Positions 1 through 64,000 of a stretch of DNA of 64,000 nucleotides are shown here, one piece after another (within the stretch, counting starts at the first letter, position 1; every line of letters begins with the position of its first letter). Origin of the DNA: Candolleomyces eurysporus (taxonomy: Eukaryota; Basidiomycota; Agaricomycetes; Agaricales; Psathyrellaceae); NCBI GenBank assembly GCA_027579435.1, contig JANBPK010001474.1, positions 62,001-126,000 on the forward strand, read 5' to 3'. The notes under the pieces are model-generated. The model made no database searches. It was not told the DNA's origin and saw only the letters and a list, made by a program, of their open reading frames with translations. The translations under genes and the position numbers were made by a program.

Positions 1-1049
1 CCTCAAACGTCGACATCTTTCGAGGCCTTCATGGGGTTCGAGAGGTTTGTCTCAAGAGGTATCGAGTGCTCAGGCAGTCTCAGTCATACCCCCTTCCGGG
101 AACACTTGGTTGAGGTAGGCAATTTCCCGGAGATCTTCATGCTGAACGACTTTGTTCATGTTCTTTTGTCAGTCTCTGATTCGAGAAATGATTATCTGGT
201 ATAATCATCGCCACCCTAACCTTCTTCCCTTCGAGGGTGTCTTCCAACCCGATGACGACTTTGAGAGAGTTTATCTCGTCTCACCGTACCATGCGAACGG
301 AACAGTCATGGAATATCTGAAGAAGTACCCCAGTGTAGAGAGGCGTTTACTGGTCCGTTGAATTCCATTTGCCACGCCATGATGATATACTCATGGATAT
401 GGTTTCTATAGCTCTTGGACGTCCTTTCTGGCCTTTCATACCTCCATAGGAACAACATTGTCCATGGAGACATCAAAGGCGCCAACGTTCTCGTCGATGC
501 CCAAGGCAGAGCTTGTCTAGCAGACCTAGGGTTGTCGCGGCTCAGGGACGCCCAAATCCTCACATGGACATCTATCCAATCAACCATTGCACCATGGGGA
601 ACCCTTCACTGGCAAGCACCTGAGCTTTTATCAGCGCAATTGCAGGACCAGGAACACATTCCTCCCCCTACTACCTTCAGTGACATGTACGCTTTTGGTT
701 GCTTGGCTTACGAGGTGATTTGTACTGCGCCCTATAAGCCTTTAACCTGATATTGACACCGCTATAGATCTTCACCGGCCTTTTTCCCTTCGAGGAGCTG
801 TGGACCCGCGGTCGGAGTTACATTCAAGTATACAGAGTGATCTCAACACAGGTTGTTTTGCACGGAAGACGACCTCAGATGCCTGCAGCCGATAGCCCTG
901 CGTACTCGTGCTACGGCTTGACCGACAGCATCTGGGATATGATGGAGAAGTGCTGGGACCGCGAAGCCAGGCACAGACCGTCGGCCGACAGCCTCTCCAA
1001 GCTTCCCTACTTGGTGGATGTCCCCGACGACCGTTCGGTTCGTGAGTGA
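1..1049 (+). pseudogene. TKL-like protein kinase, 5' end outside window, frameshifted
   Basis: The 3' two-thirds of a kinase of the same family as those at 5428-7228 and 12717-14275. Exons read about 1-113, 169-352, 412-714 and 768-1049. Visible parts are the ATP-lysine segment (VCLKRYR), the catalytic loop HGDIKGAN (Arg of HRD replaced by Gly), DLG in place of DFG, and the APE motif as APELL. Compared with the intact copy at 6235-6299, the first exon carries one extra base in a C run near 90-95. This puts a TGA just before the intron donor at about 115. The break could be real decay or a homopolymer read error, because the downstream exons are otherwise intact. The gene begins upstream of the window. 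It lies tail-to-tail with a decayed enoyl-CoA hydratase copy, the same arrangement as in the intact unit at 5428-8576. Confidence 0.7.
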
Positions 1050-1464
1050 TGGGATCCGGGTCAGCGCATTTGACCACCGTTCATGCGAGCAACAACGTTC
1101 CCCGCGATCACATCATCATGGGCCGGGCGTTCTCTTTTTTCATTCATTATTCTTTGTTTTGTCTCCTCTTATATGTCACTATGCCGTCTCTATTCTTTCT
1201 TTTGGCCCTCGGTTTCACTAACCTAGACTCACAGTTTGATAGCTAGCCATTTCTCTTTCCCCCCAATCTTCTCTCTACGCTATCTTCAGGTGTTCTTTGT
1301 TTCTAATGGTCTCGTGTAATTAACGCTTCTCCTCTGCATCATTCCTAAACGTCGAATTTTGCCGTTGCTGTATATGGTGACATACATTCATATTCAATCG
1401 CTTATAATTATGATTCTCATCGTCTGTCCTGGCTGAGATCTGAGAAGCATTCCGCATCTCAGCT
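1050..1464. other. Intergenic, between convergent kinase and hydratase relic
   Basis: Pyrimidine-rich 3' flank shared by the two convergent genes. I see no coding or RNA signal. Confidence 0.5.
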
Positions 1465-2198
1465 TCAAAGTTTTGCTCTGGCAGCGGCGTCGTGTATGAA
1501 TGTGTTAGTCGTACGTGTGTCCCTTCGTATATCTTTGAGTGTGTCTCGGTAGAGGTCATGCCAAAACGAAAGCAATCGAGTGAGTGGTCCATTCCATTCC
1601 AGACGACAGGAAGACGATCCACCAACCTTGATGAGACCCCACACGCCAGCTTGTGCGTTCCCGCTAATTCTCTCGGCCACTTCTTCAGCTTTGGCGAGAA
1701 CAACAGCAGTGTTTCCGCTGGCAATGTGGTCGAGGATTTCAGCGGCCAGCGCCTCTGGAGGAGTGAACCGGTAGCAACGCGATCCGGCGCTGAAGTCTGT
1801 GATCGCCGATCTTGGCACGGAGGATAGCAGCAAAAGAGAGAGGCCAGTGAGCACCGAAGTGAACCTATGGTGAAATGATAGCATTTAATTGAGTGATTTA
1901 GGAGAAACGAAGATTGGGCAGGGTTTCTCTGACCTCGTTCATACACAGCCAGGCATTACGCTTGCTACCGTCAGTCATGACGCGGTAGTCGCAAGTGAGA
2001 GAGCATCATGCCTCCGGCGAAGCTATGACCGTTGATGGCAGCAATGGTAGGGATAGGGAGAATGGAGGGTATATCAACGTTTTCAAAAGGGTGGGAGTAA
2101 CGCAGCTAGAACTCACTTGGGAAAGTGAGAAGCTAGCTTCGTAAGGAGTGGGTTGAAAGTGGCTGGGCGGTTCTCAAGATCAATATGTTACCTCAGTC
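1465..2198 (-). pseudogene. Truncated enoyl-CoA hydratase/isomerase copy, C-terminal half
   Basis: Closely matches the intact gene at 7378-8576 over its 3' exons, including the AAARAKL C-terminus (AKL is a PTS1 peroxisomal signal). The 5' exons are missing: similarity stops near 2198, where sequence from the kinase family begins. Against the intact copy there is a 5-base deletion around 1775-1790, between the segments DHRLQR and RFTPPEAL, which breaks the frame. Both faults make this a non-functional duplicate. Confidence 0.75.
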
Positions 2199-2425
2199 AT
2201 GCAGTTGCACAGAGTGATAAGAGAGGTTACGCGAGGAGGACGACCCCGGAAGCCCAGCCAGTAACCCAGCCTACTCGTGCTATGACTTGACTGACAGGAT
2301 TTGGGAGATGATGGTGATGTGCTGGGCAGGCGAAGCCAAGCTGAGACTCGGACCATCCGTCGACGACCTCTCCAAGCTTCCCTACTTGATGGTCCCCGAC
2401 GACCGTTTGGGAGAGAAATGGATCG
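2199..2425 (+). pseudogene. Relic of TKL-like kinase C-terminus
   Basis: Recognisable similarity to the last kinase exon at about 7005-7228: the region of YGLTDAIWEMMVMCWAGEAKLRPSAD and the final DDRSVGE stretch. It is interrupted by stops and small indels, and only the last exon remains. It is fused at about 2199 to the truncated hydratase copy, which marks a recombination breakpoint. Confidence 0.65.
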
Positions 2426-2544
2426 GTGGTTATTATCCTTTCATTAGACTTTGATTTATCCTACTTTATGTTTTGTTGTCAATAGCTATGGCCGCAACTT
2501 ATCTGTTATAAATGTTCGTACTGTCGGAGTATGGCGGGCCCCTC

Positions 2545-2745
2545 GTTTCGGAGTTTGGCTCTGGCAGCAGCGTCGTGTATAAACGCACGACTCGTGCGGT
2601 CCTTTTCGCTGTAGCATGACCTCTACCGAGACACGCTCAAGCACGCAGCGAGGGCGACGGAAGAGAGAGGCAAGCGGGCGTCGAAGTGGCCCTATACTAG
2701 TAATGGTAAAACGTAGCGGGTAGGCGTTGCGCTTGCTAACGCGGG
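2545..2745 (-). pseudogene. Relic of enoyl-CoA hydratase 3' exons with internal inversion
   Basis: Bases 2545-2600 match the 3' end of the hydratase gene (the AAARAKL-coding region near 7380-7420). A short piece at about 2615-2642 matches the next segment of that gene in the opposite orientation, and 2645-2745 resumes weak similarity in the original orientation. There is no usable frame. It is the third and most decayed partner of the kinase-hydratase unit. Confidence 0.5.
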
Positions 2746-5364
2746 GCGTCCGCTCAGGCGATCAGTACTCAGTTTCGAAGATGAGCAAATATTCCACGAA
2801 CGCTTCAGGGGAGATTGAGCTAAGAATTGAAACCCGTGATTCCACTGCTCAATTGAGACGTACTGAATGAGGTTGCATCTTGTGAGCGCATTGAACCGTG
2901 GCGTGTTTATGAAGTCTTGTCGTTTCGATTTGATTCCAATTGCCTGATTAGCACGCTTGTCAAAAGGCTGTGGCCTCGAGTCTCTCGGGCTGCTTTGAGC
3001 CCGCAGACAATACAAAAAAAAACCTTTTTGGCCAGACGCTATCCTCCAAGGAGACGGGATCAGCCTGATGCACACTTACTGGGGACGCCATATCGATAGC
3101 ACGAGGTGAGCTGGGTCTGCCTCATTGAAGACAGTCATTTAGCGATAAGGTAAGCATGGTGAAACGCGGTGGAAGAAGGGACATCTCTCTACATGGTCGC
3201 CTTTGGTACCCCTAATCCCGGCTACGAAAAAAGCATCTGGAAAGGGGTGATTGCGGGTATTTCGTCCTGCGGCGCTGTATGATATTGACAGTCCCATGGT
3301 ACGATGGCTCGGACAACTTTGCTACTCGCTACAGCAAGTTTTGAATGAGAATCCTTTTCCGTGGTCTTACATGCGGCAGCCGAGGATCCTGCCAGAATGT
3401 CTGAAGAATCAGTTTGGTCGTTTCTGGTGTCAACGCTCGACGGTAGAAATTTTTAAAGAGAGGCCGGGAGGCTAGAATGGCGATGGGATGAATCGAAGCT
3501 CAATGTTAACTGAAACAAGGAAACACGCACCCAAGCCTCTGTCTCAAAGTTCTAGAAAAGGACAGTGGGAGAAAGGAACATCGGAGGGTGTACCATACTA
3601 CCATTGTTGGAATTTGGTTTGCGTAAGCTCTCGTGCCTACATGCATTTCGCTCTGAGGCAAACCGTGAGTTGGAAGTTGGGAGCCTGGATACATGATGAA
3701 GGGTAATGGTGGGCTAACGGGACAGCCTCAAAATTAAATTGCAAACTGCGGTTATGCAGGATTTTTGGTTGTGGCATTCCCAGGGTGGACGGTCACGGAT
3801 CCAGGTACCATTGATACATGAAACGATATGGTCTTCAAGGTTTAGATTCTTGATTGCCAGTGCGGTGCGTTGTGTGTAAATGGCATGAGGTTGGATGTTG
3901 AAAGTTGCTATGATCCTGGCGATTCCTGCAGGGAGGCATTCCCTCCATTCGGAATAGTTCAGATAGGCCTCATTGCTCACCTACATGTAGTACGAAACAG
4001 AGAGTCAGCGCATATTAGCTTTTCGCCCCATAGATGAAACGTGCATATTCTTGAAACATGCCTCGTTGCATCGAAGGTAAAGCCTAGCAGCCCCAGGACG
4101 TCAGTACACAGAGATGAGGGCGGTAGCCCAGACCAGATTGTTCCTGGTATTCATCGACGCATTCATTCCTCGTGTCTCAGAGAAAGGGATGATCTGCCGT
4201 TTCTATGATATGATATGACAAGAGGGACAATGTGAAAGGTCAACCACTTCGGGCACGCACACGGTGGATTCGTCCGCTTCGTCGTCCAGCGGGCAATTGA
4301 AGATGCCGGTCTGCGTCGATGAAGATTAACAGTCAAAGGCCAAGGGCGGTTAAGTTTGAAACATTTGATGGAATAAAATTCGTTTCTGGGCGGGTTAACC
4401 TCCATGCTCGGCCTAGTAGATGATAATAAGATCCTGTGCTTTGATCCTAGATTTGTTGCGCATGCCCTCGAAGCCGCGATGATCTTGCTCCTTATTGTGC
4501 ACATTCACAATTTCCGAGTTGTGAATGTGCACAATTTCCGAGTGGTCTGGCGGAATCGAAGATAGTTTGTCATCGCATCGGCATTGAAAACAGCATCACC
4601 GCAGACAGACAAGACACTGCGGGCCCCGATCCCTAAGGCCTACACTCTTGCAAACGTTGGTCACAAATATCGGTGAAGCTTGATGGGCGTGTACGAGTGC
4701 TATCGAAGGGGTGTTTCAAAGGGCCACTGGCCTCGCGGCATCCGGGATCGTCAATGGAGCGGACAATGGGCTTGCCAGTGATGATTCAGTTGATCTTCAT
4801 TCAGCCTGAACAAATGAACCTCGAGGGTTTCAACGCCGGACGCAGTTGGGAATGACCGAAGATCCTGCAACGTGGTGATGCATGCTGCATGATGATTGTC
4901 GGTCTCCTTTGCTTCTCACCATGCTCAGCTCGAGATCTCAGCGCTGAGCAGCCCTACCAGTCCAAACAAGCGTTATTTCGCCGAGACGAATTTGGCTCGA
5001 CTTCCGCAAGGCAAGGAAGGTGGCCGACACCATCTTTAAAGACCCGACCTCGAAGTCTGTCCCAACTTCGCCGTGAGTGCTACAATCAAAATTAGTTCTA
5101 TAAATAGGAGGAGCCGAGCCTTCAGGAACGTTATTGTTTGGCACGTCGTTTATATCACCCCTTTTTGGTGTCCACTCTGGGGCCTGTCGTCATCCCCAAC
5201 TCGTGCCCTCCACCTTGCCATGTTTCAGGAAGCCGAATGCGTCAGTGTATGTGGCCCAGCCGACAACCAAACTCTGCATAACCGACTGTTACGCTTCATG
5301 CACATGTATCCTCGCGGCGCATGGTTCGCCTTGCGATATACCACACAGGTGATGCATCTAAGAG
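2746..5364. other. Gene-poor accessory region
   Basis: About 2.6 kb without a convincing gene. Open frames are short, overlap on both strands and show no recognisable domain or intron chain. The only clear structure is a 17-bp inverted repeat at 4494-4535, listed separately. Confidence 0.5.
4494..4535. repeat. Perfect 17-bp inverted repeat with 8-bp spacer
   Basis: The arm ATTGTGCACATTCACAA at 4494-4510 is exactly complementary to 4519-4535. The spacer TTTCCGAG is repeated almost directly after the second arm. This can form a hairpin and is also a partial direct repeat. I see no attached gene, so its function is unknown. Confidence 0.85.
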
Positions 5365-5372
5365 TATATAAG
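5365..5372 (+). promoter_or_regulatory. Probable TATA box of kinase 2
   Basis: TATATAAG about 55-63 bases before the ATG at 5428. This spacing would put transcription start after an alternative ATG at 5375 (which stops at once) and favours the 5428 start. Confidence 0.45.
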
Positions 5373-5427
5373 CCATGGGTCATTGATCGATTCCCAACGT
5401 TCACTCTCGGGGGCCCAAGAGACTCTA

Positions 5428-7228
5428 ATGCAACCCCAGAATCTTGACTTCTCCTCTGCCCACCCTCCTACGTCATGGGTTTCCTCAGACTTGTCCAGCT
5501 CTAACTCTCAGGCCCCGCCAAGTGGCATGGATATGGTACCCGAAGCTTTCTTGTTCAAAAGAAAGAGGCGGAGGCGAGGCCACAAAATCGCTCTCGAACC
5601 CTTGGTCACTGGGGACGCTCTTCAGGTTGCGTCACGATCACCTGTCACATCTATGTCTCCGGATTCTGTCCTGCAACATTTCTGCAGTGACACCAACAAA
5701 CCTTCAGGCTCTACCACGCATGGTTTACTTTCAGCACCGCATCAGTCCAGACCCTCGACCTCGCCAGACTTCCTCGTTACACCAATCCAACCTGATCGAC
5801 GCTCACGGTGGGACCAGCTAGAGGAAGGTCTGAAAGATCTCGATATCTCAGGTTATCAAGAAAATCTGCAAGTGGCCCAGCAGGATCTCTTCTCCCTGGT
5901 GGACTCGATTCTTTCCACCAGGAAGTCTTATCGACGCTTGCTCCAATATCGGGGCGACCAGGCACAATTGTTAATTAACGCGTTACAATGGGTAAGCGAC
6001 CTCTTTTATATAGGCCCTCTCCCAAACTCACTAGCCTGGAGTTTCTTTGCGTCCACCCGGCTTTAGAAGGCCACCAGAGGAGAAAGTTCATGAAGGCCCT
6101 CCTACGACTTTCGAAACGCGCCAAACTCCTTCCCAAATCGTTCATTCTCGCAGGCGTACCAGAAATAGGTGAAGTGATCATTGAAACACCGAGCGTTGAT
6201 ATCTTTCGAGGCCTTTATAGAGGTCGAGAGGTTTGTCTGAAGAAATATCGAGTTCTCAGACGCTCTCAGTCAAACACTATTCGGGAAGACTTGATTGAGG
6301 TATGTATGGTTCCCCACATCCACGTATTGAACGACTTCATTCACGATCTGTGGTCAGCTCCTGACCAGAGAGGCGACCTTATTGTATAACACCAGCCACC
6401 CTAACCTTCTTCCCTTCGAGGGCATCTTCCAGCCCAATAACGACTTTGAGAGAACGTACCTGGTCTCGCCATTCCAAACGAACGGAACGGTCGTGGAATA
6501 TCTCAAGAGATACCCCAATGTAGAGAGACGTTTACTGGTTCGTCGAACATCCTTTACTTCATAAGGATATACTCAAGGACAAGGTTACTATAGGTCTTGG
6601 ACGTCCTTTCTTGCCTTTCCTACCTCCATAAGAACAACATCGTTCATGGAGACATCAAAGGCACTAACGTTCTCATCGATTCTCGAGGCAAAGCCTGCCT
6701 AGCGGATCTGGGACTGTCGAGGCTTATCGACACCCAGATCCTCACATGGTCATCCATCCAGTCGACAATCCCACCCTGGGGATCCCTTCTCTGGCAAGCA
6801 CCAGAGCTCTTGTCGGCACAGTTGCAGTACCAGGGACACTTTCCTCCCCCAACCCCCTCCAGTGACATGTATGCTTTTGGTTGCTTGACTTACGAGGTCA
6901 GTTGTACTATCAACAACCATCAACTCTGATATTGACGTTACTTCAGATGTTCACTGGCCTTCTCCCCTTTGAGGAGCTGCCGACCCGCGGTCGAAGTTAC
7001 ATACAGCTGCACAGAATGCTATCGACAGAGGTTGTTACGCGTGGAAGACGACCCCAGAAGCCTGCGATCGATAGCCCTGCGTACTTGTGCTACGGCTTGA
7101 CCGACGCCATCTGGGAGATGATGGTGATGTGCTGGGCTGGCGAAGCCAAGCTGAGACCATCAGCCGATGACCTCTCCAAGCTTTCCTGCTTGGTGGATGT
7201 CCTTGACGACCGTTCAGTTGGAGAGTGA
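5428..7228 (+). CDS. TKL-like protein kinase with atypical catalytic motifs (intact copy)
   Basis: Five exons (5428-5981, 6035-6299, 6358-6537, 6594-6896, 6947-7228) give about 527 residues. Residues 1-160 are Ser/Pro-rich with a basic KRKRRRRGHK patch. A conserved PIQPDRRSRWDQLEE segment and a helical region follow, then a kinase domain from about 238 to the end. The ATP lysine is near K254, in VCLKKYR. The glycine loop is degenerate. The catalytic loop is HGDIKGTN (H351-G352-D353), so the HRD arginine is replaced by glycine, and DFG is DLG. APELL is present. The first intron is best read with donor GTTACA at 5982, because the stronger-looking GTAAGC donor 10 bases later breaks the frame in both this and the minus-strand copy. 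Substrate is unknown. The family is widely expanded in Agaricomycetes; I infer signalling or pseudokinase-like roles. Confidence 0.85.
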
Positions 7229-7377
7229 ATCACGGCGGCGGCCCATTCTCGCAGACATTCCTACATGTTGAAATGATACTACTGCTTATCCTAAGTACTG
7301 ATAGGCATGTATAAATATTTTACAGTTGCTATTCATTCCCTCATCTGTCGTGGCTCAATATTATGACGCATCTCGCT

Positions 7378-8576
7378 TCAAAGTTTCGCTCTGGCAGCAG
7401 CGTCGTGTATGAACGCATTAGTCGTACGTGTGTCCCTTCCAATGTCCTTAAGCGTGTCTCGGTAGAGGTCATACTAAAACAAAAGCCCATCGAGTGAGTA
7501 ATCCATTCCATCCTAGACGACAGCAATGACGATGCACCAACCTTGATGAGACCCCATACACCGGCTTGGGCGTTCCCGCTAATTCTCTCAGCCACTTCCT
7601 CAGCTTTGGCGAGGACAGCAGCAGTGTTTCCGTTGACGATGTGGTCGAGGATTCCAGCGGCCAGAGCCTCTGGGGGAGTGAACCGGTGGCCCTCAAGAGC
7701 TATCTGGCGCTGAAGTCTGTGATCCCCGACCTTGGCACGGAGGATAGCAGCGAACGAGAGTGGCCAGTGAGCACCGAAGTGAACCTGTGGTGAAGTGATA
7801 GCATTTAATTGAGTGATTTAGGAGAAACGAAGATTGGGCAGGGTTTCTCTGACCTCGTTCATACACAGCCAGGCATTACGCTTGCTACCGTCAGTCATAA
7901 CGCGGTAGTCGCAAGTGAGAGAGAGCATCATGCCTCCGGCGAAGCTATGGCCGTTGATGGCAGCAATAGTAGGGACTGGGAGAATGAAGGTTATATCAAC
8001 GTTTTCAAAAGGGTGAGAGTAACTCGGCCAGAACTCACTTGGGAAAGTGAGAAGCCTAGTAAGGAGTGGGTTGAAAGTGGCTGGGCGGTTCCCAAGATCA
8101 ATATGTTACCTCAACACAGCTTAGGCGGGTCGGACTTACAAGGGAAGAAGTTGAAATCCTTGACGCTGTTCTCAAAGTCAAGGCCTGCATTGCATTGAAG
8201 TTACCTGAGGCTCTCGGTGGCCAACCGAAACACACATACCATTGCTAAAGAACTTGTCCTGGTCTCGCCTTCCAACAATGATGAGGGCGCCCTTACCCAG
8301 TTCCTTCTTCTTGGTCTCGTTGGCCTTTGCCCACTGTGCTCTCCATTGTCTCTCAACCTCGTCGAGGGCGGGCATGATACCCTTGGTGATAAACTCAACG
8401 GTCAAACGGTTGTCTTGACCATTCTTGAGCTCAATGACCCATATGTATGGTTTGGCTGTGTGGATGGGTCAGTGAACGTTGCGCCCAGGCGGCCGGAGCT
8501 GAGCAAGAGACGTACGTCGAGTGATTTCCAGGAACGGAGATGGGGAGTTTGCGGGGTAGGTCAGTGGAGTGGCCAT
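7378..8576 (-). CDS. Enoyl-CoA hydratase/isomerase family protein, peroxisomal (PTS1)
   Basis: Crotonase-fold enzyme acting on enoyl-CoA, probably in peroxisomal fatty-acid beta-oxidation (hydratase or delta3-delta2 isomerase). ATG at 8576 opens MATPLTYPANSPSP. Later exons read KPYIWVIELKNGQDNRLT, a block with KFFSNGLDF, then PTIAAINGHSFAGGMMLSLT, the classic CoA-binding oxyanion-hole segment. The C-terminus is HDAAARAKL; AKL is a type 1 peroxisomal targeting signal. Introns are about 50-70 nt with normal borders. Long spacing between blocks suggests an insertion typical of fungal isomerase-like members. It is tail-to-tail with kinase 2 (stops 149 bases apart), and the pair has been duplicated to the left. 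Hydratase versus isomerase activity cannot be decided by eye. Confidence 0.85.
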
Positions 8577-8892
8577 AGGTATGTAGTAGAGTGAAGAGCG
8601 TTATGTGTGGTATTATACGCTGGTCCTGGAAATACAACTACCGTTCAACCGGTCCATGTGATTCACCTCTTGATCAAAATACGGCTTGATGAACAAGAAT
8701 ATTAATTCGTCGAATGTCCTGGTGGTCATAGGTTCAGATACATTCACTCTGAATGTAATTGAGTATGACGATAATCAGCGTCGGTGGCTAGCCTTGAACC
8801 GACTAGTATTTGAGATAACCGTCGCCTCCGTCGCCACGCTGATCTCACCCAGCGCGAGCAAAACAAGGCAAAACAACCACTCTCTTTCTACC

Positions 8893-9234
8893 ATGACGAG
8901 CCAGGAGCAGGCCATTGCTAAAGTCAAAGGTACGTCCTTCGAGTTAATGTTATTTCTGCATGTACTAAAACTCAAAATTGCAGCCCAATTGCAGGAGCGT
9001 GATACCACCTTGCGTGAATCATGGGTGAAGGCAATGGAGGCTCGGCTGGTGCAGGACGAACTCGGAAAGTGTCAAAAGCAGGAGGGTGTCAACCATTATG
9101 AGAACTGCAAGTGGTTGGCAGACAAATACTTGGCTATGATGAAGGAGAACAGGGTGCGTCTACACCCTCATGACACGCCGAACAATGGCTAACCTTTTCC
9201 ACAGCTAAAGGGCTACAAGCAAATAGACGTGTAA
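8893..9234 (+). CDS. NADH:ubiquinone oxidoreductase (complex I) 12 kDa / NDUFB10-type subunit
   Basis: Three exons (8893-8929, 8984-9153, 9205-9234) encode 78 residues: MTSQEQAIAKVKAQLQERD onward. The signature is the paired-cysteine helix region LGKCQKQEGVNHYENCKWL followed by ADKYLAMMKENR and the end LKGYKQIDV. This matches the fungal 12.3 kDa accessory subunit of mitochondrial complex I, the PDSW/NDUFB10 relative, which sits in the membrane arm facing the intermembrane space. It has no cleavable presequence, as is usual for this family. It is short compared with animal homologues. Convergent with the ThuA gene (74 bases between stops). Confidence 0.88.
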
Positions 9235-9307
9235 CACGCTTTGTTCCGTTTCCTTAGTTCTCTCAATCTCATTCACGGCATTACTTTACATTCAATCAAC
9301 AAGACTA

Positions 9308-10795
9308 CTACGAACTCAGGGCTGACAATACCGAAAAGCAGAAAGTAAAAGCAAAATTCAGCGGCACTTTCACCGCTGACGCTACGTTCTCTTCCCTGCT
9401 GACGTTGTTAGCTCGCGGTCATGAAAATCATGCGAATTGCAACTTACAATCCCGTGGAAGTCGAACCCGGGGTAGGGTTCGCATTGCCGGTGCTTGCAGT
9501 ACCACTTGATATCACCTCTTCCCTTGGCTCTGGGTTCCCAACCAAACCACTCGAGTTGAAAGCCCTCGTGGTGTTGGATTGCAATGCCCAGCTAATCCCT
9601 CCGAGAACATGGGAAAGGAATGTTGCATCCTACAGGCACATTCGACGCTCAGACTCCGCTTGTCCATTCTATTCATGTCCACACTTACCTGCCAAGTTTC
9701 GTTGAGGTGTCCGAGGCTGGTGTAAAAGCTTCGCCCAGCGATTCCGCTGGCGTCTACTCCTGCCCCTCGTTCTTGATACCAAGCTTCGAAACAGCACAAT
9801 GATATATTTGCGTGAGTTCCTATTATGAAACACGGTTTCGCGGCACTCACCTAGAGGGTGGGGCGACCCTTGGTCATATCTCCTAGGACCATTGTCTTCA
9901 GGTAAATGTTAGTTTAGTAGACCCAGTGCGAGAGGATCGATTACTCACCAGTGTAGCTGGACTCGTCTGCTGAGAGAATGACGACTGAACCAAGGTCTCG
10001 AGGGTCCGCATCGAAATTGTACCTGGTGGGTATTGATTGCTTTGTTAGAACGCTCATGGCCACTCTGGCAGATGCGGACCGTATTGTACATTTCGTCTCG
10101 GAGAGTCCATGCTTCAGGAACCTCGCTGGTGCTCGGGTGCGTCGGTCCAATTACATTCACGGTCTACAGGCAAAGACACGAGGGTGGTCAGCGTTGAATG
10201 AAGATGTCGATCAAAATGAAATGGATTCAAACTGACAGCTTCTTGGAGATCTGCATGGTAGTCGAATCTTGCGCCTAAATTAGAACATGCGTAGTTAGTA
10301 CTGTTGCCTGGACGTAGAATATCGTCGCGTCGCGTTGAACCGAATAGGGGTGGACACACCAATTTGTCTGACGAAGAAAGTCGTGTTGCGGAGGCTATCA
10401 GAGGCGGAATGGATACCGATAAAGTTTCCTCCATTGTTGAGGTAGTTCTGGAGCGCTGTTTTGCCAGACTCATCGAGAACTACAGCGCCGGGATCTCAGC
10501 CACCCGATTGCTTGACCGAGTAATTAAGAGACTCACCCTCGCCAGTGTTACTTAGGAACACTACCCCATCGTAATTCGCAAGGTTGATATCGTTGAAGTC
10601 AGTTCTATCCTCCGTGTCATCGAATGTGACATTAATCGAAGCGCTGTTGGCTTTCAACGCAGCTATGGCGGTTGGGATGGAATCATGTCGGAAAGCGGCA
10701 GTAGCAGAATAAATGAGAACCCTCGGAGCGAAATGTTGCGCTTGAGCGGTGAATACCGCGAAGGAGAGGAACAGGTACCCGTAAAGGGGCAGCAT
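9308..10795 (-). CDS. Secreted ThuA-like (trehalose-utilisation fold) protein, probable GPI anchor
   Basis: ATG at 10795 starts a signal peptide (MLPLYGYLFLSFAVFTAQA). The ThuA domain follows: RVLIYSATAAFRHDSIPTA, a VVFLSNTGE strand, NNGGNFIGIHSASDS, ARFDYHADL, VNVIGPTHPSTSEVPEAW, VILSADESSY, SPHPLAWYQE, and GRSFYTSLGHLNETWQ, ending HVLGGISWAL. At least eight short introns are needed, and the junctions keep frame (for example GAAAT/GTACAA...CAG/G restores DEMYNFDADP). A reading that stops at 9444 is possible, but a good donor (GTAAGT) and branch site (CTAAC) there splice to a last exon. This adds a Ser-rich linker and a hydrophobic tail (PLNFAFTFCFSVLSALSS), typical of a GPI signal. The substrate is not known; ThuA folds occur in sugar-related proteins. 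Localisation: cell surface. Confidence 0.85.
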
Positions 10796-11252
10796 GAGGA
10801 GTAGGGAGTTGAAAAGAGCCTGTAAGACTCTATATGTATGTCATGGCTTTTGCCAAGAATCGGGTTTTGTTCTGGGTGACATGCATATGTCATGCATATC
10901 TGCTCTGAGGCAATGATCTCCACATTTGATTGAAATATTCGACCGTGTCGTGCCTGAGGATACGTGGATACGAAAAAGTGGACTTTCTTCGTAAGACTGC
11001 TATTCATTTCATCGCAGAACGTGCACTTTCACCGATTTCAAGGCCTCGAGTTGAACTCGGTCAATTAAATTGCTGAGTGTCGCCTGTGCTCGCCGAGATC
11101 TCAAGCATTTGATGGCGGACATAACGGGCCGTGTGATATACTTAGGCGAGCACGTGAGCCGTGGACGTTGACATCGCGGACGTGGCAGGTTTCGGTTTTC
11201 GCGGCTCCCTTNCCCCCCATTTCATTTGGTTTTCTCTGGTTTATCGGTCAGA
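10796..11252. other. Divergent promoter region, ThuA gene / IRC22-like gene
   Basis: Start codons face away from each other across 457 bases. An N lies at 11212 beside a C run. No TATA box is obvious. Confidence 0.45.
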
Positions 11253-12409
11253 ATGCGTTTCACTACTTTGCTTGGTCTGGGACTCTCGCTAGGCTCACTT
11301 TTTACTGCGGCTGTATCTGGTTCGTAACAAAATCTCTTTCTTGTCAGAGATTGGGATGCTAAAACGGAATTCAGAACCAGCACCCACCGCGGAAGCAGCT
11401 GCACCAGAACTTGTTGCTACAGCAGCTTTCCCTGAGGAGAATACCTTCAACCGTACGCTCCTGTCACCTTCACATTGGGAATGTTGAGGTGTTTACCTGA
11501 TCTCGTGCATTAACTAGATGTCGTTAACGGACAGAAGAACTTATTGACTGTGACTATCGAGAACAAGTCCGGCCAAAACCTCACCCTTCTCAGCATCGCT
11601 GGATCACTCACTCATCCGGACACGAACGCTCTGCTGAAGAATGTACGACAAGTGCTCGTCTCCAATGTAGTGACTGTCTAACTGAAAATCCCTAGTTGAC
11701 GTCACAGACATACGGTGTGCCTCTTCTCGAGGATGTCAAGATTCAAATTCCCTATATCTTCTATAGCGAGTCAGTTGCTCTGTTCTCCTCCCTAGTGCTG
11801 CGCTGACCTTTCTCTCAGATTCAAGGTTAGCTTATCGTCTGCCTCCGGTTCAGGAATTTGGAGCTGAATTTATTGTAGACTGGTGACCATCGTCTTAACG
11901 TCTGGGTGCAACATGCTGCCGGCGTACGTCTTCCATTTGCTAGCCCAGAACCGCATTCTAAATCTTTCCTTTAGGACAAAATTTATACTGTCGACGCTTT
12001 CGAGTCCGTTGTCACCGTTGTCGAACCCCCTGTGTCCTTCTTCGATTTGAAGATGTAAGTCCTGCTCGTGGTTGAGACGATGTCCATTCTAAATTAAATC
12101 CCCAGGCTCTCGACCTACCTCATCCTTCTCGGCCTTGTTGGTGGAGCTGGCTACTACACTTATTTGGCCTACGCACCCCCAAAGAAGAGGTCCAAGAAGC
12201 CCGCAACCTCCTCTGTCAGTGCGCCTGTTGGAACCGTCACCGCAACTGGTGCTGGTGGCTACCAAGAAGAGTGGATCCCAGAGCACCATTTGAAGAAGAC
12301 CAAGTCGGCAAAGAAGTCCGGCGGAGTGACTAGCGGAACCAGTGCTGACGAGCTCAGTGGGGCTGAGCTGAGTGGCACTGAGGGACGACGGAGGAAGGGT
12401 AAAAAGTAA
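11253..12409 (+). CDS. IRC22: IRC22 / TRAP-alpha-like ER membrane protein
   Basis: Type I ER membrane protein related to the alpha subunit of the translocon-associated protein complex and to yeast Irc22. ATG at 11253 begins a signal peptide (MRFTTLLGLGLSLGSLFTAAVSG). A short acidic-Ala segment follows. The lumenal beta-sandwich contains KNLLTVTIENKSGQNLTLL, HPDTNALLKNLTSQTYG and IQIPYIFYSEFKTGDHRLN. Then come VSFFDLKM and one transmembrane helix (STYLILLGLVGGAGYYTYLA), and a basic cytosolic tail starting PPKKRSKKPA and ending GRRRKGKK. About seven small introns are required, all in frame. The tail contains a near-repeat SGAELSGTE. Function in fungi is poorly defined; a role at the ER translocon is inferred from family membership. 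Confidence 0.85.
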
Positions 12410-12716
12410 AATCTTTACACACACCTTGCTTCTTTGCAAGAACTTGATCCATCATCTACGTACCAGTTGACTTGTTCGTTCCTGGAGCATAGTTATTTAA
12501 TGGCACGCCTCGATTATCATCCTTCAGCTCCACATCTACGGCCATGGGATAAAACCTGGTAACAGTGACGATGTTTCTCGTCGCCTGAGTTCTCCCACCT
12601 GCCTGCCGGTGCAGGCTGGGCAAGGACACTAGGCAAAGTACTATATACACAAGACTACTAGAAACATGGAAGTTGTTGCTCGCACAAAAGGTGGCCAAAT
12701 ACTTGAGCCATTCCAT
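12410..12716. other. Intergenic, convergent gene ends
   Basis: 3' flanks of the IRC22-like gene and kinase 3. No gene is visible. Confidence 0.5.
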
Positions 12717-14275
12717 TCACTCCTGAACCAAACGGTCGTCGAGGACATCTACCAAGAAGGGAAGCTTGGAGACGTCGTCCGCTGACGGTCTGCGCCTGAC
12801 TTTGCGGTCCCAGCATGTCTCCATCATGTCCCAGATGCTGTCGGTCAAGCCGTAGCACAGGTACGGAGGGCTATCGACTGCAGGCTTCTGAGGCCGTCTT
12901 CCGTGCTCAACAACCTGTGTTGCAATCATTCTGTGGACTTGAAAGGAACTACGACCGCGGGTCGGCAGCTCCTCGAAAGGAAAGAGGCCAGTGAAGATCT
13001 GGAGTAGTGTCAACATCATGGTAAAGGCTTGTAGGTAGTAAGTAGTGCATCTTACCTCGTAAGCCAAGCAACCAAAGGCATACATGTCACTGAAAGTGTT
13101 NGGGGGGAGGAAGGTGTTCCTGGTCTTGTAATTGAGCCGATAGAAGCTCGGGTGCTTGCCAGAGAAGGGTTCCCCAGGGTGTAACAGTTGATTGGATGGA
13201 AGTCCATGTGAGGATTTGGGCGTCGGTGAGCCGCGACAACCCTAGGTCTGCTAGACGAGCTCTGCCTTGAGGATCGACGAGAACGTTGGCGCCTTTGATA
13301 TCTCCATGGACAATGCTGTTCCTATGGAGGTATGAAAGGCCGGAGAGGACGTCCAAGAGCTATAGTAAACATGTCTTTAAGTGTATTGTCCTGACGCAAA
13401 GGGGATTCAACGGACCAGTAAACGCCTCTCTACCCTGGGGTGGTCCTTCAAATATTTCACGACTGTTCCGTTCGCATAAAACGGTGAGACCAGGTAAGCT
13501 TTCTCAAAGTTGTCGTCGGGCCGGAAGATGCCCTCGAAGGGAAGAAGGTTGGGGTGGCGATGGTTAGACCAGATGATCATCTCCCTGATCAGAAGCTAGC
13601 CACAGAGTATGAGTAAAGTCCTTCAACATGATGGCTCGGTGAAATTATACCTACCTCAACCAAGTCCTCCCGAATTGTGTTTGACTGGGACCGTCTACGA
13701 AGGCGATACTTCTTCAGACAAACCTCGCGACCTCTATGGAGGCCGCGAAAGATGTCAACACTTGAAGTTTCGACGATGACTTCACCTATTTCTACACCTG
13801 GGAGAATGAACGTTTGGGGAAAGAGTTTGGCGCGTTTCGAAAGTCGGAGGAGGGCCTTCATGAACTTTTTCTTCTTGTGGCCTTCGAAAGCCGGGTGGCC
13901 GCAGAGAAACTCCAGGCTAATGAGCTTGGGAGAGGGCCCGATGGAAGAGAGGCAGCTTACCCATTGTAACGCGTTCACTAACAACTGACCCTGCTCGCCC
14001 TGGTATTGGAGAAGCCGTCGATAGGACTTCTTGGTGGAAAGGATCGAGTCCAGCAAGGAGAGGAGATCCTGGTGGACCTCTTCGATGACTTTTTGATACC
14101 CTGAAGCGTCGAGTTCTTCCAGACTTTCCTCCAGCTGATCCCACCGAGAGCGTCGGTCAGGCTGGATTGGTGTAGCGAGGGAATCTGAGGAGGTTGAGGG
14201 CTTGAGCCGTTGTAACGACACAGTCTGGGCAGGGTCCCCTGTGGCCATAGGTTGGGGAGAGGAGATGTTCTTCAT
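12717..14275 (-). CDS. TKL-like protein kinase, inverted paralogue
   Basis: Same exon plan as the kinase at 5428-7228, on the opposite strand. Shared segments are PIQPDRRSRWDQLEE, QYQGEQGQLLVNA, LEFLCGHPAFEGHKKKKF, SVDIFRGLHRGREVCLKKYR, HGDIKGANVLVD and DLGLSRL, and the end is DDRLVQE. HRD is again HGD and DFG is DLG. The first intron uses the same inferred donor (GTTACA) as the plus-strand copy; the alternative in-frame read-through adds about 18 residues. An N at 13101 sits in the codon run for PPPNTFSDM. Removing it restores the frame, so the break there is an artefact. The N-terminus (MKNISSPQPMATGD) differs from that of the plus-strand copy. Confidence 0.8.
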
Positions 14276-14351
14276 GACAAGGGTGGGTAGAGAGAGGAGG
14301 GTTCAAGATGCAGGTTTGGCCCATGTTGAGAGTGGGCAAGTAATCAGGCTT

Positions 14352-14359
14352 CTTAAATA
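14352..14359 (-). promoter_or_regulatory. Possible TATA-like box of kinase 3
   Basis: Reads TATTTAAG on the minus strand, 77 bases before the ATG at 14275. Confidence 0.3.
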
Positions 14360-14453
14360 GAGCTGCTGGTATGGACTAGAACTGCGGCAAGAACATCGTG
14401 ATACTGCATGATAGCCGGAAGAAATAGATACAGCGGCCAAGATTACGACTATC

Positions 14454-14606
14454 CAACGGAGACTTGGCAGATTTGATGGAGGGGGAATCTTGGAGCAGCG
14501 GTNCGAGGACGGTGTGTATACAACGGAGACTTGGCAGATTTGATGGAGGGGGGATCTTGGAGCAGCGGTTCGAGGACGGTGACTATCGAACAGAGACTTA
14601 GCAGGT
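14454..14606. repeat. 67-bp tandem repeat, about 2.3 copies
   Basis: Unit 1 begins at 14454 and unit 2 at 14521 with CAACGGAGACTTGGCAGATT. The copies differ at few positions. A third partial, more diverged copy begins near 14587. One N falls at 14503. The repeat lies between kinase 3 and the inverted-repeat element. Confidence 0.85.
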
Positions 14607-14676
14607 CCATCATCTCAACTGAGTGCAGCATGCTTTCCTAAACAACACTACCTGCTACCAGGCAAATTACAAAGCA

Positions 14677-15487
14677 AATAGTAATAGTATGTATGTACTA
14701 CCTTACGGTAGCGGGCATTCGGCTTCGAACCCCCAGTATGCTTTATCCTTTTTCGATCTGAAGATGCATGATGGTAAGGTAGAAAGAGTATTGGTATTCT
14801 CATGGTGGGCCACAATGGGTCACTGTCTCACCGACTCTGGGTCAGGATTGATCATTGTGGGTCCACCCCCAGCACAAATCCTTCTCTGGAACCTTCTTTC
14901 GATATCGGTGGCCCCTGTAGCGGGAAAGTATCGCTTCGCCTCTTTGAATCCCATCACCTCCAGCAATTGGGAGTTTGGCCATTCCGATCTGCACCACATT
15001 CAAGCCCTGTCAGTGTGAATATACCGCTTGGTTTCTTCGACCACCCCCAGGTGCTGTCAGGGCAAGGTTTTTGCTGGTAGTATTTTTAGTTTAATCTCCA
15101 TTGCATCCAGTCTCTACCAGCTCGAAAACCTTGCTGTGAGCATTTTCTCCTCAGTCTTTGTCTCCTCCAAGCAGGAAAATGTTTCTGGGGGCGTCGTTCT
15201 ATTGACTCCTACTGTCCCTAACCGCCCCCCACTGGGAGGCCTCAGTAGAAGTGTCGTTATATAGTGGGTCCAGTGAGAACCCTACCTGGACCCACGATGG
15301 TCAATCGTGACCCAGAGTCGGTGAGACAGTGACCCATGTGGCCCATCATGAGAATGTCATCACCAATACTCTTTCTACCTTACCATCGTGCATCTTCAGA
15401 TCGAAAAAGGATAAGTAAAGCATACTGGGGGTTCGAAGGACCCGAATGCCCGCTACCGTAAGGAAGTACATACATACTATTACTATT
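14677..15487. mobile_element. 811-bp non-autonomous element with long terminal inverted repeats (MITE / foldback type)
   Basis: The left arm 14677-14865 and the right arm 15287-15487 are inverted copies with only scattered substitutions and a few 3-9 base indels. Both ends read AATAGTAATAGTATGTATG inward. The centre of about 420 bases has no convincing coding frame. A further 10-bp inverted repeat (GTGGGTCCAG / CTGGACCCAC) lies at about 15264-15295, at the inner edge of the right arm. I do not see a clear target-site duplication. No transposase is encoded, so it would depend on one in trans. Confidence 0.8.
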
Positions 15488-15807
15488 CTGTCGGGCATGA
15501 AAATTGAGATTGCGACGTAGCCAGGCTTGAAAGTTGAGATCGCGACGGTTTTCCAAGCTGCGATAGTCGATTCCAGCGCCCGCTAGAGCTTCGACGTTTC
15601 TCTAGTTTGATGATTGATGATGATGATGGCACGCCCAGTACCTTTCGACCTTTCGAATGGCATGAAACTTGTGTAGCAGTGCCGATGTCGTCATCTGTGC
15701 TGTCAAATCCAGCGCATGACGAGTTATCTAAGCGCCCCTGTAACTTGTAGTTTGAATCAACTCTTGGATACATGCCCTCAAAGTTGGCTAACGTACTCGC
15801 AGACATC
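15488..15807 (+). other. Upstream region of the SelO gene
   Basis: 320 bases with a short GATGATGAT run near 15612-15627. No gene is seen. Confidence 0.4.
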
Positions 15808-18411
15808 ATGTCCAAGTTCCCAATATCTGCACTCCCTGTCCCTCCCCCGTCCCGGATGTTAATCCACAACCTTACCCCGGATACTTGGACGCCAAATCCT
15901 ACGACCTTCAGGACCGATGTGCTGGCGAAATCACCTAGTCTTCAGCGAAGAGCCCGACTCTTATCTCCGCCATGTCATTTCTCTCATGTTGCCCCCTTTC
16001 CTGTCCCTTTTCCCTATGATGTTGAGCCCCCATCGCCAACCGACGAGTCTGTACAGACGGGCGACAAAGGTGGTTACATTGAACGCTGGCTAGCCGAACG
16101 TGAAGCTGTGCACGTTCAGCCTCCGCTTCCACGGTATCCTAACTCGACACTGCGCAGATATACTGCAGCGAAGAGGGATCAACCTATCGAGCTCATCGGG
16201 ATCTCGGAGACCGGTCTACGAGATTGCGTACCCCACCTCGATGTTGGAGATGCCTTTTCAATCCTTGGAGCACCCACTTTGGCGGAAGAATTCGACGAGG
16301 AAGGGGAGGGAAAGCCGTCAGATATTCAGGAAGTCGTGGAAGCAAGGAAGGACTTGGTCGATGTCCTGAGCGGACATGTTACCCTCATGACTCCACCTGA
16401 AGTCGATGACGGAGCGGCGTTTGCGCCGTGGTCTCTGAGGTATAGTGGGCATCAGTTTGGGTCTTGGGCTGGTCAGCTGGGTGATGGACGTGCTATATCT
16501 ATTCGTCAGTTGCTTCCCCTCCAGAAATCTAATGCGCTGTGTTCTCTGACGCCTCTTTGTTTTGTCAGTGGTCACCCCGAAGCCAGAAAACTCAGATGAG
16601 ACCATCGAGCTGCAGCTCAAAGGCTCGGGGAGAACTCCCTTCTCCAGGAGTGCGGACGGCTTGGCCGTGCTACGATCTTCTATTCGAGAATATCTTTGTT
16701 CAGAAGGTATACTTTACGCTGGTTCCGTTTTGCCTCTGTTTAGCTCATATCGACTTCCCCTTCAGCGATGTATGCACTCGGAATTCCGACGACTCGTGCA
16801 CTGTCGATCGTATCCCTTCCCTCGCTCCCTGTCGCTCGGGAGCGGATGGAGACCGCTTGCGTCGTGACGCGAATGGCCCCATCGTTCATACGCATTGGCA
16901 ACTTCGAGGCCTTCAACGGCCCTACGAACATGTTCTTCTTTGGCGGTGGTCAACAGAAACCAGACTACGAAGGCCTTCGCATCCTCGGGGAGTGGGTCGC
17001 CCGTCACGTATTGAAGTTACCTGTAGGAGAAAGCGCGTCTTGGGGAAAGGAGTTGGTTTTCGAGGTTGCGAAGAGGAATGCGAAGATGGTGGCAGGATGG
17101 CAAGCTTATGGCTTCATGCATGGAGTCATCAACACAGATAAGTAAGTAATTCGTCTTTCTGGGTCTACCTCAAAGTACTTTGAAGTGAGCCCTCGCTGTA
17201 GCGTTTCGGTCCTAGGCTTGACTATAGATTATGGTGCGAGCATTTCTCTCAGTTTACATTTTATCATGGATCTTATAGCAATGTTTGCAGGCCCATATGC
17301 TTTCATGGACGTCTTCGATTCCAACCACATTTGTAACCATACTGACGAAAGCGGTCGATATTCCTACAAGGTATGCTGGACACGTATACAGTATTGGCGC
17401 TAGCCCTGCTGTGAAGCGGTTGCTAATGTTTCCCCATTTACTAGTACCAGCCGAACATGATCATCTACGCTCTCCGCGCCTTGCTCAATTCCCTGGCTCC
17501 TCTGATAGGCGCTGAGTCAGAACTCCAAAAGGCTGTCGAGAAAGGATGGGCACAGGATGTACCAGAAGAGAAGCTCAAGGAATGGACGGATAAAGGTCTG
17601 GAAATCAGAGACGAAGTGGAGAGAATCGCACAGCAAACGGCTGCTGAGGAATACGGACACCTTTTACGCAAGGTTCGCTATCCTCCTCTTGTTTTCTTGC
17701 CAATTTCACTGATACATTATAATAACTGCAAATTAACAGCGCCTGGGCCTCCGGCGAGCAGATAGTACTGACGAAAGAACGTTGTTCAAGCCTCTCTTGA
17801 ACATCATGGAAACTCACAAGCTCGATTTCCACTCGACCTTCCGGACGCTATCCTCATTCAAGGCTGGCTGGCTCACCGACTCTGGGACTGACAACCCGTC
17901 GCCCGATTTGGTCGCTTTCATCGATCGTCTCCTCACCCTCACATCCGAACCAGAGAGGTTGGACTCGGAGGCTGCGAAGAGGGAATGGCACCAATGGCTT
18001 GACGCTTATGCCAAACGCATCCGGGGAGAACATGGCCAGGCCGCCGAGCTTGGCTGGAACGCAGATTTTGAAAAGATGGAGGAGGAACGTCAAACAGCGG
18101 TGAAGGCCGCTAATCCACGATTCGTGCTGAGACAGTGGGTGCTTGAAGATGTTATCAAGAGAGTCGAACGTGACTCGGACACGGGTAAACGTGTTCTGGC
18201 TAAAGTGTTGCATGTGAGTTCTATCCTCTAATTTGACGATGACTCTCTAAAACTTGGGGTGTAGATGGCATGCAATCCTTTCGAGCCATGGGGAGCGGAA
18301 GACGAAGAGACTCCTGAAGAAGAACTCAGCAAAGAGGAGAAGGAGGAACGCAGGTATTGCGGATTGGGCGAGAAGAAGATGCTTGGCTTCCAGTGCAGTT
18401 GCTCGTCCTAA
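15808..18411 (+). CDS. FMP40: SelO-family protein AMPylase (YdiU/Fmp40), Cys form
   Basis: Pseudokinase-fold enzyme that transfers AMP to protein Ser/Thr/Tyr, mitochondrial in eukaryotes and linked to redox stress. The start is taken at 15808 ([10 protein letters not shown]); 15772 and 15859 are alternatives. The core reads [33 protein letters not shown] (ATP lysine), [22 protein letters not shown], then HGVINTDN and LTIDYGPYAFMD, which carry the Asn and Asp metal ligands, and later [14 protein letters not shown]. The C-terminus is [13 protein letters not shown]: the final Cys-Ser-Ser aligns with the Sec-Ser-Ser end of animal SelO, so this is the cysteine homologue. About seven introns keep the frame. 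Convergent with ARP3 (108 bases between stops). Confidence 0.92.
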
Positions 18412-18519
18412 AATCGTGGATGATGGAAGGTATAATTGCTATCATTTGATTCTTTATGACCATTGGAAATGTAAATATACGTGGTGGGATACAGTTCGAA
18501 GAAAACCCATGCAGTCCGT

Positions 18520-20249
18520 TTATGTTGCACTTCCGAAAATCTGGTAGCGGCGGCAAATGCTGGGGCCGATTTCGTCGTACTGCGCTTTGGTGTGGCAGGA
18601 AGTGTAGAACTCGGGCTGCGGGGTTTACAGTCAGGAAGCTGAAGAAACATTTAATATACGGCGATACACGTACCAAGGATGCAAGAAGAGATCCACCAAA
18701 CCATACAGCATACCTAAAGAAGGGTTAGAAAGATAACGACGTTTGGAATCGACGACTTGCCTTTGACGCTTGTGCGAAATGACATCGACCTCGACGCCAG
18801 AAGACTAAAGATCCGGGGTGAATAAATGACAAAGAGCGAAGGAGCAGGCGGCACTCACGCGAACGGCACTTCCGCTGATAACAGCGCTTTGGTCCAACCG
18901 ACGGTCCACCAGTTGCTTGAGATCGCGCTTCAGCCTGTTTCCAAAGTGTTGGAACATGGTGGATCCTCCTGAGAGCACAATATTCTGGAATTGGTTCATA
19001 AGTCGCAATCCCCATAGGCAGTCAGCAGCACGCACCTTGTAAAGCCCACGTCGAACATCGATAGGAGATTGTTGAATAACATCGTCAACAATTTCGGGCA
19101 AAGGGGTAAGGAAATCGGAGGAATAAATTTCCGGGTTGAAGAAGATTTCTGGCGCGAGGAATCGTTCATAACCAACATCGACAGAGTATTTCTGGGTGTA
19201 TGCAGTCAATTCAGCATGACAGATCTATGCAAGATATTCGGTATACACACCCTTCCAGTGACGCTGTATTCGCCATCGTAGCGCTCGAAGTACTTCAAAG
19301 GTTCCTCATCGTACTTCCTGAATTCCCTAACAATATCCTGGCAAACATAAGAATAGTTTTCCTTGACTTTGTTGGCAACTTTAAGCTGGTCTTCGGGCGG
19401 GACATTAGCCATCTCCCCTCGCTCTCGCATCAGGTTGAGCACGAACTGCGAGATATCGCGTCCGGCTATAGGGATATGCTTGATGGCGCTTCCGATGACA
19501 TAGCCCTCAGCGCATGGGATAACGTGGGTGACACCATCTCCGGAATCGATGACAGTACCCGTGAGGGTGCGGTCAGTGACGCGGTTGGAGGACCATGATG
19601 CAGCGAGAGCAAGCACGGCTTGCACGGCGATGTAGAGACCTTTGATGTTGAAGGATTCGAAGAAGATTTCAGCAGTCTGTTCCCTGTTCTCGGGAGGATT
19701 GAGAGGAGGCTCGGTCTGTCGCGATATACCTTCTCAGCAGGTTAGGGTTAGAGGAGAGGCTACAAGACGCACCAGCAGGAAGTAGTGGTCCTCGGGCTCC
19801 GCACGCAGATATTTGAAGATAGTCTGCTCCCAGTAACGTTCCATGTGATCCCAGTTATCAATCATACCATGTCGAATGGGGTAGTGGACACCGTATCCAG
19901 GTGTCTTCGCGTTGGCGAGGGCCTCATCTCCAATGAAGAAGTCGAGATCTTCAACACCACGTTTCGATGCGAGATGGCCTGGTTTGGCTGGAACAGCGGG
20001 GGCTCTGGACGAGGACGTCGCTGAGCCACGCGTCGCAATTGCAGTTGGGAATACGCTAGGTGTCGATCGGACTCAGGCTGGTTCTGCGAGGGGTTTGGGA
20101 GCAACATACAAAGATGGATCAGAGTTTCCAGCGAACCTAATCGAACGACTGGCTCAGTACTTGCATAATAGGCTATATAGCATTCCAGCTTACCCTATTT
20201 TCGAGTATCCAGTACCATTATCGCTTATGATGGGGGCGAGGAGGGCCAT
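18520..20249 (-). CDS. ARP3: Actin-related protein 3 (Arp2/3 complex)
   Basis: Subunit of the Arp2/3 actin-nucleation complex in the cytosol. The start ATG at 20249 gives [19 protein letters not shown], then, after two small introns, FAGNSDPS and [10 protein letters not shown]. Next come the Arp3-specific insert region ([16 protein letters not shown]), [34 protein letters not shown], the insert segment [32 protein letters not shown] and [18 protein letters not shown]. The end is [35 protein letters not shown] and YQIFGSAT. Phosphate-1 and phosphate-2 loops are present. Introns are 50-60 nt. Length and layout fit a full-length Arp3. Confidence 0.95.
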
Positions 20250-20511
20250 AGCTGGTTGGAACAGGCAGCAGCGGCGCAGCTCATCGTATCGCGGTATTGA
20301 TCACCCATCATTGTTTGTCAACATCCTGACAGCATAATCTAATCGTTCAAGTACAGTGATAGACTATAGTAGTGTATGTAGTCCAAAGTATACCAAATTT
20401 AAACCAAACTTAAAACGAAAACNATAGAGATCTGAGGTATAGAATGCGACATATGGCATATTTAATCCTAAAAATCCACGAGATGCCCTGGAAATGTCCG
20501 AATGAAATTAC
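20250..20511. other. Intergenic
   Basis: AT-rich, with an N at 20423. No gene is seen. Confidence 0.4.
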
Positions 20512-21463
20512 TCATGACGTCGACCCTGCTGCGCTGCTCCCGGACACATTCTCCACGAATCGACTTTGACGCTGTCCTGGGGGCGAGAGAGCTGGGGAGG
20601 GGGCTGGGCTTTCGGTTACAGTACTAAGCTTACGGCCTCTCCCCTTGAACAGGGAACCAAATGACCGTCCACCACTTGTCGTGTCCGCCGGCTGAGGTGG
20701 GCTGGGGGTATCCTCCTGAACTGCAACTGGCGGCGCAGGCGCAATCTCCACAGGCTCAATGACCTCTCCAGGCTCGAGTCCTGATCCAGGTTTGACTTGC
20801 TCGACGTCCTTCTTCGTGAGCCCTGCTTGTCCTTTCTTCGACTTGAACCAACTGCCAGTCCTCTTTTTGGCAGGGACCTGAGCTTCTACCTGGCTCTCGG
20901 GGTGAAGTTTGAGGTATTCCTCTCCCCTGATACGAAGGAATTCTTCTAGAAGCGCAGCATTTCGGCTGTTCGCTTTGAACACAGCGAGGATAACGTCTCC
21001 AACGAACGGTACAAAGCTGACTGCAAGGCTGAAAGCATTGTTCATCAACATCCGTCGGACGAGCCATNGGGGGGAGGTCGGCTGCACGAGCCTTGCGCAC
21101 GACGAGGAAGTAGTTGAGAGATGCATCGGTGACATCCCCAACCACGGGTATAAGGGATATCAAGAATGTCCAGCCAAAACGCAGTCCGCAAAGGCTAAAG
21201 CCCTTGTCGAGATAATGCGCCCGGCGCTTCACTGAGCGCAAAATCCTGGCATCCCGCTCAGAAAGTCCGGGCGGTAGCTCTCTCTAGTTCCGCCCGTCAG
21301 TGATGAGATCTCCTGTCAGAAAGGTGAAATGGTGACATGCCTTGCGTCGCTTCTGCCTGCCCTGCTCATCGGTATAGAATTCGTACAAAGGGTCTGCCGG
21401 GGCGTAGTTTTCGAGATGGTTTTCAAAGAGCTTTTTGCCTGCCTTGCCGAGGAGAGCTGACAT
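20512..21463 (-). CDS. DUF4112-family membrane protein
   Basis: ATG at 21463 starts MSALLGKAGKKLFENHLE. The DUF4112 core has two hydrophobic segments, WTFLISLIPVVGDVTDASL and AFSLAVSFVPFVGDVILAV, each with the PxVGD signature. The motifs NSRNAALLEEFLRIRGEEYL follow. The C-terminal 100 residues are low-complexity, Pro/Ser-rich with basic patches, and end in a region rich in SPAPSP-like runs. The first intron (21284-21340) needs a GC donor (AAG/GCATGT); no GT donor keeps the frame. An N at 21067 inside a C run shifts the frame, and removing it joins ARAADLPPWLVRRM. Family function is unknown; I infer a multi-pass membrane protein. Confidence 0.8.
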
Positions 21464-21945
21464 GGTGAGGTTTGGAGTGGGGAAGATACATGGCTAACAC
21501 GCGTTACACAGACTTATATGAACTGCATCATGCACAGCGTGCTGCTCGAGGGCTTTGGAGTCATGCCGTGATGTCATCCATGGCTGTGCAATTCGAAAAA
21601 TTCCAAATAAGCGCCTGGTTGCAATGACGAAGGCCTCCAATGGAGCCATCCAGATATTTAGTGAGGGATGTCGAAGGTAGGTGTTCGATTCTAGTTGATT
21701 TATTCACCCGATTCGAAAAAAGGGCTGGGTTACGCAACCAACTGACCGTATCTTCCGTGAATCATCCGTTCTCTAGACATGTCATGGATTCTGTGTTGTC
21801 AATGATCAAGCACAGGTCATAGTAATAAAACGCGGATTATGTATAACGGAAGGATACAATGGAGTCAATAGTACAACAGGCAACCCTTGCAAATCCCGAA
21901 AGGAAGCGTAAAGTGGCAATCATATCGCAACTGGAAGGACACAGT
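21464..21945. other. Intergenic, 5' of DUF4112 gene and 3' of SWD2
   Basis: 480 bases with no recognisable gene or repeat. Confidence 0.45.
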
Positions 21946-23307
21946 TCACGATGGAGCTTTTCTTCGAAGCAAATCTTTTGCAATGTCTTCTGTGTCAGCA
22001 CTCATGTCAGGCAGCCAAAAAGCCTATTGCGACGATCAGCGGCAGTCAAAGAAAGGTGTCGCAGAAACGTACCAATTCGTGCCCAGCAGAAGCCAACATA
22101 CCATATCGAGGGTTGAATCGCACGCAACGAGAAGGCCCTTTGTGACCTTCAAGCTTGGTAAACGGCCGCAAAACCGGGAGAGCTTTGGCGTCGGGAGGAG
22201 AATTCGCGTCAAGGTGCTGTACATCCCAGACAGCGATATTCCCGTCGAGGCTTCCTGACATGACACACTTGCTATCCGGTGTCCAACACACTTCCTCCCC
22301 GCTGATTCCTTTCACCGGCTCAATGGTGGGAGCTGCATTCATACCTCTTCGCTCCAGGCCCACATGCCCCTCCAGTTTGGCCATGACATGCCCTTGGAAC
22401 GATTCGATGATATAGTGTGCATTCCCGGAGCAGCCTACCAAAATGAAGGCGCCATTCGGTGAGAACGCCAGGGAAGTCATGAAAATAGGTCTTGGAGGGA
22501 AAGTGATTTTGGCTAGACTTGGGTCGTCGAGAATGATAGTTAGAAATGGGGCTTTATCGTAGTTGGCATTGTCGTAAATCATTATCCGTTGATACGCATT
22601 CACCCCAACAGCAAAGACCATTCCTCCCGTGTCGTACGCGACGAGTGGCCCTGGCGTTGGCACACCGAGGAGGCCACGACAAGTGGGGGTTCTGAGATCC
22701 CAGAGGCGGACAGTCTTGTCGAGGGATCCAGACATGAACCCATCGTCAGTTGGAGAGACTTCCAGCGAAACGACGCGTCCTTTGTGCCCCTTGAAGTATT
22801 GCAAATATTTGTTGTCGTGGAGGGAATGATATCTAATGGTGTCGTCTTCTTTGGTGGAAGCATAGACGATGGCGGTACTTTTGTGAGTAAACCTCGGAAG
22901 GTCTACACCATATTTCTTCGAGTACAGCGTCTTGGTTGATCTAGTGCCACCCGTTAGTCAGGCGAAGTGGGATGCAGGCAGCAGGAAGGTACTTGCTTGC
23001 CAGACTTGCAGCTGTACAAGCGAAATGTCTCGTCTTCAGCAGCCGTTATGACATAGTCTCCCTTGTCGTCGAAGCATATTCCCGTAATTTGCTTTGGCCC
23101 TTGACTCGACGGTCGCTGTGTTGGAGTTGGCGGTGGGCCAGCGTCAACCGCATTCTTGAAAACTTTGGCAGGCTTGCACTTGGACTGTGAGGTAATTAAG
23201 CATAAAAGCGAGAACCAAAGCATAGAGATACATACAAGAATACTAGGGCTCAATGCCAATGTTGGGGATGGAAGGGCGTTACTGGGACCAGCGACCGGTG
23301 GAGGCAT
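21946..23307 (-). CDS. SWD2: WD40 subunit of COMPASS / CPF, Swd2 (WDR82)
   Basis: WD-repeat protein of the Set1/COMPASS H3K4 methyltransferase and of the cleavage-polyadenylation factor; nuclear. Start MPPPVAGPSNALPSP at 23307. Repeats include GICFDDKGDYVITAAEDETF, YSKKYGVDLPRFTH, DDTIRYHSLHDNKYLQYFKG, GFMSGSLDKTVRLWDLRTP, CVMSGSLDGNIAVWDV and CVRFNPRYGMLASA. The last exon gives AFWLPDMSADTEDIAKDLL and ends RRKAPS. The intron after CKSGK is best explained by a GC donor (GCAAGT near 22994). This yields GKSTKTLYSKKYG, the length expected for the family; a GT donor with a later acceptor gives a product two residues shorter. It starts 100 bases from divergent RPB5. Confidence 0.93.
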
Positions 23308-23407
23308 TGATAGATGAGACGGAGTCGAAGCGAGTCGACATCAAGGCCAACTCATACTAGCGGAGTTTGAACTTCCTTCACCTCCTACTTCCACATCTGT
23401 CTCCACC
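23308..23407. promoter_or_regulatory. Bidirectional promoter SWD2 / RPB5
   Basis: Only 100 bases separate two divergent start codons, so both 5' UTRs and promoter elements must fit here. No TATA box is seen. Confidence 0.6.
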
Positions 23408-24319
23408 ATGGCCGACCGCGAAGGCGACGAGACCGCAAAACTATGGAAAGTCAACAGAACAATTCACGAGCTCGTGAAGGACAGAGTCAGAATGCCCGTT
23501 AGAGCTTCTTCGAATGCGCTCTCACAGTAGCTTGCTCAGGGTTTCCGGGTTGCGGACGAAGAAATTCATATGGACCTCCAACGGTTCAAGGAGTTGTACG
23601 CAAATAGCATGGGCACTGTCGAGTACGTGCTTAGTACCTCTCTGCCCGAGAACAAAGTACCCTGACCGAGCAGCTAGCCGAAATCAACTAAACTTCTACA
23701 CGAACCATCGAACAAATCCCTCGGACCAAATTTTCGTTTTCTTTTCCGAAGAGCGGAGCGTAGGCGTGAAGACAATGAGAAAGTATGGTGCCTGATTGCT
23801 CCCATTGCACTCCGTTGATCAAGGGATATCGTAGGTTACTTGGCATCCTGGAAGAGAAATCAATACAACGAGGGGTCATTGTCTTCCCGGGCAACATGAC
23901 TCCGTCTGCCCGAAAGGTGAGTGCAATTGCCATCTTCGTCTCTGTGTCTGAGCTTACTTTCTGTCATGCAGGTAATCGTCGCCATGGCGGCTCAATATCG
24001 CCTGGAAGAGTTCTCAGAGGCCGACCTCCTGGTAAACATCACCCACCATACCCTCGTCCCCCGACACGAAGTGCTATCTCCTGAGGAGAAGAAAGCTCTT
24101 TTGGAAAAATAGTATGTGGATGTCTAGATTGTCTGGATGGCTATCTTACTGACTCTCACATTCACACTTTTCAGCCGACTCAAGGAAACCCAACTTCCTA
24201 GAATTCAAATGGCAGATCCCGTTGCTCGATACTATGGGTTGCAACGTGGTCAAGTCGTCAAAATTATTCGACCAAGTGAAACAAGTGGTCGATATGCCAG
24301 TTATCGGATATGTTTTTAA
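23408..24319 (+). CDS. RPB5: RNA polymerases I, II, III common subunit RPABC1 (Rpb5)
   Basis: Shared subunit at the downstream DNA jaw of all three nuclear RNA polymerases. [26 protein letters not shown] starts at 23408. After an intron come [29 protein letters not shown] and [21 protein letters not shown]. The C-terminal, archaeal-RpoH-like domain reads [41 protein letters not shown] and [19 protein letters not shown], and ends ICF. Five introns are needed. The protein is full length. Confidence 0.95.
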
Positions 24320-25501
24320 TCGCACTTTTCCTCATGCATTTAGGCCATGAAAATGGTTCCTGTATAACATTCATTTAACCAGATTTTCTACATCCTGCAC
24401 CATTTACAGCTTCGGACACCGTTCCCACTATTAGCTGACGTCACTCAGCGTGGTGTTACGCTCTGGACCCCTCATACTCTCGAACGCTGCCTCTCACTGG
24501 CCGAGGCTTCCATGGGTTTCTCGAGGGCTTTCCTCCTTTTCACTTCGAAAGCATGAACGCGGGCTCTAATTATGATAATCATTCTACTTTCCCAGAATTC
24601 ATGATCATTATGCACAGGTGTCCCTCGATCTTGTTCGGATTTCCTTGTCCATGGCAAATTTGCTTGGCCATCTGCTTGGCTGTTCTCTTTCTCCCTTTTC
24701 TTTATGAGTTGCAGTCCGATTTTTTCGTTCATTCCAATAGCGCGCATGGATAGCGCTTTCGCCAATTGATTCCAGCAAGCCTAAGTAAAATCATCCCCTT
24801 TTCGTTGCAGTGCTGCAGTGCTGAACCACTGTCTTTCCAGGGTATCAAGACACTGTCAACCTCATACTCAGCCTTTCAGAGGAGATGGGACGCTAGTCTT
24901 AGCAAGGTACCATAACAAGGATCTTGAAAGCGATCTATCTTATTTTCATTTGCTTCTTTGAGTCTGCGACGATAAGGAGCGATTTCGCCGCGTAGCCGAG
25001 CGACCTAGTGGCTCGCCTCTGGGCTGGTGTGGCCGGATGTGGACTCTGCCTAATAGTACTATAGCCATAGCTACTGGTACGCAATCTGTGAGATTCCCTA
25101 TAGAGGCGGGTGTGTCTATCGTTCTCCGCGGACAGAGCTGTCGTTTACGACATATACGTACTAAGAGTATGTTTATTTCGCTTTGTCCCGCTTGTTAGGG
25201 AATCCTGCTAGACAACTTGCTAATGAATTGCCACAGGTACCATCGTCCACGGATGAGTCTCTGCGACTGTGAACTATGCATGCCATTTCACTTAAACTTC
25301 CCGCCCAATCTCGGTGTGTCGAAGAGATTTGAGTTATATTGCAGTACGAGAATATGCGAGTAGGCATAATGAGACTCCTATAGAATCGGGCACCGTCCAT
25401 TTCCGCGCCCTTAGGAAGAGACCCACTTGAGTGTATACACAGTAGTGTGACTAGCACAACCATGGTGAGAGTCTCTTTGATCCCCGGTCCCTAGTATTGA
25501 C
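24320..25501. other. Gene-poor region
   Basis: I find no domain, intron-bounded frame, tRNA or repeat that I can defend here. Confidence 0.5.
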
Positions 25502-26138
25502 TTATTCCTCGTTCTGAAGTTTCACTCCCGTGGCACGTCCCCATAGCCATCTTATCGCAATTCTCGATTGTACCGTCGAATCGGATTGTGTGAGTGCCCT
25601 CGACGAAAAAAAAGCTGCATGACCTGGGTTTGAGGCTGCTCCAGGGATATGAACGCCGACTCCCTTATCATCGTGGCCGGCCCTGCCATAAGACGTCAAA
25701 ACCAAATCTAACGATTAGAGGTGTGCCCCATTCCCGTCGCGTTTAAACCGGCAGACCTTGATAATCCAGGCTTGGGGAGGCACCTACTGGACTCGGAAAG
25801 ACCTTAACCTCGGTGGTAGGGCCCCACTCGAAATTTCCAGCGCTTGCTAAGTGTTCCTCGCTTCGGCAGACATACTTCATGGCCCCTTCATCCTTAGATC
25901 TTGCATGCAAGGACGCAGGCACTTCAATATTACTTGACAAGTAGCTTCGTAACTGAGTTTCGTGAAGGGGATATAGTTACGGCCGGACCGAGGCTAGTGC
26001 TCGAGTTGGCGGTGGCTCGTAGTAGGGTCCATGGAACAATGTGCGTTGCCCAGTTCTCGACCTCGAAGTTCCGATCCCATGACAGTGGTCTTTCAGCTCT
26101 TGAGATAAAGTCACTCCATAATGACAACATTTTCAAGC
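25502..26138 (-). other. Possible unrecognised or decayed gene
   Basis: On the minus strand three consecutive open stretches can be linked. The first (26136-25930) contains WDRNFEVENWATHIVPW. The second (25940-25743) contains EGAMKYVCRSEEHLASAG and NFEWGPTTEVKVFPSP. After a plausible intron (GTCTGC...GTTAG) the third (to 25502) contains GHDDKGVGVHIPGAASNPGH. The first two are joined only by a frame change, which may be a break. I recognise no family. It may be a remnant of a secreted protein gene or chance. Confidence 0.25.
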
Positions 26139-27031
26139 CATTCCTCTGCGCGCAATAGCCGCCGGAGAATCGATGTCTACCCTATTCTGCCTCCCAAGTT
26201 GTCGATGATCGAGAGATAACGTTGTCCTTCATTCCTGGCCCTGGGCGATTCTTCAACAGAAAACCGTCAGAAGCATCTCATGATCAGGGCGTGCGCACCG
26301 ATCCATAAGATACAACCCAGTTTCTTCATGGAGTAGTAAGTACACGTTGCTTACGTCTCGGGATTCACACCCATTTCATTCAGGTTCTTGACTCCGCTGT
26401 ACCTCAGCTTCTCTTATTCCCCCATTTACTCTCGGATGGGGTGAGCGAATGATGCCGTCGAATGCCTTTCATGGATCGGGCCTACCGTTGTAGACTTCAA
26501 CATGAAGTTGCTCTTCCTAGGAATATAGGCTGATTGCTTGGCCTTGGGACAACGGTTCCACAGATTGGGTTGTGAGATCCCGATGGCGCCAACTCCAGGT
26601 CTGCAGTCGTCGAGGGTTGCCCAGTCTCAACCCCAGCACTCGTCAAGCTTTCCCCCAATCTCCCTCGCAGCCAGAAGTTTTAGCCTGTGGATAACCTCGA
26701 CCAACTTTACTATGCGTTTAGAACATGGTGATCATCTTCAACGGTGTTATATTCCGTCTGGCCCGCTCCAACTATTCCGGAGACTGCTTGCAATCGGCCC
26801 TGAGTCTCAAAGGTTAAGGAACAGTAACTAAGAAGGTATCAGTAATAGAATATTGCCCCGTGGGTCTGGAGATGAGATCGGGCATGGTCCAAGGATCTCT
26901 CACTTACAGTCGGTCTTCCTTACGGTAAAAAAGAAATACCAAAGATAAATTCGTCCCACTGACTCTACAGATTAGATCGAGATCCTTCAAAGAATCCCTT
27001 GCAACTCACCCGGTCCCCCTCGTCCGAGTGG
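26139..27031. other. Gene-poor region upstream of terpene synthase
   Basis: No convincing gene is seen. Confidence 0.45.
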
Positions 27032-27039
27032 TATATATA
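27032..27039 (+). promoter_or_regulatory. TATA box of the terpene synthase gene
   Basis: TATATATA 112-119 bases before the ATG at 27151. A strong TATA is uncommon among the housekeeping genes of this window and fits a regulated gene. Confidence 0.5.
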
Positions 27040-27150
27040 CGGGTCATCCACTGGGCAGATTCGTCGTTCTACCGGTCGACTTCATCGCCTCACCCGGACA
27101 ATCACCGCCTCTCACCGCCTCCTTGACGAACATTTTTTCTCCTCTTCATA

Positions 27151-28428
27151 ATGCCTCCGTCTATGAGCCAATTCACCATCCCCGATCTGCTCTCCATCTG
27201 TCCACTCAAGGATGCTACCAATCCCTGTTACAAACAGGCTGCAGCGGAATCCCGAGCGTGGATCAACGGCTACAACATCTTCACCGATAGGAAGCGAGCA
27301 TTCTTCATCCAAGGCTCGAACGAGCTATTGTGCTCACATGTTTATGCCTACGCGGATTACGAACAATTCCGTACTACCTGTGACTTTGTAAGTCTCTTGT
27401 TCGCCCTTTCTAACCAAGAACTCTCACTCAGTATTTCTCCATTGCAAGGTGAACCTCTTGTTCGTCATTGACGAAATCAGCGACGACCAAAGCGGCGCCG
27501 GTGCTCGAGCCACTGGTCGAACGTACGTCGAAGCTATGAAGGACCCCGAATGGGATGATGGCTCTATCCTCGCTACGATCACTCATGAGTGCGTATGATT
27601 GCTTCTGCGAAATTTCTACCACAACTCACGAGCCATGATTTCAGGTTCCGCGAACGCTTTGTGCGGCTAGCAGGTCCCAACAATCTGCGCCGTTTCATCG
27701 AGCTGTGCGAGCGATACACCGAGTGCGTCGCTATCGAAGCGGTACTGAGGGAAGAAGGAGACGTTCTGTCTCTGGAAGAATATATGCCATTACGCAGGAA
27801 CAACAGCGCTGTCCTGCTTTGCTTCTCGCTCGTGGAGTACATTCTCGGGATCGATCTCCCTGACGATGTCTTCGAGGATCCTGACTTTTCCGAAGCCTAT
27901 TTGGCCGCGTGTGATTTTGTCTGCTGGTCAAATGTACGCACATTTCGTTGACATCGTTCTTCTTTCCACTGACCTCTTCTCACCGGACTTTCCAGGATGT
28001 CTACTCTTACGACATGGAACAATCAAAGGGACACACCGGCAATAATATCGTGACTGTTCTAATGACCGAACGGGGGTTAAGCCTGCAAGAAGCGTCGGAT
28101 TATGTTGGGAAGGTCTGCGAGTCCCAGATGCAACAGTACCTGGATGCACGATCGCGCCTGTCATCGTCAGACGTTCCACGGGACGCTGTGCGGTATATCG
28201 AAGCTTTGGGATACTGGATGGTCGGCAACCTTGTGTATGTCAATCCTTTTCATTCATCTCACAGACGAATCATTGACGATTTTCTACAGATGGAGTTTCG
28301 AGACGACGAGATACTTCGGCGCGGATCATCTTCGCGTGCTGGAGAGTAGGGTCGTTTACCTTCGCCCGCGCGACAGGTTTCTTGTGGAAGATGGGGATTC
28401 GAGTGACACGGCGTCTGACAGCGAGTGA
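27151..28428 (+). CDS. Sesquiterpene synthase (class I terpene cyclase)
   Basis: Cyclises farnesyl diphosphate to a sesquiterpene; cytosolic. Five exons (27151-27387, 27449-27588, 27645-27933, 27996-28234, 28290-28428) sum to 1044 bases, 347 residues, the normal size. The metal-binding aspartate motif is DEISD (87-91) within [11 protein letters not shown]. The NSE motif is NDVYSYDME (222-230). The active-site loop that follows is QSKGHTGNN, as in basidiomycete enzymes, and the diphosphate-sensing RY pair is at 309-310 (ETTRYFG). All catalytic motifs are intact. The C-terminal tail is acidic ([13 protein letters not shown]). Tail-to-tail with the gene carrying mevalonate kinase (756 bases between stops). 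The product cannot be predicted by eye. Confidence 0.93.
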
Positions 28429-29184
28429 TCGGAAGGAACGGATTTGTATCTTCATTGTATTCATAGTTTTATGTTTTTTCTCATCTTATGCACTGAGCTG
28501 AGCCTCAGTCAAGGGTGGAGAGGGAGAGGGTCATTTATGCACGTACGCTACGCATCTCTATATTTGCGAAACCCGTAGACATGTATTGGTAGAATTCGTC
28601 TCAATCTGCATGTACTCTAGCTATTATTATACGCCCAATTACTTTCATTACCTCTCAACAGGTGTCTTGTAGATTCTGTCGCAATGGGTGATTGGCTTGT
28701 TGGAGATAACCTTGCAGATCCTGCCTCAAATAGGAAGTGAGCATCAGATCTCCCCCGATCTTCACGTAAATGGCAGGCTGCGTACCGAAAATAGCGCCCA
28801 AACCACTAGCTGAATATTTTTCAGCACTGCAAGGGGAGCACTTTAGAGGTTTTATCTCGTACGGGTATTCTGCAAGATAGCCAAGGGATTTTTCACGCTA
28901 ATCTTTGGTAGCCTTTATTAAGGACCGTCATTAGAACTCCGAGTCATTCAGAATCACGAGCGGGCAGACGTCCATGCTTCAACTAGTCCTGTCAATTCCA
29001 CGCAAATCTAGGGTGCGGAAAAATCGAGAACACACAAATTATACGATATGTAGATACAAATACAGCAGATTACTACATCGACTTGACAAGCCATTGCAAT
29101 TCGTTCAGGCCACCAGGACTCTGCGTTATCGCCGCACAGCATAGATCTAACTAAAACCCAGGTATCCGGCAGAAACCAGGTACC
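28429..29184. other. Intergenic between convergent terpene synthase and lyase-kinase fusion
   Basis: 3' flanks only. No gene or repeat is seen. Confidence 0.5.
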
Positions 29185-32100
29185 CTAGACGTACAGCCAG
29201 CGTCCAAGACTAGCAGCCCATTGGGGAAGGTCCGTCGTGACTGCATCCTCAAACGAGGGACGTAACGGATTGAATTCGCCACTCTGCTTCTCAAAGCCCT
29301 CTGCGATCTCAGGGTTTGGCGTCTCTGGTGGAGTAACTTGACCTGCTTCCTGCCTCGAACGGTGAGAATCAGATCCAGGGGTTCGATGTTCCGGGAAAGG
29401 TGACAAGATCCCGAGACCACTTCCGCCCACAGATGTGAGATATGGCTGGAAGCCTTGGCGGATCAATTCATCAATCAACGTTTGCAAGTCACCGTCCTTG
29501 AAGTCTGTTGATTCACTCTCCTCAGCGAACAAGGAACACGAAATCGAAGACTTGATGACATACCATCAGGAATGAGCGTGACTGCACATCCGCCTCCACC
29601 CGCTCCTGTCAACTTGGTGTACAGACCGAAAGGAGTCTTCGTTGTCTCTCGGATGGTCTCGAGTGCGGGATGGGATACGCCCAACGTGACCAAGTGATCA
29701 TGATTCTCACTGATCAGGGTCTGATATCATAAGATAACGTTCAGTCAGTCCGCGAGCTATGAATCAAGCTAACAGTACAACTCACATTGAGAGCAGATAT
29801 AAGCGCATCACGCGGCAATTCAGGATCCGCCAGAGCCCTCCTGGCCTCATCACTGATCCCCTGGATAGACTTGAGAATGCCATTGACCAGTTCGGGTTCC
29901 TGGAAGAAAATCCACATTCACACATAAGTAAAAGCGACCACAACAGCGGCCCTGGACTAGATCAAAAAGCGATTTGTACGCACATTCGCCTTCTTCTCGC
30001 CCACACCTGCGACAAGCTTCTTGGTGTCTCGAGGCACCTTCGAATTAGTCAAGAGGAACTTGAGCGATTTGAACCTGGAAATGTAACTGGGTAAGCTTCC
30101 TAGCGCATGGAAGGGGGGGGTTATTGGGCGCAACCAGCATCGCAGAGCGAATGGTTGAATAGCCGGAACTCAAAAGAAAGACGTACCCCTGGATCCCTTC
30201 CATTCCGCCGTCTCTTCCAAAGCCGGCACGCGTGTACCCCAATGCACCTCCAAACACAGACACGCTGTTGTCAACGCCACTGGGATTTCCATGCAAGATC
30301 TTCTCAGCAATAAAGGCCCATCGGTTGGCTTCTTCAGCGATATCGTGCGGAATGGCGCGGCGCCCTTCATGATGGGTATGCGTAACAGTTGAAGGTGGCG
30401 AGGGAGGGATGCTGATGCGACGGTGTACGAGCAGCATCGCCGCAGCTCCGCAAGTGGAGAACGACGCGGAGGAGCCCAAGCCAGCCCCAACCGGCAGCGT
30501 GGACCGTGCGGTGAAGTTGAGTGCAGGTCTATTGAGAATGAGGTCAGTAAGCGAGATGACAGATATTCATTACAATCAAGGGTATCGACTATCATCCCGC
30601 GGAGGGAGAAAAGGTCGGGGATGGCTGAGCGAGGAGACGAGGTGGGTTACGTCGTAGCGCTGGTCCCACCTGCCTCGCACCTCACGAGAAGGATGTAATG
30701 TGATAAAAAGGGACGCACCGTCTATCACCCTTGGCAAGGATCATGTACAGGTACAAGAACGCAAGTGACGCAGCACTAGCAGCTTTCTTCTCCTCTCCCA
30801 ACTCAGCGAGGGTTGTTGATGTGAGGGCATCGATCAACCTTTGATCAAGTTCCTCGGGGTGTTCACCACCGACTGGGACAGGTGTTACGGAGTCCCATGG
30901 AAGGCTTGGAATATCCCACTCGTGATAGAAATTATCAATATCGGTGAAGTGAACGGAGATTTTAGTGTCCGTGCGGGGTGAGGTCAGGCCATAGCAACGC
31001 AGATCAACTGAAGCAGCAATGGCGGTCTGCAAGGAAGACGATTAGTATGGGACCCAAATTTCATGACTTCAAAGAGGTGCAAGTTGTACGTTGCTGAGCC
31101 CTGGTGCCCCCGTAGATGACGATGCGGCTGTGACGCATCCTCTACCCACGAGGCAGAAGCACCTCTGTGCCTGAGCACCCAGGGCTGAAGAAAGGCGGGA
31201 AACTTCGAGAAGGGAAAGAGACTCACGACGCCATGGACAACAGCGTGTTCTCCGAACAGGATGACCTTGCCAGGGGCACTGACCAACCACTCCAACTCCT
31301 GTTTGCCGCTGTCGAGATCCAGATCGTGGACTGCACGACTGAGTGCATCAGGGTCGGGGACTCGCACATACTTGTTCTGAGCGGCATTCAATTCGATGGC
31401 ACCAGCTTCTATGAGGGCATGTTCCAGGTCGCTTTGAAGGTCTTGCGGGTCTTCAATGCCAACACACAGGCGGATGAGGTCCTCCGGGAGTCCACGGGCA
31501 GCACGAGTCGCGGCGTCAATCGATGCGTGCCTGGAACGCAGTCGTAAGCCCTTCGCCTGCACGAAATGCATCCAAGAGTGGTACTCACGACATGACACAG
31601 GGCATGCTAATCAGACTGTTCACAGCGCCGAAGCTGACACTAATGCCCCAGAGCCTGGTAGCGGCAACAATGCGTTCACTGAGCTCCTTGTTTCCGGTCT
31701 CGAAACTAAGTACTGCCCCATTTCCATCGGCGATTCGCAAGTGGACATCCCGTTGAGGATGGTCAGGTAAACCCGGGTAATTGACGTGGAAACCGAGGTT
31801 CCAGAGGTATTCCGCAACGTGTTGTGCCGTCGACTCTTGCCTATCCATGCGCAGGGCGAGAGTCTTGATACCTCGCAACAGGAGGAAGGAGTCGATTGGG
31901 GTCAAGGCATTCCCCACAGCGTTGATGGTGAAAGCTATTTGCTTGGCAATGTCCTCCCTGTTGCAGGTTACGACTCCGGCCATGAGGTCGTGATGACCGC
32001 TGAGGTACTTGGTCGCACTGTCATACACGATGTCCGCGCCGTGCTCCAACGGCCGCTGCAAGTACGGACTCATCATGGTGTTATCTACCACGATCAGTGC

Positions 32101-32736
32101 ACCTGGGGCAATTTCCTTCACATCTTTACTGATTGTCGCTAAATCGACTATTTTGAGAAGCGGGTTGGTCGGGGATTCGAGGAGAACCATGGCTGTTTTG
32201 GTTGGGTGGATGCAGGAGTGGAGATTTTCAGGATTGGTCGTGTCGACATGATGTACGACTACCCCAACGTGTTTTCGGATGTAGCTGAGTAGACGGTTGG
32301 TCCCGCCGTACAAATCGTCGCCCGCGATGACCTCGTCGCCTGGCTTCAGCAGGCGCAGGATGACGTCGAGTGCCGCCATTCCAGACGACACGGTGAACGC
32401 ATGGGCTGCAGAGGAGATTTTGGCAATGTGGTGTTCTGCGAGCGGGTCAGTTCCGGAAGTGTGGTTTCAAGACGCCAAAATGGACGTACGTAGGTGGCTT
32501 CTGGTAGGATTTCCGCTTCGCGAGTAGTCGTACTCATTACCAACTCCCTTGAAAGTTGCACTCTGGTAGATTGGGACAGAGCTGCTGCCGTACTGATCTT
32601 TCATATCAGGATTGTCGACGGTCGCGCATAGCGTCGAAAACCTATACGGCTTCCTCGACCTTGCAAATGGTGATTCTGGCTCCGGTGTGGGCAAGTCATG
32701 GAGCATGGCCTTGGTTTCAACCGATGTCGGAGCCAT
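29185..32736 (-). CDS. Cystathionine beta-lyase fused in frame to mevalonate kinase
   Basis: The N-terminal half is a PLP-dependent trans-sulfuration enzyme. MAPTSVETKAMLHDLP starts at 32736; then YRFSTLCATVDNPD, DQYGSSSVPIYQSATFK, and the PLP-lysine motif DSATKYLSGHHDLMAGV typical of Str3-type cystathionine beta-lyase (cystathionine to homocysteine). After the exon starting near 31531 (HASIDAATRAARGLPEDLIR, LCVGIEDPQDL) the frame continues without stop or in-frame ATG through a linker of about 37 residues. It enters WLVSAPGKVILFGEHAVVHGV, the N-terminus of mevalonate kinase. Later blocks are LPVGAGLGSSASFST (ATP motif), EKILHGNPSGVDNSVS and KLTGAGGGGCAVTL, ending LGRWLYV. Both enzymes have all their motifs. 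Introns after HGV (31027-31226, 200 nt) and after the GDR segment (about 190 nt) are unusually long here. Divergent from VPS71. Confidence 0.88.
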
Positions 32737-32991
32737 GAGGATGAGTGTAGGGATGCAAGGTTACGGTGTGGCACTGCTTGGATAGTTTTGGTAGGCGAAA
32801 AATGAAATGAAAATAGGCTTCTGAATGTGAGTGTTCTGTTGAAGGTTCGCTGGCCATTGCCAAAGTGGTGTTTGAATTGACTCACAAATGGCGTGCTCGA
32901 CGGTGCAAGGCAACAGCCACCGACATGAACGAGATCAGGCCATCGGCCGATAATGCGAAGCCATTGCTTTGACATTGATCAACCGCTCGCA
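32737..32991. promoter_or_regulatory. Bidirectional promoter, lyase-kinase fusion / VPS71
   Basis: 255 bases between divergent start codons. No clear TATA box. Confidence 0.5.
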
Positions 32992-33666
32992 ATGGCGCCA
33001 ACGCGGGGAAGACAGCGTATGTTGTTAGGGCAACTCTTCGCATTCTTTACAGTAATGACTACGTGCTACAGCGGTCAGAAAGGCGGCAGTCAATTCGCAG
33101 GGCCTGCCACCCGAGGTGATTAGCAGGCGAACAAAACGACATCTCGACGAGCTAGAGGTGTGTAAGCCCTGGCGACTCCGTATCTCATAACATTCACCAC
33201 CTGCCAGAAATCAAATTACTCCGAAACCACTGCAGCAGATGGGCGAGAAGAGGGCGAAGAAGGCACCTACACTAAGGGCCGGGCCAGACAGACCATTTCG
33301 GACAAACGCAAAGTCACCATCCCTGGCACTTCGCCCGCAGCAACCAGCAAGAAGTCAACCATGAACGTGAGGTCTGCTCTGCTCTATCGGAAGAATTTCG
33401 CGACCCTGCTTGAAGAATCGGTGCGTCTAAGGCGAAAAATGTGATACCCTGCCCTCTGACTGTCACAGAACATCGCCTCCTTGCCTACTAATGCACCTTC
33501 TTATCTTACTGCAAGCGCACCTTCGCCTACGTATCCCCCTCGCCTCCTATGCTCTGTTTGCGGCTATTGGGGAGCATACCAATGCCGTCGTTGTGCGATG
33601 GGCTACTGCGACCGCAACTGCGAGAGCGTGCACAATGAGACCCGGTGCGAACGACGGGTCACGTAG
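32992..33666 (+). CDS. VPS71: HIT zinc-finger protein Vps71/Swc6 (SWR1 chromatin remodeller)
   Basis: Subunit of the SWR1 complex that deposits H2A.Z; nuclear. The short first exon MAPTRGRQ (32992) splices to VRKAAVNSQGLPPEVISRR and RTKRHLDELE. After an intron comes a basic linker, then RSALLYRKNFATLLEES. The last exon gives NIASLPTNAPSYL, then the zf-HIT domain CSVCGYWGAYQCRRCAMGYC and DRNCESVHNETRC, with the conserved Cys/His set. It ends ERRVT. The length is normal for the family. Confidence 0.9.
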
Positions 33667-33926
33667 GGTTTGGTCATCGTTACAACCCTCGGTTGAACCG
33701 AGACTCAGGGGCGCTGACCATAGCATACACGGTGACTGGCTGTGCCGGGAAATTTGTAGTACACTACCAACGAATGGAGTTCATGTGATAGGCCGATCGG
33801 CCGACCATCCCGGCAAAAACCGAACACATTTTGGTATTATAATGACTCGGTACTCAAATTTGCAGATCTACTTAGACTTTTTTGACCACAACCACCACCT
33901 CCCCGTCCGCCCTCTCGACATTCAAA

Positions 33927-35788
33927 ATGTGCCCCCACCAAAACGGAGACTCTGCAGCCGCAGACAAGAGCGAAATGGTCGCCGTCCCCCTTCAAAACGG
34001 CCATTCCAATGGCGTCAATGGTTCGTCCAACGGGACCCAGCCCATCAAAAAGCGAGGAACCACAAGGGCACCAGACGCTCACCTCAAGAAGGAGCCTAGA
34101 AACCCTTACGCTGCCCGCGCTTCGGATTTGATCTCTAACATCTCGAATTTTAACATTATCGAGAGCACATTGCGAGGTGCGATCCTCATCAGCCACGGCT
34201 AGCGCATAGGTCGCTGACATTTTCTATTTTAGAGGGTGAACAGTTTGCAAATGCTTTCTTCGACACCAAGACCAAGGTCGCTATCGCCAAAGCATTGGAT
34301 GCCTTCGGTGTCGAGTACATTGAGTTGACATCGCCCGCCGCATCTGAGCAATCTCGCCTTGATTGCGAGACCATCTGCAAGCTCGGACTCCGCGCCAAGA
34401 TCCTCACCCATATTCGCTGCCATATGGATGATGCCCGAATCGCTGTTGAGACGGGTATGTTTTCCCCTTGACCACAATTCTTTTGATCACTTCCTTATCT
34501 CATCTCTTCAGGTGTTGATGGTGTCGATGTCGTCATTGGTACCTCGTCCTTCCTCCGTGAATTCTCGCATGGGAAGGATATGACCTACATCACTAAGACC
34601 GCCATTGAGGTTATTGAATTCGTCAAGTCCAAGGGCATCGAAGTTCGCTTCTCCTCTGAAGACTCCTTCCGCTCGGATCTCGTCGACCTCCTCTCCATCT
34701 ACCAGACTGTTGATAAGATTGGTGTCAACCGGGTCGGTATTGCCGATACCGTCGGATGCGCCAACCCACGACAGGTTTACGACCTCGTTAGGACTCTCCG
34801 AAGCGTTGTGAGCTGCGACATTGAAATCCACCTTCACAATGACACTGGAATGGCCATTGCCAACGCCTACACTGCTCTGGAGGCCGGTGCCACTCACATT
34901 GACACTTGTATGTTCTTGCTTTCAAAATGAATGTTCTAGATCTCACTCAATATTCTTAGCCGTTCTTGGTATTGGTGAGCGAGTCGGTATCACCCCTCTC
35001 GGTGGTTTGGTTGCCTGCCTCTACGCTGCCAACCCAGAGTATGTCAAGTCCAAGTACAACCTTGCCATGCTCCGAGAAATCGAGAACTTGGTCGCCGAGG
35101 CTGTTGAAGTCAACATTCCTTTCATGAACCCTATCACGTATGTTGTCGTCCCTCTCTAGAGAGTTTTCTTCCTCACCGTCGTCTCTACAGCGGTTACTGT
35201 GCCTTCACTCACAAGGCCGGTATTCATGCCAAGGCCATTCTGAATAACCCCAGCACCTACGAGATTCTCAAGCCTGAAGATTTCGGTTTGACGCGATACG
35301 TCTCCATTGGGTATGTCACTCCTTGGCTCAGATTCCAGAATTTTCTCTTATCAGAATCACTCGCGTTAGCCATCGTCTCACCGGTTGGAATGCCGTCAAG
35401 TCTCGTGTGGAGCAATTGGGTCTTGCTCTTACTGATGATGAGGTTAGAGCATTTTTCGATCTTTTCGTATCTGTCGCCCGACGCTGATTGGCTCTCCACT
35501 TTCATCACTATCGCGGCTTCCTCCCTTCACGTCTGCTGACCATCTTCATCTTTTTGTATGGCATCCCGGGATCAGGTTAAGGATGTGACGGCCAAGATCA
35601 AGGAGCTCGCAGACGTGCGAACACAATCAATGGACGACGTCGACACTCTTTTGCGTGTCTATCACTCTGGTATTCAGAGTGGAGAACTTGCTGTTGGCCA
35701 GAAGGAAGCTCTTGACCGTCTGCTGAGGAGACACAAGGCTGAAGCACAGGGCCGTGCTGCGAGTCCATCGCTCGAGCGTGATGATTAA
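33927..35788 (+). CDS. LYS20: Homocitrate synthase (lysine biosynthesis)
   Basis: First committed step of the fungal alpha-aminoadipate lysine pathway: acetyl-CoA plus 2-oxoglutarate to homocitrate. The in-frame ATG at 33927 starts [15 protein letters not shown] Ser/Asn-rich leader is followed by the TIM-barrel: [20 protein letters not shown] (catalytic Arg-Glu), [89 protein letters not shown] (metal HxH) and [14 protein letters not shown]. The C-terminal regulatory part reads [18 protein letters not shown] and [18 protein letters not shown]. No mitochondrial presequence is evident. Introns are short and in frame. Confidence 0.93.
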
Positions 35789-36342
35789 ATGGGCATTCTC
35801 CATCCCGACTCCTATCTCCTCATCATTCATTCATTTCCCCCGGCTGATGTCAACCTTGGCGCCACCATACTGTCCCTCGTTCCACTTCCTTCAAAAGCAA
35901 AAGCATGACGGGCACCACCTGTCTGACAGGCTCTAACGGTGCTCAATTATCATGCCGTGTCTCTTTCCTAGCATCTCACGTTGAAATATTTCGCTGATGA
36001 ATCTTGAACCTAACTGTGTATTTTTAACTTAAAGACTCTTGCTTTCTTCTATCCCTTCTTCTCGAGGCTTAGTAGAGAAGCGTCCTATCTTTTTTGTAAT
36101 TACTCATGAAGTTGTACTCAATTATTCACCCTCCGGCCTCTCGCTGGCTTAGGAACACCACGAATTCTATTGTGCATTAAGAATCAAGATTAACAGACGT
36201 TGGGAAACATCGATATCTAAGTAGGTATGTACAGGGAGGATACTATTCAAGATTATAAACCCTTGATATCATATACATTTTCAAGAAACTGCTGCACGTT
36301 GGCCATGGATTACGGTCTGCGGTCTGCACTCCCCTCCCGTTT
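35789..36342. other. Intergenic, convergent ends of homocitrate synthase and UNG1
   Basis: No gene is visible in about 550 bases. Confidence 0.5.
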
Positions 36343-37925
36343 TCAAGTGGTTTGCGCTCCTATGCAGCACCAATCCACCTTGCCATCTGGGCCGTATTTT
36401 TCCTCGAGCCATTCATTCGCTTTTTGGAAATGGCCATTGCCGAAGAACCCTTTGTCAGCCGAATATGGTGACGGGTGCTAGTAGACAACAAACTTGAGTT
36501 AGCAAACAGAATCAGCCGGACAATGAAGGTAAACAAGCCACTGACAGCGCTTGTTAGAACCAGGTGCTTTGACTAGAAAGAGTTTAGCCAGTTAATAATC
36601 CGGTCGTGTTGGGGATTCAAGTATACAGCTCACCTTGCTGAGCTTCGACACTCGTTCAGATGCCCAGGCACCCCAAGCGAGGAACACTATTCCGCGGCCG
36701 ACGCCTGTCGATTCTGAGCCACTTGCGCCGGCTGGAAGGTTGGCGCCGCCGTATTGGTCTATGACTTCGACTACCTTTTCGGTGAATTGCTCCCAGCCTT
36801 TTCGGGAATGGGAGCCTGCTTCACTGGCTTTGACTGTGAGGCAGGTGTTGAGCATTAGGACGCCGTTGGTGGACCATGCCTCGAGGTTTCTATTTAAATA
36901 AGAGTTGGGAGTTGGGATGCGTGCCAATGAGTCAGTGGAAATGGATAGTGTTAGTCCGAGTGCTTACCCGTGTTTTGGGGGCGTGAAGTCTGGGTATTCC
37001 GTTTTGAGCTCTTTATAAATCTAGAGAGGAGGTCAGAAAGAACGGCACGTAACAGTGAGGAAGTATTAAGACTGACGTTCTGAAGAGATGGAGGGACTTT
37101 GACGCCATGTGGGACGGAGAAACAGAGTCCTGCCACGGTGTCACGTCAGATCAACATCTTTCAGGTCCTCTGACTGGTATACAGGGAGAACTCATACCAT
37201 GTGCTTGACCGTGCCCGTGATATGGGTCTACGTACCAGAAAGTAAGTCTGATGGGTGACAGGAAAAAAGGACGGTATCTGCGAACCTTGCCCGATAATAA
37301 CTACTTTCACCTTGCCGAGAGGGGTCTTTGACCAGTTGTAAATGTCCTTTGCTTCATTCAAGCGTAAGGACACGTAAAATTTGACTCTACGCGCAAAGGC
37401 TTACCAGGGGGATATATCTTAACCGTTTGTGGGGTATTCTGGGCCGACTTGAGACCACTGTCCCAGAGGAACTTTTTCAGCTTCAAAAAATATGGCTTTC
37501 TAATTTCGCTCTGTAACAGCTTCATCCTGTGCTCGGCTTGAGGTATATATACCTCCGGTAGTAATAGGTGGACTCACCAGCTCAGTCCCAGGGTCTCGCA
37601 CTCCAACTGGAGCAGCCCTTTTTCCTCGTCACTCAGCGACTTTTGGAAATTCGTCAAAGAAAATGGGATAGAATTCAACTTTGGCAGGGTAGTGAGTGAC
37701 GCGTTGGAAGATGAGGCTGGCACACCCGCGCCAGATACTGTTCTCAGCTTTTTTTTTTGCGAAGGCTGAGAAGTGAAGAACGTCTCGATTTTACGCCTCT
37801 TCTTCTCAGTTGTCACTGTAGATTGCGAGCCTTGGGCAGCGAGGGATGCCGCATTTTTTTTTGGCGGCTTGGAAGGAGGATTTATCGATGTCCTCGAGGT
37901 ATAGAGTAGACTTATCGTCGCTCAT
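36343..37925 (-). CDS. UNG1: Uracil-DNA glycosylase (UNG), one-base frame break in an A9 run
   Basis: Removes uracil from DNA in base-excision repair. ATG at 37925 gives MSDDKSTLYLEDIDKSSF. After nine A residues (37854-37862) the frame shifts by one; with one A fewer it continues NAASLAAQGSQSTV into TTEKKRRKIETFFTSQ. The latter resembles a PCNA-interacting box (I-x-x-F-F). The catalytic domain has KVVIIGQDPYHGHGQAHG (Asp of the water-activating loop, spread over two introns), LCFSVPHGVKVPPSLQN, GVLMLNTCLTVKASEAGSHS, VFLAWGAWA and SAHPSPYSADKGFFGNGHF (catalytic His loop). It ends WCCIGAQTT. The break is most simply a homopolymer read error, because the rest is intact. Confidence 0.88.
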
Positions 37926-38656
37926 AGTGGCAGAAGTAAATAAGTTGCTGCGTTGGCAGACGCGTGCGGGCCCTATTTAGTTCATTTAGCGCGAACAGCG
38001 ATACACGTGACCCTGTTCGATGCCAAGAGAATAGGAGAACCGGCGCTGAAGGCGATTTGGAAAGTTTTGGCTGTCATCCAACGCTCTGGTCATTACCTTT
38101 TATAAAGACCGCTCCCTGTAATTATTCAAGCTGCCTCGTTCACATTCATCTCCTTCCCCTCCTTCGTCAAGGCAGACCTCTGCACGCGCAGAGTCTCAGC
38201 GGAAACAGCACGTACACAAGTCGAAGTCTAGAAGACGCCGTGCCTCGGCTGTAAACGACGACCAAGACAGGAACGGAAGGGCGGCGGCGGCTCAGGGATG
38301 GAGTACAAGCTACCAGGCGGGTTCTTCTGGGTGCGTCGTGATCTTGCGGACTTGGGGGGNAGAGAGGTTTAATATGCGTTGTTCCCAGACCTGAATCCCA
38401 GGACTCCTCTGACGACTCCGAGTCGGACACCGACACTGGCCATGGTACAAGAGGAAGACCGTTCGTTCAGAAATCATCTGCCAATGGATCGGCTGAAGCA
38501 CCCAAGTCGACTTCTAACTCGTTCATTCGAGCAAGGAGTTCAGACAGAACATCTTCTGGGGAATCAACTACCGCCGCAGTTCGTTCAGTCACACGAACGA
38601 GAAAGGCGTTCACTCGTTCGCGCTCTCCAGTCGTAACTCGACAACAGCCAGCACTC
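37926..38656 (+). other. Divergent promoter and possible N-terminal extension of the dolichol kinase gene
   Basis: Open Ser/Arg-rich sequence in frame with the next gene can be traced back from 38657 to an acceptor-like site near 38392 (QDSSDDSESDTDTGHGTRGR). Another S/R-rich stretch (38131-38310) may be an earlier exon. I see no convincing upstream ATG. An N at 38360 falls in the presumed intron. Confidence 0.4.
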
Positions 38657-41483
38657 ATGCGACACTTTTCACCTGCATCTTCACGCCCATCCCGACGACA
38701 CCCTTTATTCATCCCAATATCATTATTACCAGCAACGTTCACCGTCCGGTTCCCCATCATAATGACTAAACACGCCTACGTGTTCTCTGCCGACACGCGC
38801 AAAATTGGAGAAGTGGTCCTATTAATATCGTCACTCATATACGCGACGACCCAGTTATCACCTCTCAAGCACTCAATATCTAACTTTGACACAGTAAATG
38901 ACTGGCAGGCTTTCGGTAAGTCTTCCGACAACTTCGGCGCCTTTCCTGGCTAATGGCTTCGGATCCAGAACTTCGCATACTCGCATTATTATCTATTTTA
39001 TACTTCATATGGACACATAGCACTCTCGCAAGCCCTCCCCTGTATACCTTGCAGCTAAACAAGGATTCCCCAGCATCGTCCACAACTACCATCAACCGCC
39101 CGGCGTCTCCTCGAAATTTCGAAGGCAAAGATACTCGGAAGGCCTCCACATCATTATCCACCGTCGACAAGAGCGATTTCGGTTATATCTGGATGTCTGT
39201 GCCAAAGAATTACAGGTCAGTCTGAATCGTTCGCTTGTCGCGTCGTGTCCAAGCTCTGACGTCATTCTGCCAGGGAGTCTCGAGATGATGGAATGGCTAC
39301 AGGCCTACTATTAGGACCCTTAATCGCTTCCTGCGTTCTGATTTCGGCTCTGCGTAATGCAGCATCTCATCCGGCGACTGCTCTACCTCCCGACTGGCTC
39401 ATTGAAGCACCACTCCAGCTGGGCAATCGCACTGCAGCGGCAGATGCATTGGAAGCTTTGATTGAATCAAGACGAGGCTTGGTGGACCTTAGCTCCTTCT
39501 GCGCTGTGATGCTCTTGTTGAATGTATGTGCGTCGTGGTGGGCGGAGGGCCGATATTCCAAAGCAGCCAACCAGCCGGANGGGGGAAAGGGCATCTGTCC
39601 CGCGAAGTGAAGCCCGCAGGTTTTTCTACCATGTCCTCTTCACTTTGATGGCCAGCATTTGCCTGATTTCTTTAAAGTTGTATTTCGGGCATGTCGGAAT
39701 CGGTATATGGCAAGGTGCGTAGTTTTTGGAAGACTTGAGAGAATGTATGCTTATTTCGTAGGGATGAGCCATTTCGAGGCGGTATTGGTCTCTGTGTTTT
39801 ACCCGTTCACCCTTTATGCTGGGCTGAGGCTAGCGCACAGAGGTTTCACAGTTGGCGAACTCGGTCTTGTTTGCCTCGGTGGGACCTCTCTGTCTTTAGA
39901 ATTTCTGCATCTGACCATAGCCAAGGTATATCCTTTCCCCCAGAGTTTGAATCGATTTCTAATACCATTTGGTTTAGATGTGGCCTGGTACTACGCCATT
40001 CATTCGAACGTACCGACTACCAACACCTCTTCTGATTTTCCAAATCGCCCTGATTGTTGGGTCCTTCGTAACCGGATTTATGTTATCGCCGTTCCTGGTC
40101 CTTTCTCGAAATACCGCTCAACGCCCAGCTCATCGAGTACGCTCACCAGAAGAGAAGCTGCGAAATCGGAAATACTACGCGTTGGGTTTCTACGTGGGCA
40201 GCGTCTTATGTGTCGGGGGACTGGTCGGCCTATGGGCTCGTTGGTTGCTCCGTTCTCGTAATCCGTGGACGTGGACGANTTTTTTATATCGTTGAAGGAA
40301 GGAAGAAATGGAGTCGGCCGGTCCTTCTGGGATACTGGGCTCTTCTCGGGTGCATAAGCGTTGCGGGCTGGGGCAGGCAACTCTCTAGAACTCGCCGATT
40401 TCGTTTGCGCAACCAACCTGGGGGGCTTGATGCCGTGTCTTCCGCGTACGAGAACAATTCGTCGTCCCTTAGTGTCGACGCCTCGGGGAGCAGCGGTCAA
40501 TCCGCTGCTCCCGGTCCGTCTTCTGCGACTGGGCTGACGTTCTCCACACTATCCAACATCACGATGCCTAGCTTGCCGAATGGCTCGAATGTTTCGAATG
40601 TTGCGACGGACCTTCTGGACGCGGCTGATAAGCAGATTCCGACACTGGGATTGAACGCTCGCCGAAAGTTCTTCCATGGGCTCGCTGTCGCTATGTTTGT
40701 TCCCGGTATAGCGCTTGACGTGAGTCTCTTCGATTTTCGAAAGTACAGGCGCTGACGATAGCCCCCACTTCTCTTATTCGCTTTAGCCGGCCTTTACGCA
40801 CTTGTCGTTCAGTGTTGCATTTGCGCTGTTCACATTCTTGGAGTATATCCGATACTTTGCTATTTATCCCTTCGGTGCTACGGTCCATTTGTTCCTAAAC
40901 GAGTTCCTCGACCACCGGGACAGTGGAACGGCTATTCTGAGCCATTTCTATCTGTTGACAGGGTGTTCTGGCTCAGTTTGGTTGGAAGAGTGCGTCATCT
41001 CTTAATTTAGATTCGGTTGCCTTCGATCTGATCCCCGTGGCGCAGTCCTTCTAAAATCCTGTTGTACACGGGTGTTCTGACCCTAGGAGTGGGTGATGCT
41101 GCTGTACGTCTATTAGCTCGCTATTTTGTGCGGCAGTCCATGCTAAGCAGAAGCTGTATTACAGGCATCGATCATTGGCCGAAGGTTAGGCCTGCGGAAA
41201 TGGTCACCGACTACGAACAAGACTGTTGAAGGCACTTTGGCACTCATCGCCTCCGTCTTTGTATCGGCCTTGCTGTTACGTTTCTGTGGGTTGACGGATT
41301 CATTCCGGGTACGTGATGTTCTTTGCCGTGAATTCAAAACCACTCACGCCACACATGTTACAGTATCTCCGCTACCTCCTCGCAGTCGTAATTTCTGGGT
41401 TGTTGGAAGCTCTTTCAGACCAGAACGACAATCTGACGTTGCCCCTATACATGTGGAGCATGCTCGTAGCCTTTGGGGTGTAA
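38657..41483 (+). CDS. SEC59: Dolichol kinase (Sec59)
   Basis: ER multi-pass enzyme making dolichyl phosphate with CTP, needed for N-glycosylation and GPI synthesis. The in-frame ATG at 38657 (MRHFSPASS) is a conservative start; a Ser/Arg-rich extension upstream is likely. Many transmembrane segments follow, for example KIGEVVLLISSLIYATT, LALLSILYFIWTHS, LLLGPLIASCVLISAL and LFTLMASICLISLKLYFG. The catalytic C-terminal part has RKFFHGLAVAMFVPGIALD, LEYIRYFAIYPFGATVHLF, LTLGVGDAAASIIGRRLGL, NKTVEGTLALIASVFVSAL and EALSDQNDNLTLPLYMWSM, ending LVAFGV. Ns at 39580 and 40279 each break the frame, and deletion of the N restores it in both places. Confidence 0.88.
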
Positions 41484-41737
41484 CCAGTGCCTGTACCTGG
41501 GGAAGTAATCGAATAGCAATTCAACTTGCTTGTACAAAACTGTAGACATAGATTTGGGGTGGGCGAATGATGAATTGCTGTGATTGGCGAAATGACATCA
41601 CTGTTCCCACGGTGGAATCCTTCTCTGAAGCATCGTCGCCTTGAGCCAGACAACTGAACACCGACTGCCAATGACCTGACCCTGGAGCTGTCCCGTCTAA
41701 ACCCCTCCCCTTATGCAATCTTGAATGAAGGCTACAA
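41484..41737. other. Short intergenic region, tandem genes
   Basis: 254 bases between SEC59 and the histidine kinase. No TATA box is obvious. Confidence 0.4.
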
Positions 41738-44700
41738 ATGCATGAGAAACCAACCCCCGATGGCCTCGCAGAGGTCAAACCCGTCAGCCCAGACGAAATA
41801 CACTCCACGGTTCCCCTCGCGTTCGTCCCCATCGCCACTGCGAACATGATCGCAAATGGATCGAACACAGGCGCTACCCTTTCGCCTTCCAAGCTGCTGC
41901 TCAAGAGGCCAGCAAGACCAGCAACTGCCCCATCTCAGGAACACCTCGCTCTGTTGCCCTCGCTGGGCCGAAGCCATACGATCTCCCTACCGTCCTCCCC
42001 ATACCATGAAACGCCGTCGAGATCACATTCAGGGGCGAGGCACGATCTTGGTCAATGTGATACCCCCCAGGATCTCAGGCCAGTTCAGGAGGAGCCAGCT
42101 GGAAAAGTCTGTCTGCCGCGCAACCTTGGTGCGTTTTGCAGTGCATGCTCCATGGTGCATCATCTTAACATTCATGATGATACCCCAACAGCTGAATGGG
42201 ATTGCTCTTCAGAGGCAGGGAACCTCTCGCATTGTGCGGACTGTGACTGGGCTACGTTTATATCTGCCTATGCGCTAGGACGATGGGACCCTCACCAAGT
42301 TCCACATCCTCCACGCTCATACTATATCTCTGCAGGCGAAACTAGCAATTCTCAGCCGACGACGACGACGGAGGCTGTTTACCTATCCCTTTCCCTCCCT
42401 GCCCAACCATCGAATAACGAACCGCCTTCGGATGCAAGCGCGGCAGTCATTGAATCTACAACAAGCTCCGTCAATTCTGTCAACATTCCCCCATCCCGCT
42501 TGCTCCCGTTTCAATTGTCACTCCCAGGCACATCGCACCGAACTCGGAGCTCCTTTTCTTCATCCACATCTGCAAATTCCCTTTTCAGTAACCCTGCTAG
42601 CACCTCGTGTAATGCAGACATCCAAACAACTGTGGCAACCATGAGGTGGGCCGCCGCTCGGGTGGACATTTCCCCGCTTGCGCTCCCATCTCCCGAACAT
42701 GAATTGACGGACCCAATGCGAGGTGTCACAGCTGCACTTCCCAGCTCGTATTCGCACCCGGGCGACTCTACTTCTGACAACGTTACCACTGTCGCTAGTA
42801 ATCGACGATCAAGGCTGTCCAGCTTCTGGGAAGGGACCACGGATATAGACTCAACGGACCTACCAAGCTCTTCCCATGCTACCCGACCGTCGATTAACAT
42901 TGACGTGGGGGATTCGCCTCAAGTCCCGATTGACGCGCAAGCGGCGACCCCGGAACAGGCGACGGTACCGTCTCTGAGCCCACAAAGCGCACTCTCCGAT
43001 CCGATGACGCAACTGTCTATACTCACTGCTCCGTTCCCAGCGACCGCGCCTATCCGATCTGGCGAGTCGGGGGACGGTGCTGAAGCGACAGACTATTTTG
43101 GCAGTGTTCATGCAGGGCCAGCAGACAAGGCGACAAGTTCGAATATGACACTGAAGCAGGCCGCCGCGGGTTTGGCATCGCCTATCTCTTCCACCGACGA
43201 AGGATGCTTGACTGTCCCGGCGCTCCCCCGTCGTGTATGCCTCACACGCCAAACATCGTCGCCTCTTCCGATAACGTCTCCGACGCAAGAACCAAGGCTC
43301 CCTGGCGGGAGAGTGATTTCGGAGAATTTCAGTGCTACCAAGACGGGTCGAGCGGCAAAGGAAGAACAGATGTACGCCGAGCTCGGGTATTTGGCTCCTC
43401 CGAACCCTCCAGATGAGTTGGAGAGGAGAAGGGCGTTGTACAAGTCAGTATTTCCTCGTGCTCAAATTTTCGTGTTGGCCTTCTGAACCATAAATGCTCA
43501 TTTTTACGAATTCTCTGGATGTAGATTCAATATCTGGAATACCGGCCCTGACCTAAACTTTGATCGCATTGCACACCTCGCGAAGCTCGTGTTCAACACG
43601 AAGGGTGTTATCATCTCGCTGATCGATGGAAAGGAACAGTATGTCCCCAAATACTTCCGTGACGATATCGTAGTTCTGACACGTTAATAGATGGTTCAAA
43701 AGTGAATGTACGTTTTAGCACACCAGTCCAGCATCTTCCGTGAGCTCACATCCGCACCTGTATTTTAGTTGGTTCGCTATTTCCGGCCAAGACCTGCCCG
43801 AGGACGCAGTCCTTGTGCGGCCATGCTATCCTGCAGCAGTGAGTCTAATCGACTTTGAATTTATCTCGTTCTGATTCACACAATGTCGACAGAGGCGACG
43901 AGCCGATGATGGTCCTGGACGCCCGTCAAGATTGGAGATTCGCCGAGAACGTAAGCACGGAGGATACGACAACCCATTCTGTTGGTCTCTCATATCGGAC
44001 TCGAAGCCTTTGGTCACAGGTTCCCCCCAAATCCGATTCTATGCTGGAGCGCCTTTGCGAACTCAGGACGGATACAATATTGGCACGTTGGCTGTCATAG
44101 ATGATTCTCCTCGGGATGATTTTCCTCCTCGTCAACGGCATACTCTGAAGGAGTTCGCGGTGCGTATCGATTGTAGTGATTTGTTCCAGCATACCTAAAC
44201 CTTTGAGAAGGCGATCGCTATGAGAGAAATGGAACTCTGGCGAGATAAGGTGAGATCACTGGACCAGGCCTCCAGTTGGCGCTAACGGCATCTTTTCAGA
44301 TTCAACTCAGAATACGGGATCGCATCCAAAGTTCTGTCAGTGTCGTTTCATTTCGGGAGCCTCTGTCTTCTAAAATTCCCTTATTTCCACAGATGGAGCA
44401 ATTTAGCAGAGAATGCCTAGAGATCGACAATGAGGTCCATGATCGTGGCCAGGAAGATCTTATCATCGGTTCATCGATGGATAAGGTTTACGACCGTGCA
44501 GCCAAGCTCGTCCAACGCACTCTTGACGTTGAAGGTGTTATTGTCATGGACGTGTCTCACTGCGAAGTTTTGGAGACGATGAGCGCCGAGGGATCGGTCT
44601 CTGTGATCCTCCACCACGGTGATCCGGAATCTGAGATGGAGAAGAGGCAATTATCGACGGAAGAGTACCACAAATTGAACAATTTCTTTGCCAAGTACCC

Positions 44701-47700
44701 GGATGGCAAGATACTGGAGGGCATACTCCCTCATATGTTTCGACCTTTCATGCCGACACACATTCGTTATGCGCTTAGTAGGTTATCTCTAACTTTGGCT
44801 GCATATGCGCAGACTGATTTTATATCCCCAGCTGTACCAATATTCAACATAGATAAACGACCATTCGCCCTCATATGTGCCTACAATACCAACGAACATT
44901 CCAAGCGATTCGTAAGTGGCCATATTTTTCTTTAATCCCTTCCCTTTAACTGGATTTGTTACAATCTCCTTCAGCTGGAAGGCCATGAACTTTCTTACCT
45001 ACGAGCCATCGGTATAACTTCTCTTCTGTTCTCTACTCTCCATTCAGCTCCATATTGACTTCTTTTTCAGGTGTCATCATCCTGTCCGCAGTCTTAAAAA
45101 GGAGAATGATTCTTGCAGATAAAGCAAAAAGTCTTTTCATTTCCAAGTGCGTATACATTCAGCGTTCCTTTAGAACGGTTTTATAACATTCTTTCGCAGT
45201 ATATCCCACGAACTACGGACACCGCTTCATGGAGTGCGTTGTTCATTTACTAGTCCAGCCAAGATGCTAAACTCTGACAACAATTCCAGATCCTCGCTGC
45301 TGCCGAGTTGCTCAGTGATAGCCCACTTACCCATTCGCAGATGTCATTCATCCAAACCGTTCAAGCATGTGGAACGTCTCTTGTGGAAACGGTCAACCAT
45401 GTTCTGGATTTCACGAAGCTCAGCGGAAACTCCAAGGCTGGTGGCGTCGAGAACGTCATTGTCCCAACCATGTGCGTTCATGCCCAATTTATGCGTTCTT
45501 TTCTCTCAGGGCCTGAGCTGACAAGCCTGAGCAGGACCGACCTTTCGCAACTCATCGAAGACGCTGTCGATGGGAGCTGGATTGGACATCGCGCTAGGAC
45601 AGCGATCACGGGTAATTCGGGAATCGGGAGCGTCTATTCCCCGCCAAGCGACGATCGAGCACACGATGCCGATGCATCGCAGCCGGTGTACCACGTCGAA
45701 ACTATCATTGACATTGGATATCGCGAACAGGTACTAGTGGTTTGGTGACTTATGCACGAGTCCGGAAATACTAAGCTACTAATTTTAGGGCTGGTTGCTG
45801 AAACTCGAGAAGGGCGGTATCCGTCGTGTGTTAATGAACTTGTTTGGGAATAGCTTGAAGTTCACGACCGATGGATATGTCCTGGTCAAACTGCGTCTTC
45901 TNCCCCCCTGGAGACGAGGACCCCCCGAACAAAGTGAGAGTGGAACTGGCGGTGGAAGATACGGGAAAGGTATGACGCCAATTATTTAGTCGTGCGAGTT
46001 ATCTGGCTGATTTGAGCCTCAGGGAATCAGTAGAAACTTCCTCAAGGTCAGAAATGAGCTGCTTGTATGAACGATAAAAGATAACTAAATTAATTGCAGA
46101 ACCAACTTTTCCACCCCTTTTCACAAGAAAATCCGCTGCAAACGGGGACAGGGCTCGGACTTGCCATCGTCAACAGCATTGTCTCTTCGGAAAATGTGGG
46201 CGGCAAAGTTGATGTGTGGAGTGAGGAAGGCAGTGGCACTGAAATTCGGGTGACGTTCCCCGCTCAAGCACCAGAAGATGATTACCACATGGCTCTGGCC
46301 TCCCAGGAAGTTCAACCATTCAGGATGGAAGACGGGACCCCATTACCCTGCGTCAAGATGCTTGGATTCGATGCGTCACACCGAGGTGTTCAGTTGCTAA
46401 GGAATGTCATCCGCCGCTATGTGACAGAATGGTGGGGGTTGCGCATCGAGGAAGGACCTGGACGTGGCGAAATTGTTATCGTTAACGAAGATATTGGCCC
46501 ATTAATTGATGCTGTCGAGAGGAGAGATATCAGTCGTCCTTTCGTTATCCTTTGGGGCGCTCGAGGAAACCCATCTATTCTGTCCGTTACCGGCGAATAC
46601 GAAAAGATGGGAGGTTTCTGCAGAATCCTCTACAAACCAGGAGGACCGACACGTTTACGGACGATGCTGAAGCTTTGCATTCACGCCTGGAAGATCGGGC
46701 CTGGTAGACAGGGACCTGGGGTGCAAGGCCGTCGTTCTTCGGCAAGGGGGGAAGCAGATCGATACAGCAGTGCTGCATGGAGGCGCAACTCGGACGAGAC
46801 CTACAAACCTGCCCGGATCAATGCTGGTGCGAGGCCCTCAATGCACCCCCGATCCATGACGGTAGCACCATCGTCTATACCGTCCAATCTTCGTAATAAT
46901 GTCGTCTCCGAGCGTGACGAAGAGTTGGATCAAGATACCCCTGTGACTACCACCACGTTGGACCCAGTGTTGGCAACGATTTCCGTTGGATCGGGGGGCT
47001 CATTGCTCAAGTCTGCAGTACAATCTCCGGAGACTACGGTCATAACTGATCGCAAGACAAGGGTACTCGTTGTAGAAGATAACACTATTCTGCGAAATCT
47101 CCTGTAAGGCGTCACACATGCTCTCCACGACTCAAAAACTGACTTTGCCATTTTTACAGAATTAAATGGCTGGCCAAGAAGGTGAGCTTGGTTTGCGCCC
47201 TGATGCCCTCTGTGATTCACACAAGTGGCTCTTAGGGTTATGATTTCAAAGACGCCGTCGATGGCCTGGAAGGAGTGACCTTGTATCGAGAAGACGGACC
47301 GTTTGAGTACGGAAGTGTCTCTATCAACTTCTCGTCCGCTATACTGACGTTTCCTGTCTATCAAGTGTCGTTCTCATCGACCTCTCGATGCCCGTTTTGG
47401 ATGGTGATTAAGCTTTATCTATCTTCAGCCGTGCCACTCAACATTTTAATTTTCGGGAGTAGGTGTAGCCGCAACCGAACAGATGCGCAAGATAGAATCT
47501 GAATCTGGAGATAATCCTCCGAGTCCGGATCAACAGCACCCCCACACAACCAAAATACTTGCTTTGACGGGGATGTCCTCACTCGAAGATAAACGGAAAG
47601 CTTTTGATGCGGGGGTGGACGGCTAGTGGGTTATTTTTTGCTGTGACGTATCTGAATATCAGCTGACAGCTCGCTTTGCACAAGTCTCGTCAAACCAGTT

Positions 47701-47748
47701 GCGTTCAGGACTCTCGACGATATGTTCCAGAAGCTCGGAATACCTTGA
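41738..47748 (+). CDS. Hybrid sensor histidine kinase with GAF domain and receiver
   Basis: About 1,600 residues. Residues 1-580 are a Ser/Thr/Pro-rich region in one exon, holding a Cys/His cluster at about 134-169 (CSAC, MVHH, CADC). Then a GAF domain: FNIWNTGPDLNFDRIAHLAK, FAISGQDLPEDA, FYAGAPLRTQDGYNIGTLAV. A second GAF-like region follows (SMDKVYDRAAKLVQRTLDVE). The HisKA H-box is NISHELRTPLHGILAAAELL. HATPase motifs are LMNLFGNSLKFTTDGY (N-box), VEDTGKGIS, FHPFSQE and TGTGLGLAIV. The C-terminal receiver has RVLVVEDN, VLIDLSMPVLDG (phospho-Asp), LALTG and YLVKPVAFRTLDD, ending LGIP. An N at 45902 breaks the ATPase exon; removing it restores LRLLPPGDEDPPNKV. It should feed a phosphorelay via Ypd1; the stimulus is unknown. 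Confidence 0.9.
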
Positions 47749-48274
47749 CCTTTTTGAAATCAGGAATCTTGATCAGGACAGCTCACTCATGGCAACATTT
47801 ACTGGCTCGCGTTGCTTCTCAGCACCCACATTGTCGTGTCATCTTCTACAAGACGTGTCTGCTATCACAGCCTAGGCGCCTAATACGTCCAAGTCGTGCT
47901 CTATATAATCACTTGACGCTGCCTCCTAGTCGTGCTTCTTAGTTTCTCTTGAAGTGTACAGTATATATATCGATCTAGTCATTCGACGGCTCGTCGACTA
48001 CTGGGGCATCTAATAATATGTACACGCAGCGAGACTGCCAGGAACAAAAGATACAACTACGGTAGAGAATGTAAAATATATCGGTATATATGTTGAAAAA
48101 TAGCGAAGTCGTACGGTAGGAGTTGTAAGATTCTAGTGAAATGTGCGAAGAACGAAGTAGCTAACAATACAAACATTCCGAGGTCGGCACTCGGCGTATC
48201 CAAGAAATTCGAAAACCAATAACGAAGTCCCAAGAATCGGAAAGGGAAGAGGGGTTTTACTGGTGGACCCTCGA
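47749..48274. other. Intergenic, convergent ends
   Basis: AT-rich 3' flanks of the histidine kinase and bZIP genes. No gene is seen. Confidence 0.45.
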
Positions 48275-49406
48275 TTACATCCGGCGGCCATTGTCAGGTG
48301 CGTACGGCAGACGCGGAACGGCTGCGAAGGCAGAAACTTGTGTTCGGGGTATATACTCCATCACATGTGTTCGAGGGTGCAAGCCAAGGTTTGGTGGATG
48401 AGGAGAACCCTGACTGACGGTGTAGTTATTTGTGACACACTGGCCTCTCACTTGAACGAGGGATATGTCTTGTCGGTGGTCTCGATCCCGAAAAACCTGG
48501 GCATGTCTAGATGGTTGAGGGTGATGAAGTTGCCGGGCAGGGTCCAATGACTGGGTGTGATGGGTTTGAGAATGATGAAAGTCGTCACTGGTTGGAGGTC
48601 CAGAATATTCCATGGCGGTCCCATTGGATGGATAGGATTCCGAGGTATAGGAGTACGGACGCGAAGCATTCTCCCTGAATTCGGAACGGATCGAGTAATT
48701 TGGGGTTGTAAAGTCGGCCGCCGGTATATTGGACATTTGAGAATAATTGGTGGAATGGGCCGTGGGGTGGGCGTAATATGTGTTAGGCTGCTGAGACGAA
48801 AGTGCGATCGTATTTGAGTAGGATGAATGCTGGGGATCTTTTGGAGAAACACTGGGGGTGGTTATAGAAGGCATTTGGTAGCTCGTGTCAGGTGAGGGGT
48901 TTTCCAGTTGAGAATGGTCTCTCAAGATGTTGTTTTCGTCCCATGCGGTACCTTCAATGAGGGCCATACTAGAACGAGAAGGAGACATCGAGACAGGTAT
49001 TAAACCTGAGGGAGAGACGGATGCCTGCCGCGAAGGTGGGGACTCTGCATTGGAAGACGACCCCCGGCTTGACGGGAACGGGGAGGCATTGAAAGCCCGT
49101 CTAGGCGACGCCGGTTTATCTTTTCCCGTTGGCCCTCTACCCAGTGAAGGTCGATTGGATGGTGGAAGGCTCAGAGCCTGGCGAAGGTAATCGTTCTCGT
49201 CTTCAAGCTCGGATACTCTGTCTTCCAATGCCTACGCGCGTGAAAGGCATTTCGGAAATTGAATAAGCACAAAGCATAAATTTTGAGCAGCGGTTTCAAC
49301 TCACCTGAAGATGAGCTGCACGTCGAGCTCGAAAGGCCCGCTGAACATCGCGAGCACGATTTGGGGGGAGGTTGTCATTCCGCTTTCTTCCCCGCTTTGA
49401 AGACAT
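48275..49406 (-). CDS. bZIP transcription factor
   Basis: Two exons. The first (ATG at 49406) encodes MSSKRGRKRNDNLPPNRARD, then VQRAFRARRAAHLQ. This is the basic region, with the N-x7-R spacing (NRARDVQRAFR). After an intron ending near 49229 the zipper continues ALEDRVSELEDENDYLRQAL with heptad leucine/valine positions. The remaining 300 residues are disordered, rich in Ser, Pro, Tyr, His and Gln, with no other domain, and end PYAPDNGRRM. It is a nuclear DNA-binding regulator; targets are unknown. The basic region resembles the AP-1-like fungal type, though the downstream Cys-rich domains of Yap1 are absent. Confidence 0.88.
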
Positions 49407-49978
49407 GAGCAAGGAATTGCCGGAAGAAATGGGCTCCCTGGATCCTAAGGAACAGGTATATAAAGGACATTCGGAACTCTAGGAGTCGGAATGGGCCCAA
49501 AAATGCCTAAGCTAGTAGATCTGAATCTGAATCTGACAGGTCCAGGAATCGGGCCTGTAAAAACAAACACAACCGGTGGCGGGGTCTTGCCAAATGAGTG
49601 CCATTCTGTATCTCAAGATTCAGCGTCGAGCAACCCCTGAAAACGGTCAATTCACTTCGGCATGCTGCAGACTGTTTACCTGCTACCTGCTACAACGGGC
49701 AAGATGGCTCATTGTTAGTGATCGTTGAATTATTACCTCTCAGAAAAAAAAAGAGGGTGGGCACCCGTCACTTTGAAATTACCAACACACCGAGACAAGG
49801 TTATCATTGACACCTAATATAAATTACTTTCATCACCAACGCGTAACGCTTAACCTGCTATCTGGCTCTAAGATACTATTTGTGGTCCAGTGAATCAGCA
49901 CAGTGAGTCTGATCTGCAGCGAGATTACGTCGACAGGAATGTATACTACGGTATTAAGTATCCAGTAACGCGGTGCCG
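49407..49978. other. Intergenic: bZIP promoter and 3' flank of SSL2
   Basis: A TATATAAA string lies at 49457-49464, about 50 bases before the bZIP start, but reads TTTATATA on the bZIP strand. Short direct repeats of TCTGAA lie near 49520-49535. No gene is seen. Confidence 0.4.
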
Positions 49979-53367
<3,389 letters not shown>

Positions 53368-53575
53368 CACCTTGAATGAGCTCGTCGACAATGTGGTAGC
53401 TGGGAGAGAGCAGTGGCCGAACAACAGCGGTGCCGCTGTGCCTAATCATGCTGTTGGCTGAGTCAGCCCCGCGGAGTGTGAAATTCATCCCGCCGACGTG
53501 GATGGGTTTGCATTTAGAAATTTCTTCTCGTCTCTACCACCATCACCACGGCCAGTTCTCTTGTTTCTTGAAAAA
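53368..53575. promoter_or_regulatory. Bidirectional promoter SSL2 / MSL5
   Basis: 208 bases between divergent start codons of two nuclear RNA/DNA-metabolism genes. Confidence 0.5.
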
Positions 53576-55445
53576 ATGTGGAAGCCAGCGACCCGCCAAA
53601 TCACAGGAACAAATGACGGTAAGCTATCTGGTTCTTCAGAANTTTTCTTACATTTTTTTTCTGATTTTTTCAATCATTCCCCAGTTCCTCTCGGAACCCG
53701 TCGTCGTTTCGGTCCTGCTCCCACGGACGATGGCCCAGCTCCTCAGCTCGCTCAGGCCTCTTTATCTGTATACTCCCTCCAACAGGGCTCGGATCGCGAC
53801 AGTTCTGCTAAGCGCGGTCGCGATGACTCTCCAGTAACTGGGGACCCCAAAGGTAAGCCTCCGCTAACTCAATCGACCCAATGGACCCGTTTTCGGGTCT
53901 GTGGACAACCACCTCGTCATAAGCAGCCGTTTGCAGAGCCTAAAGCATTTGTGGCGTTCTTTGATTCTACCGTCTTGCGACCTCTAACTCAATATACTAA
54001 CCGCTCCCGCTGATACTAACCTATCTGATTCTTTCTATGTCCTCCTTCAGTTGACCCAAATGCACCCCGTAAAAGACGCAGTCGATGGGGCGAGGTAAAA
54101 ACAGAAATACCAGGTCTACCTACTGCCATTTCTGCCGCCGGAGTCTCCCAAGCGCAGCTCGACAACTACGCCATCCATCTTCGCTTGGAGGAAATCAACC
54201 GCAAGCTCAGGTTGAACGATTTTGTTCCGCCCGAAAGGGAACGGTACGTGAGCATACACACATTTATCAGATGTGCTCGCTCACTGACCTGCTTCTTCAG
54301 TTCTCCTTCCCCTCCCCCTACTTATGATGGTCAGGGTCGGCGAACAAACACGCGAGAGGTTCGCTATCGGAAAAAGCTGGAAGAAGAGCGCGTTCGACTT
54401 GTTGAGAAGGCCATGAAGAATGACCCCAACTTCCGACCTCCAGTCGAGTATCACCAGCAAAAGCGATCCCAAAGACCCTCTGAAAAGGTCTACATTCCCG
54501 TCAAAGAATTCCCGGAGATCAATTTCTTCGGTTTACTTGTAGGTCCCCGCGGCAATAGTTTGAAGAAGATGGAAAGAGAGAGTGGTGCCAAAATCAGTAT
54601 TCGTGGCAAAGGCAGTGTCAAGGAGGGTAAAGCTCGCCCTGACCAATATGCTGAAGACGCAGAAGAGGACCTCCATTGTCTTGTCATCGGTGACAGTGAC
54701 GAAAAAGTCGCAGCCTGTGTCAGAATGATCAACAGAGTTATCGAGACAGTGAGTCGTCCTTTTACTAGATCTCTGGCATCCTTTCTCACTTCCTGCTCAG
54801 GCAGCGTCTACGCCCGAAGGACAAAACGATCACAAGAGGAATCAACTCCGTGAATTGGCCGCCCTCAACGGAACTCTTCGCGACGATGAAAATCAAATTT
54901 GCCAGAACTGTGGTGGTGTTGGCCATCGTAAATATGATTGCCCTGAACAGCGCAATTTTACCGCAAACATCATCTGTCGTGTCTGCGGTAGCGCTGGGCA
55001 TATGGCCCGGGATTGCCAGGTTAACAAAGATCCTAACGCTCCTCAACAACCTCCAAGCGGACCGCCCATGAACCGTGGTGGTCACTTCGATTCTGAATAC
55101 GCGAGTCTTATGGCAGAATTAGGTGAAACTCCAGCTTCTAGCGATCCTCTCAAGTCGTGGTCTGGCCCTAGCACCGGGCACGACATCACTGCAGGTGGTA
55201 CCAACATCCCTCCCTGGCGCCGTCCAGAGGTTTGGGCCCAAGCACCACCCCCTCCCCAGCAACAGTTTCGACCTCCTCAAGGTGGTTATGGCGGAGGATA
55301 TCCTGCAGCAGCTGGAGGTTACGGCGACTCCGCAGCTCAATGGCAGGGATATGGGCAGGCAGCCCAAGGATATGGTCAGCCCCAGGACTATGCTAATTAT
55401 GCAGCGTACTATCAGGGCCAATATGCCCAACAGCAGATTTCGTAA
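53576..55445 (+). CDS. MSL5: Branchpoint-bridging protein (SF1/BBP)
   Basis: Recognises the intron branch site in early spliceosome assembly; nuclear. First exon [14 protein letters not shown]. Then [28 protein letters not shown] (U2AF-ligand-like RW motif), and a helix-hairpin segment [18 protein letters not shown]. The KH-QUA2 domain reads [40 protein letters not shown] and GSVKEG. Two CCHC zinc knuckles follow: [14 protein letters not shown] and [14 protein letters not shown]. The C-terminal region is Gly/Tyr/Gln/Pro-rich. An N at 53642 lies in intron 1. Five or so introns; full length. Confidence 0.95.
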
Positions 55446-55907
55446 CTGTTTCGCCAAGGACTTCTAATAGCTTGTTTTTCTGATCCCTGTAACTTTGACA
55501 TGTGTAGATTCAGCCTTAATATTCGTCCTTCCTCCTCTCCCTCTTTGTTTTCTGGATTCGTTCCGATCACGAAAGGCGCCCATCCAAAGTGATTTTAGGT
55601 AATTTGGGAAGGTGCAATGTATTACGTCCAAACCCATTTGTCTTGGAATACTATCGCCGCTGACTTTCGCAAGATGCGTTTACGTTCAGCGGCGGTAACT
55701 GTCAACCCATGCCCCATGTTTGATCAACCGTATGTGACATCTGAACGAAGAATATTAATCTATTGTGAAGTCCATAGCGGCGGAGATAAAAGACGGAGTG
55801 CATCGCATAATCACGAATACATCTCCGCGAACTGATACACCGTTTCCGTGTAAAAGAGTGGGGTACTGTACATAAACCTGTGGAACATCTTAATTGACAT
55901 CGCCTAA
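55446..55907. other. Intergenic, convergent ends of MSL5 and RCM1
   Basis: No gene is visible. Confidence 0.45.
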
Positions 55908-57867
<1,960 letters not shown>

Positions 57868-58315
57868 TGTTATGCTGAGATACACGTAAGGGCAGGCTAC
57901 AAGTGGAGTGTGGGGACCACCCTAAAAATGCTCGCGCTTGTCGTCGAGTCAACGTGGATAAACCTGCAAAATTTATGCTAGTTAGCAACTGCGCCACAGT
58001 CGGATATCGGGAAAAGTCAGTCTAAAAGGTTTCGACAGGGTCGTCGTATAGACGTTCCGCCAATGTAGATAAGATAGAATGAAGCATCATGCAGAGTGAA
58101 AGCCGGAAACCAACACACCTTAGAAGACAGGGATGGAACAAGAGAATTGTCAAAAATTCGTTTCAGGTTTGTGAGAGCTGTGGGAAAATTAGGTAAGCCG
58201 GGTCAATGCACCAAGAATAGCATAGCAAACCCGTTTTTGGGCACGACGCTACTGGACGACAGCACGAAGCAAAGAGCTGGCTCTCGAACAAAGTCGTCCT
58301 TCAATATAGACAACC
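57868..58315. promoter_or_regulatory. Divergent promoter region RCM1 / class A J-protein
   Basis: About 450 bases that also hold the 5' UTR of the J-protein gene. No TATA box is evident. Confidence 0.4.
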
Positions 58316-60067
58316 AGTAAGTACGGTTTTTCCTCATACTTGATATCTCACCCATTGCATCTCCAGTGGCCATCGAAACCGACCTTTACGAACTTTTGGG
58401 TGTCTCTCCGGACGCGAGCCAAGGTTTGTCTCGTGGTAGACTCGTGTCGAGGTTTGCACTAAATCAACTCATAGACGATATCAAGAAGGCTTATAAGAAA
58501 AAGGTTCTTACCACAGCCCTGAGTTTATTCACCTCGATTGACCTCCTTTAGGCCAAGGAACACCACCCTGTCGGTACTCTCTCTGTGGTCCTCGGGCTCA
58601 TCGCACCTCTGACTCGCCGGTTCTTCCACAGGACAAAAACATCAACGATCCTGATGCTGGTCAAAAATTCCAAGAGATGGCCGCGGCGTATGTTGACCTA
58701 CTGTGCTTCATATTTTCGTCCTAAACCTTCCCTTTTTTCTTGACGCAGCTACGAAATTCTAAATGACCCTGATGCTCGAGAGATATACGATCGCTATGGG
58801 ATGGATGGCTTGACAAAAGGACCCGGAATGGGAGGACAGGACCCGAATGATATCTTCGCGCAATTCTTTGCTCACCCCGGGATGTTTGGCTTCGACTTCG
58901 GCCCAGGCAGACCTCGCAAGGGTGAGGATACTATGATACCCTACGAAGCAACCCTGGAAGATATCTACAACGGCAAGACTGTCAAAATGAATATGGAAAA
59001 GGAAGCCATCTGCAGCACCTGCAAGGGGTGAATATCTCTTTTTGTCATCGTCGTGCTGGCTCTGACTTGCTTTCGTTTACCAGCTCAGGTGCCCGTGGTA
59101 ACGCAAAACCCAAGCAATGCTCCACTTGTGACGGGAAGGGCTGGACTAACGTTACGCAAAGCGATGGCAGCCACAACAGGATGTATGTTAGTCGCGCCCA
59201 GTGCCGAGACTGCAAGGGTGCTGGCGAACGTTTGAAGGAGAAGGAGAAGTCGGTATCGAAAATTCATCCTTTCATTCGGCTATTTTTTTTTAATTGACTT
59301 ATTCCCAGGTGTAAAAAATGCAAGGGTGCAAAAGTCGTCAAAGAAAAGACTCGTCAAGAGATTCGTATTGAAAAGGGTGTCCCCGATCGCCATCGAATCG
59401 TCTTGACTGGAGCCGGCGATGAGCATGTAAGTGGAAGTGTCCCTCCGCCTTGAATTCGTCGCTTACTTTGGCCTTTCAGCCTGGTGTTCCACCTGGAGAT
59501 GTGACCTTCGTCGTAAAGGCGCAGAAACACGAGTCCTTCGAGCGAATGGAAAACGACTTGATAACCCATGTTACAATTACCCTATCCGAAGCCCTTCTTG
59601 GATTCTCCCGCATCTTGCTCAAACACCTGGATGGTCGAGGAATCAAGGTGTCAAGCCCTCCAGGGAAGGCCATCAAACCTCAAGAAACCATTGTCCTGAA
59701 AGGTGAAGGTATGCCTATCTACAAGCGGCCTGACCAGAAAGGCGACCTGTATGTCATCCTGGATCTCGAAATGCCAGATGATCAATGGCTGAAGTCCGTC
59801 GACCTCAAGGTATTGAATTTCCACCAAACCAACCTACATCCATTCGGAACTAACTTATTCTGCGCTTTAAAGGCTTTGGAATCCTTACTCCCTCCCAAAA
59901 AGAAAGATCTCGAACCCCTCCCTGAAATCGTTGACGAAGTCGACTACAAAGAGTCCGACATGGCAGAACTGCGGTCCACTTTCCTTGACCACGGGTTCGG
60001 TGACGAGTCCGACTGGGAAGACGATGATGACGACGACGACGAAGAACCAGAGTGCCGCCCACAATAG
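58316..60067 (+). CDS. Class A J-protein (DnaJ/Ydj1-type Hsp40); start codon split by an intron
   Basis: Hsp70 co-chaperone, cytosolic. The exon beginning at 58367 reads TGGCCATCGAAACC and lacks an ATG. Removing the intron 58317-58366 (GTAAGT...CCAG) joins A at 58316 to TG and creates CCATGG, so the start codon itself is interrupted. J domain: TDLYELLGVSPDASQDDIKK and AYKKKAKEHHPDKN (HPD split by an intron). A short G/F region follows, then the zinc domain with CSTCKGSG, CSTCDGKG, CRDCKGAG and CKKCKGAK. The client-binding domains include GVPPGDVTFVVKAQKHESFE and VLKGEGMPIYKRP. The end is an Asp/Glu run followed by ECRPQ; the last four residues, CRPQ, have the Cys position of a CaaX box. Confidence 0.9.
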
Positions 60068-60560
60068 ACTACTAGCTGACTGACTTCATTCTTTTCGAGC
60101 AACACCGCCCAACTTCAACTGCTTTGCTATAGTACTCAATCTCATCTGTAATCTCCCTGCGTATATATATCTAATGTGCTATCATCCACCCTGCTGTCTA
60201 GCTACGTTCATGTATATATTTTGTCATAGACCTGGACAAGTAATTCTGTTCTGACGGACATAGCAATCTAGTACGTATACTCGGATTCCTGTGCTTGTTG
60301 ATTTGGAACAGCATTCATCTGCAAGCCCAGGCAGAAACATCCTAAGATTCTTGTCTTTCGGAAGGTCGAGTGCCGGTGAACGCTCGACTGACCGGATTCT
60401 TGAGATAGAGTAATAACATTCGATCTATATATATAACATGTTTCCAGGTAACAATAAGAAATACACAATTCCAACTGGACCTCACTCTAGATTTCAGACC
60501 TCTGATAATAGATACCCAAAGAGAAATGCAAAGAAATGTCAAAAGTCTCCCAAAGGCAGA
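60068..60560. other. Intergenic, convergent ends
   Basis: Short TATATA runs near 60164 and 60424. No gene is seen. Confidence 0.45.
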
Positions 60561-62573
60561 CTATAGGCTCTCGGGCCCGACCGCAATGTCAGGGTTGCCT
60601 CCAATCCGTTCTCTAGCCTGAAGCAAACAAAGAAATTTCCGCATTAGTGACTAGATATCAACGGGAAATGAAGCATACGAACCTCGACGATGAGGTCTGG
60701 GGGTATTTCAGGCAGTGTTTCGCGTCTATCCCCGGGGCACGGTAACACCTCCCACCTCGTCGGTTCGTTCCCAATGCACAAGCATATATCTTCAGGAAGA
60801 TGCCCACCGTACTCGGCGTTGAAGTGCTTCCTGACTTGGCCCTCCTCTGTGGTACAAAGTGGGCCCTAAGCAAAGAATAGGTGGGCGGAACATGCAAACG
60901 CACCTTCAGCCATGATTACGAGTTGCGACATCATCCCATTAACGATACTCTCAGCAGCTTCTTTGTATTGTCGTCGACGGGCAATTTCCAAGACCAGTTT
61001 ATTGAAAGCTGTTTGATAGAGGACGTAGCGTTCGTGGAGGTGGTCTAGAGTCTCGAGGTGCTGCTGCAAGGAGGTCAAAGATTCTTCGCATTGAAACTAA
61101 GAACCCGTCGTCATTGTTACTGCCTGACGATAGAAAGAGCCTGAGGGACACACCTCTACTGTGTTTTGAGTCGCGAGCATTTCATCCATGATATCCCCTA
61201 GCTCGTCCAAATCGTTCAAAACACGGGATAGATGATCCAAGTCCTGTTGAGCCGTCCTGTGGGAAGCTGCAAGCCGTTGGCTGGTCGCACAAAAGTTTTT
61301 AGTCCTGTCTCTGAACCTTGGGGGTTGAGATGAAACGTACAAGTAATCTTCGATTTCGCCCGCACTTTCGTCCAACTCGCCCATGATGACAGGGAGCTCC
61401 TCCGTATCGCGGTTCATGTCTGCGAGTAATTTGTAAATAGGGTTATATGAGGCAGAACAATCGCGGGACATACTTTCTAGGTCCTCGTCGGCGAACACTT
61501 CACCGGCTTCGCTATCCTTCAGTGCACCAGCCATTCCGTCATAGTGACCCGCTAAGCTCTCTAATTTCTCTGCCATGGACGCAATGACTGCGTCTTCTGC
61601 TATCAAAATGTCCTGCATCTGCGTAAGGATAGGAACCTGTGGTGGGACCGGCAGTGATTCGCGAAGGGAGGTAATTGTGTTCCTGAGGGAAGAGGGGTAG
61701 TCCGCAGTCTTATTGAGGATATCCTGCACACAGTAACGAAGGGTGTGAGCGAGACGGACGTGGTATGGCTAGTGAGGAAAGACGTACTTCAAGGGTATTC
61801 CTATCGTTCTCCACGTTTTCCAGTAAATCTTCGATGGCGCGGTCGTCGACAAAGTCTCGCAAGGTTTTCCACCTTGATCTATCAGCCTTGGCCCTCTTCT
61901 TACGTTCTTCAGCACTGTTGCTCTTCCCTTTCCCCTTGCCTTTGTCCTGAACGATGGAACCCGGTCGCCGGAGGGTTGAGGATGGAGAGGACGAAGGTGA
62001 TACAACACCGCCATTGCTGTACTTTCGCTGACTAGGAAGGCCAATTATTGCATCCTCTTCGTCGTCTGAGTGCTGGCTTCCGAACAGGGAAGAGTCTGCG
62101 GATGTCTCGTGGAAATCCTGGGGTACGACCTGGCCTCCGAGCGACTCGAGGACGGACTCTAATGAGTTTGTATATTTCGTTCTTGAAGTATCCCATGACT
62201 GTCAGGAGGTTAACAGTATTCGAATTTCTCAGCTGAGGGAATACGCACCTTGACCTGTTTGGTGAGGGCAGCGCGTTTCTCCTCGATGCATTTGGCCACG
62301 CTTGCTGCTAACTGCATTCCGCGCGTCAGCACACATGGACATCGGAGCATGGCGACAGTGGAAGCTGACCTTCAATTGCTCTACGATGGCTTCCGCAACC
62401 CACCGAACTTTAGCATCAAGTGCTAGAACCTCGATGGCTTCCTGGGCCGACGCGTTGTATTGGGACTGGGCTCGTGAACACAGCTGTTCACCATGCTGGA
62501 GGGCCTTCTTGGACTGGAGAACGAGCGACACTAGATGCGGTTGTTCCGTGGTGCCGGTACCCTTGCTTTCCAT
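60561..62573 (-). CDS. ATG17: Autophagy scaffold Atg17
   Basis: Scaffold of the Atg1 kinase complex that organises the phagophore assembly site. MESKGTGTTEQPHLVSLVLQ starts at 62573, followed by SKKALQHGEQLCSRAQ and ASAQEAIEVLALDAKVRW, the conserved N-terminal helix. A Ser-rich insert with GKGKGKSNS follows, then long coiled-coil segments (RWKTLRDFVDDRAIEDLLEN, LITSLRES-like heptads, SMAEKLESLAGHYDGMAGAL, SLQQHLETLDHLHERYVLYQ). The conserved C-terminal block is VRKHFNAEYGGHLPEDICLC with IGNEPTRWEVLP, and the end is NPDIAVGPESL. Six or so introns; full length for fungal Atg17. Confidence 0.88.
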
Positions 62574-63274
62574 GCCTAAAGGGGGCTGAAGTGCACGTAT
62601 ACCTTGGAACTAGGATGAAAGCCAGAGTTGACCGTGCAGCCCCTGGACCGTGAAGGGATCACGCAGCATGACGGGCCGGAGCCAATTCATTCCCTTTTCG
62701 GAAAGCCATTCCGACGGGGTCAGCGTCCTCTCCTTGGCAAGATATTCTGCTCCCTGTCTTACTAATGCTCGTATACTCTGCGCAGCTGCGTAAACGATTA
62801 TGATTATGATTATGAGTATGTATATTCATAGTCTCGAGCTCAGCTGCTCCAGGTACCGGCCGCATGCTCCGGTTACCTACCCCTCGCTAAATTTCTAGTG
62901 TCCCCTCGGTCATGGGGTCGAGACGATTACGCCACGATATCTGGATTAGCTGTCGTACATCCCGCGTTCCTATTAGAAATCCTAGCTATTATCGAGTCAA
63001 TGCCCAAGGCCAGCTTGAAGCCAGCCAAACCCCGACTTTCTCTTCGTCCTTGCACCAGTAGCCCAGCTTCGGCCGCTATTTATAGCCCGGCACAGTGATA
63101 GCCGAGAGTCGTGAGATTGTCTTTGTCACGCGCCACTTGACAGTTATGGATGACATGATATGGTACGGCTAACTCCCCGGCTTCGACATACCCATGGATC
63201 TGTATTACATCCACAAGTGCCTCAATCCTCGGACATGTCCTTAAAAGCGCTGAGGGTCTTTCTCTCACACCATC
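62574..63274. other. Divergent promoter region ATG17 / ABC transporter
   Basis: 700 bases. A short (GATTAT)3 microsatellite is at about 62798-62815. No gene is seen. Confidence 0.45.
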
Positions 63275-64000
63275 ATGTCAGAGAAAAAGTCAAGCAGTGA
63301 AAGCTCCCTCAGCGACCTTCAAAAGGTAACGACAGATGGGCTTCCAACAAGCTCGTTCAAAATACGACCTTGGTACGTCATTTCGGTACGGCTATGGTTC
63401 TTGGGGAAGCTCATATCCGCAGGTATACTCGGGTGCCTTTCACGTCGACCAAGCCGCGACCGCCTCCCAAAGCCTCTATTGAAGAGTCCGAACTAATCCC
63501 CGAAGTCAGGGCAAATTGGCTCAGTCTCGTTACTTTCGAATGGGTCACCCCCTTGCTCGCGTTGGGTTACGCACGTCCCTTAGAAGCTCCCGATCTATGG
63601 AAGCTCCAGGACGAGCGTAGCTCAGCTGTGATTGCTGAACGGATAAACGCGTCCTTCGACAGACGGACCGTAGAAGCAGCTGAATTTAACAGAAGACTAG
63701 CCAATGGCGAGATTAAGCCTGGTTTGCGCAAGCTGTGGTGGACGCTCACTCCAGGGAGCGTCGAGGCCAAGGAGAAGAAATGGAGGGAAGTTGACGGCAA
63801 GAAGAAGGCTAGTCTTCTTTGGGCAATGAATGATAGTGTCAAATGGTGGTTTTGGACATCTGCCCTGCTGAAAATCATTTCCGACGTCGCGCAGGTGACC
63901 AGTCCTCTCGTGGTCAGGGTAAGGCTTTTGACGCTTTTCGACGCGTTTTTTCAGCTCAACATCCTCTCTAGGCACTCATCACATTCGCGAGTGAATCTTA
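63275..64000 (+). CDS. ABC transporter, subfamily C (Yor1/MRP-like), 5' part
   Basis: ATG at 63275 gives MSEKKSSSESSLSDLQKVTT. After an intron it reads TRVPFTSTKPRPPPKASIEE, then SLVTFEWVTPLLALGYARPL and EAPDLWKLQDERSS, the conserved entry to the first membrane domain of ABCC full transporters without an N-terminal TMD0. LLWAMNDSVKWWFWTSALLK and ISDVAQVTSPLVVR begin the first transmembrane domain. The gene runs off the window, so the nucleotide-binding domains are not seen. Likely a plasma-membrane exporter. Confidence 0.85.

Follow-up and report, generated by a model that had tools for sequence, protein, structure and literature searches.

A predicted fused cystathionine beta-lyase and mevalonate kinase gene of Candolleomyces eurysporus and its relatives across Basidiomycota

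The window analysed here is a 64,000-nucleotide stretch of a Candolleomyces eurysporus contig, and it carries on its minus strand a gene in which a cystathionine beta-lyase (CBL) is joined to a mevalonate kinase (MVK) (Table 1). The gene runs from 32736 to 29185, with the start ATG at 32736-32734 and the stop codon at 29187-29185; these are exactly the ends given in an earlier note made from the bare sequence. Splice sites were set by eye and the exons then joined by script, giving nine exons that splice to a 2730-nt coding sequence for 909 aa. All eight introns have GT-AG ends, with lengths of 54, 58, 200, 190, 112, 84, 65, and 59 nt (822 nt in sum). An annotated protein of Candolleomyces aberdarensis (P0002) differs from the window protein at only 10 of 909 positions.

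Table 1. Features of the CBL-MVK fusion gene, in window coordinates.
Feature	Position	Strand	Basis
CBL-MVK fusion gene, ATG to stop, nine exons, 909 aa	29185..32736	-	splice model; P0002 comparison
Exon 1: N-terminal extension and CBL start	32490..32736	-	splice model
Exon 2: bulk of CBL, including K225	31589..32435	-	splice model, PF01053, alignment
Intron 2, 58 nt, in-frame ATG at 31571	31531..31588	-	splice model, frame scan
Exon 3 (junction): CBL C-terminus, linker, MVK N-terminus (SAPGKVILFGEHAVVHG)	31227..31530	-	splice model, frame scan
Linker, residues 405-448; R421, A431, V432, L435, E445, W446 among conserved	31281..31412	-	alignment
Exon 4: MVK	30719..31026	-	splice model
Exon 5: MVK, GLGSSAS loop, E644, D655	30187..30528	-	splice model, alignment, solved MVKs
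Exon 6: MVK	29984..30074	-	splice model
Exon 7: MVK	29786..29899	-	splice model
Exon 8: MVK, GAGGGGC motif	29564..29720	-	splice model, alignment
Exon 9: MVK C-terminus, variable stretch, C-terminal tail, stop	29185..29504	-	splice model
C-terminal tail, residues 888-909, W...G.W motif	29188..29253	-	alignment, pattern count

The identity of the two halves was established from family profiles and solved structures. In P0002, PF01053 spans residues 44-404, followed by the N- and C-terminal GHMP kinase domains at 566-601 and 747-804. The same protein scores 532.2 bits against the cystathionine beta-lyase model TIGR01329 (curated cut-off 487.5 bits), and the best 25 of the 51 families in its NCBIfam result are all lyase-type. 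The kinase half of the window protein, scored alone, reaches 206 bits against the mevalonate kinase model TIGR00549, for which the cut-off is 163.05 bits. The best solved match of the lyase half is 1ibj, which we take to be the Arabidopsis cystathionine beta-lyase (residues 32-403 vs. chain residues 86-458 of 464, 357 bits). The kinase half is best matched by 1kvk and 2r3v, presumably the rat and human mevalonate kinases respectively, with 1kvk aligned over chain residues 9-380 at 222 bits.

The window protein contains the CBL residues Y71, R73, Y125, D200, K225, and R385, with K225 presumably being the PLP lysine, and the MVK residues and motifs K453, E459, H460, GLGSSAS, E644, D655, and GAGGGGC. 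These CBL and MVK residues presumably serve in catalysis or substrate binding. Among 119 aligned relatives, Y125, R385, K453, H460, S589, and D655 are invariant, while K225, E459, S588, and E644 are each kept in 118 and D200 in 117. Y71 and R73 are present in 110 of the 119, the other nine having gaps at these positions. The earlier note had described the catalytic motifs of both parts as complete, and this is upheld by active-site residues that are intact in the window protein and near-invariant in its relatives.

The two halves meet in exon 3, which is open in the fusion frame only and contains three and two stops in the other two frames. As this exon passes from CBL to MVK without a stop, the proposal that both enzymes lie in one continuous polypeptide holds. 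The linker is longer than the ~37 residues first estimated, with 44 counted between L404 and S449, and its length ranges from 32 to 60 residues among the 119 aligned relatives. The further statement that there is no in-frame ATG is correct for exon 3, where no start codon of the kinase is left, but not for intron 2, which has one at 31571. The kinase half aligns with the solved MVKs from chain residue 9 onwards, placing the junction near the native N-terminus of the kinase. A conserved internal start within the linker was considered and rejected; a linker Met occurs in 22/119 aligned relatives, with no more than 5/119 at any column.

Profile searches of the organism's own genome (65.85 Mb, 1296 contigs) returned six matches to the MVK profile, with two at the fusion locus, two on contig C172, and one each on C1017 and C1052. 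As the matches are exon pieces, no MVK or CBL match in the genome exceeds its family cut-off. With the CBL profile TIGR01329 the fusion locus reaches 441.8 bits, ahead of 244 at the next one; both scores are exon-wise and fall short of the 487.5-bit cut-off. The C172 matches belong to a second copy of the gene (C172:10727-13240; locus L017:4228-6741), which matches the 3552-base gene over bases 844-3371 with 98% identity, with introns kept, both ends missing, and four gaps. The exon gaps, 2 bp in the linker exon and 1 bp in exon 7, together with the partial coverage, argue against a second working gene, and judged by its sequence this copy appears to be a partial duplicate that no longer works. 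P0007, a database entry for an incomplete C. eurysporus protein, probably corresponds to this broken copy.

The remaining two matches lie in other kinase genes or probably do so. C1017 was rejected as an MVK, as the locus is a homoserine kinase (206.5 vs. 168.25 bits), which is also the better fit for the matched stretch taken alone. The match on C1052 spans 67 residues and contains a generic GHMP loop. The highest-scoring NCBIfam model for it is MVK, at just 29.2 bits (cut-off 163.05), compared with 23.6 for galactokinase. Among solved structures it is closest to sugar kinases and galactokinase, each with a weak match, and a piece ~1.2 kb downstream at the same locus matches galactokinase-type enzymes and not MVK, making a galactokinase-family gene probable on sequence grounds. 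A separate second MVK was not found by the MVK profile search of this genome, the broken copy on C172 aside. Assuming a complete genome, the fusion is the enzyme on which the mevalonate pathway depends.

The earlier note treated a fusion of these two enzymes as undescribed. This is incorrect, as Liu et al. (2012) reported it under the name 'metC-MVK' (PMC3342255) and two later papers report it again (PMC3720577, PMC4129116), so the CBL-MVK fusion is already known. According to Liu et al., metC-MVK occurs in Ganoderma and other basidiomycetes, 12 in all, with Laccaria bicolor as the one exception without it. It is described there as the only MVK homologue and the only best CBL hit (KEGG K01760) per genome, with a mean length of about 886 aa (PMC3342255). 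The authors also report a 16-residue insert in mid-MVK in 7/12 species (PMC3342255). A segment of the present protein near residues 613-632 is largely missing in P0068 and in most non-Agaricomycete rows, and at a guess this could be the same insert. The later papers extend the fusion to two further mushrooms (PMC4129116, PMC3720577), and in one of these it was found as a mycelial transcriptome unigene (PMC3720577). An enzyme assay of metC-MVK, or a test of the effect of joining, was not found in the open-licence literature searched, as far as its accessible text extends.

A protein search, which the earlier note had suggested as a gauge of how widely the fusion occurs, shows that it recurs. 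With the kinase and linker as query, 1114 proteins were found at E ≤ 0.001 among 8000 scored, proteins of <500 residues being outside the length range. PF01053 is present in 120/120 of the matches listed for this kinase-side query, with query coverage of 88–100%, which argues against a chance join. These rows are clusters and not species, and those that name an organism are all Agaricomycetes. P0007, probably the genome's own broken copy, is among the 120, and removing it leaves the 119-row alignment used throughout.

A second query restricted to proteins of at least 947 residues returned 58 proteins, of which 36 contain PF01053 and 28 of these are named. The 28 named long fusions comprise one Agaricomycete (Phellinidium), two Tremellomycetes (Naganishia), one Wallemia, three Pucciniomycotina rows (Rhodotorula toruloides twice and Puccinia triticina), and 21 Ustilaginomycotina, including Ustilago, Sporisorium, Tilletia, Exobasidium, and Malassezia. 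Some of these models look imperfect, with an extra VPS9 part in Rhodotorula, a long N-terminal extension in Wallemia, and coverage of PF01053 profile positions 69-380 only in Puccinia. In two Malassezia models (P0166, P0167) the CBL-MVK is joined to O-acetylhomoserine sulfhydrylase (TIGR01326), another homocysteine-making enzyme, and these may be either triple fusions or merged neighbours. Among the matches listed, both domains were not found together in a named non-basidiomycete.

The other 22 of the 58 long proteins consist of 12 from Ascomycota, two from Mucoromycota, a mushroom model that lacks the lyase domain (P0135), and seven isolated cases. The twelve ascomycete models (P0172-P0183) are ~1000 aa long and join MVK to alpha repeats of the protein prenyltransferase type (PF01239), which may reflect merged adjacent genes or a conserved gene order. 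In the two Mucoromycota models (P0170, P0185), which come from two species, MVK is joined to a ChAPs domain protein.

The lengths of the source contigs offer some indication of how the fusion is transcribed. In twelve listed rows the longest contig is 2.85–3.8 kb, exceeding the coding length by 177–433 nt in nine and by 888–1007 nt in three. Since the present gene has 822 nt of introns, the nine rows with short remainders may well be spliced transcripts, a reading drawn from lengths alone, with some of the proteins incomplete and with an intron content that may differ in other species.

The two halves appear to share one history. Across 65 proteins, pairwise distances of the lyase and kinase halves correlate with r = 0.908, a value reached in 0/999 permutations. 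Unrooted trees of the halves, for which only the fusion part of P0138, P0163, and P0166 was used, both contain a split of the Agaricomycetes (support 0.97 lyase, 0.80 kinase) and of the Ustilaginomycotina (0.995 lyase, 0.87 kinase). The two Tremellomycetes are likewise split off in both (1.0 in each), as are the two Pucciniomycotina (0.94 lyase, 0.88 kinase). The trees have 32/62 splits in common, and 3 of the 28 strong lyase splits are contradicted by strong splits in the kinase tree. Because the trees largely agree, one ancient fusion, inherited as a unit and kept intact, is the simplest history suggested by these sequences. The fusion seems to be a derived character shared by Basidiomycota, in line with the proposal of Liu et al. 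that it arose in the ancestor of the phylum (PMC3342255).

Taken together, the gene very probably encodes the bifunctional CBL-MVK (metC-MVK) of basidiomycetes, with a single spliced mRNA translated into a single polypeptide. The possibility that neighbouring genes were misread as one through annotation or assembly is close to negligible. Automatic models do merge neighbours, and the models of kinase with prenyltransferase or ChAPs protein may be examples, but here the junction lies inside a single exon without a stop and is present, with conserved linker columns, in all 120 matches listed. A transcriptome unigene of the fusion from another mushroom also speaks against an artefact (PMC3720577). 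A merge of assembly or gene models was rejected because the junction falls in one exon and the linker is conserved, linker conservation in itself making it very unlikely. An alternative of a different kind is a second, internally started transcript which keeps intron 2 and uses the ATG at 31571, producing a kinase with a short lyase remnant. Such an intron-retaining or internal transcript is formally possible since no stop interrupts the reading frame between 31610 and the end of exon 3, and this ATG lies in that frame. However, the ATG sits in an intron with GT-AG ends, and we regard this transcript as highly improbable.

It is also improbable, if a little less so, that the fusion is translated whole and then cut in the linker, leaving two ordinary enzymes and reducing the join to a co-expression device. 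The linker is indeed less well conserved than the two domains, with a mean majority-residue share of 0.60 among the 119 aligned relatives compared to 0.89 for CBL and 0.79 for MVK. In nine listed non-Agaricomycete rows it is 52–112 residues long and different in sequence. However, it contains no conserved dibasic site, with KR/RR in 19/119 and any dibasic pair in 23/119 aligned relatives, and parts of it are strongly kept (R421 in 111/119, A431 in 116/119, and L435, E445, and W446 in 117/119 each). The halves also stay together in all lineages seen. Processing into two enzymes, which the earlier note had raised, is therefore disfavoured both by the scarcity of KR/RR pairs and by the ceiling of 5/119 on a linker Met at any column.

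A second conserved element follows the kinase. The W...G.W motif of the C-terminal tail occurs in 150/155 fusion rows, made up of 118/119 in the main alignment, where one row is unusable, and 32/36 long fusions. The fusion rows without it are from Wallemia, Puccinia, and two Malassezia. The same pattern applied to non-basidiomycete control kinases matches 0/14 usable rows, with one more row unusable. With the loosest pattern 2/14 usable controls match, 123–129 residues past the kinase motif and probably within the partner to which the kinase is joined. This contrast is no more than suggestive, as the 14 controls are joined models and two of them match the looser pattern. Conceivably, the join has a function beyond mere inheritance, with the kinase docked onto the lyase core by the conserved linker and, in most lineages, by the W...G.W tail. 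The state of one enzyme, e.g. PLP or cystathionine binding, would then alter how active the other is, linking the supply of sterol precursors to that of homocysteine and methyl donors. This docking is rather unlikely, the more so as the motif is not universal, though the partly conserved linker and the C-terminal motif are worth testing.

For the bifunctional enzyme, the N-terminal half is predicted to act as a PLP enzyme converting cystathionine to homocysteine, and the C-terminal half to carry out the ATP-dependent phosphorylation of mevalonate, which is implied by its being the sole MVK found. A single mRNA would give a single unprocessed protein with both halves active. Cys/Met-type PLP lyases are usually tetramers whereas MVK is usually a dimer, making a lyase tetramer with four kinase domains plausible. 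A lyase-type oligomer carrying kinase domains would, through shared assembly, hold both activities in a fixed ratio and in the same place. The CBL and MVK reactions have no common substrate, which makes direct channelling unlikely; the join could serve to fix the stoichiometry, to keep both enzymes in one location, or to couple them allosterically.

In much of a fungal phylum, an enzyme essential to the sterol pathway appears to be produced as an attachment to one of sulfur amino-acid metabolism. Should the coupling prove functional, this would be a clear case of a covalent link between two unrelated pathways. There is also a warning for annotators, as the fusion is often labelled by the lyase alone; many entries are named only 'cystathionine beta-lyase' and hence MVK can look missing.

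Comparison with free-standing enzymes emphasises what is particular to the fusion. The plant CBL 1ibj resembles the lyase half but has no kinase, and the animal MVKs 1kvk and 2r3v resemble the kinase half but have no lyase, their alignment ending before the C-terminal tail of the fusion. In yeast the same two enzymes, Str3 and Erg12, are encoded by separate genes. Str3 has a peroxisomal SKL signal (PMC9929924), whereas the window protein ends WLYV. A peroxisomal C-terminal signal was accordingly rejected for the fusion, which has no SKL-like end. To the account of Liu et al. the present analysis adds the exact junction exon, the broken second copy, wider lineages, the congruence of the trees, and the C-terminal motif. 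Compared with metC-MVK as presented by Liu et al. (PMC3342255), the window protein has the same enzymes in the same order and is likewise the sole MVK found in its genome, at 909 aa vs. about 886 aa, and the two show no essential difference.
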